From positions 186,001-250,000 of the forward strand of contig NZ_FOWV01000001.1 in the NCBI RefSeq assembly GCF_900115545.1: 64,000 bases of DNA. Reading direction: 5' to 3'. The translations under genes and the position numbers were made by a program. The notes below the pieces were generated by a model that saw nothing but the letters and a program-made list of their open reading frames with translations, searched no databases and had not been told where the DNA came from. Positions 1 through 64,000 of this stretch are shown piece by piece (the first letter of the stretch is position 1; the number at the start of each line of letters is the position of its first letter). This stretch comes from Ralstonia sp. NFACC01 (lineage in GTDB: Bacteria > Pseudomonadota > Gammaproteobacteria > Burkholderiales > Burkholderiaceae).

Positions 1-246
1 GCCGTATTCGTTGGCTTCAAGCAGGACTTCGTTGGCGATCACGTCCAGCTTCTGCTGGGTTTCGCCTTGCACGTTGCCGGTGCCGGCCGAGCCGAGCACG
101 CCGGCCAGCGCGCCCTTGTTGACGCTGTGCGAGATCGCCTTGCAGGCGCGCGCCACGACTTCGAGCAGCAGACGCAGCTCGGCCGGGATGGTGTTGTGCT
201 CGCGCTGCTCTTCGATCAGGTAGCGGGTGAGGTTGATGCGCTTCAT
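1..246 (-). CDS. fbp: Fructose-1,6-bisphosphatase class 1 (partial, C-terminus outside window)
   Basis: Only the first 82 codons are inside the window; the gene runs off the left edge. The visible N-terminus begins [14 protein letters not shown] and contains [16 protein letters not shown] and a [18 protein letters not shown] stretch, typical of class 1 fructose-1,6-bisphosphatases (gluconeogenic hydrolysis of fructose-1,6-bisphosphate to fructose-6-phosphate, Mg-dependent, cytosolic). The ATG at 246 has an AGGAGAACCC-type ribosome site just upstream. It lies 46 bp after pepN on the same strand, the order usually seen in Ralstonia and Burkholderia. The catalytic metal-binding residues lie beyond the window. 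Confidence 0.9.
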
Positions 247-292
247 GGGTTCTCCTGAGACGGGCGCGATTTTACGATACAAGCGGTGACAT

Positions 293-3007
293 TCAGGCCA
301 GCGCCTTGCCGACGATCTCGCGCACATCGCGCGAGAGGCTCGGATGCGCCGCCACGCGCTTGAGCGCGTCCTGCATGGCGTCGCGCAGCGTGGGTACGTA
401 TTTGCGCCAGCGGTCCAGCGCGCGTGCCAGGCGGGCAGAGACCTGCGGGTTGATGGCGTCGAGCGCGAGCACCTGCTCGGCCCAATAGGCATAGCCCGAA
501 CCATCGGCGGCGTGGAACTGCGCCGGGTTGCCCGAGCAGAAGCTGAAGATCAGGGAGCGCGCGCGGTTCGGGTTGCGCAGCGTGAAGGCCGGATGGGCCA
601 TCAACGCGCGCACGGTGGCCAGCGTCGGTTTACCGGCGGCGCCCGGTTGCATGGCTTGCAGTGAGAACCACTTGTCGATGACGAGGGCATCGTCGGCAAA
701 GCGCGTGTAGAAATCAGCCAGCGCCGCTTCGCGCCCCGGGGCATAGCTGGTGACCATTGCGGAGAGGGCGCCCATGCGGTCGGTCATGTTGGTCGCGCGG
801 GCATATTGCTGTTCGGCCAGGGCCAGTGCTTCGGGGGCTTCGGTTTCCACCAAGTAGCCCAGAGCGATGTTCTTGAGGGCGCGCTTGCCTGCAGATACCG
901 CGTCGGGCGAGTAGGGGCCGTCGATCTGGTTGTCCTGATAGGCGCGCAGCAACTCTGCGTTGAGCTTTTCTGCCAGCGTGCGGCGCAGCGTGCGGCGGGC
1001 CGTGTGGATGGCAGCTGGATCGGCCACGTCCATGCGCTCGGCCAGATAGCCTTCGGCTGGCAGGATCAGCATCTGCTCGCGGAAGGCCGGATCAAGCGAG
1101 GTGTCGGCGACCACGGCACGCAGGGCTTCAACCAGCGCCGGATCAACCACCGGCGTGCGGCCATGCTGGATGTCCGTCACCATGCGCAGCAGCGTATCGG
1201 TGGCCAGACGCTGACCAGCTTCCCAGCGATTGAACGGATCGGAATCGTGCGCGAGCTGGAAGGTGAGCTGCTCGGTCGTGTAGCCGTATTCCACGATGAC
1301 CGGCGCCGAGAAATTGCGCAGCAGCGAGGGCAACGGCGCTTCGGCCACATCTTCGAAGACGAAGGTCTGCTTGGTTTCAGTGAAGTCCAGCACGCGCGTG
1401 GTCACGGGCGAGGGCGATGCGGCTTCACCGCGCAAACGCAGCGGCAAGTCGCGGCCGTTCTTGTCGATCAGGCCGATCGCAAACGGAATGTGGAACGGTT
1501 GCTTCTGGATGCCGCTGTTCACTTCGATACCGACCGGCTCGCAGCGCTGGCGCAGCGTGAGCGTGTAGGTATGCGTGGCGGCATCGTGGTGGCCTTCGAC
1601 TGCCACGACTGGTGTGCCGGCCTGGCTGTACCAGCGGCCGAATTGCGTGAGGTCGCGGCTGTTGGCATCGGCCATGGCGGCGCGGAAGTCGTCGCAGGTG
1701 ACAGCGTGGCCATCGTGACGCTGGAAGTACAGGTCCATGCCCTTGCGGAAGCCGTCGCGGCCGAGCAGCGTCTGGTACATGCGCACGACTTCCGCGCCTT
1801 TTTCGTACACCGTGACGGTGTAGAAGTTGTTGATTTCTTCGTAGCTGTCGGGCCGCACCGGGTGCGCCATCGGCCCCGCATCTTCCGGAAACTGCGCCTG
1901 GCGCAGCAGTCGTACGTCTTCGATGCGCTTGACGGCGCGGGCGCTGGCAGCGGCGGCTTCATTGCCGGCTTGCGCGGCCGCTTGTGCCGCCATATCGGCG
2001 GAGAATTCCTGATCGCGGAACACCGTCAAGCCTTCCTTCAGGCTCAGCTGGAACCAGTCGCGGCAGGTGACGCGGTTGCCCGTCCAATTGTGGAAGTATT
2101 CGTGGCCGACCACCGATTCGATGTTGGCGAAGTCCACATCGGTCGCCGTCTCGGCATTGGCCAGCACGTACTTCGTATTGAAGATGTTCAGGCCCTTGTT
2201 CTCCATCGCGCCCATGTTGAAGTCGCCCACGGCGACGATCATGAAGCGGTCGAGATCCAGTTCCAGGCCGAAGCGGCGTTCGTCCCAATGGATCGAGTGG
2301 ATGAGCGAATCCATCGCGTGGCGGGTCTTGCCGAGGTCTTGCGCTTCCACCCACACCTGCAGCAGCTTCTCTTTGCCCGAAGCTGACTGGATGCGTTCTT
2401 CAATGCACTCGAGCTTGCCCGCCACCAGCGCGAACAGGTACGACGGTTTCTTGAACGGGTCGTGCCACACCGCTTCGTGGCGGCCGTCCGGCAGGTCGCG
2501 CTCCGACATAAGGTTGCCGTTGGACAGCAGCACCGGGTAGTCCGCTTTCGATGCGCGCAGCGTGACGGTGTAGACCGTCATCACGTCCGGGCGGTCGAGG
2601 AAGTAGGTGATCTTGCGAAAGCCCTCTGCCTCGCACTGCGTGAAGAAATTGCCATTGGAAACGTACAGACCCATCAGCGAGGAGTTCGCTGCGGGATTGC
2701 AGTACGTCGTGAGTTCCAGCGTGAAGCTGGTGCCGACATCGGCCGGCACGGCATCGATGGTGAGCGTGTCGCCGGAGGCCTGCAGGCCGGACAGCGCTTT
2801 GCCGTCAACGGTTGCGCCCGCCAGTTCCAGCCCTTCACCCGCCAGCACGAGGGGCTTGCCGGCATCCGTGCGCGTCATGCGCATGCGGTTGATGACGCGG
2901 GTGCGCTCGGGCACGAGATCGATCTCCAGGGCCACTTCGTCAATGCGGAAAGCGGGCGCGGAGTAGTCCTTGCGGTAAATCGTGACGGCGGTATCGGTGC
3001 GCAACAT
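293..3007 (-). CDS. pepN: Aminopeptidase N (M1 zinc metallopeptidase)
   Basis: 904-residue cytosolic M1 aminopeptidase that removes N-terminal residues from peptides. The exopeptidase motif GAMEN is at about residues 266-270, and the zinc motif HEYFH at 302-306 with the third ligand Glu at about 325 (LKEGLTVF). The length fits gammaproteobacterial-type PepN (about 870-900). The open frame extends upstream, but the ATG at 3007 (MLRTDTAV) has GAGG nine bases upstream. A second ATG at 3016 would leave no spacing to that site, so 3007 is preferred. It probably shares a transcript with fbp downstream. Confidence 0.95.
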
Positions 3008-3162
3008 CGGTAACATCCTCGTAGCGGTACGCAAAAGGCCATTGTACTCAGGCCCTTGGCGGGAATCTTCCGCGCGGGGCGTCACTCTGAGTAACAGAGC
3101 GCGCGCAGCCCCGCTTCCGGGGCCCGCGACCATCTGTCTGATTGAGAGTAGGGGGATTTTCT

Positions 3163-3831
3163 ATGTGGAAATGGATCAAGACATCGGGCGTCTGGCCGAT
3201 GGTCGGCGCGCTGATGGCGGCCAGCCTGCTGGCCAGCTGCGCGAGCACGGTTACCAGCCAGGTGACCGCGTTCCGGCAACCCGGCTGGACCGACAACCCG
3301 CCGCGCACCTATGCCTTCGAGCACACCGCACCGCAGCAAAATGATCTGGAACGCCAGACCTACGAGGCGTGGACATCTGACCAACTAGCTTCCCACGGTT
3401 TTACCAGCGTGCCGCGTGCCAGCGCACGCTATCTGGTTCGCCTGGACTACTCGACCGCCACGCGCCTCGTGCAGGTGCGCCAGCCCGTGTATCCGGACCC
3501 ATATTGGGGTCCGGGGCCCTGGGGGCCGTGGCGCAGCCCTTGGGGGCCCTGGGGCCCATGGGGGCCACAATATGTGGATACCAACGTGCAGGTGCCGTTC
3601 TATGCCTATCACGTGGAAATTGACGAGGCAGCCACCGGCAAGCGCGTGTATCAGGTGACGGCGCAAACGCAGGGAGGGGATGGATCGCTGACGGCTGTGA
3701 TGCCCTATCTGGTACGCAGCGCCTTTGCCAATTTTCCGGCACCGAACGCGCAGCCCATCCTCATAGAATTGCCCGTTGATCCATCGGTGAAACCGGCGGC
3801 GAAACCCGCATCCGGGCCGACACCCAAGTAG
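3163..3831 (+). CDS. DUF4136 family lipoprotein with Gly-Pro-Trp-rich segment
   Basis: 222 residues. An N-terminal lipoprotein signal with lipobox LASC places the lipidated Cys at about residue 26. The rest resembles the DUF4136 family: envelope lipoproteins of unknown function with an aromatic-rich core (RTYAFEHT, ARYLVRLDY). Around residues 112-138 there is an unusual run of WGP/GPW units, encoded by a GC-rich stretch near 3505-3570. The ATG at 3163 is chosen over an upstream TTG (3142) because an AGGGGG site lies about 7 bases before it and the signal peptide starts there. Divergent from pepN, about 150 bp away. Confidence 0.8.
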   Translation: MWKWIKTSGVWPMVGALMAASLLASCASTVTSQVTAFRQPGWTDNPPRTYAFEHTAPQQNDLERQTYEAWTSDQLASHGFTSVPRASARYLVRLDYSTATRLVQVRQPVYPDPYWGPGPWGPWRSPWGPWGPWGPQYVDTNVQVPFYAYHVEIDEAATGKRVYQVTAQTQGGDGSLTAVMPYLVRSAFANFPAPNAQPILIELPVDPSVKPAAKPASGPTPK

Positions 3832-4124
3832 TGCGCCAGGGTGGGTTTTGGCTGGCGGTCTACGTTAGAATGCATGACCTAATCTGTAGGCCGCCAGCCG
3901 TATCCCGCTTGAGCGTTGTCAATTCATCCCGTCTCGCGTCGACCGCCACCCCTGGCCGGCGCCGCCTCCGCCCCGTCGCTACCCTCTTGACGGTGCTGTG
4001 CAACGCGTGCGGCCTCACCCCCGGTTTCTCTCTGTTCCCACTGTTTTTTGCCACTTCGTCTCAGGGAGTTTCTGCCTGAGCGCATGTGCGCCATCTGCGG
4101 AACTCCCCATCAGGATTCATTGCT

Positions 4125-6446
4125 ATGAACGACAAGCTTCACGACGCCTCGCCGGATTCCCAAGACCAAGGCGCCGAGGCCGAACTGCGCCGCGCGGCGT
4201 TTGAATACCACCGCTCCCCGACGCGCGGCAAGATTGAGGTGCGCCCGACCAAGGCGCTGATCAACCAGCGTGACCTCTCGCTGGCGTATTCGCCGGGCGT
4301 GGCGTATCCGTGTACCGCGATCGAGCAAGACCCGTCGCTGGCGGCGGAGTACACCTCGCGCGGCAACCTTGTCGGCGTGATCACCAACGGCACCGCGGTG
4401 CTGGGCCTGGGCGACATTGGGCCGCTGGCCAGCAAGCCCGTCATGGAAGGCAAGGGCTGCCTGTTCAAGAAGTTTGCCGGCGTCGATGTGTTCGATATCG
4501 AACTGGCAGAGCGCGATCCGGACAAGCTGGTCGACATCATTGCCTCGCTGGAGCCGACGCTGGGCGGGATCAACCTCGAAGACATCAAGGCCCCCGAGTG
4601 CTTCTACATCGAGCAGAAGCTGCGCGACCGCCTGAACATTCCCGTTTTCCACGATGACCAGCACGGCACGGCGATCATCTCGTCGGCGGCGCTGCTCAAC
4701 GGCCTGAAGGTTGTCGGCAAGGACATCGGCAGCGTAAAGGTGGCCGTGTCGGGCGCGGGTGCCGCGGCCATCGCCTGCCTGGACGTGATGGTGGGCCTGG
4801 GCGTCAAGCGTGAAAACGTCTACGTGGTCGATTCGAAGGGCGTGATCTATGTTGGCCGCGACGCCAAGATGGAGCCGAACAAGGCACGCTATGCGCAAGA
4901 CACGTCGGCCCGTACGCTGGCCGACATCGTGCGCGACGCAGACGTGTTCCTCGGTTGCTCGGCCGCAGGCGTGCTGACCGCCGACATGGTCAAGACCATG
5001 GCTCCGAAGCCGATCATCCTGGCGCTGGCCAACCCCGAGCCGGAAATCCGCCCGGAAGTGGCCAAAGCGGCGCGCCCGGACTGCATCATTGCCACCGGCC
5101 GCTCGGATTACCCGAACCAGGTCAACAACGTGCTGTGCTTCCCCTACATCTTCCGCGGTGCGCTCGACTGTGGCGCCACCAAGATCACGGAAGAGATGAA
5201 GCTTGCGTGCGTGAAGGCCATCGCGGAACTGACCGAAGCCGAAACGAACGACGCAGTGGCTCAGGCTTATGCCGGCCAGGACCTGACCTTCGGCCCGGAT
5301 TACATCATCCCGAAGCCGTTCGATTCGCGCCTGATCGAGAAGATCGCACCCGCCGTCGCCAAGGCCGCGGAAGAGTCCGGCGTGGCTACGCGCCCGATCA
5401 AGGATCTGGATGCCTATCGCGCCCAGCTGAGCGACTTCGTGTACCACACGGGCCTGACCATGCGCCCGGTGTTCTCGGCCGCCAAGGCCAACCCGAAGCG
5501 CGTCGTGTACGCCGAAGGTGAAGAAGAGCGTGTGCTGCGTGCGGTGCAGACGGTGGTCGACGAAGGCTTGGCCAAGCCGATCCTGATCGGCCGCCCGCAC
5601 GTGATTGAAATGCGTATCCAGAAGGCGGGCCTGCGCCTGAAGCCGGGCGTGCATTTCGAGCTGGTGGATCCGGAAGACGACCGCCGCTATCACCAGTACC
5701 ACACCGCTTACCACGAGCTGATGGGCCGCAACGGCGTGACGCCGGATATGGCGAAGTCGGCACTGCGCCGTTCGAACACGCTGATCGGCGCACTGCTGGT
5801 GCGTCTGGGTGATGCCGATGCGCTGCTGTGCGGCACGGTTGGCCGTTTTGATGCCCACCTGGAACACGTGCGCGACGTGATCGGTCTGGCGCCGAACGCC
5901 AAGGTGTTCGCCGCCATGAACGGCCTGATGCTGGAGAAGCACACGCTGTTCATCACCGACACGTTCGTCAATGAAATGCCGAGCGCAGAAGAGCTGGCCG
6001 ACATCACCAAGCTGGCAGCAGAAGAAGTGCGCCGTTTCGGCCAGGAACCGAAAGTGGCGATGCTGTCGCACTCGATGTTCGGCTCGTCGAAGAACGCATC
6101 GGCCCGCCGCATGCGCGCCGCGTATGACCTGTTGAAGGCCGAAGCGCCAGATCTGCAGGTGGAAGGTGAGATCCAGGGCGACGCAGCGTTGTCGGAAGAC
6201 ATCCGCCACCACTTCCTGCCCAAGAGCGCGTTCTCGGGCAGCGCAAACCTGCTGGTGATGCCGTCGCTCGACGCCGCCAACATTGCCTTCAACCTGCTCA
6301 AGATCACGGGCGGGCAGGGCGTGACGGTGGGCCCGATCCTGCTGGGCGCGGCCAAGCCGGTGCACATCCTGAACCCGTCGGCCACATCGCGCCGCATCGT
6401 CAACATGACGGCACTGGCGGTGGCAGACGTGTCGGCTACGCGCTGA
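4125..6446 (+). CDS. maeB: NADP-dependent malic enzyme (malic domain fused to phosphotransacetylase-like domain)
   Basis: 773 residues. Oxidatively decarboxylates malate to pyruvate with NADP, feeding NADPH and gluconeogenic/anaplerotic flux. The N-terminal half carries malic enzyme signatures ([21 protein letters not shown], and the nucleotide-binding [14 protein letters not shown]). The C-terminal third is a phosphotransacetylase-like domain ([23 protein letters not shown]), known in MaeB proteins as a regulatory rather than catalytic module. The start at 4125 (MNDKLHD) has AGGA upstream. It is followed by a strong hairpin terminator shared with the convergent porin gene. The about 290 bp upstream hold no gene; TTAGAATGC at 3865-3873 resembles a -10 element. 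Confidence 0.95.
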
Positions 6447-6493
6447 TCGGTTGATCCGAATGTTGGGCCGCTGAAGGTTGGCGGTCCAAAAGA

Positions 6494-6530
6494 AAACGGC
6501 GCCTGGGGAAAGTCCAGGCGCCGTTTTTCT
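6494..6530. terminator. Bidirectional rho-independent terminator between maeB and porin
   Basis: A near-perfect GC-rich inverted repeat (arms about 6494-6506 and 6514-6526, loop about 7 nt) is flanked by an A-run on the left and a T-run on the right, so it can terminate both converging transcripts. Confidence 0.9.
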
Positions 6531-6544
6531 TTGCTGCCGACCGC

Positions 6545-7615
6545 TTAGAACTTCGCGCGGATGCCCACGCCGAAGGTGTCTGCGGAGCTGAGGTTCGTCA
6601 CCTTGTCGCGCATGTACGCGGCGTACACATCGGTGCGCTTGGACAGCGAGTAGTCGTAGCCGACTGCCCACGTGTTGCGCTTCACGTCAGCCGCACCCGA
6701 GGTCTTCGTGTACGCGTACGACGCCAGGATGCTGCCCGGGCCCACCGGCACCGACACGCCCAGTTGGCCGCCGTTGCTCTTCGCGTCGCCCGAGTTGATG
6801 GCGTTCTTGATGTACTGGTATTGGCCGTACACCTTGGCCACGCCAAAGTCGTACGTGGCGCCCAGTTGCGCGGCCGTCTGGCGCGAGAAGCCTGCCACCA
6901 GCGCGTTCAGGTCACCCGGAGCGGAGTCGAAGCGCACTTGCTGGAAGGCTGCCGTGGCCGCGAAGTTGCCATGGAAGTACAGGAAGTTGCCGCCCCACTT
7001 GTTCTGGCCATTGTGGCCAGCTTGCTCGCCCGCGCCGTAGATGAAGTTGGCCGTCAGACCGTTGAAGTCCGGCGTCGAGTACATGATCGAGTTGTTCCAG
7101 CCCGAATCGCCGACGAGGCCCGAGATGCCGCCGGGGCCGCTCAGGCCGTTGCCGAGGTACGTGTGGAACACCATCGGCGAGAACGTGTACGAATCGATGA
7201 ACGGGTTGAACAGGATCGTCGAGACAAAGTACGGCGGCGTCAGGCGGCCCAGCTTGATCGAGCCCCACGTGCTCGATTGCAGGCCGACGAACGAGTTGCG
7301 GGCGAAGAACGTGTCGCCGTCAAAGCGGCCGTACTTGCCGGTGTCGGGGCGGAAGAACGCTTCCAGCGTGAAGATCGCCTTCAGGCCGTTGCCGAGGTCT
7401 TCGCTGCCCTTCATGCCCCAGTACGAGGTCGACATACCGCCCGAGTTGACGCCCCAGGCGCGATCCGGTGCGCCCAGGCTCTTGGTGGCGCCGGCCCAGG
7501 CATCCACCTGGCCGTACAACGTGACGGACGATTGCGCTTGCGCACCGGCACTTGCTGCCCCCAGTGCCGATGCCACTGCCAGCGCGGCTACGCCACGCTT
7601 GAATTTCGACTGCAT
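6545..7615 (-). CDS. Gram-negative outer-membrane porin
   Basis: 356-residue general porin of the betaproteobacterial Porin_4/OmpC-like type. A 27-residue signal peptide ends at AGAQAQ, the mature protein starts SSVTLYGQVDAW, beta-strand patterns such as WGSIKLGRLTPPY recur, and the protein ends in the terminal Phe (RAKF) needed for BAM-dependent insertion. Expected role: passive diffusion of small solutes across the outer membrane; substrate preference cannot be read from sequence. A very strong AAAGGAGGT ribosome site precedes the ATG at 7615, fitting high expression. Confidence 0.92.
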   Translation of the reverse strand: MQSKFKRGVAALAVASALGAASAGAQAQSSVTLYGQVDAWAGATKSLGAPDRAWGVNSGGMSTSYWGMKGSEDLGNGLKAIFTLEAFFRPDTGKYGRFDGDTFFARNSFVGLQSSTWGSIKLGRLTPPYFVSTILFNPFIDSYTFSPMVFHTYLGNGLSGPGGISGLVGDSGWNNSIMYSTPDFNGLTANFIYGAGEQAGHNGQNKWGGNFLYFHGNFAATAAFQQVRFDSAPGDLNALVAGFSRQTAAQLGATYDFGVAKVYGQYQYIKNAINSGDAKSNGGQLGVSVPVGPGSILASYAYTKTSGAADVKRNTWAVGYDYSLSKRTDVYAAYMRDKVTNLSSADTFGVGIRAKF

Positions 7616-7766
7616 TGCTACCTCCTTTGTTGTTGAAGATCACTGCGGGTTGCGCCGCATTCTTTGATGCGGTCGCAGGTCGGCTGGTCAGGCTCCATGC
7701 CGATCGGCGTCCCATGCCCCATGACACCGCGCCCACAGCGTTGTTTTTGCTGATGAACCTGAAAAA

Positions 7767-8291
7767 TCAGTTCGCTGAAATCAAGTCGGCCAGGCGAAAA
7801 CCTGCGATGCGATGAATCTGTTCGAGCGACGTACGCAGCTCGGTATCGCGGTCGTTCTCCACGCGCTTGCTGAAGTTCTCGATGATTCCGTGGCGGTCAT
7901 AGCCGCGCACTGCCAGGATGTATGGGAAGCCGAACTTCTCGTTGTACTGGGCGTTGAGCGCCTGCAGGCGCGCAAACTCTTCCGGCGTGCACAGGTTCAA
8001 GCCCGCGCCGCTTTGTTCGCGCGTCGACTCGGCAGTCAGTTCACCGCGCACGGCAGCCTTGCCGGCCAGCTCCGGGTGGGCGCGCACCAGCTTGAGCTGA
8101 GGCTCAATGCCTGCGGTATCCACGGCATTGCGCATGGCGGCTGCGAGTGCCTCCGCCGAGGCGAACGGACGCTGCGTGGCGGCCTGTTCGGCAACCCACG
8201 GCGAGTGCTCGTAGATGCCACCCAGGACTTGCACGAACTGCGGTGCGTCCATGCCGTTGAGTTGCGAGAGGGTATAGGTGGTCTGGCTCAT
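7767..8291 (-). CDS. uraD: 2-oxo-4-hydroxy-4-carboxy-5-ureidoimidazoline (OHCU) decarboxylase
   Basis: 174 residues. Third step of urate breakdown: stereospecific decarboxylation of OHCU to (S)-allantoin. The sequence shows the UraD family RAHPELAG motif (catalytic His), the GLNLCTPEEFARLQALN segment, and the conserved FGFPYILAVRG followed by RTSLEQIHRIAGFRL. The ATG at 8291 overlaps the puuE stop by 4 bases (ATGA), indicating translational coupling. The longer upstream frame lies inside puuE and is not used. Confidence 0.95.
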   Translation of the reverse strand: MSQTTYTLSQLNGMDAPQFVQVLGGIYEHSPWVAEQAATQRPFASAEALAAAMRNAVDTAGIEPQLKLVRAHPELAGKAAVRGELTAESTREQSGAGLNLCTPEEFARLQALNAQYNEKFGFPYILAVRGYDRHGIIENFSKRVENDRDTELRTSLEQIHRIAGFRLADLISAN

Positions 8292-9250
8292 GCTGTGGCG
8301 CTCAAAACGGGTTGCTTGGCATACGGATGGTTCTGGATCCAGTGCCGCGCGATGTCGATACGGCGGCAGATCCACACCTTGTCGTGCGATTGCACGTAGT
8401 CAAGGAAGCGCTGCAGCGCACGGAAGCGCGCCGGGCGGCCCAGCAGGCGGCAGTGCATGCCGATCGAGAGCATCTTCGGCTGCGCGAGCCCGCTGGGATC
8501 GCCTTCTTCGTACAGCACGTCGAATGCGTCCTTCAGGTACTGGTAGAAGTGGTCGGCCGTGTTGAAGCCTTGTGGGCTGGCAAAGCGCATGTCGTTGGTG
8601 TCGAGCGTGTACGGCACCACCAGGTGCGGCTTGTGCTCGCCGGACGAGGTTTCGACTTCGGTCCAGAAGGGCAGGTCGTCGCCGTAATAGTCGGCGTCGT
8701 AGGTAAAGCCGCCGTGCTCGACCACGAGGCGGCGCGTGTTGGGGCTGTCGCGGCCGGTGTACCAGCCCAGCGGTGCGTTGCCAGTCAGCTCGCGGATGAT
8801 CTCGACGCCGATGCGCATGTGCTCGCGCTCGGTCGCTTCGTCGACGTTCTGGTAATGGATCCAGCGCCAGCCGTGGCAGGCGATTTCGTGGCCCAGGTCA
8901 ACAAAGGCTTGCGTCACGTCCGGATGCCGTTGCAGGGCCATCGACACACCGAAGATCGTCAGCGGCAGGCCGCGCTTTTCAAACTCGCGCAGGATGCGCC
9001 ACACGCCCGCCCGCGAGCCGTATTCGTAGATGCCCTCCATGCTCATGTGGCGGTCGGGGTAGGCCGCAGCGCCAATGATTTCGGAGAGGAACTGCTCGGA
9101 GCCGGCGTCGCCGTGCAAGACGCAGTTTTCACCACCCTCTTCGTAGTTGAGGACGAACTGCAAGGCGACGCGCGCGCCGCCCGGCCAATTGGCGTTGGGC
9201 GAGTTCTTGCCGTAACCGATGAGATCGCGCGGATAGTTATTGTTTGTCAT
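8288..9250 (-). CDS. puuE: Allantoinase, polysaccharide-deacetylase fold
   Basis: 320 residues. Cofactor-independent allantoinase that hydrolyses allantoin to allantoate, of the PuuE/polysaccharide-deacetylase type, not the zinc amidohydrolase AllB. Recognisable segments are YPRDLIGYG, ALQFVLNYEEGGENCVLHGD, EIACHGWRWIHYQ and GWYTGRDSPNTRRLVVEHGG. The ATG at 9250 (MTNNNYPRD) matches where family homology begins. Another ATG at 9277 is possible and neither has a strong ribosome site. Coupled to uraD downstream; 111 bp separate it from the upstream deaminase gene on the same strand. Confidence 0.93.
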   Translation of the reverse strand: MTNNNYPRDLIGYGKNSPNANWPGGARVALQFVLNYEEGGENCVLHGDAGSEQFLSEIIGAAAYPDRHMSMEGIYEYGSRAGVWRILREFEKRGLPLTIFGVSMALQRHPDVTQAFVDLGHEIACHGWRWIHYQNVDEATEREHMRIGVEIIRELTGNAPLGWYTGRDSPNTRRLVVEHGGFTYDADYYGDDLPFWTEVETSSGEHKPHLVVPYTLDTNDMRFASPQGFNTADHFYQYLKDAFDVLYEEGDPSGLAQPKMLSIGMHCRLLGRPARFRALQRFLDYVQSHDKVWICRRIDIARHWIQNHPYAKQPVLSATA

Positions 9251-9361
9251 GGTTTTTTCATGTCGAGGAGACTTCATACAACACCGGTCAGACAGTGGAA
9301 TGCGGCTTTCCAAATTCACGACATCACAGCGGCGTCATGAACAAGACAAAGCGCCATCGCG

Positions 9362-10780
9362 TCAGGCCGGGACTGCCCGGGCAGCCTGCGCCAGTTCCAG
9401 CGCGAGCCTCCGGTGAACCGTGAGATGGGCGTCGAGTTCAAGCGTGGTCAGGCGGCCGTCTTCGACGACCACGCGCCCGTTGATCACGCTGTGCGCCACG
9501 TTGGACGGGGCACAGAACACCAGCGCCGCGACCGGGTCGTGGTCGGCGCCGGCAAAGCTGACTTGGTGGCGATCGAAGCTGACAAAGTCGGCCGACATGC
9601 CGGGTGCGAGCGCGCCGATGTCGTCGCGGTTGAGCACGCGCGCACCGCCGAGCGTGGCAATCTCCAGCGCCTCGCGCGCGCTCATCGCCGCGGGGCCAAA
9701 GCCGACGCGTGCGAGCAGCATGGCCTGGCGTGTTTCGCCGAGCATGTGCGCTCCATCGTTCGATGCACTGCCATCCACGCCTAGGCCGACCGGCACGCCG
9801 GCATCGCGCATGGTGCGGATGGGCGCAATGCCCGACGCCAGCCGCATGTTCGAGCACGGGCAATGCGCGACGCCGGTGCCGGTGCGTGCGAATACGTCGA
9901 TGCCGTGGGCGTCGAGCTTCACGCAGTGCGCATGCCAGACGTCGCGGCCGACCCAGCCGAGGTCTTCCGCGTACTCGGCCGGCGTCATGCCGAACTTCTC
10001 GCGCGAATACGCGATGTCATTGTCGTTCTCGGCCAGGTGCGTGTGCATCGACACGCCGTAGCTGCGCGCGAGCTTGGCCGATTCGCGCATCAGGTCGCGC
10101 GAGACGGAGAAAGGCGAGCACGGTGCCACCACAACACGCAGCATCGAATGGCGATCGGCGTTGTGCCAGGTTTCGATCAGGCGCTGCGTTTCCTTGAGGA
10201 TCGCCTCTTCGCCTTCGACCACGCGGTCCGGCGGCAAACCGCCCTGGCTGCGGCCGACGCTCATGCTGCCGCGCGCCGCGTGAAAGCGCATGCCAATCTG
10301 CTGCGCTGCTTCGATGGAATCGTCGAGCCGGCTGCCGTTCGGATACAGATACAGGTGGTCGCTCGAGGTCGTGCAACCCGAGAGCAGCAGTTCCGCCATC
10401 GCCGTGAGCGTGGACACGCGCACCATCTCTGGCGTGAGGCCTGCCCACACCGGATACAGGTTCGTCAGCCAGCCGAACAGTTCCGCGTCCTGCGCGGCGG
10501 GTAGGGCGCGCGTCAGGCTCTGATACATGTGATGGTGCGTGTTGACGAAGCCCGGGGTGACCACGTGGTCGCGCAACTCCATCACGCGCACGTTGGGCTG
10601 ACCGATAGCCTCGCGATACTGCGACGGAAGATCCGCCGTGGCGCCGACCCATTCGATCACGCCACCGCGCGCAACCAGGGCGCCGTCGGGGATCTCGCGG
10701 CGTTGCGCATCCATGGTGACCAGCACGTCGGCATGGCGGGCGATCAAAAGCGGGTCGTTGTGCGCGACAGTGGCGTTCAT
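9362..10780 (-). CDS. 8-oxoguanine deaminase (amidohydrolase family)
   Basis: 472-residue zinc amidohydrolase. Metal and substrate motifs are TPGFVNTHHHMYQ (about residue 75-87), HTHLAEND and GLGVDGSASNDG, plus CTTSSDHLYLYPNG. This pattern matches the Pseudomonas PA0142-type 8-oxoguanine deaminases, which convert 8-oxoguanine to urate and ammonia. That fits its place beside urate-degrading genes and a purine permease. The less likely alternative is another TRZ/ATZ-type chlorohydrolase-related deaminase. It begins only 4 bp after the permease stop, so the two are co-transcribed. Confidence 0.83.
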   Translation of the reverse strand: MNATVAHNDPLLIARHADVLVTMDAQRREIPDGALVARGGVIEWVGATADLPSQYREAIGQPNVRVMELRDHVVTPGFVNTHHHMYQSLTRALPAAQDAELFGWLTNLYPVWAGLTPEMVRVSTLTAMAELLLSGCTTSSDHLYLYPNGSRLDDSIEAAQQIGMRFHAARGSMSVGRSQGGLPPDRVVEGEEAILKETQRLIETWHNADRHSMLRVVVAPCSPFSVSRDLMRESAKLARSYGVSMHTHLAENDNDIAYSREKFGMTPAEYAEDLGWVGRDVWHAHCVKLDAHGIDVFARTGTGVAHCPCSNMRLASGIAPIRTMRDAGVPVGLGVDGSASNDGAHMLGETRQAMLLARVGFGPAAMSAREALEIATLGGARVLNRDDIGALAPGMSADFVSFDRHQVSFAGADHDPVAALVFCAPSNVAHSVINGRVVVEDGRLTTLELDAHLTVHRRLALELAQAARAVPA

Positions 10781-10784
10781 GCAA

Positions 10785-12194
10785 TTACTCCGTGCCGTGG
10801 GTGTTGGCGGCAGCGTCGCGCATTGCGTGCTCGGCCGACTGCATGCCGTTGTAGTAAAGGTTCAGGATGACCGCGACCAGCGTGCCCAGCACGATGCCGC
10901 TATGCGTGACCGGCTCCAGCCAATGCGGCAGGTACTGGAAGAAGGTCGGTGCCAGCGTCGGGATCATGCCGAAGCCGATCGAGATCGCCACGATGAACAG
11001 GTTGTGGCGGTACTTGTTGAAATCGATCGAGCCGAGAATGCGCACACCCGTGGCGGCCACCATGCCGAACATCACGATGCCCGCGCCGCCCAGCACGAAG
11101 GAGGGAACCGACGCCACGATGTGCGCCATCTTCGGGAACAGGCCCAGCGCGATCAGGATCAGGCCGCCCATGGCTGCCACGAAGCGCGAACGCACACCCG
11201 TGACCGTCACCAGCCCCACGTTCTGCGAGAACGAGGTGTACGGGAACGTGTTGAACAGGCCGCCGATCACGGTGCCCAGGCCATCAGCGCGCAGGCCGCG
11301 CGTGAGGTCATCGGTGGAGAGCTTCTTGCCGGTGATTTCTGCCAGCGCCAGGAACATGCCGGTCGATTCCACCAGCGTGATCATCATCACGATGCACATC
11401 GAAGCGATGGCGCCGAAGTGGAAGGTCGGCATGCCGAAGTGCAGCGGCGTGATCACGGCCACCCAGTCGGCCTCGGTGATGCCGGCAAAGCTGACCTTGC
11501 CGAACGCCATGGCGATGAACGTGCCGATCACGATGCCCAGCAGCACGGCAATGTTGCCGATCAGGCCGCGGCCGTACTTCGTCAGCAACAGGATGATGAC
11601 GAGCACTGCCAGCGCAATGCCCAGGCCGCTCAGATCGCCGTAGGCCGGGTTGGGCACGGTCTTGAGCACGCCGTCGACCATCGTCTTCATGGTGGGTTGG
11701 CCGCCCGCTGCCCAGTTGATCCCCACGCCCATCAGCGACATGCCGATCAGCGTGATGACGGTGCCCGTCACGACCGGCGGAAAGAGCCCAAGCACGCGCC
11801 CCATGAGCGGCGCGACGATGATGCCGAACAACCCCGCCGCGATTACGGCGCCGTAGATGCCGAGCAGGCCGATGCTCGGGTCGGTGCCGATGGCAATCAT
11901 CGGGCCCACCGACGCGAACGTCACGCCCATCATGACCGGCATGCGGATGCCGAACTTCCACACACCGAAGGCCTGGATGAGCGTGGCAAGGCCGGCGGCA
12001 AAAAGATCTGCGTTGATCAGGAAAGCGAGCTGTTCCTTGGGCAGATGCAGTGCACCGCCCACAATCAGAGGCACTGCCACGGTGCCTGCATACATCACCA
12101 ATACATGTTGCAGGCCCAATGCGAGCAGGCGTCCGTACGCCACACGCTCATTGGTCAGGTCCGCCGTGGGGGCGGCGATGGTGCTGCTTGCCAT
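10785..12194 (-). CDS. NCS2 purine permease, urate/xanthine type (UacT-like)
   Basis: 469-residue inner-membrane H+ symporter of the nucleobase:cation symporter-2 family with about 14 hydrophobic segments. NCS2 signatures include LGLQHVLVMYAGTVAVPLIVGG near the N-terminus and NTFPYTSFSQNVGLVTVTGV. The latter looks more like urate permease UacT than the xanthine permease XanQ, but specificity is inferred. The ATG at 12194 follows an AAAGGAGA site. Neighbours on both sides degrade purines through urate. The 213 bp upstream, before gntR ends, show no clear gene. Confidence 0.88.
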   Translation of the reverse strand: MASSTIAAPTADLTNERVAYGRLLALGLQHVLVMYAGTVAVPLIVGGALHLPKEQLAFLINADLFAAGLATLIQAFGVWKFGIRMPVMMGVTFASVGPMIAIGTDPSIGLLGIYGAVIAAGLFGIIVAPLMGRVLGLFPPVVTGTVITLIGMSLMGVGINWAAGGQPTMKTMVDGVLKTVPNPAYGDLSGLGIALAVLVIILLLTKYGRGLIGNIAVLLGIVIGTFIAMAFGKVSFAGITEADWVAVITPLHFGMPTFHFGAIASMCIVMMITLVESTGMFLALAEITGKKLSTDDLTRGLRADGLGTVIGGLFNTFPYTSFSQNVGLVTVTGVRSRFVAAMGGLILIALGLFPKMAHIVASVPSFVLGGAGIVMFGMVAATGVRILGSIDFNKYRHNLFIVAISIGFGMIPTLAPTFFQYLPHWLEPVTHSGIVLGTLVAVILNLYYNGMQSAEHAMRDAAANTHGTE

Positions 12195-12407
12195 AAAGGT
12201 CTCCTTTGGGTGGTAAGCCGGACGGCGTCCAGCTTTGAGCCTGCCCACGTTCCTGCTGCGCGCTGCGGGCTTGCCCTGTGACACTCGCCGTACTCGTGTA
12301 GGGCTGTGTTTCCCGGGCCAACCTTGGGCTGATTGCTGCGGATCGTGAACAGGTTCTTGGGCGGCCGGCCTCTGTCGTGCCGGCTCGCCCATACAGCTAA
12401 ACCGGTC

Positions 12408-13166
12408 CTAGACTTTGTCCTTCCCGCCGCGCGGGCCCAATACCGAACGCAGATCGAAATCAGCGGGCGCTTCGGGGCGTACGCGATCGGCGCAACATTG
12501 CAAGTGCTGGGCCATGTGGGCCTGGGCAGCGCTGGCGTCGCCGCGCTCCAGTGCATTGAGGATGTCGAGATGTTCGTCGAACGAGCAGGCGTTGTTGCCT
12601 GGGGCCTCGACGCTGGCGATCATCAGGGTGGTGCGCGACACCAGCCGGCGCATCATCTCGACCACCAGCGGGTTACCAGACTGCTCGGCCAGCGCCACGT
12701 GAAACTCCGCAGACAGGCGAATCCAGCGCGGGCGATCCTGCGTGACAAACGCCTGGCGTTCCTGCTTGACGAGTTCGAGCAGCGGGGCGATGGCTGCCTT
12801 GGGATTGTTGCTGCGGCCGACCTTGTCGAGCACTGCACGCTCCAGGATCTGGCGCAACTCGAACATGGCGTGGGCTTCGTCGATGGAGGGCGCTGCGATG
12901 AACGCGCCGCGATTCGGCTCCAGGTCGACCAGGCCGTCAGCGGCCAGTTGCGAGAAGACCTTGCGCACCGTATGACGGGCGGTGGCATAGATTTCGCACA
13001 GCGCATGTTCCGTCAGCTTGGTGCGCGGGGGCAGGCGGTGTTCCATGATCGCGTCGTAGATCTCGTGATACATCCGTTCTTCGACCGACATGCGTGTTGC
13101 TCCCGATGCCTTGACGCCCGATTTCGACGCCACTTCCGTGGAGACCAGCTTGAGATTCTTGGACAT
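12408..13166 (-). CDS. GntR-family regulator with FCD ligand-binding domain (purine locus)
   Basis: 252 residues. An N-terminal winged helix-turn-helix (about residues 25-95; MYHEIYDAIMEHRLPP, LTEHALCEIYATARHTVRK) is followed by a helical FCD domain of the FadR subgroup with the usual metal/ligand positions (EFHVALAEQSGN, DEHLDILNALERGD, HMAQHL). Members typically repress until an intermediate binds; here that would be a purine-degradation product (inference). Start 13166 (MSKNLKLVS) is preferred; an ATG at 13184 is possible. It lies divergent from hiuH-puuD, and its own promoter region carries a symmetric TTGACAAT pair that is a good operator candidate. Confidence 0.88.
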   Translation of the reverse strand: MSKNLKLVSTEVASKSGVKASGATRMSVEERMYHEIYDAIMEHRLPPRTKLTEHALCEIYATARHTVRKVFSQLAADGLVDLEPNRGAFIAAPSIDEAHAMFELRQILERAVLDKVGRSNNPKAAIAPLLELVKQERQAFVTQDRPRWIRLSAEFHVALAEQSGNPLVVEMMRRLVSRTTLMIASVEAPGNNACSFDEHLDILNALERGDASAAQAHMAQHLQCCADRVRPEAPADFDLRSVLGPRGGKDKV

Positions 13167-13218
13167 GGCAGACCTGCCTTTCATTAGTGCGCCGCGGCAT
13201 AGGCCACTGCGAAAACCT

Positions 13219-13256
13219 GTTGACAATTATTCATAGCCGCCTTCAATATTGTCAAC
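13219..13256. promoter_or_regulatory. Inverted repeat GTTGACAAT-N20-ATTGTCAAC, promoter/operator of gntR-hiuH intergenic region
   Basis: Two perfect 9-bp arms (13219-13227 and 13248-13256) lie just upstream of gntR. Each arm contains TTGACA reading inward, so the right arm can serve as the -35 for gntR (minus strand, with TATGAATAAT about 16-18 bp further on). Each arm is also a small TTGNCAA palindrome, as expected for a dimeric regulator half-site. Autoregulation by the GntR protein is inference. Confidence 0.6.
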
Positions 13257-13360
13257 AAAATGCGTTCGGGAATCCGACAAACTAGGGAAATCCCTGTTTC
13301 GAGCCTGGTCTAGGGACACGGCAGAGACACGGCGTCGGACCCAGAACGAGCGACGGCTTT

Positions 13361-13408
13361 GCCGGTTTGGCATGCCCCTCCCCATATGGAGGGCAGGCGT
13401 AAACCGGC
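13361..13408 (+). repeat. Nested inverted repeat / stem-loop in hiuH upstream region
   Basis: Outer arms GCCGGTTT (13361-13368) and AAACCGGC (13401-13408) enclose inner arms CCCTCC (13376-13381) and GGAGGG (1388-13393 region, i.e. 13388-13393) with a CCATAT loop. No T-run follows, so it is not an ordinary terminator. It lies in the 377-bp gene-free stretch between gntR and hiuH, about 135 bp before the hiuH start. Nearby, GACACGGC is directly repeated at 13315-13322 and 13326-13333. The rest of the stretch shows nothing recognisable. Confidence 0.6.
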
Positions 13409-13543
13409 TGGACGCGCGCCGGGATGCGTGCATAGCACGTACCGAGCGGGCCCCGACGCCAGCCCTTGTCACACAAGGGTTTGGCGCGAGGTGCAAGTGG
13501 AGGCAGCGGCGCTTCTGAAAATTCGAACTACAGAGGAAGACAA

Positions 13544-13897
13544 ATGGGACGCTTGACCACCCATGTGCTCGACACCGCCGCAGGCACGCCGGGCCAAAAC
13601 CTGGCGATCGCACTGTTCAAAATTGTCGACAATCAACGGCAACCGATCAAATCGGTTCGCACCAATCACGATGGTCGTTGCGATGCGCCGCTGCTGGAAG
13701 GCGACGCGCTGCAGGCTGGCGTGTATGAACTGGACTTCGGCGTTGGCGAGTATTACCGCGCCGCTGGCGTCAAACTCCCCGAGCCCGCGTTCCTGGACGT
13801 GGTGACGCTGCGCTTTGGCGTGGCCGATACCAGCGCGCACTACCACGTGCCGCTGCTGGTATCGCCGTGGTCGTATTCGACCTATCGCGGCAGCTAA
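13544..13897 (+). CDS. hiuH: 5-hydroxyisourate hydrolase (transthyretin-like)
   Basis: 117 residues. Hydrolyses 5-hydroxyisourate to OHCU, the second step after urate oxidation. It has the three transthyretin-related protein signatures: N-terminal THVLDTAAGTPGQ, central active-site region with Arg (SVRTNHDGRCD), and the diagnostic C-terminal YRGS. AGAGGAAG precedes the ATG at 13544. puuD starts 17 bp after its stop, forming a two-gene operon divergent from gntR. The coding sequence contains a perfect palindrome ATTGTCGACAAT at 13622-13633. Confidence 0.96.
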   Translation: MGRLTTHVLDTAAGTPGQNLAIALFKIVDNQRQPIKSVRTNHDGRCDAPLLEGDALQAGVYELDFGVGEYYRAAGVKLPEPAFLDVVTLRFGVADTSAHYHVPLLVSPWSYSTYRGS

Positions 13898-13914
13898 CAG
13901 GGCAGGGAGTCATC

Positions 13915-15162
13915 ATGGAAGGCTATATCCTCGACTGGGCCAACTTGCTCTTGCGTTGGTTGCATGTGATCGTCGCGATCGCGTGGATCGGTTCGTCGTT
14001 CTACTTCGTCTGGCTCGATAACAGCCTGACCAAGCCGAGCGCACCGGACCTGAAGGACAAGGGCGTCGACGGCGAGCTTTGGGCCGTGCACGGCGGCGGG
14101 TTCTACAACCCGCAGAAGTACCTGCTGGCACCGAAGCAACTGCCCGATCATCTGCACTGGTTCTACTGGGAGTCGTACTCGACGTGGATGTCGGGCTTTG
14201 CCCTGCTGACGGTGGTGTATCTGTTCAACGCCAACGTCTACATGATCGATCGCAGCGTGTTCGACATGACGGCGACGACGGCCGTGCTGCTGGCACTGGG
14301 CTTCCTGGTGGTCGGCTGGCTGGTGTACGACACGATCTGCCGTGTGTTCGGCAAGAACGACCGCGTGGTGGGCATTCTGGTGGCGATCTACGTGGTGATT
14401 GCGGCGTTTGCGGCGTGCCACCTGTTCTCGGGCCGTGCAGCGTTCCTGCTGATCGGCGCGATGATCGCGACCATCATGAGCGCCAACGTGTTCTTCTGGA
14501 TCATCCCGGGCCAGCGCAAGGTGGTGGCCTCGCTCAAGGCAGGCGAGAAGCCGGACCCGATCCACGGCAAGCGCGGCAAGCAACGCAGCGTGCACAACAC
14601 GTACTTCACCCTGCCGGTGCTGTTTGCGATGCTGTCGAACCACTACAGCATGACGTACGCCGCCAAGTACAACTGGGCTGTGCTGGTGCTGATCATGCTG
14701 GCTGGCGTACTGATCCGCCAGTTCTTCATCCTGAAGCACAAGGGCGTCGTGAACTGGGGCTATCCGGCAGCAGGCGTGGCCGTGCTGCTGGGTGTTGCGC
14801 TGTGGCTTGCTCCGGTGTCGCGTCCGGCAGCGCCTGCCGCCGAAAGCACGTCTGCTGCGGCAGCGACGGGTACGGCCGCAGCGGCCACCCCGACAGCCGC
14901 TGGCGGTTCGGACTTCGCCAAAGTACAGGCAGTCGTTACCGCACGGTGCTACCAATGTCACTCGGCTCATCCTACCCTGATGCCTTCGCCGGCTAAGGGC
15001 GTGCTGCTCGATACGCCGGAAGAACTGGGCAAGCATGCGCAGCTCGTCTACCAGCAGGTCGTGCAGCAGAAGCTGATGCCGCTGGGCAACGTGACGCAAA
15101 TCACCGACGACGAGCGCACGATCATCGCCAAGTGGTTCGAAGGCGGCGCCAAGACGAACTGA
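13915..15162 (+). CDS. puuD: Membrane-bound urate oxidase (urate hydroxylase) with C-terminal cytochrome c domain
   Basis: 415 residues. The N-terminal about 300 residues are a membrane domain with multiple helices (first near residues 8-28, RWLHVIVAIAWIGSSFYFVW) of the PuuD type. An Ala/Ser/Thr-rich linker (about 302-332) leads to a c-type cytochrome domain with haem motif CYQCH at 345-349 and a Met-rich distal region. PuuD enzymes oxidise urate to 5-hydroxyisourate and pass electrons through the cytochrome instead of making peroxide. AGGGCAGGGAG precedes the start; a strong terminator follows the stop by about 80 bp. Confidence 0.94.
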   Translation: MEGYILDWANLLLRWLHVIVAIAWIGSSFYFVWLDNSLTKPSAPDLKDKGVDGELWAVHGGGFYNPQKYLLAPKQLPDHLHWFYWESYSTWMSGFALLTVVYLFNANVYMIDRSVFDMTATTAVLLALGFLVVGWLVYDTICRVFGKNDRVVGILVAIYVVIAAFAACHLFSGRAAFLLIGAMIATIMSANVFFWIIPGQRKVVASLKAGEKPDPIHGKRGKQRSVHNTYFTLPVLFAMLSNHYSMTYAAKYNWAVLVLIMLAGVLIRQFFILKHKGVVNWGYPAAGVAVLLGVALWLAPVSRPAAPAAESTSAAAATGTAAAATPTAAGGSDFAKVQAVVTARCYQCHSAHPTLMPSPAKGVLLDTPEELGKHAQLVYQQVVQQKLMPLGNVTQITDDERTIIAKWFEGGAKTN

Positions 15163-15243
15163 GGCGCACGCTGAGCCACAACGGAAAGGTTTATCGGAGC
15201 ATGCCATTCGTTCCCTAGCGGGTGGCATGACCGGTGAGGGTTG

Positions 15244-15270
15244 AACGGGGCTGCGGCCCCGTTTTTTTTC
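15244..15270 (+). terminator. Rho-independent terminator of hiuH-puuD
   Basis: Arms AACGGGGC (15244-15251) and GCCCCGTT (15256-15263) with a 4-nt loop are followed by an eight-T run. Confidence 0.9.
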
Positions 15271-15382
15271 GTTTCGCCTGAAGCGTCTGCAGCGATGTGT
15301 CCTTGGCTGGGCTCGATTCGCCTCTGCCTCACCGGCCGCAAGGGGCGCCGGCAGGGCAGCCCCAGAGCCTCGGATTGACGAC

Positions 15383-15955
15383 TTACTTCCCGACGCCCAG
15401 CAACGCCAGTACACCCAGCACCAGGAAGACCAGCGCCGCAATCCGATGCACCAGCGTGATCGGCATACGCGCAGCAAACTTGTTGCCCATTAGCACAGCC
15501 GGCACGTTCGCCAGCAACATGCCGACGGTCGTGCCTGCCACGACCGAGAACACGTCGTTAAAGCGCGCTGCCAGTGCCACCGTCGCGATCTGTGTTTTGT
15601 CGCCCATCTCGGCAAAGAAGAACGCGACGATGGTGGTGCCGAGAATGCCCAGCCCGCGCTGCGCTGTGGAGGGGGCTTCGTCGTCGTCGAGCTTGTCCGG
15701 AATCAGCATCCACCCAGCCATGGCGATAAAGCCCACGCCCAGGATCCACCGCAGCACGTTTTCGCCGAGCACATGCGTGATCCAGCCACCGACAGCGCCG
15801 GCCAGTGCGTGGTTGACGAGGGTGGAGATGAAGATGCCGAGAATGATCGGCACCGGCTTGCGAAAACGCGCGGCCAGCAGGATCGACAGCAGCTGCGTCT
15901 TGTCGCCGATTTCTGCGAGCGCGACGATGCCGGTGGAGACGAGAAAGGCTTCCAT
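15383..15955 (-). CDS. TMEM165/Gdt1 family cation exporter, probable manganese exporter
   Basis: 190-residue inner-membrane protein with about six hydrophobic helices in two homologous halves. Each half carries the family signature E-x-G-D-K-T (AEIGDKTQ near residue 14 and AEMGDKTQ near residue 114). Bacterial members act in Mn2+ efflux. The Mn-sensing yybP-ykoY riboswitch directly upstream strongly supports manganese rather than calcium. Start 15955 (MEAFLVSTG) is where the family begins. The gene is transcribed against hiuH-puuD and is functionally unrelated to its purine neighbours. Confidence 0.9.
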   Translation of the reverse strand: MEAFLVSTGIVALAEIGDKTQLLSILLAARFRKPVPIILGIFISTLVNHALAGAVGGWITHVLGENVLRWILGVGFIAMAGWMLIPDKLDDDEAPSTAQRGLGILGTTIVAFFFAEMGDKTQIATVALAARFNDVFSVVAGTTVGMLLANVPAVLMGNKFAARMPITLVHRIAALVFLVLGVLALLGVGK

Positions 15956-16024
15956 GTTGTTGTGGTGTCCGGGCCGTATGCGAACCAATGACGCGCCACT
16001 GCCGGCCCTGTCCGCAGTGGGTTG

Positions 16025-16172
16025 TCATCGGTCTCGCCAGGCGCGTCACCGGGTGCCGGGGTGGCACCCTGAGTGCGGCTGACCACGCCATAACCACCTG
16101 TCGTTGCGACGGCGGTCAAGTCTGTTGACGTGGCCCTCGAAGTGACGACTTCGAGCGGCTACTCCCCAATGG
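16025..16172 (-). promoter_or_regulatory. yybP-ykoY manganese riboswitch
   Basis: The minus-strand leader of the Gdt1 gene holds the two hallmark blocks of this class: GGGGAGTAGCC at 16157-16167 and CGAGACC at about 16030-16036. GTCAAC and GACAGG elements and paired segments lie between them. Spacing and order match the known aptamer (RF00080), which senses Mn2+ and turns on exporter expression. The about 70 nt between aptamer and start codon would hold the expression platform. Confidence 0.88.
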
Positions 16173-16180
16173 AAGCCGCG

Positions 16181-16209
16181 ATTATAAGTGCATCAAGCGT
16201 TGGCGCCAA
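16181..16209 (-). promoter_or_regulatory. Sigma-70 promoter of the riboswitch-Gdt1 unit
   Basis: Minus-strand TTGGCG (16209-16204), 17-bp spacer and perfect TATAAT (16186-16181) lie just before the riboswitch. The -35 half overlaps the last codons of guaD. Confidence 0.65.
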
Positions 16210-17527
16210 CCGCAAATTTCGCGGGTTCGCCCTGCACGTAAGTGGCGGATACCGCACGATCCTCGCCCAGCAACGCCAACGAGAACAGCAGCTCTTCCAG
16301 TGTTTCCGAGCGCGCATTGCGGCGGGCCAGCAGCGGCGTGGCAGCCGGGTCCAGCACGATGAAGTCGGCTTCCGCGCCCGGCACGAAGCTGCCGATGCGG
16401 TCTTCCCAACCGAGTGCTTCAGCGGCGCCGCGCGTGGCCAGGTAGAACATGCGCAGCGCAGTCAGGTGATAACCGCCCATGCGCGCGACCTTGTGCGCCG
16501 TGCCCATCGTGCGCAGCATCGAGAAAGAGCTGCCGCCGCCAACGTCAGTGGCCAGCGTGAGCGCCAGGCGGTACGCGTCGTTCTTGTGGAAGTTGTACAG
16601 GCCGCTGCCCAGGAACAGGTTGGACGTGGGGCAGTGCGCCACGGCCGCGCCGGATTCGGCCATGCGCTGACGGTCGCCGTCGTCCAGCCAGATGGCGTGG
16701 CCGTAAAAGGCGCCTTTGCGCAGCAGGCCGTAGCGGTCGTAGACGTCCAGATAGCTGCGTGCGTTGGGGAACAGGTCGGCCACCCATTTCACTTCGTCGG
16801 GGTTTTCCGCGACGTGCGTCTGGATGAAGACGTCCTTGTATTGCTTGGCGAGTTCTGCGCAGGCCTGCAACTGCGCTTCGCTCGAGGTGGGCGCGAACCG
16901 CGGTGTGATGGCGTAGGCCAGACGATCCTTGCCGTGCCAGCGGGAGATCAGGTCAGCCGTGTCACGCGCGCCGGATTCAGCCGTGTCGCGCAGGTATTCC
17001 GGGCAGTTGCGATCCATCATCACTTTGCCGGTGATCATGCGCATGCCGCGTTGCTGTGCTTGCGTGAACAGCGTCTCGGCCGAGCCGCGATGCACGGTGC
17101 TCCACACCATCGCGCTGGTCGTGCCGTTGCGCAGCAGTTCGTCGAGGAAGAACGAGGCGACGCCGGCGGCGTACTGCTCGCTTTCGAAGCGGCGCTCTTC
17201 CGGGAACGTGTACGTCTCCAGCCAGTGCAGCAGGCCCGGCGAGGGCGACGCGATCATGTCCGTCTGCGGAAAATGGATATGCGTGTCGATGAAGCCCGGG
17301 ACGATCAGCTTGCCGCTGTAGTCGTGCAATTGCGTGCCGGCGGGCAGGTCTTCGCGCAGCGTGGCGTAGTCGCCGGCCTGCACGACCTTGCCGCCCGCGA
17401 CCACGAGCAGGCCGTCTTCCCAGTACTCATAAGCATCGCGCTCCCGATACTGCGGATCGTGCAGGAAATGCAGCACGCGGCCGCGGTAAGCGTGAACGGT
17501 GTTGGAAGTCGGAGGCATCGTGGTCAT
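16193..17527 (-). CDS. guaD: Guanine deaminase
   Basis: 444-residue zinc amidohydrolase converting guanine to xanthine. Motifs: PGFIDTHIHFPQTDMIASP (metal HxH and substrate site), AVAHCPTSNLFLGSG and TDVGGGSSFSMLRTM, all typical of GuaD. Start 17527 (MTTMPPTSN) is chosen; an ATG at 17518 is also possible. The long frame reaching 17668 runs into the adenine deaminase gene and is not used. It is the last gene of the operon xdhA-xdhB-xdhC-adenine deaminase-guaD, 16 bp after its neighbour. Confidence 0.95.
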   Translation of the reverse strand: MTTMPPTSNTVHAYRGRVLHFLHDPQYRERDAYEYWEDGLLVVAGGKVVQAGDYATLREDLPAGTQLHDYSGKLIVPGFIDTHIHFPQTDMIASPSPGLLHWLETYTFPEERRFESEQYAAGVASFFLDELLRNGTTSAMVWSTVHRGSAETLFTQAQQRGMRMITGKVMMDRNCPEYLRDTAESGARDTADLISRWHGKDRLAYAITPRFAPTSSEAQLQACAELAKQYKDVFIQTHVAENPDEVKWVADLFPNARSYLDVYDRYGLLRKGAFYGHAIWLDDGDRQRMAESGAAVAHCPTSNLFLGSGLYNFHKNDAYRLALTLATDVGGGSSFSMLRTMGTAHKVARMGGYHLTALRMFYLATRGAAEALGWEDRIGSFVPGAEADFIVLDPAATPLLARRNARSETLEELLFSLALLGEDRAVSATYVQGEPAKFAVGANA

Positions 17528-17543
17528 GTCGTCTCGTGGATAT

Positions 17544-18581
17544 TTAGTGTGTGGCTTTCCAGTGGTCGTCAACCTTGGCAAGCCACAGGGCTTTGTCCTG
17601 TTCGGGCAGGAAGGACGCCTCGAAGCTGTTGCGCGCGAGCGTGTGCGCATCGGCCGCAGACAGGTCAAGGGCGTTGAACGTGGCGAGCCAGTTGGTGTTC
17701 ATGTAGCCGCCAAAGTAGGCTGGATCGTCGGAATGCAGCGTCACAGCGCAGCCAGCGTCCAGCAGTTGCTTGAGCGAGTGGTCGCGCAAGTCGGGGTAGA
17801 CCTTCAGTTTTTCGTTCGACAGCGGGCAGACCGTCAGCGCGATGCGTTCGGCGGCGAGGCGCTTGACGAGCGCGGCATCGTCGATGGCGCGTACGCCGTG
17901 GTCGATGCGCTCCACCTTGAGGATGTCGAGGGCGTCGATCACGTATTGCGCCGGGCCTTCTTCACCGGCGTGGGCGACGAGGCGCAGGCCGAGTTCCTTG
18001 CAGCGTGCGAATACGCGTGCGAATTTTTCCGGCGGGTTGCCGCGCTCGGATGAATCCAGCCCCACACCGATGATGCGGTTGGCCGGGTCCTGGATATAGG
18101 GCAGCGCAGCTTCGAGCGTGTCGAATGCGTCTTCCTCGCTCAGATGGCGCAGGAAGCAGAGGATTAGGGCGCTGGAAAAACCATGCTCGCGCTCGGCGTC
18201 ATCCAGGGCGCGGACGATACCGTGAATGACCACATGCATGGGCACGTTGCGCGCGGTATGTGTCTGCGGGTCGAAGAATATCTCGGCGTGATGGACGTTG
18301 TCGGCAAGCGCGCGCGCCACATAAGCGGCCGTCATGTCGTAGAAATCCTGCTCGGTGAGCAGCACGCTGGCGCCCGCGTAATACAGGTCGAGAAACGATT
18401 GCAGATCGTCGAAGGCGTAGGCGGTACGTACTTCTTCCACCGACGCATACGGCAGCTTCACGCCGTTGCGCTCAGCCAGTGCAAACATCAGTTCGGGTTC
18501 GAGCGAGCCTTCGATGTGGATGTGCAGTTCAGCTTTGGGGCTGGTGGCGATGCGTTCTGCAAGCGCGGAAGAGATCGGCAT
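17544..18581 (-). CDS. Adenine deaminase (adenosine deaminase-like superfamily member)
   Basis: 345 residues. Adenosine/AMP deaminase fold with AELHIHIEGSLEPEL (metal HxH, residues about 18-32), HAGEEGP, ERIDHGVRAI and TLHSDDPAYFGG. The sequence resembles the small bacterial/fungal enzymes acting on adenine (adenine to hypoxanthine) more than classical adenosine deaminase. Feeding xanthine dehydrogenase in the same operon makes adenine the likelier substrate, but adenosine cannot be excluded. The ATG at 18581 lies 2 bp after the xdhC stop. Confidence 0.85.
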   Translation of the reverse strand: MPISSALAERIATSPKAELHIHIEGSLEPELMFALAERNGVKLPYASVEEVRTAYAFDDLQSFLDLYYAGASVLLTEQDFYDMTAAYVARALADNVHHAEIFFDPQTHTARNVPMHVVIHGIVRALDDAEREHGFSSALILCFLRHLSEEDAFDTLEAALPYIQDPANRIIGVGLDSSERGNPPEKFARVFARCKELGLRLVAHAGEEGPAQYVIDALDILKVERIDHGVRAIDDAALVKRLAAERIALTVCPLSNEKLKVYPDLRDHSLKQLLDAGCAVTLHSDDPAYFGGYMNTNWLATFNALDLSAADAHTLARNSFEASFLPEQDKALWLAKVDDHWKATH

Positions 18582-18583
18582 GA

Positions 18584-19618
18584 TTAGACAGGCGTGGGGA
18601 CTCGGTAAGGGACCGCCGCGCCGCTGCTGGCGCTGGTGAGCGCGTGCTGTTGCAGCTCTCGCACCTGCAGCAGTTGCGCGACGACGGATACCGCAATGAT
18701 ATCCGGCGCCTTGTCCACAATGCCTGCCACGCCAATCGGGCACACCATTTCCGGCAGGCGGGCTGGGTCCACGCCGTGCTCGACCATGCGATGTTCGAAG
18801 CGCGCGCGCTTGGTCTTGGAACCGATCAGGCCGAAGTAAGCAAAGTCCGTGCGGCGCATGATGTGTTCGCACAGCATGAGGTCCAACGCATGGTTGTGCG
18901 TCATGACCAGGAAGTAGCTGCCGGCGGGCGCGTGATCGATCACGGCTTCCGGCGTATCGGTGGATTCGATGACGACGTTCGGCGGCACTTCAGCAGGGAA
19001 CGGGAACATCGCATCGCGTTCATCCACCCATGTCACGCGGCACGGCAGATGGGCCAGCGCACGCACGATTGCGTGGCCGACATGGCCCGCGCCGCACAGC
19101 ACGATCGACATGTCGGGCGGCAGCACGGTTTGGGTGAAACCGCCGGCGTCGAACGTCACGCCGGCTGCGGCGGCATCGCCGATCCTCGCTTCGACGGGTG
19201 CTTCCACATTGGTCGGCACAAACCGACGCAGGCTGCGGCGTTGACGCATGGCGTTATCCGCAAGCCTGATCCATTCAACGTCGCGCGCATCGAGGCGCTC
19301 CAACGACAGGCGGACTACGCCGCCGCAGCATTGGCCGAGGGCGGGGCCGAGCGGGATGCGCACGAACTGGCGGCGTGCTTCGCCGGAGGCCTCGGACGCG
19401 TCCATCATCGCTTGGGCGATTTCCATCGCACGCCATTCCAGATGGCCGCCGCCAATGGTGCCGAAGAAGCCGTCGGTGCCTACCAGCATGAGCGTGCCCG
19501 GCTCGCGCGGCGCGGAGCCCTGCACGTCGGTCACTGTGACCAGCACGCACGGCTGCCCGGCCTGCACGGTGGCAAGCACGTCGGCGAAGCGGAATGGGCG
19601 CAGTTGCGTGTGGTCCAT
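18584..19618 (-). CDS. xdhC: Xanthine dehydrogenase accessory protein XdhC
   Basis: 344 residues. Chaperone that binds and delivers sulfurated molybdenum cofactor to the XdhB subunit; not itself a dehydrogenase subunit. The N-terminal XdhC/CoxI domain has VTVTDVQGSAPREPGT and an IGGGHLEW motif, and the C-terminal Rossmann-like domain has IVLCGAGHVGHAIVRAL. It follows xdhB by 16 bp. The start 19618 (MDHTQLRPF) fits the family N-terminus. Confidence 0.94.
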   Translation of the reverse strand: MDHTQLRPFRFADVLATVQAGQPCVLVTVTDVQGSAPREPGTLMLVGTDGFFGTIGGGHLEWRAMEIAQAMMDASEASGEARRQFVRIPLGPALGQCCGGVVRLSLERLDARDVEWIRLADNAMRQRRSLRRFVPTNVEAPVEARIGDAAAAGVTFDAGGFTQTVLPPDMSIVLCGAGHVGHAIVRALAHLPCRVTWVDERDAMFPFPAEVPPNVVIESTDTPEAVIDHAPAGSYFLVMTHNHALDLMLCEHIMRRTDFAYFGLIGSKTKRARFEHRMVEHGVDPARLPEMVCPIGVAGIVDKAPDIIAVSVVAQLLQVRELQQHALTSASSGAAVPYRVPTPV

Positions 19619-19634
19619 GATGTGGTCTCCGAAC

Positions 19635-22001
19635 TTAGGCCGAGAGCGGGGCGCTGCGGATGGCGTCCACGGCCTTGAGGATTTCCTCGCTGGTGGCCGG
19701 CGCATTCAGCGGCGGGTTCGTGCGGCCATCGCCAACCGCAGCCACCGCATCGCGAATGGCGAAGAAGACCGAGAACGGCAGCAGCAGCGGCGGCTCACCC
19801 AGCGCCTTGGAGCGGTGGATGCTGTCTTCCACGTTGGCGTTGTTGAACAGGTTCACACGGAAATCCGGCGGGCAGTCGTTGACCGTCGGAATCTTGTAGG
19901 TGGACGGCGCGTGCGTCATCAGCTTGCCGTTCTTGTTCCACCACAGCTCTTCGGTCGTCAGCCAGCCCATGCCCTGGATGAATGCGCCTTCCACCTGGCC
20001 GATGTCGATGGCGGGGTTGATCGAGCGGCCAGCGTCGTGCAGCACATCGGCGCGCAGCAGGCGCCATTCTCCGGTGAGCGTATCGACCACCACTTCCGAC
20101 ACTGCTGCGCCATAGGCGTAGTAGTAGAACGGACGGCCCTTGAGCTTGGATTGATCCCAGTGCAGCTTGGGCGTGGCGTAGAAGCCGTCGGACCACAATT
20201 GCACGCGGGCAACATAGGCTTTGCCGATCAGCTCGTCGAACGGCACGCGGCGCGTCCCGATTTCGAGATGGTCACCCACGATCGCCACCGTCTCGATGGG
20301 CGCTTCGTAATGCTCGGCCGCAAACGCAATCAGGCGCTGGCGGATCTGGCGTGCGGCGTCTTGTGCAGCCTTGCCGTTCAGGTCGCTGCCTGTGGATGCC
20401 GCCGTGGCCGAGGTGTTGGCCACCTTGCTGGTGTCCGTTGCCGTCACGCGGATGCGCGCGAACGACACGCCCAGTTCGTGCGCCACGACCTGCGCAACCT
20501 TGGTGTTCAGGCCCTGGCCCATTTCGGTGCCGCCGTGGTTCACGAGGATCGAGCCGTCGTTGTACACGTGCACCAGCGCGCCGGCCTGGTTGAAGTGCTT
20601 CACGTTGAACGAGATGCCGAACTTCACCGGTGTCAGCGCCAGGCCGCGCTTGAGCACCGGGCTTGTCGCATTGAATGCGCGAATCGCTTCGCGGCGGGCG
20701 CGGTAATCGGATGTCGCCTCCAACTCGTCGAGCAGTTCGTGGATGACGTTGTCTTCCACGGTCTGCCCGTACGGTGTGATGTTGTTCTTGTCCTTGCCGT
20801 ACAGATTGGCGCGGCGTACATCGAGCGCGTCCTTGCCGACCGAGCGCGCGATGTTGTCCATGATGTATTCGATGGCAAACGCGCCCTGCGGGCCGCCGAA
20901 GCCGCGGAAGGCAGTGTTCGACTGCGTGTTGGTGCGTGCGCAGAAGCCGTCGATTTCGACCTCAGGCAGCCAGTAGGCATTGTCGAAGTGGCAGATGGCG
21001 CGCGTCATCACCGGGCCCGACAGGTCGGCCGAGAAACCGGCGCGCGAGGTCATGTCGACCTTGACGCCCTGGATGCGCCCGTCGTCGTCGTAGCCGGCTT
21101 CGTAGGCAAAGCGGAAGTCGTGCCGCTTGCCGGTGATCATCATGTCGTCGTCGCGGTCCGGACGCAGCTTGACGGGACAGGCGAGTTTCCACGCCGCCAG
21201 CGAAGCGCAGCAGGCGAACAGGCCCGACTGCGATTCCTTCCCGCCAAAACCACCGCCCATGCGGCGGCATTCGACCAGCACCTGGTTGGCGTGCCAGCCC
21301 AGCATGTGCGACACCATGTGCTGCATCTCGGTCGGATGCTGCGTCGAGCACCACACGTGCATGCCGTTGTCTTCCTTCGGCACGGCGTACGAGATCTGGC
21401 TTTCCAGGTAGAACTGCTCCTGCCCGCCCAACGACATCTTGCCGGCTTCGGAGTGCGGCGCGGCAGCGATGCGCTCAGCCGGTTCGCCGCGCTTGAGGTG
21501 CATCGGGGGCAGCACGGACTTGCCGGCGGCGCGCGCTTCTTCGGGCGTCAGAAGGGGGGGCAGCACTTCGTATTCGATATTGCCCAGACGCGCCGCGCGG
21601 CGCGCCGCATCGTGCGACGTCGCCACCACGATGAACATCGGCTGGCCGATGAAGTGCACCGTGTCGGTTGCGAGAATCGGGTCGTCGTGGATGATCGGGC
21701 CGCAATCGTTCGTGCCGGGAATGTCGGCAGATGTAAACACCGCCACCACGCCGGGCGCGGCCTTCACGCGGTCCAGATCCATGTTGACGATGCGCGCGTG
21801 CGCCTGCGTGCTCATGCCGAGCGCTGCGTGCAGCGTGCCGGCCAGCTCAGGAATGTCGTCGGTGTACGTGGCGGTGCCCGCAACATGCAGGTGCGCAGAT
21901 TCGTGCGGGCGCGAAATGCCCACCACAGCGCCGCGCTGGCCGGGCATGGCGGCAGCAATATCGGCTTCCGCCAGCAGGAAGGCTTCGGTTTGCTTGTTCA
22001 T
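19635..22001 (-). CDS. xdhB: Xanthine dehydrogenase, molybdopterin-binding subunit
   Basis: 788 residues, full length for XdhB. Oxidises hypoxanthine to xanthine and xanthine to urate at the Mo centre. Visible features include GTATYTDDIPE at the N-terminus, the GGFGGKESQ cofactor motif, FRGFGGPQGAFAIE, and the C-terminal GEPPLLLPFSVFFAIRDA with its conserved Glu near the Mo site. It pairs with XdhA, encoded 4 bp upstream, in the split-subunit arrangement common in proteobacteria. Confidence 0.96.
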   Translation of the reverse strand: MNKQTEAFLLAEADIAAAMPGQRGAVVGISRPHESAHLHVAGTATYTDDIPELAGTLHAALGMSTQAHARIVNMDLDRVKAAPGVVAVFTSADIPGTNDCGPIIHDDPILATDTVHFIGQPMFIVVATSHDAARRAARLGNIEYEVLPPLLTPEEARAAGKSVLPPMHLKRGEPAERIAAAPHSEAGKMSLGGQEQFYLESQISYAVPKEDNGMHVWCSTQHPTEMQHMVSHMLGWHANQVLVECRRMGGGFGGKESQSGLFACCASLAAWKLACPVKLRPDRDDDMMITGKRHDFRFAYEAGYDDDGRIQGVKVDMTSRAGFSADLSGPVMTRAICHFDNAYWLPEVEIDGFCARTNTQSNTAFRGFGGPQGAFAIEYIMDNIARSVGKDALDVRRANLYGKDKNNITPYGQTVEDNVIHELLDELEATSDYRARREAIRAFNATSPVLKRGLALTPVKFGISFNVKHFNQAGALVHVYNDGSILVNHGGTEMGQGLNTKVAQVVAHELGVSFARIRVTATDTSKVANTSATAASTGSDLNGKAAQDAARQIRQRLIAFAAEHYEAPIETVAIVGDHLEIGTRRVPFDELIGKAYVARVQLWSDGFYATPKLHWDQSKLKGRPFYYYAYGAAVSEVVVDTLTGEWRLLRADVLHDAGRSINPAIDIGQVEGAFIQGMGWLTTEELWWNKNGKLMTHAPSTYKIPTVNDCPPDFRVNLFNNANVEDSIHRSKALGEPPLLLPFSVFFAIRDAVAAVGDGRTNPPLNAPATSEEILKAVDAIRSAPLSA

Positions 22002-22005
22002 GTTC

Positions 22006-23532
22006 TTACGCTGCCGTGAGGGTATTCAATTCGACCGCGCGCACATTGATCTGTTCGGGCGCGAGCGGCGCATCGGTGCGGGTTTCCAGCCAGAAGCGGT
22101 ACACCGTGTTGGCAGCCGATATGCGGCGGTAGTTGTCAGTGGCGCGCATGTCGGTCAGCGGGGTGTAGTCGCGCGACATGGCTGCCATGGCAGCGCGCAC
22201 GGTCGCTTCGTTCCACGGCTGGCCGACGATGGCGTTTTCCGTCTCCGTCGCGCGCTTGGAGGTTGCCGCCATGCCGCCGTAGGCGATGCGTGCGCTGCGC
22301 ACGCGGGTTTCGCCATCCTGGCCGTCCAGCTCGATGGCCAGCGCCGCGCACACGGCGGAAATGTCCTCGTCAAAACGCTTCGAGAGCTTGTACGTACGGA
22401 ACCGCAAGGCATCGCGGCCCTCACGTGCGGGGATGCGCAGGCCCGCAACGAATTCGCCTTCTTCCATCGCGTTCTTCTGGTAGGCGAGGTAGAGGTTTTC
22501 GAGCGGCAACTCGCGGCGCACTTCGCCACGCTGCAGGACGACGCGCGTGCCGATAGCGATGAGCGCGGGCGCCGAGTCGCCGATCGGCGAGCCGTTTGCG
22601 ACGTTGCCGCCCAGCGTGCCGGCATTGCGGATCGGCAGCGAGGCAAAGCGCTTCCACAATTCGGTTACTTCGGGGTAGTCCGCGGCCAGGAATTCGTAGG
22701 CCTTTTCCAGCGAGACGGCGGCGCCGATCTCGATCCAGCCGTCGCGTTTTTCCAGGGCGTAGAGATCGGCCACCTGGCCGATGTACAGGATGTCGCCCAG
22801 GTCGCGGAACTGCTTCGTGACCCACAGGCCGACGTCGGTGCTGCCGGCCAGGATGCGGATGCTCGGATGCGCGGCCTTGATGGCGGCAAAGGCCGATGCG
22901 GTGCGCGGTGCGTAGAAGCGCGGTGCGTTCTCGGTGCCGACCGGCGCATAGCTGAAAGTGTCCTTGCGTTGCAGCTTGCGCAGCGTGTCGGCCAGTTGCG
23001 TACGGTCGATGCCGGCCGGGGAGGGCAGCTCGAACATGCGTTCGCCGGCGTCGATGATCGGGCGGTAGCCAGTGCAGCGGCACAGGTTGCCGGTCAGCGA
23101 ATCGCAGATGGTCTGGCGCGAAGGAATGGGCGCCTGATTGTCGGTGTTCTCGTACAAGGCGTAGAGCGACATCACGAAGCCCGGCGTGCAGAAGCCGCAC
23201 TGTGACCCGTGGCACTCCACCATGGCCTCCTGCACCGGGTGCAGCGTGCCATCCTTGCCACGCACGTCTTCCACGGTGAACAGCGCCTTGCCGTCCAGCG
23301 TGGGCAGGAACTGGATGCACGCGTTGACGGCCTTCAGGCCAACGCTGCCGTCTTCCTGCAGTTCGCCGAGCACGACGGTACACGCACCGCAATCGCCCTC
23401 GGCGCACCCTTCCTTGGTGCCTGTGCAGTGTGCGTCTTCACGCAGGTATTGAAGCACCGTCCGGGTGATCGGGGCATCCGTGACGGTGCGGACCTGACCG
23501 CGGTGGAAGAAGCGGATGGGCTGAGTCTCCAT
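22006..23532 (-). CDS. xdhA: Xanthine dehydrogenase, iron-sulfur/FAD subunit
   Basis: 508 residues. N-terminal [2Fe-2S] domain with GTKEGCAEGDCGACTVVL, a second cluster domain with GFCTPGF and GNLCRCTGYRPI, then a C-terminal FAD-binding domain (SIRILAGSTDVGLWVTK; TLGGNVANGSPIGDSAP). Passes electrons from the Mo subunit to NAD+. The start METQPIRFF at 23532 is set by homology; the open frame continuing upstream overlaps the divergent LysR gene and is spurious. First gene of the five-gene xdh operon. Confidence 0.96.
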   Translation of the reverse strand: METQPIRFFHRGQVRTVTDAPITRTVLQYLREDAHCTGTKEGCAEGDCGACTVVLGELQEDGSVGLKAVNACIQFLPTLDGKALFTVEDVRGKDGTLHPVQEAMVECHGSQCGFCTPGFVMSLYALYENTDNQAPIPSRQTICDSLTGNLCRCTGYRPIIDAGERMFELPSPAGIDRTQLADTLRKLQRKDTFSYAPVGTENAPRFYAPRTASAFAAIKAAHPSIRILAGSTDVGLWVTKQFRDLGDILYIGQVADLYALEKRDGWIEIGAAVSLEKAYEFLAADYPEVTELWKRFASLPIRNAGTLGGNVANGSPIGDSAPALIAIGTRVVLQRGEVRRELPLENLYLAYQKNAMEEGEFVAGLRIPAREGRDALRFRTYKLSKRFDEDISAVCAALAIELDGQDGETRVRSARIAYGGMAATSKRATETENAIVGQPWNEATVRAAMAAMSRDYTPLTDMRATDNYRRISAANTVYRFWLETRTDAPLAPEQINVRAVELNTLTAA

Positions 23533-23634
23533 GGGGGTTCTACGCCTGTTTGTGTGTGTAACGGAACCATAGCACCGGGCCAGGAATGCAATATTTGGCC
23601 CATGTGATAACCCGCATCGGAAAGCCAAAATCCG

Positions 23635-23663
23635 GGGTATACCCGCCAGTAGCGGTCTGGCGG
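23635..23663. promoter_or_regulatory. Two adjoining palindromes in xdhA-lysR divergent promoter region
   Basis: GGGTATACCC (23635-23644, perfect 10-bp palindrome) runs into CCGCCAG-N7-CTGGCGG (23643-23649 and 23657-23663). They lie centrally in the 213-bp space between the divergent genes, where a LysR-type regulator would bind. Which protein binds is inference. Confidence 0.45.
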
Positions 23664-23745
23664 CGCGGTGTGCAAGTGACATACACTGGCAGCGTCCCCA
23701 AGCACGTTTTTTAGAAGGGTCGGCGCAGCCGATACCCGCCTCCAG

Positions 23746-24693
23746 ATGCACGGCAAAGATCACCTCGATACCTACCTCCTGCGCGTTCTCTATACGCTGC
23801 TCACCGAGCAGAGCGTCACGCGTACGGCGGTCAAGCTCGGCCAGTCGCAGCCGGCCATCAGCAATACGCTCAAGCGCCTGCGCGAAATCACCGGCGACGC
23901 CATCCTGGTGCGCGGCAAGAACGGCATGGTGCCAACCGAGCGCGGCCATGATTTGCTGGCGCTCGCGCAGCAGAGCCTGGAGGCGATGGAGCGCATCGCG
24001 CGCCCGTCGCAGGAGTTCGACCCCGGCAACACGACCCGCACGTTTCACCTCGGTGCGCCGGATTATCTCGATGCCTTTTTCCTGCCCAACATCGTTGAGC
24101 GTCTGCGCAAGCAGGCGCCGCAGGCCAAACTCGTAGTGCATCCGCTCAATGCCGGCGTCGATTACCTTGCCGCACTGGAGCAGGGCGGCATGGACCTGGT
24201 GATCGGCAACTGGCTGTCGCCGCCCGAACATCTGCACATTTCGCCGCTGTTCGACGATGAAGTCGTCTGCATGCTGGGCGCACAGCACCCGCTGGCGCGC
24301 AAGGGAATCTCGCTCAAGCACTATGTGGAGATGCCGCATCTTGCACCCGCGCCGTACGCCGTCATGCAGCGCAGCATGATCGATCAGGCACTTGCGGAGC
24401 AAGGGTTGAAGCGACAGATCCAGGTGTCGCTGCCGTACTTCGGGCTGGTGCCGTATGTGTTGATGCGCACCGATCTGGTCTTCACCACCGGGCGCCAGTT
24501 CGCCGCACATTGTGCCCAGTATTTGCCGATCCGCATCTTGCCAACGCCCATGGCGTTTCCGAAGATGCGCTTCTACCAGCTCTGGCATGAGCGCAGTCAT
24601 GCCGCGCCCGACGTGATGTGGCTGCGCCGCATGATCGGCGAGGTGGCGGCCGAGTTGCCGCAGCATTCGCAGTTGGAATCGGCGGTGGCCTGA
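23746..24693 (+). CDS. LysR-family transcriptional regulator, probable xdh operon regulator
   Basis: 315 residues. N-terminal winged HTH (about residues 8-66; LLTEQSVTRTAVKLGQSQPAISNTLKRLRE) and C-terminal type 2 periplasmic-binding-like effector domain, the standard LysR length. Divergently transcribed from xdhA, the classic geometry for a LysR activator controlling the facing operon and itself. A purine or intermediate as co-inducer is inference from context. Convergent with the tungstate-binding protein gene downstream. Confidence 0.88.
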   Translation: MHGKDHLDTYLLRVLYTLLTEQSVTRTAVKLGQSQPAISNTLKRLREITGDAILVRGKNGMVPTERGHDLLALAQQSLEAMERIARPSQEFDPGNTTRTFHLGAPDYLDAFFLPNIVERLRKQAPQAKLVVHPLNAGVDYLAALEQGGMDLVIGNWLSPPEHLHISPLFDDEVVCMLGAQHPLARKGISLKHYVEMPHLAPAPYAVMQRSMIDQALAEQGLKRQIQVSLPYFGLVPYVLMRTDLVFTTGRQFAAHCAQYLPIRILPTPMAFPKMRFYQLWHERSHAAPDVMWLRRMIGEVAAELPQHSQLESAVA

Positions 24694-24732
24694 AGCTGCA
24701 CCGCCGCTGCGTTGCCATGCCGCCGGGCGGCG

Positions 24733-25581
24733 TTACTTTCCGCTTGCGACGGCCTTCCCGTAATCAGGGAAAAACACCTGTTCCCCGTTGACCTTGAAGT
24801 CCGCGATCACCTGCTGACCGGCCGTTGACGTGATCCATTCGATCAACTTGGTCGCATCGGTGTAGTTGACGCTGGGGTATTTCTTCGGGTTGACCGCGAT
24901 GATGCCGTAGGGATTGAACATGCGCGGGTCACCGGCCAGCACGATGTCGAGACCCGTCTTGGCGCGGTAGGCGCCGTAGGTTGCGCGGTCCGAGAGCGTG
25001 TAGGCGTTCATCTGCGCGGCCATGTTCAGCACTTCGCCCATTCCGAGCCCCGCGCTGACGTACCACGGCCTGCCTTTCGGGTCGATGTTGGCCGTCTTCC
25101 AGTAAGCCTTTTCCATGACGTCGGTGCCGGAGTTGTCACCGCGCGAGATGAACTTGGCGCCGGCTTTTTCGCCTGCCGCGGCGATGGTCTCCATCCCTTG
25201 GATGACGTTCCTCTGGCCGCGCACGCGGGCGGGGTCTGCCTCAGGGCCCACGAGGATGAAATCGTTGTACATCACGTCGCGGCGGTCGATGCCGCCGCCC
25301 GAGGCGACGAAGGCGTCTTCCAGTGGGCGCGCGTGAACGAGCACTACGTCCACATCCCCCGATTCCCCCAGCTTGACTGCCTTGCCGGTGCCAACGGCAA
25401 TCACGTGCACATGGATGCCGGTGGCTGCTTCGAACTTCGGTAGCAGGACTTTCAGTAGGCCTGAATTTTCTGTGCTGGTGGTGGTAGCCATGCGGAGATC
25501 GCCAGCATATGCAGCGGTGGCGACCGCGAGTGTCATACAGATGACAGCGGGCAGCCGAAGGGTTAGGGACAATCCGGGCAT
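24733..25581 (-). CDS. Tungstate/anion ABC transporter periplasmic binding protein (TupA-like)
   Basis: 282 residues with a signal peptide cleaved at about residue 27 (ATAAYA|GDL). The mature start RMATTTSTENSGLL and the GTGKAVKLGESGDVDVVLVHA and SRGDNSGTDVMEK segments are typical of TupA, which binds tungstate (some relatives prefer molybdate or sulfate). No tupB permease or tupC ATPase gene lies alongside, which is unusual. Divergent from a ModE-type regulator; xanthine dehydrogenase nearby is a molybdoenzyme. The long upstream frame overlaps the regulator and is not used. Confidence 0.85.
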   Translation of the reverse strand: MPGLSLTLRLPAVICMTLAVATAAYAGDLRMATTTSTENSGLLKVLLPKFEAATGIHVHVIAVGTGKAVKLGESGDVDVVLVHARPLEDAFVASGGGIDRRDVMYNDFILVGPEADPARVRGQRNVIQGMETIAAAGEKAGAKFISRGDNSGTDVMEKAYWKTANIDPKGRPWYVSAGLGMGEVLNMAAQMNAYTLSDRATYGAYRAKTGLDIVLAGDPRMFNPYGIIAVNPKKYPSVNYTDATKLIEWITSTAGQQVIADFKVNGEQVFFPDYGKAVASGK

Positions 25582-25740
25582 GTTGTGGGGTTGGCGGGAA
25601 GGCGTGGACGCTTTATGTCGGATGCTGCATGATGGCGGCAACGTCGGGGCGGACAGCGGCCACGATGTGCCCGCCCCCCGGGGATGAGCAGGATTGTTCT
25701 CCCGGGTCACGGCAGAAGTAAATAGGAAACCATAAACATA

Positions 25741-26841
25741 ATGACATTCCAGTTCGAAGTGTTTCCGGTAGTGGGGCCGGACGACAACCCGCGTGCCAAC
25801 GGCAAGGTGTTTCAGTTGCTGCGGGCGGTGCGCGAGACGGGGTCGCTGCACCGCGCGGCCAAACAGGTGGGGTTGTCGTACCGGCATGCCTGGGGGGTGA
25901 TGCGGTCGTGGGAAGAGATGCTTGGCCGCTCGCTGCTCGACATGGAGCGCGGCCGGGGGGCGTCGCTCACGCTCTTTGGTGAGCGCATGCTGCGCGCCGA
26001 GATGCGCCTGCGTGAGCAACTCGATCCGGCGCTGCACCAAGCCATGGGGCAGTTCCTCTCCGAGCTGGAAGATGCATCCCAGTCGCAGGCGCGCATCCGT
26101 TTCTCGGGCAGCCACGACCCGGCCGTGGAAGTGCTGGCCGAGACGTTCGCGCGACAAAGCCACGGCGCCCACATCGATACCGTGTTCTGCAGCGCTGTTG
26201 AAGGGCTGATCTGCCTGCAGGAAAAGCAATGCGAGGTAGCCGGCTTCTATGTGGCACCGCAGCAGGGTGCAGGCTCGATCGCGCACCAGACCTTGCGTAA
26301 GTGGTTGCGACCGACCGCCGTGCGCCTGATCGCCCTGGCCGATCGCGAGCAGGGGTTGATGATGTCGGGCGAATGGGCCGGGCGGGTGCAGTCATTGGGC
26401 GATCTTGCGCGCACGCAGGCGCGCTTCATCAATCGCCAGCGCAGTTCGGGCACGCGTTTGCTGTTCGATCAGTTGTTGGTGGCGGCCGGGCTGTATCCCG
26501 ATCAGATCAACGGGTATGACGAGCAGGAATTCTCTAGCGATAAGATCGCCGTGGCCGTGCAGGAAGGGCGCGCGGACGTCGGCTTCGGCCTGCGCCCTGG
26601 CGCAGAAGCCCATGGCCTGCATTTTGTGCCGCTGACGCGCGAAACGTACTACCTGGCGGTGCGCCGCAATGACGCGCTGTCGCCATGGGTGCGCGAGCTG
26701 ATCGAGCGCATCGGGCAGCCGGCCTTCCGCGAAGGTCTGGGCCATCTCGCCGGCTACCGGCCGACCGAGCACGTTTCGCTGCTGACCGCGGAGCAGGCGC
26801 TGCCCTGGCACGCCGACGAGGCCCGCGCGCTGGCCCGCTGA
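25741..26841 (+). CDS. ModE-type HTH regulator with PBP-like sensor domain
   Basis: 366 residues. The N-terminal winged HTH of ModE type (LLRAVRETGSLHRAAKQVGLSYRHAW, then LLDMERGRGASLT) spans about residues 20-110. It is fused to a C-terminal substrate-binding-protein-like domain (about 120-340; INRQRSSGTRLLFDQLL, AVAVQEGRADVGFGLRPGAE) instead of TOBE domains. Likely senses molybdate/tungstate or molybdopterin and controls the divergent TupA gene; this is inferred from domains and geometry. An AGGAAA site lies 10 bases before the ATG. Confidence 0.82.
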   Translation: MTFQFEVFPVVGPDDNPRANGKVFQLLRAVRETGSLHRAAKQVGLSYRHAWGVMRSWEEMLGRSLLDMERGRGASLTLFGERMLRAEMRLREQLDPALHQAMGQFLSELEDASQSQARIRFSGSHDPAVEVLAETFARQSHGAHIDTVFCSAVEGLICLQEKQCEVAGFYVAPQQGAGSIAHQTLRKWLRPTAVRLIALADREQGLMMSGEWAGRVQSLGDLARTQARFINRQRSSGTRLLFDQLLVAAGLYPDQINGYDEQEFSSDKIAVAVQEGRADVGFGLRPGAEAHGLHFVPLTRETYYLAVRRNDALSPWVRELIERIGQPAFREGLGHLAGYRPTEHVSLLTAEQALPWHADEARALAR

Positions 26842-26897
26842 AGTCGTGCGAACATGGCGGGGTTTGCGCCATTGCGCGCCTCGTCCATGTTCCCCCC

Positions 26898-29432
26898 ATG
26901 TCACGTTTCTCCGTCTGGACCCAAGCCCTGCGCATGCTGCGCCGCGACTGGCGCGCCGGTGAACTGAACCTTCTGCTCGTCGCGCTGGTGCTGGCTGTGG
27001 CCGCGCTGGCGTCGGTCAGTTTCCTCGCCGATCGCATGCACGCCGGCCTGGAGCGCGACGCGCGCCAGTTGATCGGTGCGGATGTGCTTGTCGTGTCCGA
27101 CCAGCCGCTGCCGCCCGACATCGAGACACATGCGCGTGCGAGCGGCCTGCAGGTCACGCACACCGCCACCTTCCCCAGCATGGCGAGCACGTTGACCACG
27201 GGCGCCTCGGGCGAACCGGTATCGCAACTCGCCGCCATCAAGGCCGTCGACGTGGGTTACCCGCTGCGCGGCACCCTCAAAGTGAGCGATGACGGGCGCG
27301 ATACCGTGGGCGCACCCATCCAGGGCATTCCTGCTGCAGGCACGGTGTGGGTGGACGCACCGCTGCTCGAAGCGCTCGGCATTCGCGTGGGCGATGCGAT
27401 GCGCCTGGGCACGCGTACCTTCAAGGTCGCCCATGTCATCACCCAGGAACTCGATCGCGGCGCCGGCTTCATGAATTTCGCCCCTCGGGTGATGCTGCCG
27501 ATGTCGGACCTGGGTTCGACGGGCCTAGTCACCTACGGCAGCCGGGTCACGTATCGCTTGCTGGTGGCGGGCCCTGACGCCGCTGCCAACGCGTTCCACA
27601 CCTGGGCCGAGAACGAAGCGAAAACGCGCCAGCTGCGTGGCGTGCGCGTTGAATCGTTGCAAAACGGCCAGCCGCAGATGCGCGAAACGCTGGACCGCGC
27701 TGAGCGCTTTCTCTCGCTCGTCGCCTTGCTGGCCGCGATGATTGCCGCCGTGGCAATCACCATGGCCGCGCGCCGTTACACCGCGCGGCATACGGATGCG
27801 GTGGCCGTCATCAAATGCCTGGGTCTCAAGCAGGGACAGATTCTCGGCACGTTCGCGCTGGAGTTCTTGCTGATCGGCGTGCTGGGTTCGGCCGTCGGCG
27901 TGGGGCTGGGTTATGGCGCGCACTGGTTATTGCTGGCGTCGCTCGGCGACCTGGTCACGGTGACATTGCCCGCGCCATCCATCTGGCCTGCGGTCGTGGG
28001 TGTAACGGCGGGGCTGGTGCTGCTCATTGGTTTTGCCGTGCCGCCGTTGCTGAGCCTCGTGCGCGTCGCACCGCTGCGCGTGCTGCGGCGCGATGTGGCG
28101 GAGCGCGCCGTTGCCGCGTGGATTGGCTATGCGCTAGGAGCGGCAGCGTTCTTTGCGCTGCTCGTGGTATCGGCGCGCGACGTGAAGCTCGGCGCGCTGA
28201 CGGCCGCCGGGTTTGCCGGCGCCATCGTCGTATTTGCGCTCCTGGCTGCAGGCGGATTGCGCGCGCTGGCGGTGTCGCTGGGACGTGGTCGTGCGCTCGG
28301 CGTGGGTTGGCGCTTTGCGCTGGCCGTACTGGAGCGCCGTCGTGGCGTAAGCGTGCTGCAAACCGTGGCGCTTGCCGTCGGGTTGATGGCGCTGCTGTTG
28401 CTTGCCATGACGCGCAATGACCTGATCCGCTCCTGGCACAACGCCACTCCGGCCGATGCGCCCAACCGTTTCATCATCAATATCCAGCCTGACCAGATGC
28501 AGGCGGTGGCGCAGGCGCTCGCCCAAGCTGGCGTGGCGGATCCGAAGCTCTACCCGATGGTGCGGGGGCGCCTGACGCAAGTGAATGGCCAGGTGATCGA
28601 TCGCCAGACCTATGCCGAATCGCGCGCCCGCAATCTGGTCGAACGCGAATTCAACCTGTCGTACGCAACCGGGCAGCCGCCTGAAAATCGCATCGTTTCC
28701 GGCCAATGGTTCAGCGGGCAGAAGCCTGAGGCCTCAGTGGAAGAGGGCATCGCCAAGACGCTCAACCTGCACCTGGGCGACGTACTGCGTTTCGACATCG
28801 CCGGGCAGACGGTGGATGCGCCCATCACGTCATTGCGCAAGCTCGACTGGAGCTCGATGCGCGTGAATTTCTTCGTGATCCTGCCGCCCGTGGCGCTGCA
28901 CGACATGCCGCAGACGTACGTAACCGCGTTCCGCATTCCCGCCGGGCAGGCCGATCTGCCGGCCAAGCTCGTGCGTGAGTTTCCGAACCTCACGGTGGTC
29001 GATACCGAACTGATCTTGCAGCAGGTGCAGGGCGTGCTGGATCAGGTAACGGCGGCGGTGGAATTCCTCTTCGTCTTTACGTTGGCGGCGGGTGTGCTGG
29101 TCCTCTATGCCGCGCTCTCCGGCTCGCGCGACGAGCGCTTGCGCGACGCCGGCGTGCTGCGCGCGCTTGGCGCGGGCTCCGGGGTGGTACGCCAGACGCA
29201 ATATGCAGAAGTGCTGATCGTTGGCGGCCTGGCCGGGCTGATGGCCGGCGTGGGCGCAATCGCCATCGGCTGGGTGCTCTCGGCGCACGTGTTCGATTTT
29301 CCGTATCGTTTCAACCCGGCGATCCTGCCGGTGGGCATCGTGAGCGGCATGGCGTGCGCCTTCATCGGCGGCTGGCTGGGCTTGCGCGACGTGCTGCGTC
29401 GCCCGGCCATGGCAACGCTTCGTGACGCATGA
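26898..29432 (+). CDS. FtsX-like ABC transporter permease (YbbP type)
   Basis: 844-residue inner-membrane protein. An N-terminal helix (about residues 25-45, LNLLLVALVLAVAALASVSF) is followed by a large periplasmic MacB-like domain, a four-helix FtsX block in the middle, a second periplasmic domain, and a C-terminal FtsX block (VLVLYAALSGSRDERLRDAGVLRALG). This layout matches YbbP, which works with the ATPase YbbA and esterase TesA. No ATPase gene is adjacent, so its partner must be elsewhere. Start 26898 (MSRFSVWTQ) begins where homology begins. Confidence 0.85.
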   Translation: MSRFSVWTQALRMLRRDWRAGELNLLLVALVLAVAALASVSFLADRMHAGLERDARQLIGADVLVVSDQPLPPDIETHARASGLQVTHTATFPSMASTLTTGASGEPVSQLAAIKAVDVGYPLRGTLKVSDDGRDTVGAPIQGIPAAGTVWVDAPLLEALGIRVGDAMRLGTRTFKVAHVITQELDRGAGFMNFAPRVMLPMSDLGSTGLVTYGSRVTYRLLVAGPDAAANAFHTWAENEAKTRQLRGVRVESLQNGQPQMRETLDRAERFLSLVALLAAMIAAVAITMAARRYTARHTDAVAVIKCLGLKQGQILGTFALEFLLIGVLGSAVGVGLGYGAHWLLLASLGDLVTVTLPAPSIWPAVVGVTAGLVLLIGFAVPPLLSLVRVAPLRVLRRDVAERAVAAWIGYALGAAAFFALLVVSARDVKLGALTAAGFAGAIVVFALLAAGGLRALAVSLGRGRALGVGWRFALAVLERRRGVSVLQTVALAVGLMALLLLAMTRNDLIRSWHNATPADAPNRFIINIQPDQMQAVAQALAQAGVADPKLYPMVRGRLTQVNGQVIDRQTYAESRARNLVEREFNLSYATGQPPENRIVSGQWFSGQKPEASVEEGIAKTLNLHLGDVLRFDIAGQTVDAPITSLRKLDWSSMRVNFFVILPPVALHDMPQTYVTAFRIPAGQADLPAKLVREFPNLTVVDTELILQQVQGVLDQVTAAVEFLFVFTLAAGVLVLYAALSGSRDERLRDAGVLRALGAGSGVVRQTQYAEVLIVGGLAGLMAGVGAIAIGWVLSAHVFDFPYRFNPAILPVGIVSGMACAFIGGWLGLRDVLRRPAMATLRDA

Positions 29433-29466
29433 CGACGCCCGAATTTTTTGATGTGACTGACGCTGT

Positions 29467-29871
29467 ATGACTGACGCAACTTCCGGCCAGGAACCCCTGG
29501 CGTTTGACCTCATTGGCGGCGAAGCGCGTGTGCGCGAACTCGTTGACCGTTTCTACGACCAGATGGATCTGGAGCCTGAGTTTGCCGTGCTGCGCTCGCT
29601 GCACCCGCAAAGTCTGGATGGATCGCGCGACAAGCTGTTCTGGTTCCTGTGCGGCTGGCTGGGCGGCCCGAATCATTTCATCGAGCGCTTTGGCCATCCG
29701 CGCTTGCGCGCGCGCCATATGCCGTTCGAGATCGGCACGCAGGAGCGTGATCAGTGGATGCGCTGCATGGCACTCGCCATGCAAGACATCGGCTTGGACG
29801 AAGCACTGCAGATGCGCTTGATGCAGGCCTTCTGGCAGACCGCCGACTGGATGCGGAACGTGCAGCGCTAA
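29467..29871 (+). CDS. Group II truncated haemoglobin
   Basis: 134 residues. 2-over-2 globin fold: FDLIGGEARVRELVDRFYDQM (helices A-B region), the haem-contacting FLCGWLGGPNHFIERFGHPRLRARHMPFEI segment with the proximal His, and AFWQTADWM. Proposed roles in this family are oxygen/NO chemistry and redox sensing; the physiological role here is unknown. It starts 34 bp after the permease gene and may be co-transcribed with the DUF924 gene downstream. Confidence 0.88.
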   Translation: MTDATSGQEPLAFDLIGGEARVRELVDRFYDQMDLEPEFAVLRSLHPQSLDGSRDKLFWFLCGWLGGPNHFIERFGHPRLRARHMPFEIGTQERDQWMRCMALAMQDIGLDEALQMRLMQAFWQTADWMRNVQR

Positions 29872-29919
29872 GGTGCCGCGCTAAAGCGCACCTTCAAGAA
29901 TAAATTTGAGGAGACCCCG

Positions 29920-30498
29920 ATGATCGGTTTGCCCACCGCCGACGACGTGCTCGCGTTCTGGTTCGGCAACGCGCCGCTGGTCGACGCACGGCCGGAGTGG
30001 TTCACCAAATCCGACGCGTTCGATGCCGAGATCCGCGCGCGCTTCTTGCCGTTGTGGGAAGCGCTTTCCACGGGCGACGCCGACACCTGGATGGATACGC
30101 CGCTCGAAGCCATCGCGCGCATCGTCGTGCTAGATCAGTTCTCGCGCAACATGTTTCGCGGCAGTGCGCGCGCTTTTGCGAGCGACGCGGCAGCGTTGCA
30201 CACCGCGCAGATCGTCGTGGCCGCAGGGTGGGATGCGCAATTGCCGACGCGCCATCACCGTGTGTTCTGCTACCTGCCTTTCGAGCACAGCGAGGCGATG
30301 TCTGCGCAGAACGAATCGATTCGCCTCTACACACGCCTGCGCGATCAGGAAGGCGATGCGGACCCGCTCATCTGGGCGGAGAAGCACCGCGAGATCGTGG
30401 CGCGCTTCGGGCGTTTTCCACATCGCAACGAAGCCCTCGGGCGCGTTTCCACACCCGAGGAAGTTGCGTTTCTGACCCAGCCAGGGTCGTCGTTTTAG
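29920..30498 (+). CDS. DUF924 family protein
   Basis: 192-residue all-alpha cytosolic protein of the DUF924 family: VLAFWFGNA at the N-terminus, IVVLDQFSRNMFRGSARAFASD, and a HHRVFCYLPFEHSEAMSAQ segment. The fold resembles TPR-like helical repeats; biochemical function is not established. A GAGGAG ribosome site lies 7 bases before the ATG. Convergent with the LysE-type exporter gene. Confidence 0.85.
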   Translation: MIGLPTADDVLAFWFGNAPLVDARPEWFTKSDAFDAEIRARFLPLWEALSTGDADTWMDTPLEAIARIVVLDQFSRNMFRGSARAFASDAAALHTAQIVVAAGWDAQLPTRHHRVFCYLPFEHSEAMSAQNESIRLYTRLRDQEGDADPLIWAEKHREIVARFGRFPHRNEALGRVSTPEEVAFLTQPGSSF

Positions 30499-30517
30499 GC
30501 CAACGGCGCCTTTCCGC

Positions 30518-31114
30518 TCAACGGCTCAGCACCGAATACATCAGCGTTCCCGAGAAGGTGAGCAGTACCAGCGCTGCGCCGCGCAACAGTTTGGGCGTGT
30601 GAGACGCCCACGTGCGCCGTGCCGTGAGCAGCATGCCCAGATACGACCAGCCGATGGCAATGGGCACCAAGACAACCAGGAACGTGGCGATGGTCCGCCC
30701 AAAATTGGCTGCGGACTGGAATGCTGCGAGCGGAAAGAGCGTGCTTGCAAACAGCAGCGCCTTCGGGTTCATCAACGTGGTGACGAACATGTCGCGCAAG
30801 CTGACAGGATTCGCCGCAACGTGCTGCAGCGCCCCGCTTTGTCGCCAGATCTTTGCGGCCAAGTAGAGGATGTACACGGAATTCAGCAGCTTGACGACGG
30901 CTACCAGCCACGGCTGACTGACCGACAGCGCGGTCAGAAAGAATCCCCACAGCGAGATTGAAGTGACATAGCCCAGCGCCTCAGCAGCAATGAGCGGGCT
31001 CGTCCGCCGCACGCCCACCTTGAGGCCGGACGAGAGCAGCAGCGTGTTCGTCGGCCCCGGCATGATCAGCACCAGGGACGCGTACAGCGCCATCGTAAGC
31101 AACGAGTCTTGCAT
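30518..31114 (-). CDS. LysE/RhtB family amino-acid exporter
   Basis: 198-residue inner-membrane protein with about six helices. The N-terminal LysE-family motif LVLIMPGPTNTLLLSSGL, then a LGYVTSISLWGFFL helix, RDMFVTTLMNPKALLFA in the middle, and a hydrophobic C-terminus. Members export amino acids or homoserine lactones; substrate is not readable. It starts 6 bp after the LOG-protein gene stop, so the three genes TetR-LOG-LysE form one probable transcript. Confidence 0.88.
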   Translation of the reverse strand: MQDSLLTMALYASLVLIMPGPTNTLLLSSGLKVGVRRTSPLIAAEALGYVTSISLWGFFLTALSVSQPWLVAVVKLLNSVYILYLAAKIWRQSGALQHVAANPVSLRDMFVTTLMNPKALLFASTLFPLAAFQSAANFGRTIATFLVVLVPIAIGWSYLGMLLTARRTWASHTPKLLRGAALVLLTFSGTLMYSVLSR

Positions 31115-31120
31115 GTCGCC

Positions 31121-31705
31121 CTACGTGCGCTCGCGACGTTCCGACCACTTGTCGACGGTCTCGCGCGGCGCACGCGCCAGCATGTCGATCAACGCGGCGG
31201 GGTCGTCGCTCACGTGCAGCAGGTCAGCGTGGTGGCGCTTGAGGAAGCCTTCCTGCACGGCGTGGTCGATGAAGGCGAGGAGCTTGTCGTAGAAGCCCGC
31301 CACGTTCAGCAGGCCGATCGGCTTGTTGTGATAGCCGAGCTGCAGCCACGTGAAGGTCTCGAAGAGTTCTTCGTACGTCCCGACGCCGCCGGGCATGGCG
31401 ATGAAGGCATCTGCACGGTCAGCCATCATTTGCTTGCGCTGGTGCATGCTGTCGACGATGTGCAGCTCGGTCAGGTCTTTATGCCCGACCTCCTTGCGCA
31501 CGAGCGATTTCGGGATGATGCCGATCACCGGGGTGCCGCCTTGCAGCACGGCGTCGGCCACTATGCCCATCAAGCCAACGTTGCCGCCGCCGTAGACGAG
31601 CGTCAGGTCGCGCTTGACCATCTCGTTGCCCAGCGCGATGGCGCTGGCTTTATATTCCGGGCGCTCGCCCGGGCTGGAACCGCAATAGACGCAGATCGAT
31701 TTCAT
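31121..31705 (-). CDS. LOG family protein (cytokinin riboside 5'-monophosphate phosphoribohydrolase-like)
   Basis: 194 residues. Shows the LOG signatures PGGVGTYEELFE and the MHQRKQMM substrate motif, plus an N-terminal SICVYCGSSPG and YGGGNVGLMG nucleotide-fold motif. Family members split nucleoside monophosphates such as AMP or cytokinin riboside phosphates into base and ribose-5-phosphate. Non-plant-associated bacteria also carry them, so a cytokinin role is not implied. The ATG overlaps the TetR stop by 4 bases. Confidence 0.9.
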   Translation of the reverse strand: MKSICVYCGSSPGERPEYKASAIALGNEMVKRDLTLVYGGGNVGLMGIVADAVLQGGTPVIGIIPKSLVRKEVGHKDLTELHIVDSMHQRKQMMADRADAFIAMPGGVGTYEELFETFTWLQLGYHNKPIGLLNVAGFYDKLLAFIDHAVQEGFLKRHHADLLHVSDDPAALIDMLARAPRETVDKWSERRERT

Positions 31706-32412
31706 TGAGCAGTAGTGTTGTTGCTGGGCTTGCCGATGGGCGGATCGTTGCTGCGGCTCACCGCCAGCAAATCAAACGCCCGCCGCGGCTTGCCGCGCAG
31801 GTAAGGCGCGAGGATCGACAGGATGTGGTAGCTCGCGCCGTGCAGGTGGTCACGGATCGCGTTCTGGTCGTTGTACTGGCGTGGGTGCTGCACAAACTGG
31901 AACGACAGCCAGTAAGTGGCGATCACCACGATGTTGGTGCAGATGACGTCGACTTGCTCGGCCGTGGCTTCCATCTCGCCGTCTTCGATGAACTGGTGGC
32001 AGATGTCCATAGCGAAGTGGCGCTTTTGCTCGACGATGCGCTTGAAGTTCAATTCAAGCATGCGGTTGCGCGCGAGCAGATCGTTGATGTCGCGGTACAG
32101 GAAGCGGTAGTTCCACAGGAACTCCGACATGTACTGCAGGTAGCCCCACGTCTCGTCGAGTGTGGCCTTGTGGTCGTCCGGCAGCTTCAGGCGACGCGCG
32201 ATCTCCTGCTCGAACTGCACGAAGATCGAGTTGATGATGTCGTCCTTGTTGCGGAAGTGGTAGTACAGGTTGCCCGGGCTGATCTCCAGCTCTTCGGCGA
32301 TCGTCGTGGTGGTGACGTTGGGCTCGCCCAGTTCGTTGAACAGGCGCAGCGACACTTCGAGGATGCGATCGCGCGTGCGGCGCGGGCCGGTGGAATGCTG
32401 CTTGGTTTCCAT
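31702..32412 (-). CDS. TetR/AcrR-family transcriptional regulator
   Basis: 236 residues. The N-terminal HTH (about residues 12-58; TRDRILEVSLRLFNELG, TTIAEELEISPGNLYYHFRNKDDII) is a clear TetR domain. The C-terminal region (LWNYRFLYRDINDLLARN) is of the type often found in regulators tied to fatty-acid or lipid functions, with ligand unknown. Translationally coupled to the LOG gene (ATGA overlap). A gene-free 136 bp separates it from dgkA, upstream on the same strand. Confidence 0.9.
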   Translation of the reverse strand: METKQHSTGPRRTRDRILEVSLRLFNELGEPNVTTTTIAEELEISPGNLYYHFRNKDDIINSIFVQFEQEIARRLKLPDDHKATLDETWGYLQYMSEFLWNYRFLYRDINDLLARNRMLELNFKRIVEQKRHFAMDICHQFIEDGEMEATAEQVDVICTNIVVIATYWLSFQFVQHPRQYNDQNAIRDHLHGASYHILSILAPYLRGKPRRAFDLLAVSRSNDPPIGKPSNNTTAQ

Positions 32413-32548
32413 TGACTGCCAAGGCCGGTGGCCCTGTCTCCGTGGCGTATTGGTGCCCGGATTATAAGAGATCGTGCTTGTGCAACGACCCCCACACGCT
32501 GCGGGGCAGACATTGCCAAACGTTGTCGCCGGCTTTTCGCTGGTGTTC

Positions 32549-33013
32549 CTAATGCAACAGCGACGCCACCCACGGCCAGGCGATCGCTACCCACGTTCCC
32601 ACGCACAGCAGCAGAGCCAGCATGACGGCCGCGCTGCCGAAATCCTTGGCACGCTTGGAAAGCCCGTGCTGCTCGAGCGAGATGCGGTCGACCGCCGCTT
32701 CCACGCTCGAATTGAGCAGCTCGACGATGAGCACCAGGACCAGCGTGCCCAGCATCAGAATGCGCTCGACCACCGTGGCGGGAATGACGAACGCGCACGG
32801 TAGCAGGATCGCGCACAGCGTCAATTCCTGGCGGAACGCGCTTTCCTCGTCGATGGCGAAGCGGATGCCGCTGATGGAGTTCTTGAGCGCAAACCACGCC
32901 CGCGTGATGCCGCGATTGCCTTTATGCGGGTTGTCTGCTGGCGAGTACGCCCCAGCTGCAGGCGGTGCGGGCGGATTTTCCAGTCGCTGATCTGGCGGGG
33001 TGGTGGGCTTCAT
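32549..33013 (-). CDS. dgkA: Diacylglycerol kinase
   Basis: 154-residue inner-membrane kinase phosphorylating diacylglycerol to phosphatidate. The core matches DgkA: GITRAWFALKNSISGIRFA amphipathic helix, EESAFRQEL, and the active-site helix ELLNSSVEAAVDRIS, with three transmembrane helices. It is about 30 residues longer than the E. coli enzyme owing to a Pro-rich cytosolic N-terminus. It starts 12 bp after the glycosyltransferase gene, suggesting it handles diacylglycerol produced or used by the operon partners. Confidence 0.93.
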   Translation of the reverse strand: MKPTTPPDQRLENPPAPPAAGAYSPADNPHKGNRGITRAWFALKNSISGIRFAIDEESAFRQELTLCAILLPCAFVIPATVVERILMLGTLVLVLIVELLNSSVEAAVDRISLEQHGLSKRAKDFGSAAVMLALLLCVGTWVAIAWPWVASLLH

Positions 33014-33025
33014 GGAACGCAAGGC

Positions 33026-34156
33026 TCAGGCACCCGCGGCGGTGGACGGCTCGGCGGCCTTGGTGTTGTCGGCTTGTGCGGCCGGCATCGGGCGCAGGTG
33101 TGCGAGGAACTGTTCGGAGGCGGCGCGCCACGAGAACTTCTCGGCGTGCGCACGCGCCGTGACGCGGTCGATGCGCAGCGCTTCAAGGCAGGCTTCCCGC
33201 AGGTCTTCGCGCAACGCACCGGCCGGTGAATCGCCCAGCACGTCGATCGGGCCCGTCACCGGATACGCTGCCACCGGCAGGCCGCTGGCAAGTGCTTCCA
33301 GCAATACCAAGCCGAACGTGTCGGTGCGGCTCGGGAAGACGAACACATCGGCCGAGGCATACACCTTGGCCAGCTCCGGCTGCTTGAGCACGCCGAGGTA
33401 GCTGGCATTCGGGTACTTCGCTTTCAACCCGGCCAGCGCGGGGCCCTCACCGACCACCCACTTGGACCCCGGCAGATCCAGCTCCAGGAAAGCTTCGACG
33501 TTCTTCTCCACGGCCACACGGCCGACATACAGGAAGATCGGGTGCGCCGTGTTGAGCACGTTGCTGCGCTGGGCGGTGAAGATGTCCAGATCGACGCCGC
33601 GCGTCCACAGCACGCCGTTGGTGATGCCGTAGTCGGCAAGGTCTTTAAGCACCACGGGCGTCGGCGCCATCACGGCCTGCGCAGGGCTGTGGAACCAGCG
33701 CAGAAAGCGATACGTCCACGCCAGCGGAATGCCGAAGCGCGCCTGCACATACTCCGGAAAACGGGTGTGGTACGCAGTCGTATAGGGCAGCTTGTGGCGC
33801 AGCGCATAGGCGCGTGCGGCCAGGCCCAGCGGGCCTTCGGTGGCGATGTGCAGCGCCTGCGGGGCGAACTTCTCGATGCGCTCGCGCACGCGCTTGGCCG
33901 GCAGGATCGACAGGCGGATTTCCGGATACGTCGGGCACGGCACCGTCTTGAATTCCAGCGGCGTGATCATGTCGACAATGTGCCCCATGGCCTCCAGCTC
34001 GCGACGCGTCTGGGTGAGGGTACGGACGACGCCGTTGACCTGCGGTTCCCAGGCATCGGTGACGATCATGACTTTCACGGGCTCTCCTTGGGGGGTAGGT
34101 TGGGCGGCAATGGGCTGCACGAGGTCGATGCTGGTGTGGGTCATAGAGGCTTCCAT
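33026..34156 (-). CDS. GT1 family glycosyltransferase (candidate glycolipid glucosyltransferase, Agt-like)
   Basis: 376-residue GT-B glycosyltransferase. The N-terminal acceptor domain has VTDAWEPQVNGVVRTL, CPTYPEIRLSI, TEGPLGLAARAYALR and YTTAYHTRFPEYV. The C-terminal donor domain has LYVGRVAVEKNVEAFLEL and FPSRTDTFGLVLLEALASG with the catalytic EX7E-type Glu. This combination resembles Agt enzymes that glycosylate diacylglycerol and that in several bacteria sit beside the phospholipase PlcP. Older annotation would say alpha-mannosyltransferase. Its ATG overlaps the upstream gene stop (TGATG); an ATG at 34144 with GGAAG upstream is equally possible. Confidence 0.82.
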   Translation of the reverse strand: MEASMTHTSIDLVQPIAAQPTPQGEPVKVMIVTDAWEPQVNGVVRTLTQTRRELEAMGHIVDMITPLEFKTVPCPTYPEIRLSILPAKRVRERIEKFAPQALHIATEGPLGLAARAYALRHKLPYTTAYHTRFPEYVQARFGIPLAWTYRFLRWFHSPAQAVMAPTPVVLKDLADYGITNGVLWTRGVDLDIFTAQRSNVLNTAHPIFLYVGRVAVEKNVEAFLELDLPGSKWVVGEGPALAGLKAKYPNASYLGVLKQPELAKVYASADVFVFPSRTDTFGLVLLEALASGLPVAAYPVTGPIDVLGDSPAGALREDLREACLEALRIDRVTARAHAEKFSWRAASEQFLAHLRPMPAAQADNTKAAEPSTAAGA

Positions 34157-35214
34157 CAGGCGGCGGCCGCAGCGGCACGGCGTGCGCGGCGGGAGGTGCG
34201 CGGCGCATCGAGCAGATGCGTCCAGTAGACGATCTGCAGTTCGCCTTCCATGGTTTCGACCAGGGCAGAAAGGCTTTCCACCCAGTCGCCGTCGTTGCAG
34301 TAAAGCTGGCCGTCGATCTCGCGGATCTCGGCTTTGTGGATATGCCCGCAGACCACGCCGTCGCAGCCGCGGCGGCGCGCTTCATCCGTCATCACGCGCT
34401 CGAACGAATTGATGAAATTGACCGCGTTCTTGACCTGATGCTTGAGGTATTGCGACAAAGACCAGTACGGAAAACCAAGCCGCACGCGGATCCGGTTGAA
34501 GTGCCGGTTCATCGCCAGGATGAACGTGTAGAGCGAGTCGCCGACGTAGGCAAGCCAGCGCGCATGCTGCATCACGCCGTCGAACAGGTCGCCGTGCACG
34601 ACCCACAGGCGCTTGCCCGTGGCCGTCACGTGCACCGCGTCTTCAGCGACTTCGATATCGCCAAAGTTCAGCCCGTGGAACTGGCGCGCCATCTCGTCGT
34701 GGTTGCCCGGGATGAAGACGACGCGTGTGCCTTTGCGCGCGCGGCGCAGCACCTTCTGCACCACATCGTTGTGTGCCTGCGGCCAGTACCAGCCCTTGCG
34801 CAGTTGCCAGCCGTCAACGATGTCGCCCACCAGGTACAGCGTGTCCGATTCGTGGTGCTTGAGAAAGTCGAGCAGGTAGTCGGCCTGGCAGCCCGGCGTG
34901 CCGAGGTGGATGTCCGACAGCCAGATCGTGCGGTAGCGCTGGATTTTCTCGGCGGGCGGGTCAGCGTCGGTGTCGGCCGATCGATCGGGCGCCAACGTCG
35001 ACGCCGGCGTGGCGACCGGTGCTTCGTGTTCGCGCACATCGCCCCGACCTGCCGGTACAGCCGAGCCCAGCGCACCCGCGGCGGCGAGTCCGGCGGCCAT
35101 TTGCATCAGCGGCGGTGGAGCGTTCCAGTCGGAACCGGTGAGGGGAGCAGCGCGAAAGCGTTGCGCGAGGCGGCGGAGGAAACCAGGGCGCGATGGCAGA
35201 TTTGGCAGGACCAT
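34156..35214 (-). CDS. LpxH/PlcP-like metallophosphoesterase (candidate phospholipase C)
   Basis: 352 residues. About 90 low-complexity N-terminal residues precede a calcineurin-like domain with full metal-site motifs: SDIHLG (100-105), GDIVDGW (130-136), GNHDE (170-174), HGD (207-209) and GHIHKAE (290-296). Automatic annotation would call it UDP-2,3-diacylglucosamine diphosphatase. The LGTPGCQA, WYWPQAHND and RLGFPYWSLSQYLK segments fit the PlcP group, Mn-dependent phospholipases that cleave phospholipids to diacylglycerol under phosphate limitation. An ATG at 35259 is possible, but the Pho-box-like element lies only 10 bp from it, so 35214 is preferred. Confidence 0.8.
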   Translation of the reverse strand: MVLPNLPSRPGFLRRLAQRFRAAPLTGSDWNAPPPLMQMAAGLAAAGALGSAVPAGRGDVREHEAPVATPASTLAPDRSADTDADPPAEKIQRYRTIWLSDIHLGTPGCQADYLLDFLKHHESDTLYLVGDIVDGWQLRKGWYWPQAHNDVVQKVLRRARKGTRVVFIPGNHDEMARQFHGLNFGDIEVAEDAVHVTATGKRLWVVHGDLFDGVMQHARWLAYVGDSLYTFILAMNRHFNRIRVRLGFPYWSLSQYLKHQVKNAVNFINSFERVMTDEARRRGCDGVVCGHIHKAEIREIDGQLYCNDGDWVESLSALVETMEGELQIVYWTHLLDAPRTSRRARRAAAAAA

Positions 35215-35268
35215 GTCGGCAACAGAGGCTGCGTTGGACGGATTTCGCCATCGCTGCATGAAAAAGCC

Positions 35269-35297
35269 GTGTCAGAAACATGACCGTCACATGACGT
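35269..35297 (-). promoter_or_regulatory. Candidate Pho box (PhoB site), three 7-bp repeats at 11-bp period
   Basis: Read on the minus strand: ACGTCAT-GTGA-CGGTCAT-GTTT-CTGACAC. The consensus is CTGTCAT-N4-CTGTCAT; the repeats match 5, 6 and 5 of 7 positions with exact 11-bp spacing. It sits directly upstream of the PlcP-like/glycosyltransferase/dgkA unit. I could not score it statistically. Confidence 0.6.
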
Positions 35298-35350
35298 GAT
35301 TGCCGAGAAAGGGGCAGGCGTGCGCCCAAGACCTGCGCCGGGCGCGCATT

Positions 35351-36367
35351 TCAGGCTGATGGGATCGCGGAGATGCCTTCAATGTGTGCGAGTTCCGTCA
35401 GCACAGCGTCGCGCACGCGTGCGTCGCATAGCAGCGACACATGGCCGATGCCCGCGAACGAGATGTGACGCGCGCCTTGCAGGCAGGAGGCACCAGCCGG
35501 GCCGACGATGGAGTCGTGCCACGAAAAAATCGACGTGATGCGCGCTCGCACGGCTGGCGTTTCGGACGCGGCAAGCTGGCGCAGCCAAGGGCTCGCCCAG
35601 GCCATCTGGCGCACGTTGTGACCGCGTCCCGTCCGCGCCATTGCCGTGCCCCGATGCGGCGTGCCGAGTGTGATGACGTGGGCAACAAGGCAGGGCTCCG
35701 ATTGGCGCAGCAGAGCTCGGGCGGCGAGCCCACCCATGCTGTGGCAGAGCAGGACGGGCGCACGGCCATGCATGCGCGTCAGGCGCGCGACGGCGGCCGC
35801 AATGTCGCGGGCGTAGTCGTCGATATCGCCCAGCAGCGGCATGAGATCGATGGCATCGGTCGGGTGTCCGGCGGCGGCCAAATGGCGCTGCATCGGCAGC
35901 CACACGGCGCGATTGCACCCGTAGCCGTGAATCATCAGCACAGGCACGCGCTTGCCCTCATCGGCGGGCGCATCGAACGTGGCATGCGCCTGGAAGGGTT
36001 GCAGCACGTTGAACATCCAAGCGACGGATACGCACTCGCGGAACCAGCATGCGATAAAGCCGGCGATGCCGACGCGCTGTTCGCACGGCACGGGCATGCG
36101 GTCCCACATGGGGTCGTCCGGTACCGCCGTGCCCAGGCTCTTCAGCGACACCAGGAACGCCCACCCGATCGAAACGAGATACCCGAGCACCAACGCCACG
36201 CCCGCGAGCCCACTCGCCGCCGGCCAACTCCATCTGCCCCACCGATGTGCCGCCCAGCCAACCGCTAGCGTCGCCGCATATTGCAGCACCACGGCAATGC
36301 GGCGCGCTGTGGCCGCGGTCAGGGAGGCGAAGGGAACAGGGGAGGAGGGAAGATCGGCGCGCGTCAT
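35351..36367 (-). CDS. Alpha/beta hydrolase (lipase/esterase-like) with N-terminal membrane segments
   Basis: 338 residues. Two hydrophobic helices near residues 20-75 (IAVVLQYAATLAVGWAAH; GLAGVALVLGYLVSIGWAFL) anchor it to the inner membrane. They are followed by an alpha/beta-hydrolase domain: oxyanion region PVLMIHGYGCN, nucleophile elbow LCHSMGGLAAR (Ser about residue 209), TLGTPHRGT and GIGHVSLL with the catalytic His. The substrate is unknown; the lid-like arrangement and GTPHRGT resemble triacylglycerol lipase/PGAP1-like esterases. It lies 30 bp after the RDD gene and is probably in the same transcript. Confidence 0.82.
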   Translation of the reverse strand: MTRADLPSSPVPFASLTAATARRIAVVLQYAATLAVGWAAHRWGRWSWPAASGLAGVALVLGYLVSIGWAFLVSLKSLGTAVPDDPMWDRMPVPCEQRVGIAGFIACWFRECVSVAWMFNVLQPFQAHATFDAPADEGKRVPVLMIHGYGCNRAVWLPMQRHLAAAGHPTDAIDLMPLLGDIDDYARDIAAAVARLTRMHGRAPVLLCHSMGGLAARALLRQSEPCLVAHVITLGTPHRGTAMARTGRGHNVRQMAWASPWLRQLAASETPAVRARITSIFSWHDSIVGPAGASCLQGARHISFAGIGHVSLLCDARVRDAVLTELAHIEGISAIPSA

Positions 36368-36397
36368 GGTGGAGGTCGCCGCCGAGCGTGCAGCCGA

Positions 36398-36922
36398 TCA
36401 GTCGCGCACCAGCCGGGTGCCGGCCAGGCGATCGTGCAGGAATTGGCGCTGCGGATCGAGCCACGCCAGCGCGCCCCAGGCCAGCAGGCACGCCAAAGCG
36501 ACTCCCGCGCCGGCCCAACGGGACGCCCCGCTCAGGTGGATCACGCCGACTGCCGCGACCACCCATACCCACGCCAGCACATAGCGCGCAACGGCGCGGC
36601 CCAACGAAATACGTGATCCATCGGCGTTGACTACGCGCATGCGCCAGGTCTGCATCGCTAGCGTCTGGCCGCGTTTGCGCCAAAACCAGACGAAGTACAG
36701 ACCAAGTGCCAGAAAACCCCACACCTGCAGCCCTACATCGCCTGTGCGCGCCAGCGGTGGCACGATCAGGCGCAGCAGCAGAAAGACAGCCGTGGCGCCA
36801 AACATCACGCCAAACAGCAGCAGGCCCTCGTAGAGCATCGCAGCAAGACGGCGGCGCAGCGTGGGTGCAGCACGCGGATCAGGCGCCGCAGCGGGGGAAG
36901 GAGAGGAAACGGAGGTGGCCAT
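36398..36922 (-). CDS. RDD family membrane protein
   Basis: 174 residues, three or four transmembrane helices. RDD family pattern: Arg near the N-terminus (PTLRRRLAAMLYEGLLLFGVMFGAT) and the Asp-rich C-terminal motif FLHDRLAGTRLV; GQTLAMQTWRMRVVNADG lies between helices. Function is unknown for the family (some members are linked to Na+/H+ transport or stress). The conserved Asp of the first helix seems replaced by Glu (MLYEG). Confidence 0.82.
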   Translation of the reverse strand: MATSVSSPSPAAAPDPRAAPTLRRRLAAMLYEGLLLFGVMFGATAVFLLLRLIVPPLARTGDVGLQVWGFLALGLYFVWFWRKRGQTLAMQTWRMRVVNADGSRISLGRAVARYVLAWVWVVAAVGVIHLSGASRWAGAGVALACLLAWGALAWLDPQRQFLHDRLAGTRLVRD

Positions 36923-37019
36923 CGAACAGAGTGTGAGCGCCGTCGGCGCAGTCCATCATGTGCCGGCGCACAGGGTCGCGCGGCACGTGGTTCGAATTAT
37001 GCCAAACGGTTTGCCGGCC

Positions 37020-37859
37020 TCAGCCGCCCAGCACCGTGGAGGGCGGCGGATTGCCCGATTCCCCGCCGCTGGTGGTGGGCGGTGCAACGGGGTGCGCGGG
37101 AGTGACTGGCGCGCTTGCAGGTGCAGGTGCGGCAGTGGCGGATTCGGGCGCGGGAGTTGCGGCCGGTGCGGATGCGGTGGCGGTCGGCTTGCCCGTCGGC
37201 GTCGATTTGGTCGTGCCGGGCTTGGTGCGCGCACCGTGATGGATCGATTTGGCCGCGTCTTTCGCCAAGCCTGCGCCGCCCGGCAGCGCCGTCACTGCAG
37301 ACGGGTGCTTTTGCGCCTTGGCCGCGGCCGCCAGCGCTTTTTTCTGCTCTTCCGTCAGCTGCTGGTAACTCTGCCAAGCCTCGCTCTTCTTCTGCACCGG
37401 GAGCGACTTGGTGGTCTGGAAATTTTCACGCGCGCGGTGACGTTGCTCCGGGGTGAGCTTGACCCAATCCGCCATGCGCGTTTGCAGGCGCTGCTGCTGA
37501 GCCGGTGTGTACTTCGGATACGCCCGGGCGATCTGCAGCCATTTTTTGCGGGCCAGTTCCGGCAGGCCATTCCATTCCGGCGCCAGCGGCGCGAAGATGC
37601 GCTGCTGCACGATGGTCAATTCGGCCCAGTTCGGGTGGACAGCGGGCAGCGGATTGGTCGCGGGCGGTGTCGGCAGATCAACCGGCGCATTGACTGTCAC
37701 GGCCGGTGCCGCGGCAGGTGCCGAAGCGGTAGGAACCTGCGCGATCGCAAGTCCCGCCATCAGACCGGCTGCGCCGACCAACGCAACGATGCTGGCGCGT
37801 AGGCACACGGTCTTTGCGCCTCGCGGTGATTGGCCGTGGGTGTGCTGGAAGTTGCTCAT
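37020..37859 (-). CDS. DUF3106 family periplasmic protein
   Basis: 279 residues. A signal peptide or anchor (about residues 20-41, ASIVALVGAAGLMAGLAIAQ) leads to a central DUF3106 domain (about 75-170) built of short helical units of the form W..L(T/P)..Q...., such as WVKLTPEQRHRARENFQ and YQQLTEEQKKAL, recalling LTxxQ periplasmic stress sensors. The last about 90 residues are a Pro/Ala/Thr-rich disordered tail. Encoded right after DUF3619 and the sigma factor, so a role in that signalling unit is plausible but unproven. Confidence 0.8.
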   Translation of the reverse strand: MSNFQHTHGQSPRGAKTVCLRASIVALVGAAGLMAGLAIAQVPTASAPAAAPAVTVNAPVDLPTPPATNPLPAVHPNWAELTIVQQRIFAPLAPEWNGLPELARKKWLQIARAYPKYTPAQQQRLQTRMADWVKLTPEQRHRARENFQTTKSLPVQKKSEAWQSYQQLTEEQKKALAAAAKAQKHPSAVTALPGGAGLAKDAAKSIHHGARTKPGTTKSTPTGKPTATASAPAATPAPESATAAPAPASAPVTPAHPVAPPTTSGGESGNPPPSTVLGG

Positions 37860-37870
37860 CGATCAGCCTT

Positions 37871-38311
37871 TCACTGATCGTGCTTGAGGTACTGATGGAA
37901 GCCTTGATCGGCGTAAGCGGCCAGCGGCAGATCGTCGAGCAGCATCGCGGCGTCGACCTCGGCGAGTTCGTCCACGCGTTGCTGCTGTTGCCACTGATAG
38001 ATGCCCGCGAGCCCCGCCACCAGCGCGATGGTCGGCCACAACAGGCCAAGGCGGCGCAGGACTGCGGCGGCGCGCTGCAGCGGCGACGGTGCTTCGCCTT
38101 CCGTGTCGAAGGACACCGAGCCGACGCCCGGCATTGCCAAGGCAGGCGAGCGCACCGTGCTCGGCACTTCCGCTTTCTTGTGCGCAAGCGCCGTCCGGCG
38201 CGCCGCTGCAAGGCGGTCGCGCACGTCGGGCGGCAACTGTCCTGCCGACTCGTTCAGAGCGGTTCGGACGGCATGCACAAAACGGCGTTCTCGGAGTTCT
38301 ACCTTGTTCAT
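37871..38311 (-). CDS. DUF3619 family single-pass membrane protein (candidate anti-sigma factor)
   Basis: 146 residues. The cytosolic N-terminal half begins ELRERRFVHAVRTALNESAGQLPPDVRDRLAAARR. One transmembrane helix lies at about residues 90-107 (LLWPTIALVAGLAGIYQW) before a short periplasmic tail with LLDDLPLAAYADQGFHQYL. This topology and its ATGA overlap with the preceding sigma-factor gene fit a membrane-bound anti-sigma factor, but no zinc-binding anti-sigma motif is visible. Function is inferred from context only. Confidence 0.82.
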   Translation of the reverse strand: MNKVELRERRFVHAVRTALNESAGQLPPDVRDRLAAARRTALAHKKAEVPSTVRSPALAMPGVGSVSFDTEGEAPSPLQRAAAVLRRLGLLWPTIALVAGLAGIYQWQQQQRVDELAEVDAAMLLDDLPLAAYADQGFHQYLKHDQ

Positions 38312-38874
38312 AGTCGGATCCCTCGCGCCCGCAGCGCTTGGGCCAGGGCGTGTGTTGCCCGCGAGCAGTGCGTTTTTACGCTGCCCTCGGAACAGCCCAT
38401 CGCCTGAGCTGTCTCGGCAACATCCATGTCCTCCCAGTAACGCATCAGGAAGGCCTCCCGTTGACGCGTGGGCAGCTTCTCAATTTCGCGCTCCAGGATT
38501 TCCAGCATCTGCGAGCGCTCGACTTTGTCGGCGCTGCTCTCCGCCGCTGTGGTGCCGGCTTCGCTTTCTATGAGTTCAAGCGGGTCCGTGTCGTCACCCT
38601 CAGCGTCCGTGCGAAAGCTTGAGAACAGGCTCACCCACGTGTTGCGTACCTTGGAGCGGCGAAACCAGTCGTGAATCGTGTTCTGCAGAATGCGCTGAAA
38701 CAGCAGAGGCAGCTCGGCGCTTGGCTTGTCGCCGTATTTCTCGGCCAGCTTGATCATGGCGTCCTGCACGACGTCGAGCGCGGCATCGTCGTCGCGCACC
38801 GCGAAGACCGCCTGCTTGAAGGCGCGTTTCTCGACGCTTAGAAGAAAGGCCGACAATTCCTGTTCAGAGGCCAT
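38308..38874 (-). CDS. ECF-type RNA polymerase sigma factor
   Basis: 188 residues. Region 2 (about 15-80): FKQAVFAVRDDDAALDVVQDAM, LLFQRILQNTIHDWFRR. Region 4 (about 125-185): LEREIEKLPTRQREAFLMRYWEDMDVAETAQAMGCSEGSVKTHCSRA. No region 1.1 or 3, so it is an extracytoplasmic-function-type sigma factor. First gene of a unit with DUF3619, DUF3106, RDD and hydrolase genes, which may be its regulators or targets. It lies divergent from ilvB with 359 bp between. Confidence 0.92.
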   Translation of the reverse strand: MASEQELSAFLLSVEKRAFKQAVFAVRDDDAALDVVQDAMIKLAEKYGDKPSAELPLLFQRILQNTIHDWFRRSKVRNTWVSLFSSFRTDAEGDDTDPLELIESEAGTTAAESSADKVERSQMLEILEREIEKLPTRQREAFLMRYWEDMDVAETAQAMGCSEGSVKTHCSRATHALAQALRARGIRL

Positions 38875-39233
38875 ACAACGGCGGGTGCGAATCCTGTGAG
38901 GCAGCCGCGCGAAAATTCACATACTCAAGATGTGATGATCACGCCGCGTGGCGTCAACGGCCTTGGCCGTGAAAAATGTTGCGATGCTAGCAAAAATGCG
39001 GCTCTACGGACAGCCCGACTGCCGGGCGGGCCGCCAAGAGCTGGGAATCGCGCCGGTGCTGGACCGCCATGCGGCATTGCAGTATTATCCCCGGTTCACA
39101 ACATCTGTGGTTTGTCTCATCTGGCCGCCCATCAGGCGGACCATCCATGCAGACGCGCACCGCTCAAATCCGCGCCACAAGCCCGGTAGAGAGCATCCAA
39201 ACAATTTTTTGCCGAAAATTGCAAAGGACTGAC
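38875..39233. other. Gene-free 359-bp region between sigma factor and ilvB
   Basis: No protein or RNA gene is recognised. TATTAT at 39081-39086 region is a possible -10 for ilvB, without a convincing -35. A 7-bp perfect inverted repeat CAATTTT-N6-AAAATTG (39202-39221) ends just before the ilvB ribosome site AAAGGA (39223-39228) and could affect initiation. No terminator-type attenuator or Ile/Val/Leu-rich leader ORF like that of leuA is apparent here. Confidence 0.4.
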
Positions 39234-40991
39234 ATGAATATGCCAAGCGCGGAATTTTCCCACGCCAATAGCGGTTCATCTGCCGACATGATGGGGGCTG
39301 ACATCCTCGTCAATGCGCTCGCGGCAGAGGGCGTCGAGTTCGTCTGGGGTTACCCCGGCGGCGCGGTGCTCTATATCTACGACGCGTTCTACAAGCAAAA
39401 CAAGATCGAACACATCCTGGTGCGCCATGAACAGGCGGCAGTCCATGCGGCTGACGGCTATGCGCGTGCCACGGGCAAGGTCGGTGTCGCCCTGGTGACC
39501 TCCGGCCCGGGCGTGACCAATGCCGTGACCGGCATCGCCACCGCTTACCTGGATTCGATCCCGATGGTGATCATCACTGGCAACGTGCCAACGCACGCCA
39601 TCGGCCAGGATGCCTTCCAGGAGTGCGACACCGTCGGCATTACCCGCCCGATCGTCAAGCACAACTTCCTGGTCAAGGACGTGCGCAATCTCGCCTCGAC
39701 CATCAAGAAGGCGTTCTACATCGCCGCAACGGGCCGTCCGGGCCCGGTAGTGGTGGATATCCCCAAGGATGTCTCGCGTGAACTTTGCAAGTACGAGTAT
39801 CCGAAGACCATCGAGATGCGCTCGTACAGCCCGGTCAACAAGGGCCATTCGGGCCAGATCCGCAAGGCGGTAAGTCTGCTGCTGCAGGCCGAGCGTCCGT
39901 ACATCTATTCGGGTGGCGGCGTTGTACTTGCCGAGGCCAGCGAAGAACTGCGCCAACTGGCTGCGCTGACGGGTTATCCCGTGACGAACACGCTGATGGG
40001 TCTGGGCGCTTTCCCGGGTACCAGCAAGCAGTTCGTAGGCATGCTGGGCATGCACGGCACGTACGAAGCCAATATGGCAATGCAGAACTGTGACGTTCTG
40101 ATTGCCATCGGCGCGCGTTTTGATGATCGCGTGATTGGCAGCCCGGCACACTTCTCGTCGCAGCCGCGCAAGATCATCCACATCGACATCGATCCGTCGT
40201 CCATCTCCAAGCGCGTGAAGGTCGACATCCCCATCGTCGGCAACGTCAAGGACGTGCTGCAAGAAATGATCGCCCAGATCCAATCTGGCGAAGCCAAGCC
40301 CAACAAGGCGGCGCTGGCCAAGTGGTGGGAACAGATCGAACAGTGGCGCAGCGTCGATTGCCTGAAGTACGACCGCACGTCCGAGATCATCAAGCCCCAG
40401 TACGTGGTCGAGAAAATCTGGGAACTGACCAATGGTGACGCCTTCGTCTGCTCCGACGTCGGTCAGCACCAGATGTGGGCCGCGCAGTTCTACAAGTTCA
40501 ACGAGCCGCGCCGCTGGATCAACTCCGGCGGGCTCGGCACGATGGGCGTGGGCTTGCCGTACGCAATGGGCATCAAGAAGGCATTCCCGGACAAGGAGGT
40601 CGTCACCATCACCGGTGAGGGCTCGATCCAGATGTGCATCCAGGAGCTGTCGACGTGCCTGCAGTACGACACGCCGGTGAAAATCTGCTCGCTCAACAAC
40701 GGCTATCTGGGCATGGTGCGCCAGTGGCAGGAAATCGAGTACGACAACCGTTACTCGCATTCCTACATGCAAGCGCTGCCTGACTTCGTGAAGCTGGCCG
40801 AATCGTATGGCCACGTTGGCATGCGCATCGAGAAGACGTCCGACGTCGAACCCGCGTTGCGCGAAGCCTTCCGACTCAAGGACCGCACCGTGTTCCTCGA
40901 CTTCCAGACCGACCCGACAGAAAACGTCTGGCCGATGGTCCAGGCAGGCAAGGGTATTTCTGAAATGCTGCTCGGCGCGGAGGACCTCTAA
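39234..40991 (+). CDS. ilvB: Acetolactate synthase large subunit
   Basis: 585 residues. ThDP/FAD-dependent condensation of two pyruvates (or pyruvate with 2-oxobutyrate), the first common step of Val/Leu/Ile synthesis. Visible motifs are GYPGGAVLYIYDA, RHEQAAVHAADGYARATG (catalytic Glu), TSGPGVTNAVTG, and the ThDP/Mg motif starting GEGS with NNGYLGMVRQWQ. The frame is open upstream to 39069, but MNMPSAEFS at 39234 has AAAGGA in position. Its TAA overlaps the ilvH ATG (TAATG). Confidence 0.96.
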   Translation: MNMPSAEFSHANSGSSADMMGADILVNALAAEGVEFVWGYPGGAVLYIYDAFYKQNKIEHILVRHEQAAVHAADGYARATGKVGVALVTSGPGVTNAVTGIATAYLDSIPMVIITGNVPTHAIGQDAFQECDTVGITRPIVKHNFLVKDVRNLASTIKKAFYIAATGRPGPVVVDIPKDVSRELCKYEYPKTIEMRSYSPVNKGHSGQIRKAVSLLLQAERPYIYSGGGVVLAEASEELRQLAALTGYPVTNTLMGLGAFPGTSKQFVGMLGMHGTYEANMAMQNCDVLIAIGARFDDRVIGSPAHFSSQPRKIIHIDIDPSSISKRVKVDIPIVGNVKDVLQEMIAQIQSGEAKPNKAALAKWWEQIEQWRSVDCLKYDRTSEIIKPQYVVEKIWELTNGDAFVCSDVGQHQMWAAQFYKFNEPRRWINSGGLGTMGVGLPYAMGIKKAFPDKEVVTITGEGSIQMCIQELSTCLQYDTPVKICSLNNGYLGMVRQWQEIEYDNRYSHSYMQALPDFVKLAESYGHVGMRIEKTSDVEPALREAFRLKDRTVFLDFQTDPTENVWPMVQAGKGISEMLLGAEDL

Positions 40992-41482
40992 TGCGCCACA
41001 TCATTTCCGTCCTGCTGGAAAACGAACCGGGCGCGTTGTCACGCGTGGTCGGCCTGTTCTCTGCACGCGGCTATAACATCGAGACGCTGACGGTCGCCCC
41101 GACTGAAGACGCTTCGCTGTCGCGCATGACGATCGTCACGACCGGCTCTGACGACATCATCGAGCAGATCACCAAGCACCTGAACCGCCTGGTGGAAGTC
41201 GTCAAGGTCGTCGACCTGACCGAGGGTGCGCACATCGAGCGCGAGCTGATGCTCGTGAAGGTGCGCGCAGTCGGCAAGGAACGCGAGGAGATGAAGCGTA
41301 CCGCGGACATCTTCCGCGGCCGCATCATCGACGTGACCGAGAAGACCTACACGATCGAGCTGACCGGCAACGGCAGCAAGCTCGACGCGTTTCTCGATGC
41401 CATCGATCGCACTGCCATTCTTGAGACCGTCCGTACGGGCGGCTCGGGCATCGGCCGCGGCGAGCGCATTCTGAAGGTTTGA
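40991..41482 (+). CDS. ilvH: Acetolactate synthase small (regulatory) subunit
   Basis: 163 residues. The N-terminal ACT domain (RHIISVLLENEPGALSRVVGLFSARGYNIETLTV) binds valine for feedback inhibition and activates the large subunit; the C-terminal ALS small-subunit domain follows (RELMLVKVRA, FRGRIIDVTEKTYTIELTG). Full family length. Translationally coupled to ilvB by stop/start overlap; ilvC follows after 55 bp. Confidence 0.96.
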   Translation: MRHIISVLLENEPGALSRVVGLFSARGYNIETLTVAPTEDASLSRMTIVTTGSDDIIEQITKHLNRLVEVVKVVDLTEGAHIERELMLVKVRAVGKEREEMKRTADIFRGRIIDVTEKTYTIELTGNGSKLDAFLDAIDRTAILETVRTGGSGIGRGERILKV

Positions 41483-41528
41483 ACCGGCGCGTGCGTGCTG
41501 CCGGACTCCATCGATATTTGAAAATTAG

Positions 41529-42554
<1,026 letters not shown>

Positions 42555-42574
42555 TCGGTTGCATCCTGTGCAAG

Positions 42575-42603
42575 AAAGCCGGCCTTCGGGCTGGCTTTTT
42601 TTT
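42575..42603 (+). terminator. Rho-independent terminator of ilvBHC
   Basis: AAAGCCGGCC and GGGCTGGCTTT pair around a TTCG tetraloop and run into an eight-T tract. Confidence 0.92.
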
Positions 42604-42701
42604 ATGCTGATTCCAGGGCGCCAAACATTGTTTCAAGTGCTGGCGCGGCTCCGTGTCGGCTAGAATGCCGCATTTCCTTCAAGACGCTGTCGAGGTCTGA
42701 T

Positions 42702-43349
42702 TTGAACAACACGTATCCGCATCCCATCATTGCCCGCGAGGGTTGGCCGTACCTGGGCGGGATTTTCATCGTCACGCTCATCGTGCAGGCCGCCGCCGGC
42801 TTCGGCTGGGCTTGGCCGTTCTGGGTGCTGACGCTGTTTGTGCTGCAGTTTTTTCGAGATCCGGCCCGCGTCGTGCCAACGCAGGCCAATGCGATTCTGT
42901 CGCCGGCTGATGGTCGCATCGTCGCCGTCGAGCAGGTGCGTGACCCGTATGCCGATCGCGACTCGCTGAAGATCAGCGTGTTCATGAATGTGTTCAACGT
43001 GCACTCGAACCGTGCGCCGGTCGACGGCACTGTGCAGCAGGTGCAGTACTTCCCGGGCAAGTTCGTCAATGCGGACCTGGACAAGGCGTCGCTCGAAAAC
43101 GAGCGCAACGCCATTGTGCTACGCCGCGCTGATGGCCAGCTCGTCACTTCGGTGCAGGTGGCCGGATTGATCGCGCGGCGCATCCTTTGCTATACCAAGG
43201 CAGGCGAAGCGCTCACGCGTGGCCAGCGTTATGGCTTCATCCGCTTTGGCTCGCGCGTTGACGTGTACCTGCCGCTGACGGCGCGCCCGCGCGTGACCAT
43301 CGGCGAGAAAGTATCCGCCACGCTTACGGTGCTTGCAGAGCTGGACTGA
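42702..43349 (+). CDS. psd: Phosphatidylserine decarboxylase proenzyme
   Basis: 215 residues, the short (Psd-B/archaeal-like) type. Pyruvoyl enzyme converting phosphatidylserine to phosphatidylethanolamine. An N-terminal membrane segment (about 18-50) precedes [14 protein letters not shown] and [16 protein letters not shown]. The self-cleavage site is FGSRVD with Gly183-Ser184, where Ser becomes the pyruvoyl group. It starts with TTG at 42702, supported by GAGG upstream and by family length; no in-frame ATG fits. TAGAATGC at 42661 is a likely -10. pssA follows after 13 bp. Confidence 0.94.
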
Positions 43350-43362
43350 TCCGGAGGCCGCC

Positions 43363-44235
43363 ATGCCCGCGTTCAACCGACGCAAGAAGCGTTTTACCGC
43401 CGGCAACGTGACGCACTTGCGTCCGCTGCGGCACAATCAGCCGCGTTCGGATGACGACGATCTTGAGATCGTGCGTCCGCGCCGTCGCGGCATCTATCTG
43501 TTGCCCAACGCGTTCACGACCGCGGCGCTCTTCGCCGGCTTCTTCGCCATCGTGCAGGCGATGAACCTGAACTTTGAGACGGCTGCCATCGCCATCTTCG
43601 CGGCGATGGTGCTCGACGGCATGGACGGCCGTGTCGCTCGCATCACCAATACGCAAAGCGCGTTCGGCGAGCAATACGATTCGCTGTCGGACATGGTGTC
43701 ATTTGGCGTTGCGCCGGCATTGGTCATGTACGAATGGATTCTGCGCGACCTGGGCAAGTGGGGTTGGCTTGCGGCGTTCGTGTATTGCGCTGGCGCTGCG
43801 CTGCGCCTCGCGCGCTTCAATACGAACATCGGGTCGGTCGACAAGCGCTTCTTCCAAGGCATGCCGAGCCCGGCAGCCGCAGCGCTCATCGCGGGTTTTG
43901 TCTGGCTGGCGATCGACAACAAGCTGCCGGTCAAAGAACTGTGGATGCCGTGGGTGGCCTTCGGGCTGACGCTATATGCGGGGCTCTCGATGGTGTCGAA
44001 CGCGCCGTTCTACAGCGGCAAGGCGCTCGACGTTCGTCACCGCGTGCCATTTGGCGTGATGGTGCTCGTCCTGGTGCTGTTCGTTGTGATATCGAGCGAT
44101 CCGCCAGTCGCGCTTTTCGGCCTGTTTGTTGGTTACGCGGTATCGGGCTATCTGCTCTGGGGCTGGCGTGCTCTGCATGGGCAACAAGGGAGCCCGCGCT
44201 TGCCGAAACAGGCGTCCGGCGACGCACATGAGTGA
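43363..44235 (+). CDS. pssA: CDP-diacylglycerol--serine O-phosphatidyltransferase
   Basis: 290 residues. Makes phosphatidylserine from CDP-diacylglycerol and serine, supplying Psd encoded just upstream. The CDP-alcohol phosphotransferase motif D-G-x2-A-R-x8-G-x3-D-x3-D is present as LDGMDGRVARITNTQSAFGEQYDSLSD (about residues 84-110). About eight transmembrane helices; the N-terminal 35 residues are basic and cytosolic. GGAGG precedes the ATG at 43363. Confidence 0.94.
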   Translation: MPAFNRRKKRFTAGNVTHLRPLRHNQPRSDDDDLEIVRPRRRGIYLLPNAFTTAALFAGFFAIVQAMNLNFETAAIAIFAAMVLDGMDGRVARITNTQSAFGEQYDSLSDMVSFGVAPALVMYEWILRDLGKWGWLAAFVYCAGAALRLARFNTNIGSVDKRFFQGMPSPAAAALIAGFVWLAIDNKLPVKELWMPWVAFGLTLYAGLSMVSNAPFYSGKALDVRHRVPFGVMVLVLVLFVVISSDPPVALFGLFVGYAVSGYLLWGWRALHGQQGSPRLPKQASGDAHE

Positions 44236-44259
44236 CCGATGCGCTGCACCAATGTGCGC

Positions 44260-44288
44260 TTGCGCCGATTTTTGAATTCGTCTATAGT
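44260..44288 (+). promoter_or_regulatory. Promoter of the leuA leader transcript
   Basis: TTGCGC (44260-44265), 17-bp spacer, TATAGT (44283-44288). Transcription would begin about 44295, almost exactly at the leader-peptide ATG (44296), implying a leaderless message for the leader ORF. Confidence 0.6.
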
Positions 44289-44295
44289 CATTCGC

Positions 44296-44379
44296 ATGCT
44301 TTCGCGCCCGATTTCCATTCTGATTACGCTAGTCTCGATTGATGGCCTACTAGGTCGTCAGGTCGGGACACGCGCATAG
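44296..44379 (+). CDS. leuA leader peptide (branched-chain amino-acid attenuation)
   Basis: A 27-codon ORF, too short for routine gene calling, begins MLSRPISILITLVSIDGLLG. Eleven of its codons are Leu, Ile or Val, including three CTA Leu codons that are rare in this GC-rich genome. It precedes a terminator-type hairpin and then leuA. Ribosome stalling at these codons when charged tRNA-Leu is scarce would be expected to favour an antiterminator. No Shine-Dalgarno is visible, but the likely transcription start is at the ATG. Its role as an attenuator is inference from layout and codon content. Confidence 0.75.
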   Translation: MLSRPISILITLVSIDGLLGRQVGTRA

Positions 44380-44437
44380 GAAATCGCAAGACAAGGCAAG
44401 CAGAAACCGCCAAGTTTTCGCGAACCAGAATCCCCAG

Positions 44438-44473
44438 CGCCCCGGCCTGCAACCATGCACGCCGGGGCGTTTT
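44438..44473 (+). terminator. Attenuator hairpin in leuA leader
   Basis: Perfect 9-bp arms CGCCCCGGC (44438-44446) and GCCGGGGCG (44461-44469) with a 14-nt loop are followed by TTTT. It lies 59 nt after the leader-peptide stop and 80 nt before leuA, the position of a classical attenuator. The U-run is short. Confidence 0.75.
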
Positions 44474-44552
44474 GCATTCTGCGCCGCAAAAAAACATTCG
44501 AGACACCCACTAAGACCGACGCCAAAAACGTCACCCCCACCAAGGAGCCGCC

Positions 44553-46094
44553 ATGAGCGACAAACTCATCATTTTCGATACCACCTTGCGCGACGGCGAA
44601 CAGTCCCCTGGGGCGTCGATGACCAAGGAAGAGAAGATCCGCATTGCCAAGCAGCTTGAGCGGCTCAAGGTGGACGTGATCGAAGCCGGCTTCGCGGCCA
44701 GCTCCAATGGTGACTTCGAGGCGATCCGCGCGATTGCGCAGTCGGTCAAGGATTCGCGCATTTGCTCGCTGGCCCGTGCGAACGATCGCGATATCTCCCG
44801 CGCTGCGGAGGCGCTCAAGCCGGCCGGCCAGTTCCGTATCCATACGTTCATCGCCACGTCGGCGTTGCACATGGAGAAGAAGCTGCGCATGTCGCCGGAT
44901 CAGGTGTACGAGCAGGCGCGCCTAGCGGTGCGCTTCGCGCGCCAATTCACCGACGACATCGAATTCTCGCCGGAAGATGGTAGCCGCTCCGACATGGATT
45001 TCCTGTGCCGCGTCTTGGAAGGCGTGATCGCCGAGGGTGCCACGACCATCAACCTGCCAGATACGGTGGGCTACGCGGTGCCGGAAGGTTATGCCGCGCT
45101 GATCCGCTCGGTGCGCGAGCGCATCCCGAATTCCGACAAGGCGGTCTGGTCGGTGCACTGCCATAACGACCTGGGCATGGCGGTCGCCAACTCCCTGGCC
45201 GCTGTCAAACTGGGCGGGGCACGCCAGATCGAATGCACGATCAACGGCCTGGGTGAGCGTGCCGGCAACACCAGCCTCGAAGAGGTGGTGATGGCAGTGA
45301 AGACGCGTCGCGACTACTTCAATCTCGACGTCGGTGTTGATACCACGCAGATCGTGCCGGCGTCCAAGCTGGTTTCGCAGATCACCGGTTTCGTCGTGCA
45401 GCCGAACAAGGCGGTCGTGGGCGCCAACGCGTTTGCGCACGCTTCGGGCATCCACCAGGATGGCGTGCTCAAGGCACGCGACACATACGAAATCATGCGT
45501 GCCGAAGACGTGGGCTGGACAGCCAACAAGATCGTCCTGGGCAAACTCTCGGGTCGCAATGCGTTCAAGCAGCGTCTGCAGGAGCTGGGCATTGAGCTCG
45601 ATTCAGAAGCCGAGCTGAATGCGGCCTTCACCCGTTTCAAGGAACTGGCTGATCAGAAGGCTGAGATCTTTGACGAGGACATCGTCGCCATCGTTTCGAA
45701 CGAAGCACAGCACAGCGAGGGCGAGCATTTCCGGTTCGTGTCGCTGGCGCAACGTTCGGAAACTGGTGAGCGTCCGCACGCGCGCATCGTCTTCGTTGCA
45801 GACGGCAAGGAAGTGACGGGCGAAGCGGAGGGCAATGGCCCGGTTGACGCCACGCTCAATGCGATTGAGAGCCAGGTCGCCAGCGGCGCCGAGCAGTTGC
45901 TGTATTCGGTCAACGCCATCACGACGGGCACGCAGGCGCAGGGCGAAGTGACGGTGCGGCTGTCCAAGTCGGGCCGTATCGTCAACGGCGTAGGTACCGA
46001 TCCGGACATCGTCGCGGCTTCGGCCAAGGCTTACCTTGCCGCGCTGAACAAGCTACAGGACAAGAGCAGCGAAAAACTCAACCCGCAGATCTGA
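44553..46094 (+). CDS. leuA: 2-isopropylmalate synthase
   Basis: 513 residues. Condenses acetyl-CoA with 2-oxoisovalerate, the committed step of leucine synthesis. TIM-barrel motifs are [14 protein letters not shown] at the N-terminus and [15 protein letters not shown] (metal His residues), with the [18 protein letters not shown] signature. The C-terminal leucine-binding LeuA dimer domain (about 390-505) gives feedback inhibition. AAGGAG lies 8 bases before the ATG. Preceded by the leader peptide and attenuator described here; inverted arms AACCCGC/GCGGGTT straddle the stop codon (46080-46103). Confidence 0.96.
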
Positions 46095-46338
46095 TCGCGG
46101 GTTCTACCAACACACGCAGGAGTCAGCCCAGACCCCAGCACGATCACCACTGAGCGCGCACCCGGTTATCCACCGGAACGCGAAGCGGGTGCGGCGGCAC
46201 CGGACACGTCAGGAGCGTGCGCCATGCCAGCCGTCTTTGAGAGCGATGTCTGTGCGATCCACGGCATAGCCGACCCGAATGTCCACGCCAGGCGATGCGC
46301 CTCGCGTGGATGTTGCCGTTCTGGCGTTGAGCGCTGGC

Positions 46339-46863
46339 TTACCGGCTGGCATCGTGATCGTGGTCGTACATTGGGTCTGGGCTGATCTGCGTGAGGCGCA
46401 CAGTGCCGTCGCGATCGAAATAGAAGTTCATTAGCGATGGCCACACGCCCTCGTGCCTAAAGCGATACGACCACACCTGCCGATGCATCAGCCGGAAATA
46501 GGCGGTCTCCTCCGGCTTGCCGAACGTCTGCAACACATCATTCTGCGTCGCTTTGCCGACGCGGATCTGCGCAAAATCCATCGTGGTCAGAATCTGCCGG
46601 AACGAGATGAGCTTGCCGCTCGCATCGAAGTCAGCGGCATACGTAAATTGTCCATAGGGCTGCGTCGGATATAGCCAGCGCGTGCCGCCATCCGCACGCG
46701 GATACCGTTCGGGTGGTTTGCCAAAGCGGGCTTCCACGGCCGAAGCGGGTTGGCCGAGCAGCGCTTCACCCGTTTGCACGGGCGCCAGCACGGTACACGC
46801 GCACATGGATATGAGCGCTACAGCGAGGAGCGTCGCGCTCCGCCACATCGATCGAATGCTCAC
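46339..46863 (-). CDS. Putative outer-membrane lipoprotein, BamE/SmpA-like
   Basis: 174 residues with GTG start at 46863 (GGGAG 7 bases upstream); an ATG at 46848 is also possible. N-terminal hydrophobic signal ending in a Cys-containing lipobox-like segment (SMCAC). The mature part has two short repeated units of SmpA/OmlA character, GQPASAVEARFGKPPERYP and GKATQNDVLQTFGKPEET, each a turn followed by FGKP. Function is unknown. The 244 bp between leuA and this stop show no gene. Divergent from the binding-protein gene. Confidence 0.75.
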   Translation of the reverse strand: MSIRSMWRSATLLAVALISMCACTVLAPVQTGEALLGQPASAVEARFGKPPERYPRADGGTRWLYPTQPYGQFTYAADFDASGKLISFRQILTTMDFAQIRVGKATQNDVLQTFGKPEETAYFRLMHRQVWSYRFRHEGVWPSLMNFYFDRDGTVRLTQISPDPMYDHDHDASR

Positions 46864-46966
46864 AATGATTCTCCCGGGGCTTTCAGTGTAGGAGCCCATG
46901 CGAGTGGTGCTGGCTTGTGCCGACATGCAACGGCGCTTTACCATCCGCGGTTCACGGAGATTTGCC

Positions 46967-48226
46967 ATGGTGTTTCGTTGGTTTTTGGCCGCGCTGGCGG
47001 CTGTAGGATTGTGTGGCGGGGCAACTGCCCAACCTGAAGCCGCGCCAATCCGGCTGGCGCTGATTGAAGGGCTGTCAGGCCCGTTTGCCAATGCGGGCGA
47101 GGCTGTGGATCGCAATCTGCGCATGGCCATTGAGAACGTCAATGCGCGCGGCGGTGTGAAGCTGCCCGATGGCCGTCATCCGCTTGCGCTCGTGCGCTTC
47201 GATAGCAAGAACACCGTCGACGAATCGTTGCTGCAATTGCAGGCCGCAACGGATGCGGGTATCCGTTTCGTTCTGCAGGGCAACAGTTCAGCGGCCGCGG
47301 CGGCGTTGTCGACGTCGATTTCGCGCTACAACGATCGTCATCCGGACGCGCGGGTGCTGTTTCTGAATTACGCTGCCGTCGATCCGGCGCTGACCAACGA
47401 GGCGTGCAGCTTCTGGCATTTCCGCTTCGATGCGTCAGCCGACATGCGCATGCACGCGCTGACCGAAGTGATCCGTGCGGACAAGACCATCAAAAAGGTC
47501 TACCTGATTGGGCAAGACTACACGTTCGGTCGCCAAGTGGCGCAATCGGCGCGTCAGCAGTTGAACGAGAAGCGGCCGGACATAGCGATCGTTGGTGAGG
47601 TGCTGCACCCGATCGGTAAAGTGAAAGATTTTGCGCCGTATGTGGCGCGCATCGCCGCATCGAGTGCGGATACGGTCGTCACCGGCAACTGGGGTAACGA
47701 TCTGACGCTGCTCGTCAAGGCCGCACGGGATGCCGGGCTAAAAGCGCGCTTCTTTACGTTCTACGGCAACTCGCTCGGCGCACCAGGCGCGATGGGCGAA
47801 GCCGGCGTCGGTCGTGTGGTGGCTGTGGCGGAGTGGCATCCGAACCTGGGTGGAGTGAAGTCCGATGCGTTCTACACGGCCTTCCGCGCTCGTTACCCGG
47901 CGCCCGCCGACGATTACCCGCTACTGCGCGACCAGATGATGGTGACCATGCTGGCCGCGGCCATCGAGCGGGCCGGCTCTACGGAAGCTGCGGCCGTGGC
48001 ACGTGCGCTGGAAGGCGCATCACTCGACAACGGCTTCCACCGCATCACGCTGCGCGCCGAGGATCACCAGGCCATCCAGCCGCTTATCGTCACGCAGATG
48101 GAGCGGGCGGGCACGCCCGGTGTGCCCTTTGATATTGAGGGCTCAGGCTACGGCTTTCGCACGCTTAAAGTGATTCCAGCTTCGCAAACCGCTTTGCCGA
48201 CCACGTGCAAAATGGAGCGCCACTGA
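46967..48226 (+). CDS. Branched-chain amino-acid-type ABC transporter substrate-binding protein
   Basis: 419 residues. Signal peptide (FRWFLAALAAVGLCGGATAQ) then a type I periplasmic-binding fold: LALIEGLSGPFANAGEAVDRNLRMAIE, FVLQGNSSAAAAALS, VYLIGQDYTFGRQVAQSAR and VVTGNWGNDLTLLVKAA. The fold is that of LivJ-like proteins, but the ligand cannot be assigned; such proteins also bind amides or aromatic acids. No permease or ATPase genes are adjacent. Start 46967 (MVFRWF) has GGAG upstream; the longer frame adds a non-signal N-terminus. Confidence 0.85.
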   Translation: MVFRWFLAALAAVGLCGGATAQPEAAPIRLALIEGLSGPFANAGEAVDRNLRMAIENVNARGGVKLPDGRHPLALVRFDSKNTVDESLLQLQAATDAGIRFVLQGNSSAAAAALSTSISRYNDRHPDARVLFLNYAAVDPALTNEACSFWHFRFDASADMRMHALTEVIRADKTIKKVYLIGQDYTFGRQVAQSARQQLNEKRPDIAIVGEVLHPIGKVKDFAPYVARIAASSADTVVTGNWGNDLTLLVKAARDAGLKARFFTFYGNSLGAPGAMGEAGVGRVVAVAEWHPNLGGVKSDAFYTAFRARYPAPADDYPLLRDQMMVTMLAAAIERAGSTEAAAVARALEGASLDNGFHRITLRAEDHQAIQPLIVTQMERAGTPGVPFDIEGSGYGFRTLKVIPASQTALPTTCKMERH

Positions 48227-48245
48227 GCAGCGGTGACACAGAACT

Positions 48246-48274
48246 GTCGTCACGGCGGGGTTCTGGGCTATAAT
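48246..48274 (+). promoter_or_regulatory. rpsO promoter
   Basis: A perfect TATAAT at 48269-48274 lies 113 bp before rpsO. The -35 (about 48246-48251) is poor. Confidence 0.5.
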
Positions 48275-48386
48275 CGCGGTCTTGCTGTCCAGACCGCTTT
48301 GGGATGGGGCTGCAAGATCATTGTTCAACACGGCACCAACGGCGGCTGTTCAGGCGCTGCAGTGTCCGCAAGTCAAAGGAATCAAA

Positions 48387-48656
48387 ATGTCCGTCGCTGA
48401 CATCAAGAAGCAAGACATCGTCAAAGATAACGGCCGCAGCGCCAACGACACGGGTAGCCCGGAAGTGCAGGTTGCACTGCTGACCGCCCGCATCAACGAA
48501 CTGCAGCCGCACTTCAAGGCGCACATGAAGGATCACCACAGCCGTCGCGGCCTGCTCCGCATGGTGAGCCGTCGTCGCCGTCTGCTGGACTACCTCAAGA
48601 GCAAGGACGCTGACCGTTACACCGCGCTGGTTGCGAAGCTGGGTCTGCGTAAGTAA
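48387..48656 (+). CDS. rpsO: 30S ribosomal protein S15
   Basis: 89 residues, exact family length. Binds 16S rRNA centrally and helps bridge to the 50S subunit. Signatures [42 protein letters not shown]. Start 48387 after AAAGGA. The long leader (about 105 nt) may carry the S15 autoregulatory structure, although I cannot define it. Followed by a terminator and pnp, the conserved rpsO-pnp order. Confidence 0.97.
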
Positions 48657-48689
48657 TGGTGGGTATCACGCACTGCGCGTGATGAAAAG

Positions 48690-48726
48690 TGCCTGCGTCA
48701 GCGTGCTGATGCAGGCATTTTGTTTT
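48690..48726 (+). terminator. rpsO terminator
   Basis: A stem TGCCTGCGTCAGC / GCTGATGCAGGCA (48690-48717, one mismatch, 2-nt tight loop) is followed by TTTTGTTTTT. A second small hairpin ATCACGCA/CGCGTGAT precedes it at 48665-48682. Confidence 0.8.
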
Positions 48727-48837
48727 TGGCGGCCGTGTTTGTGGCCGCACCGGGCAACCGGTGAGTGATGGCAGCCGGCCACTTCAAGATGAAGCGGCTG
48801 CCATGGACCGGAGGCGGCAGGGAGCGGGGCCTTGTGT

Positions 48838-48877
48838 CATTCCAGCGCGGCGTTGGTGCCAGCGCTGCGCTGGAATG
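48838..48877 (+). promoter_or_regulatory. Inverted repeat in pnp leader, candidate RNase III autoregulation hairpin
   Basis: Perfect 11-bp arms CATTCCAGCGC (48838-48848) and GCGCTGGAATG (48867-48877), extendable with wobble pairs, lie about 110 nt before pnp. In E. coli an RNase III-cleaved hairpin in this place mediates PNPase autocontrol; equivalence here is inference. The rest of the 329-bp rpsO-pnp interval shows no gene. Confidence 0.5.
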
Positions 48878-48985
48878 GCATAAAACACACCTCTGCAACC
48901 GCACCGTCTTCCGGAACGTGTTTGTCGCGGCGTAATGAAATCGACTTTGAATCGTCGGTGCTGCGAATACCGAACAGGAGAAAAC

Positions 48986-51154
48986 ATGTTCAACAAGATC
49001 GTCAAAGAATTCCAGTGGGGCGGCCATAAGGTCCGCATGGAAACGGGTGAGATCGCCCGCCAGGCGAGCGGCGCTGTGCTGCTCGACATGGACGACACCG
49101 TCGTGCTCGCTACCGTGGTGGGCGCCAAGAACCCGAAGCCGGGTCAAGACTTCTTCCCGCTGACCGTCGATTACCTCGAGAAGACCTACGCTGCCGGCAA
49201 GATTCCGGGTGGCTTCTTCAAGCGTGAAGGCCGTCCGTCAGAAAACGAAACGCTGACCTCGCGCCTGATCGATCGCCCGCTGCGTCCGCTGTTCCCGGAA
49301 GGCTTCTACAACGAAGTCCAGGTCGTCATCCACGTGCTGTCGATCAACCCGGAAGTGCCGGCCGATATCCCGGCGCTGGTCGCTGCTTCGGCTGCGCTGG
49401 CTGTGTCGGGTCTGCCGTTCAACGGCCCGGTGGGTGCTGCCCGCGTGGGTTACAAGGATGGCCAATACCTGCTGAACCCGAACCGTGCGCAACTGGCGCA
49501 CTCGGATCTGGATCTGGTTGTGGCCGGTACCGAGCGTGCCGTGCTGATGGTCGAATCCGAAGCTCAGCAACTGTCGGAAGAAGTCATGCTGGGCGCCGTG
49601 GTGTACGGCCACGAGCAGATGCAGATCGCCATCAACGCGATCCACGAGCTGGTGCGCGATGGCGGCAAGCCTGAGTGGGATTGGCAAGCTGCTCCGAAGA
49701 ACGAAACGCTGACCGCCAAGGTGTCGGAGCTGGGCCTGGCCGATCTGCAAGCCGCTTACCAACTGCGCCAGAAGTCGGCCCGCAGCCAGAAGCTGAAGGA
49801 AGTCTACAAGTCGGTCGCCGCCAAGCTGGCCGAAGCTGGCGTGGAAGCCGACGGCGTGGAAGTCGACAACATTCTGTTCGAGCTCGAATCGAAGATCGTG
49901 CGCGGCCAGATCCTGAACGGCGAACCGCGTATCGACGGCCGCGACACCCGCACGGTGCGCCCGATCGAGATCCGTTCGTCGGTGCTGCCGCGTGCGCACG
50001 GTTCGGCCCTGTTCACGCGTGGTGAAACGCAAGCGCTGGTGGTGGCCACTCTGGGCACCAAGAGCGACGAGCAGATCATCGATGCGCTGCAAGGCGAGTA
50101 CCGTGACCGCTTCATGCTTCACTACAACATGCCGCCGTTCGCCACGGGCGAAACGGGTCGCGTGGGCAGCCCGAAGCGCCGCGAAGTCGGCCACGGTCGT
50201 CTGGCCAAGCGCGCGCTGATCCCGGTGCTGCCGAAGGATGACGAATTCGCTTACACGATCCGTCTGGTGTCCGAAATCACCGAGTCGAACGGTTCGTCCT
50301 CGATGGCTTCGGTGTGCGGTGGCTCGCTGTCGCTGATGGATGCTGGCGTGCCCATCAAGGCGCACGTGGCTGGCGTGGCCATGGGCCTGATCCTGGAAGG
50401 CAACAAGTTCGCTGTGCTGACCGACATCCTGGGTGATGAAGATCACCTGGGTGACATGGACTTCAAGGTTGCTGGTACCGACGCTGGTATCACCGCGCTG
50501 CAGATGGACATCAAGGTGCAAGGCATCACCAAGGAAATCATGCAGGTGGCACTGGCACAAGCCAAGGAAGGCCGTCTGCACATCCTGGGCAAGATGCAGG
50601 CTGCCATGGGCGGCGCACGTACCGAACTGTCGGAACACGCTCCGCGCATGATCACGGTCAAGATCAACCCGGAGAAGATCCGCGACGTAATCGGCAAGGG
50701 TGGTTCGACCATCCAGGCGCTGACCAAGGAAACCGGCTGCACGATCGACATCCAGGAAGACGGCACGATCACCATCGCGTCGACGTCGTCGGAAGGCATG
50801 GCAGAAGCCAAGCGCCGCATCGAGGGCATCACGGCAGAAGCCGAAGTGGGCAAGATCTACAACGGCACCGTGCTCAAACTGCTGGATTTCGGCGCAATTG
50901 TGAACATTCTGCCGGGCAAGGACGGTCTGCTGCACATCTCGGAAATCGCCAACGAGCGCGTGAACCAGGTTTCCGACTATGTGAAGGAAGGCCAGGCTGT
51001 GCGCGTGAAGCTGCTGAGCACCGACGAGAAGGGCCGCATGCGTCTGTCGATCAAGGCTGCCAAGGCTGAAGAGGGTGACGTGCCGGCCGCTGCACCGCAA
51101 GCACCGGGTGCTGGCGACGCTGCCTCGCAGCAACAGCAGCAGCAACAGCAGTAA
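48986..51154 (+). CDS. pnp: Polyribonucleotide nucleotidyltransferase (PNPase)
   Basis: 722 residues. Phosphorolytic 3'-5' exoribonuclease. Two RNase PH domains (about 1-230 and 310-545, the second with [14 protein letters not shown] and [19 protein letters not shown]), a KH domain (about 555-615, [20 protein letters not shown]) and an S1 domain (about 620-690, [23 protein letters not shown]). The C-terminus ends in a run of eight Gln encoded by CAA/CAG repeats. CAGGAG precedes the ATG at 48986. Confidence 0.97.
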
Positions 51155-51173
51155 GCGAGGGGTTTTCGCTATG

Positions 51174-51207
51174 AAAAACGGCTGGACGATGTCCAGCCGT
51201 TTTTTTG
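51174..51207 (+). terminator. pnp terminator
   Basis: Long perfect stem AAAACGGCTGGAC / GTCCAGCCGTTTT with a GAT loop and a T7 tract begins 20 bp after the pnp stop. Confidence 0.93.
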
Positions 51208-51254
51208 TTTACACTGCGTCGCGAGTTCCTCCCACTGCCTCTTCGCGCCCCATC

Positions 51255-52208
51255 ATGAGCCGCCTGTTCGAGCAAAACCGCATCGCCATCGTCTGGGATT
51301 TCGACAAGACGCTGATTCCGCGCTACATGCAAGTGCCGCTGTTCGATCGCTTCAACATCTCCGAGCAGGCTTTCTGGGACGAAGTGGCTGCAGGCTCGCG
51401 CGAAATTGAATCGCGCGGCCAGAAGGTCAACCACGAAACGTTCTACCTCAATGTGCTGCTGCGCCATGTGCGCGACGGCCGCATAGGGGGGCTCGACAAC
51501 GCCACGCTGCGCGAACTGGGCGCCGAACTCGAGTTCTTCCCCGGCGTGACCGATTTCTTCGAGCGCAGCAAGGCGTGGGTGCGCGACAACGCAACCTACC
51601 AAGCGTTCGACATCAAGCTTGAGCACTACATCGTCAGCACAGGTCTGACGGAGATGATCAAGGGCTCGCCCATCGCCCCATACATCGATGGCGTGTGGGG
51701 CTGCGAATTCCTGGAGGCGCCCGACGCCAACGCGGATGGCCGGGCGGTCGTCTCGGAAATCATCTACGCCATCGACAACACCACCAAGACGCGCGCACTG
51801 TTTGAGATCAACAAGGGCGTCAACAAACACCCGGAAGCAGTGAGCGTGAATTCGTCGATTGCCGAGGACGAACGCCGCGTGCCGTTCGCCAACATGATCT
51901 ACGTGGCTGACGGGCCGAGCGATATTCCGGCGTTTTCGGTCGCCCGCAAGGGCGGGGGGCGCACCTATGCGGTCTACAACCCGGAGAGTCCTCGCTCGTT
52001 CGAGCAGGCCGACAACTTGCGTGCCGATGACCGCGTCGACATGCTCGGCCCGGCCGATTATCGCGCCGGCTCGCCGACGGAGATGTGGCTCAAGTTGCAT
52101 ATCGGCAAGATCGCCGACGGCATCGTTCACGGCAAACAAGAAATCATGCGCGAAACCACGCGCGGCATTCCGCAGCACTTTGTCGAACCGAAGCGCAGCG
52201 TCTCGTAA
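51255..52208 (+). CDS. HAD-superfamily phosphatase
   Basis: 317 residues. Haloacid dehalogenase fold: motif I VWDFDKTLIP near the N-terminus (nucleophile Asp14), motif II region EHYIVSTGL and motif III/IV IYVADGPSDIPAFSVAR with acidic residues for Mg2+. Substrate unknown; overall similarity is to uncharacterised phosphoserine-phosphatase-like HAD proteins. The start at 51255 (MSRLFEQN) is where homology begins; the frame open from 51075 includes the pnp terminator and is not used. Confidence 0.83.
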   Translation: MSRLFEQNRIAIVWDFDKTLIPRYMQVPLFDRFNISEQAFWDEVAAGSREIESRGQKVNHETFYLNVLLRHVRDGRIGGLDNATLRELGAELEFFPGVTDFFERSKAWVRDNATYQAFDIKLEHYIVSTGLTEMIKGSPIAPYIDGVWGCEFLEAPDANADGRAVVSEIIYAIDNTTKTRALFEINKGVNKHPEAVSVNSSIAEDERRVPFANMIYVADGPSDIPAFSVARKGGGRTYAVYNPESPRSFEQADNLRADDRVDMLGPADYRAGSPTEMWLKLHIGKIADGIVHGKQEIMRETTRGIPQHFVEPKRSVS

Positions 52209-52247
52209 CTCACGCGCAGCGTCGTAACCCCCATCGATCCGATTCCC

Positions 52248-53252
52248 ATGAAAGCGATTGAAATCACCCAATACGGTGGCCCCGAAGTCTTGAAGCTGGG
52301 CGAGCGCCCGATGCCGGAGGCCAAGGCCGGCGAGGTACTGATCCGCGTGCGTGCAGCGGGCGTGAACCGGCCCGATGTGTTCCAGCGCACGGGCAACTAT
52401 CCGGTACCGCCAGGTGCCTCGGATATTCCGGGGCTTGAAGTTGCTGGTGAGATTGTCAGTGGCGATCTGGCGCACGCCGACAATCGCTTCGGCTTGAAGG
52501 TGGGCGATCGCGTTTGTGCGCTGGTGCAAGGCGGCGGCTATGCGGAGTTCTGCACAGCGCCGCTGGGCCAAGTGCTGCCCGTGCCGGCCGGCTTGTCCGA
52601 TGTCGAGGCCGCAGCATTGCCCGAGAACTATTTCACCGTATGGTCAAACGTGTTCGACCGCGGCTTGCTGGGGCAGGGCGCGCACGGCGCCGACGAAACG
52701 CTACTCGTGCAGGGTGGCTCCAGCGGCATCGGCACGACTGCGATTCAGATCGCGTCTGCATTGGGTCACCGCGTGTTCGCCACCGCGGGCAGTGCCGACA
52801 AGTGCAAGGCCTGTGTCGACCTCGGGGCCACGCGCGCCATCAACTACAAGACCGAAGATTTCGTCGAGATCGTCAAGGCTGAGACAGGGCGTGGCGCCGA
52901 CGTGGTGCTCGACATGGTCGGCGGCAGCTATGTCGCGCGCGAAATTGCCTGCACTGCTGATGACGGCCGCATCGTATTGATTGCGTTGCTGGGGGGTGCC
53001 AAAGCCGAGGTCCCCCTTGGCGACATCCTTCGCCGTCGCATTACGCTCACCGGTTCGACGCTGCGCCCGCGCCCGGTCGCGTTCAAGGCGGCCATCGCGG
53101 CCAATCTGTATAAAACGGTCTGGCCTTTGTTGGCGTCCGGGCGCATTAAGCCCGTCGTCCACGAGGTCATGCCAGCCGCGCAAGCGGCGCAGGCGCATGC
53201 GTTGATGGAATCAAGCGCCCATATCGGCAAGATCATGTTGGTTTGGGATTGA
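52248..53252 (+). CDS. NAD(P)H quinone oxidoreductase (PIG3/zeta-crystallin-like MDR)
   Basis: 334 residues. Medium-chain dehydrogenase/reductase without the structural zinc cysteines: GroES-like N-terminal domain (GEVLIRVRAAGVNRPDVFQRTG), nucleotide site LVQGGSSGIGTTAIQIASALG, and the C-terminal GSTLRPRPVAFKAAI motif of PIG3-type quinone oxidoreductases. Reduces quinones with NADPH. It follows the HAD gene by 39 bp and precedes tpiA, an order common in Burkholderiales. Confidence 0.88.
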   Translation: MKAIEITQYGGPEVLKLGERPMPEAKAGEVLIRVRAAGVNRPDVFQRTGNYPVPPGASDIPGLEVAGEIVSGDLAHADNRFGLKVGDRVCALVQGGGYAEFCTAPLGQVLPVPAGLSDVEAAALPENYFTVWSNVFDRGLLGQGAHGADETLLVQGGSSGIGTTAIQIASALGHRVFATAGSADKCKACVDLGATRAINYKTEDFVEIVKAETGRGADVVLDMVGGSYVAREIACTADDGRIVLIALLGGAKAEVPLGDILRRRITLTGSTLRPRPVAFKAAIAANLYKTVWPLLASGRIKPVVHEVMPAAQAAQAHALMESSAHIGKIMLVWD

Positions 53253-53268
53253 TTCCAAGACGTCGAAA

Positions 53269-53298
53269 TTGACCCTGTTTTTGCCACCGCGGTAGAAT
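53269..53298 (+). promoter_or_regulatory. tpiA promoter
   Basis: TTGACC (53269-53274), 18-bp spacer, TAGAAT (53293-53298); predicted start about 27 nt before the GTG of tpiA. Confidence 0.65.
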
Positions 53299-53331
53299 GC
53301 CGGGTTTATTTGACAGTCGACCGGGCAAAAC

Positions 53332-54078
53332 GTGAACGCAAGACCGAAGCTGGTGGTGGGCAACTGGAAACTACATGGCAGCCTGAGCGCGAACGCCGCG
53401 CTGCTTGAGCAGATCAAGGCGGCAGGTAAAACCAACGCCACGCTGGCCGTATGTGCGCCATTCCCATACTTGGCGCAGTGCCAGTCCTTGCTCATGGGTT
53501 CTGTGGTGGGCTGGGGGGCGCAGGATGTGTCGGCTGAAACGCGAGGCGCTTTCACCGGCGAAGTCGCGGCGTCGATGCTGTCGGAATTCGGCTGCGGCTA
53601 CGTGATTGTCGGTCACTCCGAGCGTCGCTCGTACCACGGCGAAACTGACGCGCAAGTGGCGACCAAGGCGCTGCGCGCATTGGAACATGGCATCACGCCG
53701 ATCGTCTGTGTGGGCGAAACGCTCGCACAGCGCGAGGCTGGTGAGACCGAGCAGGTGGTCGGCCGCCAACTGGATGCGGTGCTGGAAGCGCTGTCGGTCG
53801 AGCAACTGGGTCGTATCGTCGTGGCGTATGAACCGGTTTGGGCGATCGGCACGGGCAAGACTGCCAGCAGCGAGCAGGCGCAGGCTGTGCACGCATTCCT
53901 GCGCGCACGTGTTGCTGCCCGCGACGCTGGCGTGGCGCAGCGCCTGGCGATTCTGTACGGCGGCAGCGTCAAGCCGGACAATGCCGGCGAGTTGTTTGCA
54001 ATGGCGGACATCGATGGCGGCTTGATTGGCGGCGCATCGCTGAAGGCCGAAGATTTCTTGGCGATCGGTCGCGCATAA
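53332..54078 (+). CDS. tpiA: Triosephosphate isomerase
   Basis: 248 residues. Interconverts dihydroxyacetone phosphate and glyceraldehyde-3-phosphate. Active-site residues visible: Lys in VGNWKLHGS, His in [12 protein letters not shown], catalytic Glu in [11 protein letters not shown] (the '[13 protein letters not shown]' signature), and phosphate loop LYGGSVK. Starts with GTG at 53332; no closer ATG exists and homology begins there. secG follows 62 bp downstream. Confidence 0.96.
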
Positions 54079-54140
54079 GCGACGGATCGAGTTGCCATGT
54101 CCCCCATGTGCGACTGCAACATATTATTGAGAGAAACGAA

Positions 54141-54503
54141 ATGGCAATTCTGAAGACTCTGCTGCTGGTGGCGCAAATTCTGAGCGCGCTCGGCGTGATC
54201 GGCCTGGTGCTCTTGCAGCACGGCAAGGGCGCGGACGTGGGGGCGGCGTTCGGCTCCGGCGCGTCGGGTAGCCTGTTTGGCGCCACCGGTTCAGCAAACT
54301 TCCTGTCGCGCACGACTGCTGTGCTGGCCACTGTATTCTTCATTGCCACGCTGGCGTTGACGTTGATCGGCACCAGCAAGGGCAGCGTGTCAGCGGGTGT
54401 GATGGGTTCAGTCGCGCCTGTCACGTCTACGGCCTCCGCTCCTGCGGCTTCGGCTCCTGCTGCCGCTCCGGGCGCGGCTTCGGCGCCGGCTGTGCCCAAG
54501 TAA
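54141..54503 (+). CDS. secG: Preprotein translocase subunit SecG
   Basis: 120 residues. Two transmembrane helices (about 5-25 and 52-72; LLLVAQILSALGVIGLVLLQ and TTAVLATVFFIATLALTLIG) with the conserved cytosolic loop HGKGADVGAAFGSGASGSLFG. Stimulates SecYE protein export. The Ala/Pro/Ser-rich tail (last about 35 residues) is longer than in E. coli, common in Burkholderiales. GAGAAACGAA precedes the start. Confidence 0.93.
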   Translation: MAILKTLLLVAQILSALGVIGLVLLQHGKGADVGAAFGSGASGSLFGATGSANFLSRTTAVLATVFFIATLALTLIGTSKGSVSAGVMGSVAPVTSTASAPAASAPAAAPGAASAPAVPK

Positions 54504-54576
54504 TTTGATGTAACGATCGCGGCGTGCCGTTGACGTTTTCCGGTGCGTCGCGAGGCATAAGATTTTTGTTTGTGCA

Positions 54577-54606
54577 TTGAACAAAAGCGTTGCTTTGCGG
54601 TAGAAT
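54577..54606 (+). promoter_or_regulatory. Promoter of tRNA-Leu (possibly reading into nuo)
   Basis: TTGAAC (54577-54582), 18-bp spacer, TAGAAT (54601-54606), about 75 bp before the tRNA. No terminator is evident between the tRNA and nuoA. Confidence 0.6.
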
Positions 54607-54682
54607 GCAAGGCTTGAAACAACACGGGAAACGGCAAGGGCGTTAAGGCTCAACCGGGTTCCTGATAGAGTTTCTTCCCCCA

Positions 54683-54767
54683 GCCGACGTGGTGAAATTG
54701 GTAGACACGCTATCTTGAGGGGGTAGTGGCGAAAGCTGTGCGAGTTCGAGTCTCGCCGTCGGCACCA
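54683..54767 (+). tRNA. tRNA-Leu (anticodon GAG)
   Basis: 85 nt including encoded CCA. Acceptor stem GCCGACG/CGTCGGC, anticodon stem CTATC/GGTAG enclosing loop TTGAGGG with anticodon GAG (reads CUC/CUU), a long variable arm typical of type II tRNAs, and T-arm with GTTCGAGTC. Lies between secG and nuoA. Confidence 0.96.
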
Positions 54768-54930
54768 ATCAAATTCGGGGTCTGTTCAACGGGATGTTCC
54801 GCGCAGGCCCCTCCGCAAGACGACGCGCAGTTGAAGCGTCGTAAGGCTGCGGACCCGGCGCCTTCGATGGGGCGACAAGGCGCCGCCTGCGGGCTGTGCT
54901 GTTGCAACCATTCAAAAAGGCGGGCGTCCC

Positions 54931-55290
54931 TTGAACCTCGAAGCCTATTTCCCCGTACTGTTGTTCATCGTTGTCGGCGTTGGCCTCGGCCTTGCTCTGA
55001 TGACCATCGGCCGAGTCCTCGGTCCGAACAATCCCGATCCTGACAAGCTCTCGCCGTACGAGTGCGGCTTCGAAGCATTCGAAGATGCGCGCATGAAGTT
55101 CGACGTGCGCTATTACCTCATCGCCATCCTGTTCATCCTGTTCGATCTGGAGACTGCGTTCCTCTTTCCTTGGGGCGTGGCGCTGCGTGAGATTGGTTGG
55201 CCGGGGTTCTTTGCGATGGGCGTGTTTCTTCTCGAGTTTCTCGTGGGCTTCGTCTACATCTGGAAAAAAGGCGCGCTCGATTGGGAGTGA
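54931..55290 (+). CDS. nuoA: NADH-quinone oxidoreductase subunit A
   Basis: 119 residues, three transmembrane helices. Complex I membrane-arm subunit near the quinone site; conserved loop [23 protein letters not shown] and [11 protein letters not shown] present. Starts with TTG at 54931, the only start giving the family N-terminus [12 protein letters not shown]. First gene of the nuoA-N operon; nuoB follows after 6 bp. Confidence 0.94.
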
Positions 55291-55296
55291 TGTGAA

Positions 55297-55779
55297 ATGG
55301 CGATCGAAGGCGTACTCAACGAAGGCTTTGTCACGACCACCGCTGACAAGCTGATCAACTGGACCCGTACCGGGTCACTCTGGCCGATGACGTTCGGCTT
55401 GGCCTGCTGTGCTGTGGAAATGATGCACGCCGGCGCATCGCGTTATGACCTGGACCGTTTCGGCGTGGTGTTTCGCCCGTCGCCGCGTCAGTCTGACGTC
55501 ATGATCGTGGCCGGCACGCTGTGCAACAAGATGGCGCCTGCGCTGCGCAAGGTGTACGACCAGATGGCCGAACCTCGGTGGGTCATCTCGATGGGTTCCT
55601 GCGCGAACGGCGGCGGTTATTACCACTACTCGTATTCCGTTGTGCGTGGCTGCGATCGCATCGTGCCGGTCGACGTGTACGTGCCGGGCTGCCCGCCCAC
55701 GGCTGAAGCACTGATCTACGGCATCATCCAGCTGCAGGCTAAGATCCGCCGCACCAATACCATCGCGCGCAAGGCCTGA
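55297..55779 (+). CDS. nuoB: NADH-quinone oxidoreductase subunit B
   Basis: 160 residues. Carries the terminal N2 [4Fe-4S] cluster: ACCAVEM (tandem Cys), [19 protein letters not shown] and [12 protein letters not shown] supply the ligands. Passes electrons to ubiquinone in the peripheral arm. nuoC starts 1 bp after its stop. Confidence 0.97.
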
Positions 55780-55780
55780 C

Positions 55781-56383
55781 ATGACCGACAAGCTTGCCAC
55801 CCTGAAGGCCGCGCTGGAAAAGGCGCTGGGCAGTCGCGTTCAAAGCCTGACCGAATCGGTCGGAGAACTCACCCTCGTGGTGAAGGCTGCCGATTACCAC
55901 GAGGTCATGCGCACCTTGCGCGATGACGCTTCGCTCAAGTTCGAACAGCTCATGGACTTGTGTGGCGTCGATTACGCAGACTACGGTGACGGTGCCTGGA
56001 ACGGCCCGCGTTTTGCCGCTGTGTCCCATTTGCTGTCGATCACGCACAACTGGCGCGTTCGCGTTCGCGTGTTTGCGCCGGACGACGACCTGCCGGTGGT
56101 GTCGTCTGTGACCACGATCTGGAGTTCCGCTGACTGGTTCGAGCGTGAGGCGTTCGACCTCTATGGTCTGGTCTTCGAAGGCCATCCGGATCTGCGTCGC
56201 ATCCTGACCGACTATGGCTTCATCGGCCACCCGTTCCGCAAGGACTTCCCCGTGTCGGGTTACGTTGAAATGCGTTACGACCCGGTGCAGCGCCGCGTGG
56301 TCTATCAGCCGGTAACCATCGAGCCGCGCGAGATTACGCCGCGTGTGATCCGCGAGGATCAATACGGTGGTCTGAAGCACTGA
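55781..56383 (+). CDS. nuoC: NADH-quinone oxidoreductase subunit C
   Basis: 200 residues. 30-kDa peripheral-arm subunit of complex I, separate from NuoD here (fused in E. coli). Signature ERFAYDLYG-type motif appears as [29 protein letters not shown], followed by [18 protein letters not shown]. No cofactor. nuoD begins 13 bp later. Confidence 0.96.
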
Positions 56384-56396
56384 AGGGCGCCCGATC

Positions 56397-57650
56397 ATGG
56401 CAGATATCAAGAACTACACCCTGAACTTCGGTCCGCAACATCCGGCCGCGCACGGCGTGCTGCGCCTTGTGCTTGAGCTGGACGGCGAAGTCATTCAACG
56501 TGCCGACCCGCACATCGGCCTGCTGCACCGCGCGACTGAAAAGCTCGCCGAGCAAAAGACCTGGATTCAGAGCGTGCCGTACATGGACCGCCTCGACTAC
56601 GTGTCGATGATGGTCAACGAGCACGCCTATGTGATGGCAATCGAGCGCCTGCTGGGTCTCGAAGTGCCGCTGCGTGCGCAGTACATCCGCGTCATGTTCG
56701 ACGAAATCACGCGGATCATGAACCACCTGATGTGGATCGGTTCGCACGCGCTGGACGTGGGTGCCATGGCGGTGTTCCTGTACGCCTTCCGCGAACGCGA
56801 AGACCTGTTCGATATGTACGAGGCGGTTTCGGGCGCGCGCATGCACGCAGCCTACTACCGCCCGGGCGGGGTCTACCGCGACCTGCCTGACACGATGCCG
56901 CAATACAAGGCATCCAAGGTGCGCAACGAGAAGGCCCTGGCCGCCCTGAACGAAACGCGTTCGGGTTCGCTACTGGACTTCATTGAAGACTTCACCAACC
57001 GCTTCCCGAAGTACGTTGATGAGTACGAAACGCTGCTGACCGATAACCGGATTTGGAAGCAACGTCTGGTGGGTATCGGCGTGGTAAGCCCGGAGCGCGC
57101 TCTGAACAAGGGTTTCTCCGGTGCGATGCTGCGTGGTTCGGGCATCGAATGGGATGTGCGCAAGAAGCAGCCGTACGAGGTGTACGACCGCATCGATTTC
57201 GATATCCCAGTCGGCGTGAACGGCGATTGCTACGACCGTTATCTGGTACGCGTGGAAGAAATGCGCCAGAGCAATCGCATCATCCGTCAGTGCATCGAGT
57301 GGCTGCGCAAGAATCCGGGTCCGGTGATCACCGATAACCACAAGGTGGCGCCGCCGTCGCGCGTGGACATGAAGACCAACATGGAAGAGCTGATTCACCA
57401 CTTCAAGCTCTTCACCGAAGGTATGCACGTGCCCGAAGGCGAAGCATATGCCGCCGTTGAGCACCCGAAAGGTGAGTTCGGCATCTATGCAATCTCCGAT
57501 GGCGCCAACAAGCCGTACCGTCTGAAGATTCGCGCACCGGGCTTCGTTCATCTGGCCGCGCTCGACGAAATGGCGAAGGGTCACATGATTGCCGATGCGG
57601 TGACGATCATCGGTACGCAGGACATCGTGTTTGGCGAGATTGACCGCTGA
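56397..57650 (+). CDS. nuoD: NADH-quinone oxidoreductase subunit D
   Basis: 417 residues. 49-kDa subunit forming the quinone-binding pocket with Nuo[15 protein letters not shown] at the N-terminus with the quinone-site His, [27 protein letters not shown], and the C-terminal DIVFGEIDR are all present. The 115 bp to nuoE hold no gene. Confidence 0.97.
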
Positions 57651-57765
57651 ACGCCCAGGAAACAACGGTTTGACGCGCAGGCAAGCGCGGCTGTGAAACG
57701 AGGACGCACGCCGGGGCAAAGCTGCTAGGTAACACGCCCCGCGTCCCGCACCAATCGCAACGAAC

Positions 57766-58269
57766 ATGCTATCAGCAGAAGCTCTCAAGGAAATCGACCG
57801 GGCGGTCGCGAAATATCCCGCCGACCAGAAGCAGTCCGCCGTGATGGCGGCGCTGGCGGTCGCGCAGAGCGAGAAAGGCTGGGTCTCGCCCGAAGTCATG
57901 CAGTTCGTGGCCGAGTACCTCGAAATGCCGCCGGTGTGGGTCGAGGAAGTGGCGACGTTCTACAACATGTACGACACCAAGCCGGTGGGCCGCTTCAAGC
58001 TGTCGGTGTGCACGAACTTGCCGTGCGCGCTGTCGGGCGGGGAGCGCGCGGCCGATTACCTGAAGAAGAAGCTCGGCATCGGTTTCAACGAAACCACGGC
58101 CGACGGCAACTTCACGCTGAAGGAAGGCGAGTGCATGGGCGCGTGCGGTGATGCGCCGGTCATGATCGTCAACAACACCCACATGTGCAGCTTCATGAGC
58201 AACGAGAAGCTCGACGCGCTGATCGCCGACCTCCAGTCGAAGGCGCCGACCAACGGAGCAGGCAAGTAA
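57766..58269 (+). CDS. nuoE: NADH-quinone oxidoreductase subunit E
   Basis: 167 residues. Thioredoxin-fold subunit with the N1a [2Fe-2S] cluster: ligands in CTNLPCALSGG and CMGACGDAP. ATFYNMYDTKPVGRFKL precedes them. Part of the NADH-oxidising tip with NuoF and NuoG. No clear Shine-Dalgarno precedes the ATG at 57766; its TAA abuts the nuoF ATG (TAAATG). Confidence 0.95.
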   Translation: MLSAEALKEIDRAVAKYPADQKQSAVMAALAVAQSEKGWVSPEVMQFVAEYLEMPPVWVEEVATFYNMYDTKPVGRFKLSVCTNLPCALSGGERAADYLKKKLGIGFNETTADGNFTLKEGECMGACGDAPVMIVNNTHMCSFMSNEKLDALIADLQSKAPTNGAGK

Positions 58270-59565
58270 ATGACCTCCCTGCACGATCGACATATCCAGC
58301 CGTTGATTCTCGCTGGCCTGAACGGCGACAACTGGCACCTCGAAGATTACGTCAAGCGTGGCGGCTATCAACAGCTCAAGCGCATCCTTACCGAGAAGGT
58401 CACTCCCGAACAGGTCATTGCTGACGTGAAAGCGTCGGGCCTGCGCGGTCGTGGCGGTGCAGGCTTCCCGACTGGGCTGAAGTGGAGCTTCATGCCGCGC
58501 CAGTTCCCGGGCCAGAAGTATCTTGTCTGCAACACGGACGAAGGCGAGCCGGGTACGTTCAAGGATCGCGACATCATCCGTTACAACCCGCACGCGTTGA
58601 TCGAAGGCATGGCCATCGGCGGTTACGCGATGGGCATCACCGTGGGTTACAACTACATCCACGGCGAAATCTGGAACGAATACAAGATCTTCGAGCAGGC
58701 GCTTGAAGAAGCGCGTGCTGCGGGCTTCCTGGGCGACAACATCCTGGGTTCTGGTTTCAACTTCCAGCTGCATGCGCACCATGGCTATGGCGCGTACATC
58801 TGCGGCGAAGAGACCGCGTTGCTTGAGTCGCTGGAAGGCAAGAAGGGCCAGCCGCGTTTCAAACCGCCGTTCCCGGCAAGCTTTGGTCTGTACGGCAAGC
58901 CGACCACCATCAACAACACCGAAACCTTTGCCGCAGTGCCGTTCCTGCTGGCCATCGGTCCGGACAACTACTTGAAGATGGGCAAGCCGAACAACGGCGG
59001 CTCGAAGATCTTCTCTGTGTCCGGCGACGTGGAGCGTCCGGGCAACTACGAGATTCCGCTCGGCACACCGTTCTCCAAGCTGCTGGAACTGGCCGGTGGC
59101 ATGCGCGGCGGCAAGAAACTCAAGGCGGTCATCCCGGGTGGTTCGTCGGCGCCGGTAGTGCCGGCCGACCTGATGATGGCCTCCGACATGGACTACGACT
59201 CGATCGCCAAGGCTGGCTCGATGCTGGGCTCGGGCGCTGTGATCGTGATGGACGAAACGCGCTGCATGGTGAAGTCGCTGCTGCGCCTGTCGTACTTCTA
59301 TTTCGAAGAGTCGTGCGGCCAGTGCACGCCGTGCCGCGAAGGCACCGGCTGGCTGTATCGCGTGGTCGACCGCATCGAGCACGGCAAGGGCCGTCAGGAA
59401 GACCTGGACTTGCTGAACAACGTGGCCGAAAACATCATGGGCCGGACTATCTGTGCGCTCGGCGATGCCGCTGCGATGCCGGTCCGCGGCATGCTCAAGC
59501 ACTACTGGGATGAGTTCGCGTATCACGTCGAACACAAGCAGTGCATGGTGCCCACCTACATTTAA
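58270..59565 (+). CDS. nuoF: NADH-quinone oxidoreductase subunit F (NADH- and FMN-binding)
   Basis: 431 residues. Entry point for NADH electrons. FMN/NADH sites [19 protein letters not shown] and [36 protein letters not shown], and N3 [4Fe-4S] ligands in [16 protein letters not shown] plus a distal Cys in [13 protein letters not shown]. Full family length. Confidence 0.97.
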
Positions 59566-59577
59566 GCGTGGCAGAAC

Positions 59578-61929
59578 ATGGTTGAAATCGAAATCGATGG
59601 CAAGAAAGTCGAGGTTGCCGAAGGCAGCCTGGTGATGGAGGCGGCTCGCCAGACGGGCACCTACATTCCTCACTTTTGCTATCACCGCAAACTGTCGGTC
59701 GCGGCCAACTGCCGGATGTGCTTGGTCGAAGTCGAGAAGGCGCCCAAGGCGCTGCCCGCCTGTGCCACGCCTGTCACCGCGGGCATGAAGGTCTTCACAA
59801 ACTCCGAGAAGGCGGTGAAGGCGCAGAAGTCCGTGATGGAATTCCTGCTGATTAACCACCCTCTGGATTGCCCGATCTGTGACCAGGGTGGCGAGTGCCA
59901 ACTGCAGGATCTGGCCGTGGGCTATGGCAAGTCTGAATCGCGCTACCAGGAAGAGAAGCGTGTGGTGTTCCACAAGAACGTGGGCCCGCTGATCTCCATG
60001 GAAGAGATGACGCGGTGCATTCATTGCACGCGTTGCGTCCGCTTTGGTCAGGAAATTGCCGGCGTGATGGAGTTGGGCATGCTCAACCGCGGCGAGCATT
60101 CCGAGATCACGACGTTCGTTGGGCAGACCGTTGACTCCGAGTTGTCGGGCAACATGATCGACCTGTGCCCGGTCGGCGCGCTGACCAGCAAGCCGTTCCG
60201 CTATTCGGCCCGTACGTGGGAACTGGCACGCCGCAAGTCGGTGTCGCCCCACGACGGCCTGGGCGCGAACGTGATCGTCCAGACGAAGAACCAGCGCGTC
60301 ATGCGCGTTCTGCCGCTGGACAACGAAGCCATCAACGAATGCTGGCTTTCCGACAAGGACCGCTTTGCCTATGAAGGCGTGAACAGCGACGATCGTCTGA
60401 CGCAGCCGATGCTCAAGCAAGGCGGTCAATGGAAGGCTGTCGACTGGACCACCGCGCTGGAATACGTTGCTAACGGCCTGAACGAAATCAAGCGCGACCA
60501 CGGCGCTGAGCAGATCGGTGCATTGGCCAGCCCGCACAGCACGCTGGAAGAGCTGTTCTTGCTGCAAAAGCTGGTGCGTGGCATTGGCAGCGACAACGTC
60601 GATTTCCGTCTGCGCCAATCCGATTTCTCCGTCAAGCCGACGGGCGCTCCGTGGCTGGGCCTGCCAATCGCCGATGTGTCGCTGCTGCAGCGCACGCTGG
60701 TGGTGGGCGCCTTCCTGCGCAAGGATCATCCGCTGCTGGCTGCGCGTTTGCGGCAGGCTGGCAAGAAGGGTGCGCAACTGAACGTGATCGGTGCCGGCGG
60801 CGAAGATCTGCTGATGCCCGCCACGCAACTGTTGGGTGCACCGTCGCAATGGCTGTCGCTGCTGTCGCAAGTGGCGGTGGCCGTGGCTGCTGCCAACAAC
60901 GTTGCTCGTCCGGGCGGCACCGATGGTATCGAAGCCGGTGACGTGGCCAAGCGCATCGCCGCAAGCCTTGCTTCGGGCGAGCGCAAGGCTGTGTTCCTCG
61001 GCAACGCTGCTGTGGCGCATCCGCATTTCTCGCAACTGCACGCGCTGGCTCAGTGGGTTGCGCAGCAGACCGGCGCGACGCTCGGCTTCTTGACGGAAGC
61101 GGCCAACACCGTTGGCGGCTACATTGCCGGTGCGTTGCCGCAAGGCAACGGCCTCGACGCTGCCGCCATGCTGGCGCAGCCGCGTCGCGCATACGTGCTG
61201 CTGGGCGCTGAACCCGAATTCGATACTGCGAATCCCGTGCAGGCTCGTGCGGCACTGGACCAGGCTGACACTGTGATCGTGCTGGCGCCGTTTGCCTCCC
61301 GCGCCGCACTCGAGTACGCCGACGTGCTCCTGCCGACTGCACCGTTCACGGAAACTTCGGGCACGTTCGTCAACTGCGAAGGTCTGCCTCAAAGCTTCAA
61401 CGGTGTTGTGCGTAGCCTGGGCGATTCGCGTCCTGCCTGGAAGGTCCTGCGGGTGTTGGGCAACCTCCTGAACGTGTCGGGCTTTGAATACGACAGCTCG
61501 GAAGTGGTGCGCGATGAAGTTCTTGCCAAGCCGGTCGCCGACCGCTTGTCGAATACGACGATCGCGCAGACCGTTGCCCCCGCTGCCACCATTGCCGGCG
61601 TCGAGCGTCTGGCTGATGTGCCGATCTACCACGCCGATCCGATCGTCCGCCGCGCTGGTTCGCTGCAACTGACGGCTGCAGCACGCGCTGCCGTGCGCGC
61701 TGGCTTGCCGGCTGATCTTTACGCGCAACTGGGCCTGACCAATGGTGACGCCGTGCGCGTGACGCAAGGGCAGAGCAGTGTGGTGCTGCCGGCCGTGCTG
61801 GACAAGTCGCTGGCTTCCGGCGTGATCCGGGTGCCCGCTGCCACCGAAGCTTCGGCTCAGCTGGGTGCCATGTTCGGCGCGGTAAGCGTTGAGAAGGTTG
61901 AATCGTCCGCGCTGGCGGCTACGGTGTAA
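59578..61929 (+). CDS. nuoG: NADH-quinone oxidoreductase subunit G
   Basis: 783 residues. N-terminal ferredoxin-like [2Fe-2S] ([20 protein letters not shown]), His/Cys-coordinated [4Fe-4S] cluster ([18 protein letters not shown]) and further cluster ([16 protein letters not shown]), then a molybdopterin oxidoreductase-like C-terminal domain that lost Mo. Conducts electrons from NuoF toward NuoI/B. Starts 12 bp after nuoF. Confidence 0.96.
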
Positions 61930-61937
61930 GGGTCAAC

Positions 61938-63002
61938 ATGATCGAGTCGATTACTTCTTTCGGTACCGCCACCTTCGGTGGGTGGTGGCCGCTGATCTGG
62001 ACGCTGGTCCGCGCGGTCTGCATCATTCTGCCGTTGCTGCTGTGCGTGGCTTACCTGATCCTGTGGGAGCGCAAGCTGATCGGCTGGATGCACGTGCGTC
62101 TGGGCCCGAACCGCGTGGGCCCAATGGGCCTGTTGCAGCCGATTGCCGACGTGCTCAAGCTGCTGCTCAAGGAAGTCATGGTGCCGAGCGCGGTCAGCCG
62201 TGGGATGTACATCATTGCGCCGCTGATGGTGCTGATGCCCGCTGTGGCGATCTGGGCGGTGATTCCGTTCCAGGCTGAAGCCATGGTGTCGAACATCAAT
62301 GCCGGCCTGCTGTACGTGATGGCGATCAGCTCGGTGGGTGTGTATGGCGTGATTCTGGCCGGCTGGGCTTCGAACTCCAAGTACGCGTTCCTGGGTGCGA
62401 TGCGCGCCTCGGCGCAGATGATTTCATATGAAATCGCCATGGGCTTCGCGCTCGTGACGGTGCTGATGGTAACGGGCAGCTTGAATCTGTCGGACATCGT
62501 TAACTCCCAGAACCGCGGTTTCTTTGCGGGTCACGGTATCAACATCCTTTCGTGGAACTGGCTGCCGCTGCTGCCGATGTTCGGCGTCTATTTCATCTCG
62601 GGTGTGGCTGAAACGAACCGCCACCCGTTCGATGTGGTGGAGGGTGAATCCGAAATCGTGGCCGGCCACATGATCGAGTACTCGGGCATGGCGTTCGCGC
62701 TGTTCTTCCTGGCCGAGTACATCAACATGATCGTGATCTCGGCGCTGACGGCGACGCTGTTTCTGGGCGGCTGGGCTTCGCCCATCGATGCACCGGTCCT
62801 GAACTGGATTCCGGGCTTCTTCTGGCTGCTGATCAAGGTTTTCCTGCTGCTGTCGGTCTTTATCTGGCTGCGTGCATCGTTCCCGCGTTATCGCTATGAC
62901 CAGATCATGCGTCTGGGCTGGAAGATCTTCATTCCGCTCACTGTGGGCTGGCTTGTCGTCGTCGCCATCTGGTTGGTGTCGCCGTGGAATATCTGGAAGT
63001 AA
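61938..63002 (+). CDS. nuoH: NADH-quinone oxidoreductase subunit H
   Basis: 354 residues, eight transmembrane helices. Membrane-arm subunit at the quinone channel. Conserved [38 protein letters not shown], and [19 protein letters not shown] with the acidic loop; [22 protein letters not shown] near the C-terminus. 8 bp after nuoG. Confidence 0.97.
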
Positions 63003-63022
63003 CGGGACAATAGGAAGGCACC

Positions 63023-63514
63023 ATGTTGCTTGCCATCAAGGAATTTTTTAACAGCCTGCTCCTGAAGGAACTCTTCAAGGGGCTGGCGCTGACCGGGCGC
63101 TACCTGTTTGCGCGCAAGATCACTGTTCTCTTTCCGGAAGAGAAGACGCCGCTGTCGCCGCGTTTCCGCGGTCTGCATGCACTGCGTCGCTATCCGAACG
63201 GCGAAGAACGATGCATCGCTTGCAAGCTGTGCGAAGCCGTTTGCCCGGCTCTGGCCATCACGATCGAGTCGGACCAGCGCGACGATGGCACTCGCCGCAC
63301 CACGCGCTACGACATCGACCTGACCAAATGTATTTTCTGCGGCTTCTGTGAAGAGGCTTGCCCGGTGGACGCCATCGTCGAGACGCACATCCTGGAATAC
63401 CACGGTGAAAAGCGCGGCGATCTGTATTTCACCAAAGACATGCTGCTGGCCGTGGGTGATCGCTTCGAGCCGGAAATTGCGGCCAACAAGGCGGCCGACG
63501 CAAAGTACCGCTGA
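63023..63514 (+). CDS. nuoI: NADH-quinone oxidoreductase subunit I
   Basis: 163 residues. Ferredoxin-like subunit with clusters N6a and N6b: [13 protein letters not shown] and [13 protein letters not shown]. An N-terminal amphipathic helix attaches it to the membrane arm. The 146 bp before nuoJ hold no gene. Confidence 0.97.
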
Positions 63515-63660
63515 TTCAGAACGTCCGCCGTGCGGTTGGCGGGCGGTGCAGTTGACATCCCGGTTGGACAACGGCTCTTCGAGAGCCAACCAGTTGCGAT
63601 GGCATCACGCCATCGCGGCTTTGGACAAGCGCGTGCCGCAAAACGGCCCGTGCCAGGATC

Positions 63661-64000
63661 ATGGAAATCACGACGATCATCTTCTACTGTTTCGCGCTCG
63701 TGCTGGTGCTCGCAGCGCTGAAGGTCATCACCGCGAAGAACCCGGTGCACGCGGCGCTGTTCCTCGTGCTCTCGTTCTTTACCGCGGCGGCGATCTGGAT
63801 GCTGCTCAAGGCGGAGTTCCTCGCCATCACGCTGGTGCTGGTCTACGTGGGGGCAGTGATGGTGCTGTTCCTGTTCGTGGTGATGATGATCGATATCGAC
63901 ATCGAGCACCTGCGGCGCGATTTCTGGACCTACGTGCCGATGGCAGCCTTCGTGGGCGTGGTCATCATCCTGGAAATGGCCGTCGTGCTGACCAAGACCT
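63661..64000 (+). CDS. nuoJ: NADH-quinone oxidoreductase subunit J (partial, cut by window end)
   Basis: First 113 codons visible. Hydrophobic membrane-arm subunit; first helices TTIIFYCFALVLVLAALKVI, AALFLVLSFFTAAAIWMLL and the LVYVGAVMVLFLFVVMM segment, whose pi-bulge helix (helix 3) is characteristic of NuoJ. Start ATG at 63661 matches the family N-terminus. The gene continues past 64000. Confidence 0.93.
   Translation, partial: MEITTIIFYCFALVLVLAALKVITAKNPVHAALFLVLSFFTAAAIWMLLKAEFLAITLVLVYVGAVMVLFLFVVMMIDIDIEHLRRDFWTYVPMAAFVGVVIILEMAVVLTKT

What the first reader, a model, noticed from the sequence alone, without database searches (positions are those of the whole stretch)
32549..35297. 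Candidate Pho-controlled membrane-lipid remodelling operon: PlcP-like phosphoesterase, GT1 glycosyltransferase, DgkA
Seen: three tightly linked genes (1-bp overlap, then 12 bp) with a three-repeat element of 11-bp period matching the Pho box directly upstream. Known: in some alpha- and other proteobacteria PlcP cleaves phospholipids to diacylglycerol under phosphate limitation and the neighbouring Agt glycosylates it, saving phosphorus. Inferred: here DgkA is added as a third gene, able to return diacylglycerol to phosphatidate. Standard annotation (UDP-2,3-diacylglucosamine diphosphatase plus mannosyltransferase) would hide this. psd and pssA, which make the phosphatidylethanolamine substrate, are 7 kb away.
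Basis: partly seen in the sequence, partly recalled or inferred. Interest (0 to 1): 0.78.

Follow-up and report, generated by a model that had tools for sequence, protein, structure and literature searches.

The report
Phosphate-starvation lipid-swap operon with DgkA
Three neighbouring genes behind a phosphate-starvation switch probably let this bacterium break down phosphorus-containing membrane lipids and rebuild them as sugar lipids, a known strategy, here joined by a third enzyme that can turn the intermediate back into phospholipid.

Summary
A PlcP-type phosphoesterase, an Agt-type GT4 glycosyltransferase and DgkA lie head to tail at 35214-32549 (-) behind an 11-bp-period Pho box with four repeats (35297-35254), not three; a -10-like block follows at the spacing of the genome's own pstS promoter. 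The genome has PhoB, PhoR and a separate LpxH. In a tree of 87 domains the protein groups with S. meliloti and P. aeruginosa PlcP, apart from 10 LpxH (100/100). The glycosyltransferase has the published Agt motifs and catalytic dyad. So this is the PlcP-Agt pathway, known in alphaproteobacteria and Pseudomonas, in a betaproteobacterial family.

The less familiar part is dgkA: it follows plcP-agt in 84 of 94 plcP-bearing genomes sampled from the family and is the only DgkA in 65 of those 84. It is linked to plcP in three other families, once in another order, but most plcP genomes outside the family lack the linkage. I found no paper in the held library describing it. Induction, lipids and DgkA's role are untested. 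Likely true starts: plcP 35214, agt GTG 34078. New variant of a known kind.

The parts
35254..35297 (-). Pho box: four direct repeats of 11-bp period (35297-35287, 35286-35276, 35275-35265, 35264-35254)
   Evidence: Best 3- and 4-repeat chain of the window with a matrix trained on pstS promoters; 0 of 60 Markov windows as high; ranks first against the control stretches of its own locus in 16 of 16 genus loci (loci short, smallest possible p 0.07-0.09); coordinates
35242..35247 (-). -10-like hexamer CGAAAT, 10 bp after the fourth repeat, as TAAAGT is after the last repeat of the genome's pstS promoter
   Evidence: block TGGCGAAAT invariant in 16 of 16 genus loci. Only 3 of 6 letters agree with TATAAT (recalled consensus)
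34156..35214 (-). plcP: metallophosphoesterase of the PlcP family, 352 aa (ORF opens at ATG 35259)
34084..34089 (-). Shine-Dalgarno-like AAGGAG of agt
   Evidence: present in the 9 of 10 genus loci that the pattern found
33026..34078 (-). agt: GT4 diacylglycerol glycosyltransferase, 350 aa from GTG (ORF opens at ATG 34156)
32549..33013 (-). dgkA: prokaryotic diacylglycerol kinase, the only one found in the genome

Best explanation
A PhoB-controlled membrane-lipid remodelling operon, plcP-agt-dgkA. When phosphate is scarce PhoB binds the 11-bp repeats and drives one transcript. PlcP cleaves the head group off phospholipids (probably phosphatidylethanolamine above all) to diacylglycerol (DAG) and a phosphoalcohol, which frees phosphorus. 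Agt puts a sugar (glucose and/or glucuronic acid) on DAG and makes a phosphorus-free glycolipid that replaces phospholipid. DgkA, from the same transcript, phosphorylates the DAG that Agt does not take to phosphatidate, so that DAG does not pile up and lipids can be shifted back or into other phospholipids. Shown here by sequence: genes, order, Pho-type promoter, presence of PhoB and PhoR, conservation. Inferred from characterised relatives: enzyme activities and induction. Inferred from linkage and enzyme chemistry only: the task of DgkA.
For: Pho box and promoter spacing; PhoB 345.8 bits over cut-off 296.2, PhoR 447.6 over 334.2; PlcP clade apart from LpxH, 51.5% identity to the S. meliloti and 49.1% to the P. 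aeruginosa homologue; Agt motifs and dyad; agt directly after plcP in 10 of 10 genus and 10 of 11 other family loci fetched; dgkA next in line in 84 of 94 plcP genomes of the family; dgkA-plcP linkage in three further families; both genes without promoter-like site or terminator between them in the scan.
Against: No expression or lipid data. Seven of the ten unlinked family genomes do have dgkA elsewhere or on another contig besides G381 at a contig end; 19 of 84 linked genomes have a second DgkA; six family genomes have DgkA without plcP. Outside the family only 3 of 59 phylum genomes and 1 of 11 order genomes with both genes have them adjacent. The Pho score failed in L064 (same family) and in 4 of 14 order loci. 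The proposed -10 is a weak match to the usual consensus and the sigma-70 scan found no site.
Confidence: 0.8

Rival explanations
1. The lipid-swap unit is only plcP-agt; dgkA is a housekeeping gene that happens to sit behind it, with regulation of its own, recycling DAG from other sources.
For: In most plcP genomes outside the family the two are apart; G375 and G396 keep plcP-agt in the usual slot without dgkA there; 19 of 84 linked genomes have a second DgkA.
Against: Only 12 bp between agt and dgkA; linkage in 84 of 94 family genomes, sole DgkA in 65; linkage again in three other families, once with dgkA in front; a chance expectation of about 0.05 in 68 genomes against 4 seen (my rough arithmetic).
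Confidence: 0.22
2. The phosphoesterase is a second LpxH acting in lipid A synthesis, as routine annotation says.
For: Distant similarity to LpxH (8.1e-11 on the NCBIfam model, 35.3-41.5 bits) and shared metal ligands.
Against: Far below the LpxH cut-offs (134 and 190.35); true LpxH elsewhere in the genome; 10 of 10 LpxH split off with 100/100; 20-29% identity to LpxH against about 50% to PlcP.
Confidence: 0.03
3. The glycosyltransferase uses another acceptor than DAG (for instance a mannosyltransferase of cell-envelope sugars).
For: GT4 is a large family with many acceptors, and no NCBIfam model reaches its cut-off.
Against: GRVAVEKN, FPSRTDTFG and His104 match the DAG-using group defined in PMC8231724; the nearest GT4 paralogue of the genome has Glu in place of that Asp (FPSVTETFG); the gene follows plcP.
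Confidence: 0.06

Closest known systems
PlcP-Agt1 (PA3219-PA3218) glycolipid pathway of Pseudomonas aeruginosa (PMC8528852, passages)
   Same: plcP followed by agt behind a Pho box; proteins about 49% identical to the homologues in L257
   Different: No dgkA beside them in L257; P. aeruginosa has a second, unlinked Agt2 (passages)
PlcP-Agt of Methylosinus trichosporium, roseobacters, SAR11, Sinorhizobium and Agrobacterium (PMC9239053 section 6; PMC4796936 section 13; PMC3972451 passages)
   Same: Phospholipase C plus GT4 glycosyltransferase for phosphorus-free glycolipids at low phosphate
   Different: The sections and passages read name no diacylglycerol kinase among the neighbours
Pho-dependent lipid-renovation proteins of Pseudomonas putida BIRD-1 (PMC5082522, passages)
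   Different: No linkage of the genes is mentioned in the passages; the list of proteins absent in the mutant names PlcP but not DagK; whether that DagK is of the DgkA family was not seen
LpxH
   Same: Same metallophosphoesterase superfamily and metal ligands
   Different: Other clade, other gene in this genome

Membership tests
PlcP (intracellular phospholipase C of lipid remodelling) | Groups with characterised PlcP and apart from LpxH | tested here: met
   (clade with S. meliloti 95/94, joined by Pseudomonas 82/82; LpxH apart 100/100). The two references are identified by neighbours, partly from recall. The tree tool warned of long branches and of unlike letter make-up in five LpxH rows
PlcP (intracellular phospholipase C of lipid remodelling) | Metal ligands of the metallophosphoesterase site | tested here: met
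   D101, H103, D131, N171, H207, H291, H293 shared with E. coli LpxH and both PlcP references
PlcP (intracellular phospholipase C of lipid remodelling) | Hydrolyses PE/PC/PG to DAG | not testable with these tools
   Needs an enzyme assay
Agt (GT4 diacylglycerol glycosyltransferase) | Motifs GRVAxEKN and FPSxTDTFG with the His-Asp dyad | tested here: met
   GRVAVEKN at 186, FPSRTDTFG at 248, His104; definition from PMC8231724 passages
Agt (GT4 diacylglycerol glycosyltransferase) | Glycosylates DAG | not testable with these tools
   Needs an enzyme assay or lipidomics
DgkA | DAGK_prokar domain with the conserved core | tested here: met
   106.4 bits over 22.3; VELLNSSVEAAVDRIS and RAKD core shared with E. 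coli DgkA
Pho regulon | Pho box in front, PhoB/PhoR in the genome | tested here: met
Pho regulon | PhoB-dependent induction at low phosphate | not testable with these tools
   Needs RNA measurements with and without phoB
LpxH | Score above the equivalog cut-off; LpxH clade | tested here: not met
   35.7 bits against 190.35; outside the LpxH clade

The most novel reading that the evidence does not exclude
In this betaproteobacterial family DgkA is a dedicated, PhoB-controlled part of lipid remodelling: Agt and DgkA compete for one DAG pool made by PlcP and so set the ratio of glycolipid to phospholipid, and PlcP plus DgkA can swap phosphatidylethanolamine for other phospholipids; the main supply of DgkA here is PlcP, not the osmolyte or LPS routes known (by recall) from E. 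coli.
Probability: 0.35. Interest if true: 0.6.

Novelty: new variant of a known kind. Interest (0 to 1): 0.43.

Why it matters
It predicts that a large betaproteobacterial family replaces phospholipids by sugar lipids when phosphate runs short, which alters phosphorus demand and membrane charge and, in P. aeruginosa, drug protection (title and abstract of PMC8528852). Routine annotation hides it: in the plasmid collection 24 of 32 records with a PlcP-like match call it UDP-2,3-diacylglucosamine diphosphatase, the other 8 list no gene there. The linkage with dgkA gives a testable idea of how bacteria keep the intermediate DAG in check during lipid turnover.

Tried and rejected
LpxH reading: rejected. 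First tree: several rows had been cut from a wrong reading frame (seen); withdrawn and rebuilt. First pass over the pstS promoters: the 12 loci with pstS on the minus strand had not been turned round; redone, which alone is used.

Two-repeat Pho score: not significant. The top pair at 9244 (+) seems to overlap the start of a gene on the other strand and 25547 (-) lies inside an ORF; both taken as chance. The promoter and terminator scan found no promoter-like site in 31000-36500, and two terminator-like sites, fewer than in shuffles and both on the other strand.

In one search my script counted L064 (genome G036, same family) among 'order' loci; the numbers given here put it back: family without the genus 10 of 11, order 10 of 14.

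The named-genome scan returned 80 Pseudomonas or Pseudomonadaceae loci but not P. aeruginosa; the P. aeruginosa and S. meliloti references came from the plasmid collection. That they are PA3219-PA3218 and the studied S. meliloti plcP rests on neighbours (cyaB; quorum-sensing genes) recalled from memory. A search for the window's organism among plasmids gave no close match; it looks like Ralstonia from gene content, which is recall.

Not pursued: fold prediction (the sequence evidence decides the families); the nearness of psd and pssA.

Full report
WHAT IS THERE. On the minus strand at 35297-32549 the window holds, in order, a Pho-box-like element, a metallophosphoesterase gene, a GT4 glycosyltransferase gene and a DgkA gene. 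The element is four repeats of 11-bp period: ACGTCATGTGA CGGTCATGTTT CTGACACGGCT TTTTCATGCAG (35297-35254). I built a repeat matrix from pstS promoters of the own genome and relatives (30 loci; 28 gave a site over my threshold, 24 distinct), which owes nothing to plcP. Over both strands of the 64 kb the best 3-repeat and 4-repeat chains lie here; 0 of 60 first-order Markov windows reached either score. A 2-repeat chain is not significant (25 of 60 as high), so the evidence lies in the run of repeats.

PROMOTER ANATOMY. In the own pstS promoter 10 bp separate the last Pho repeat (CTGTCAT) from TAAAGT; here 10 bp separate TTTTCAT from CGAAAT. The block TGGCGAAAT is invariant in 16 of 16 genus loci, while the stretch in front of the box varies. 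With the 3-repeat chain the upstream stretch outranks all control stretches of its own locus in 16 of 16 genus loci (short loci, so p cannot fall below 0.067, in one 0.091) and in 10 loci of other genera of the family (p 0.022 each); an eleventh family locus, L064, failed. The 2- or 3-repeat score reached p 0.05 in 10 of 14 order loci, 34 of 43 phylum loci and 4 of 4 named Pseudomonas loci (with L064 moved to its family). The regulator is present: genes over the curated cut-offs for PstS, PstC, PstA, PhoU, PhoB and PhoR lie in this order at G000:C16.

START SITES. ATG 35259 is part of the fourth repeat and is missing in 6 of 16 genus members; ATG 35214 is present in 16 of 16. For agt, GTG 34078 stands 5 bp behind AAGGAG, seen in the 9 of 10 genus loci that my pattern found. 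The '1-bp overlap' is then a 77-bp gap. dgkA at ATG 33013 begins 12 bp after agt.

PLCP, NOT LPXH. The protein scores 35.7 bits on the LpxH model (cut-off 190.35) and the genome has another gene with 242.9. It is 51.5% identical to the S. meliloti and 49.1% to the P. aeruginosa homologue, 20-29% to ten LpxH. In a maximum-likelihood tree of 87 catalytic domains the ten LpxH, E. coli's among them, split off with 100/100; the window protein lies in a clade with S. meliloti PlcP (95/94) that joins the Pseudomonas clade at 82/82. The metal ligands are intact.

AGT. PMC8231724 (passages) describes a DAG-using GT4 group by GRVAxEKN and FPSxTDTFG and by a His104-Asp256 dyad in which Asp replaces the usual Glu; changing that Asp to Glu cost over 90% of activity. 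The window protein has GRVAVEKN, FPSRTDTFG and His104. The nearest paralogue of the genome, 39% identical over 274 residues, has FPSVTETFG. The P. aeruginosa homologue departs slightly (GRLATEKN, FPSLTDTYG) and is 49% identical. agt follows plcP in 10 of 10 genus, 10 of 11 other family, 11 of 16 order and 22 of 40 phylum loci fetched.

DGKA AS THIRD GENE. The own genome has one DgkA, this one. Of 16 genus genomes 15 have it beside plcP; in G014 the two are on different contigs. Of 120 family genomes 94 have a plcP match, and 84 of these have dgkA downstream on the same strand, 1.1-2.4 kb away, room for one gene in all but the largest case; it is the only DgkA in 65 of the 84. Two of the 84 have an incomplete plcP (G353 broken, G416 a fragment near a contig start). 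Of the 10 unlinked, G381 has its contig end about 300 bp after agt, G383 and G408 have no DgkA, and G375 and G396 have plcP-agt in the usual slot without dgkA. Six genomes have DgkA without plcP. In G033 the slot is empty of all three genes; in G021, which has neither plcP nor DgkA, another gene stands there.

OUTSIDE THE FAMILY. Of the 299 phylum genomes, 96 outside the family have a real PlcP match and 59 of these a DgkA. In 3 of the 59 the two are adjacent: G124 and G148 (one family, order dgkA-plcP-agt) and G175 (another family, plcP-GT4-dgkA, the GT4 only 29% like Agt). One search did not print the dgkA position of 8 of the 59; five of those 8 were looked at and had none near plcP, three (G182, G309, G327) were not. 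In the order sample 1 of 11 with both genes (G058) is linked. By rough arithmetic chance would give about 0.05 in these 68 different genomes. On the tree the linked rows outside the family need three changes, at least two forced by well-supported branches; but 43 of 500 shuffles of that label did as well. So the linkage has arisen more than once, yet most plcP genomes outside the family do without it.

HOW IT WORKS, MOST LIKELY. PlcP turns phospholipid into DAG and phosphoalcohol, Agt turns DAG into glycolipid, DgkA returns the rest to phosphatidate. The first two steps are established in relatives (PMC8528852 passages; PMC9239053 section 6; PMC4796936 section 13; PMC3972451 passages). The DgkA step is inferred from linkage and chemistry. 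PMC5082522 (passages) names DagK with PlcP as PHO-dependent in P. putida, but its list of proteins lost in the mutant names PlcP and not DagK.

WHAT IS KNOWN. The pathway is known. PMC4796936 section 13 describes six gene arrangements around plcP in marine bacteria and names no diacylglycerol kinase. Ten searches of the held library (listings and abstract starts seen) showed me no paper on a plcP-agt-dgkA linkage or on PlcP-Agt remodelling in this family; the one paper with both 'dgkA' and 'plcP' (PMC13086504, passages) lists dgkA in a gene table. The library holds only open-licence papers; a B. cenocepacia phosphorus-stress proteome, seen only as a reference, was not read.

VERDICT. A well-supported member of the PlcP-Agt kind with a conserved additional gene: new variant of a known kind, moderate interest.

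Noticed in passing
L155 and L261 (genomes G124, G148): In another family of the phylum dgkA stands in front of plcP-agt on the same strand, with Pho-like repeats before plcP.
   Followed up: partly
L274/L287 (genome G021) and L275 (genome G033): Absence of the unit from its usual slot: in G033 the flanking genes stand side by side; in G021 a gene that reads like a dihydrolipoyl dehydrogenase fills the slot.
   Followed up: partly
L257 (Pseudomonas aeruginosa plasmid pHOU1-1): plcP-agt with chromosome-like neighbours (cyaB, azoR3) lies on a record called a plasmid; three P. aeruginosa plasmid records hold plcP.
   Followed up: no
L285 (Mitsuaria sp. 7 plasmid): A betaproteobacterial plasmid copy of plcP sits beside polyphosphate kinase and a Ppx/GppA phosphatase instead of agt.
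   Followed up: no
35351-36367 (-): An alpha/beta hydrolase gene directly upstream of the Pho box is found in the genus and in L043 and L044 but not in the other eight family loci of that table; function unknown.
   Followed up: no
G000:C11:76724-80153 (L263): Two further GT4 genes facing each other, the nearest paralogues of agt, with Glu instead of the Agt Asp in the first.
   Followed up: partly
39069-46094 (+): psd and pssA lie between genes that read like ilvB/ilvH/ilvC and leuA (the last names partly recalled).
   Followed up: no
L283 (genome G353): plcP is broken into pieces while agt and dgkA behind it are open.
   Followed up: no
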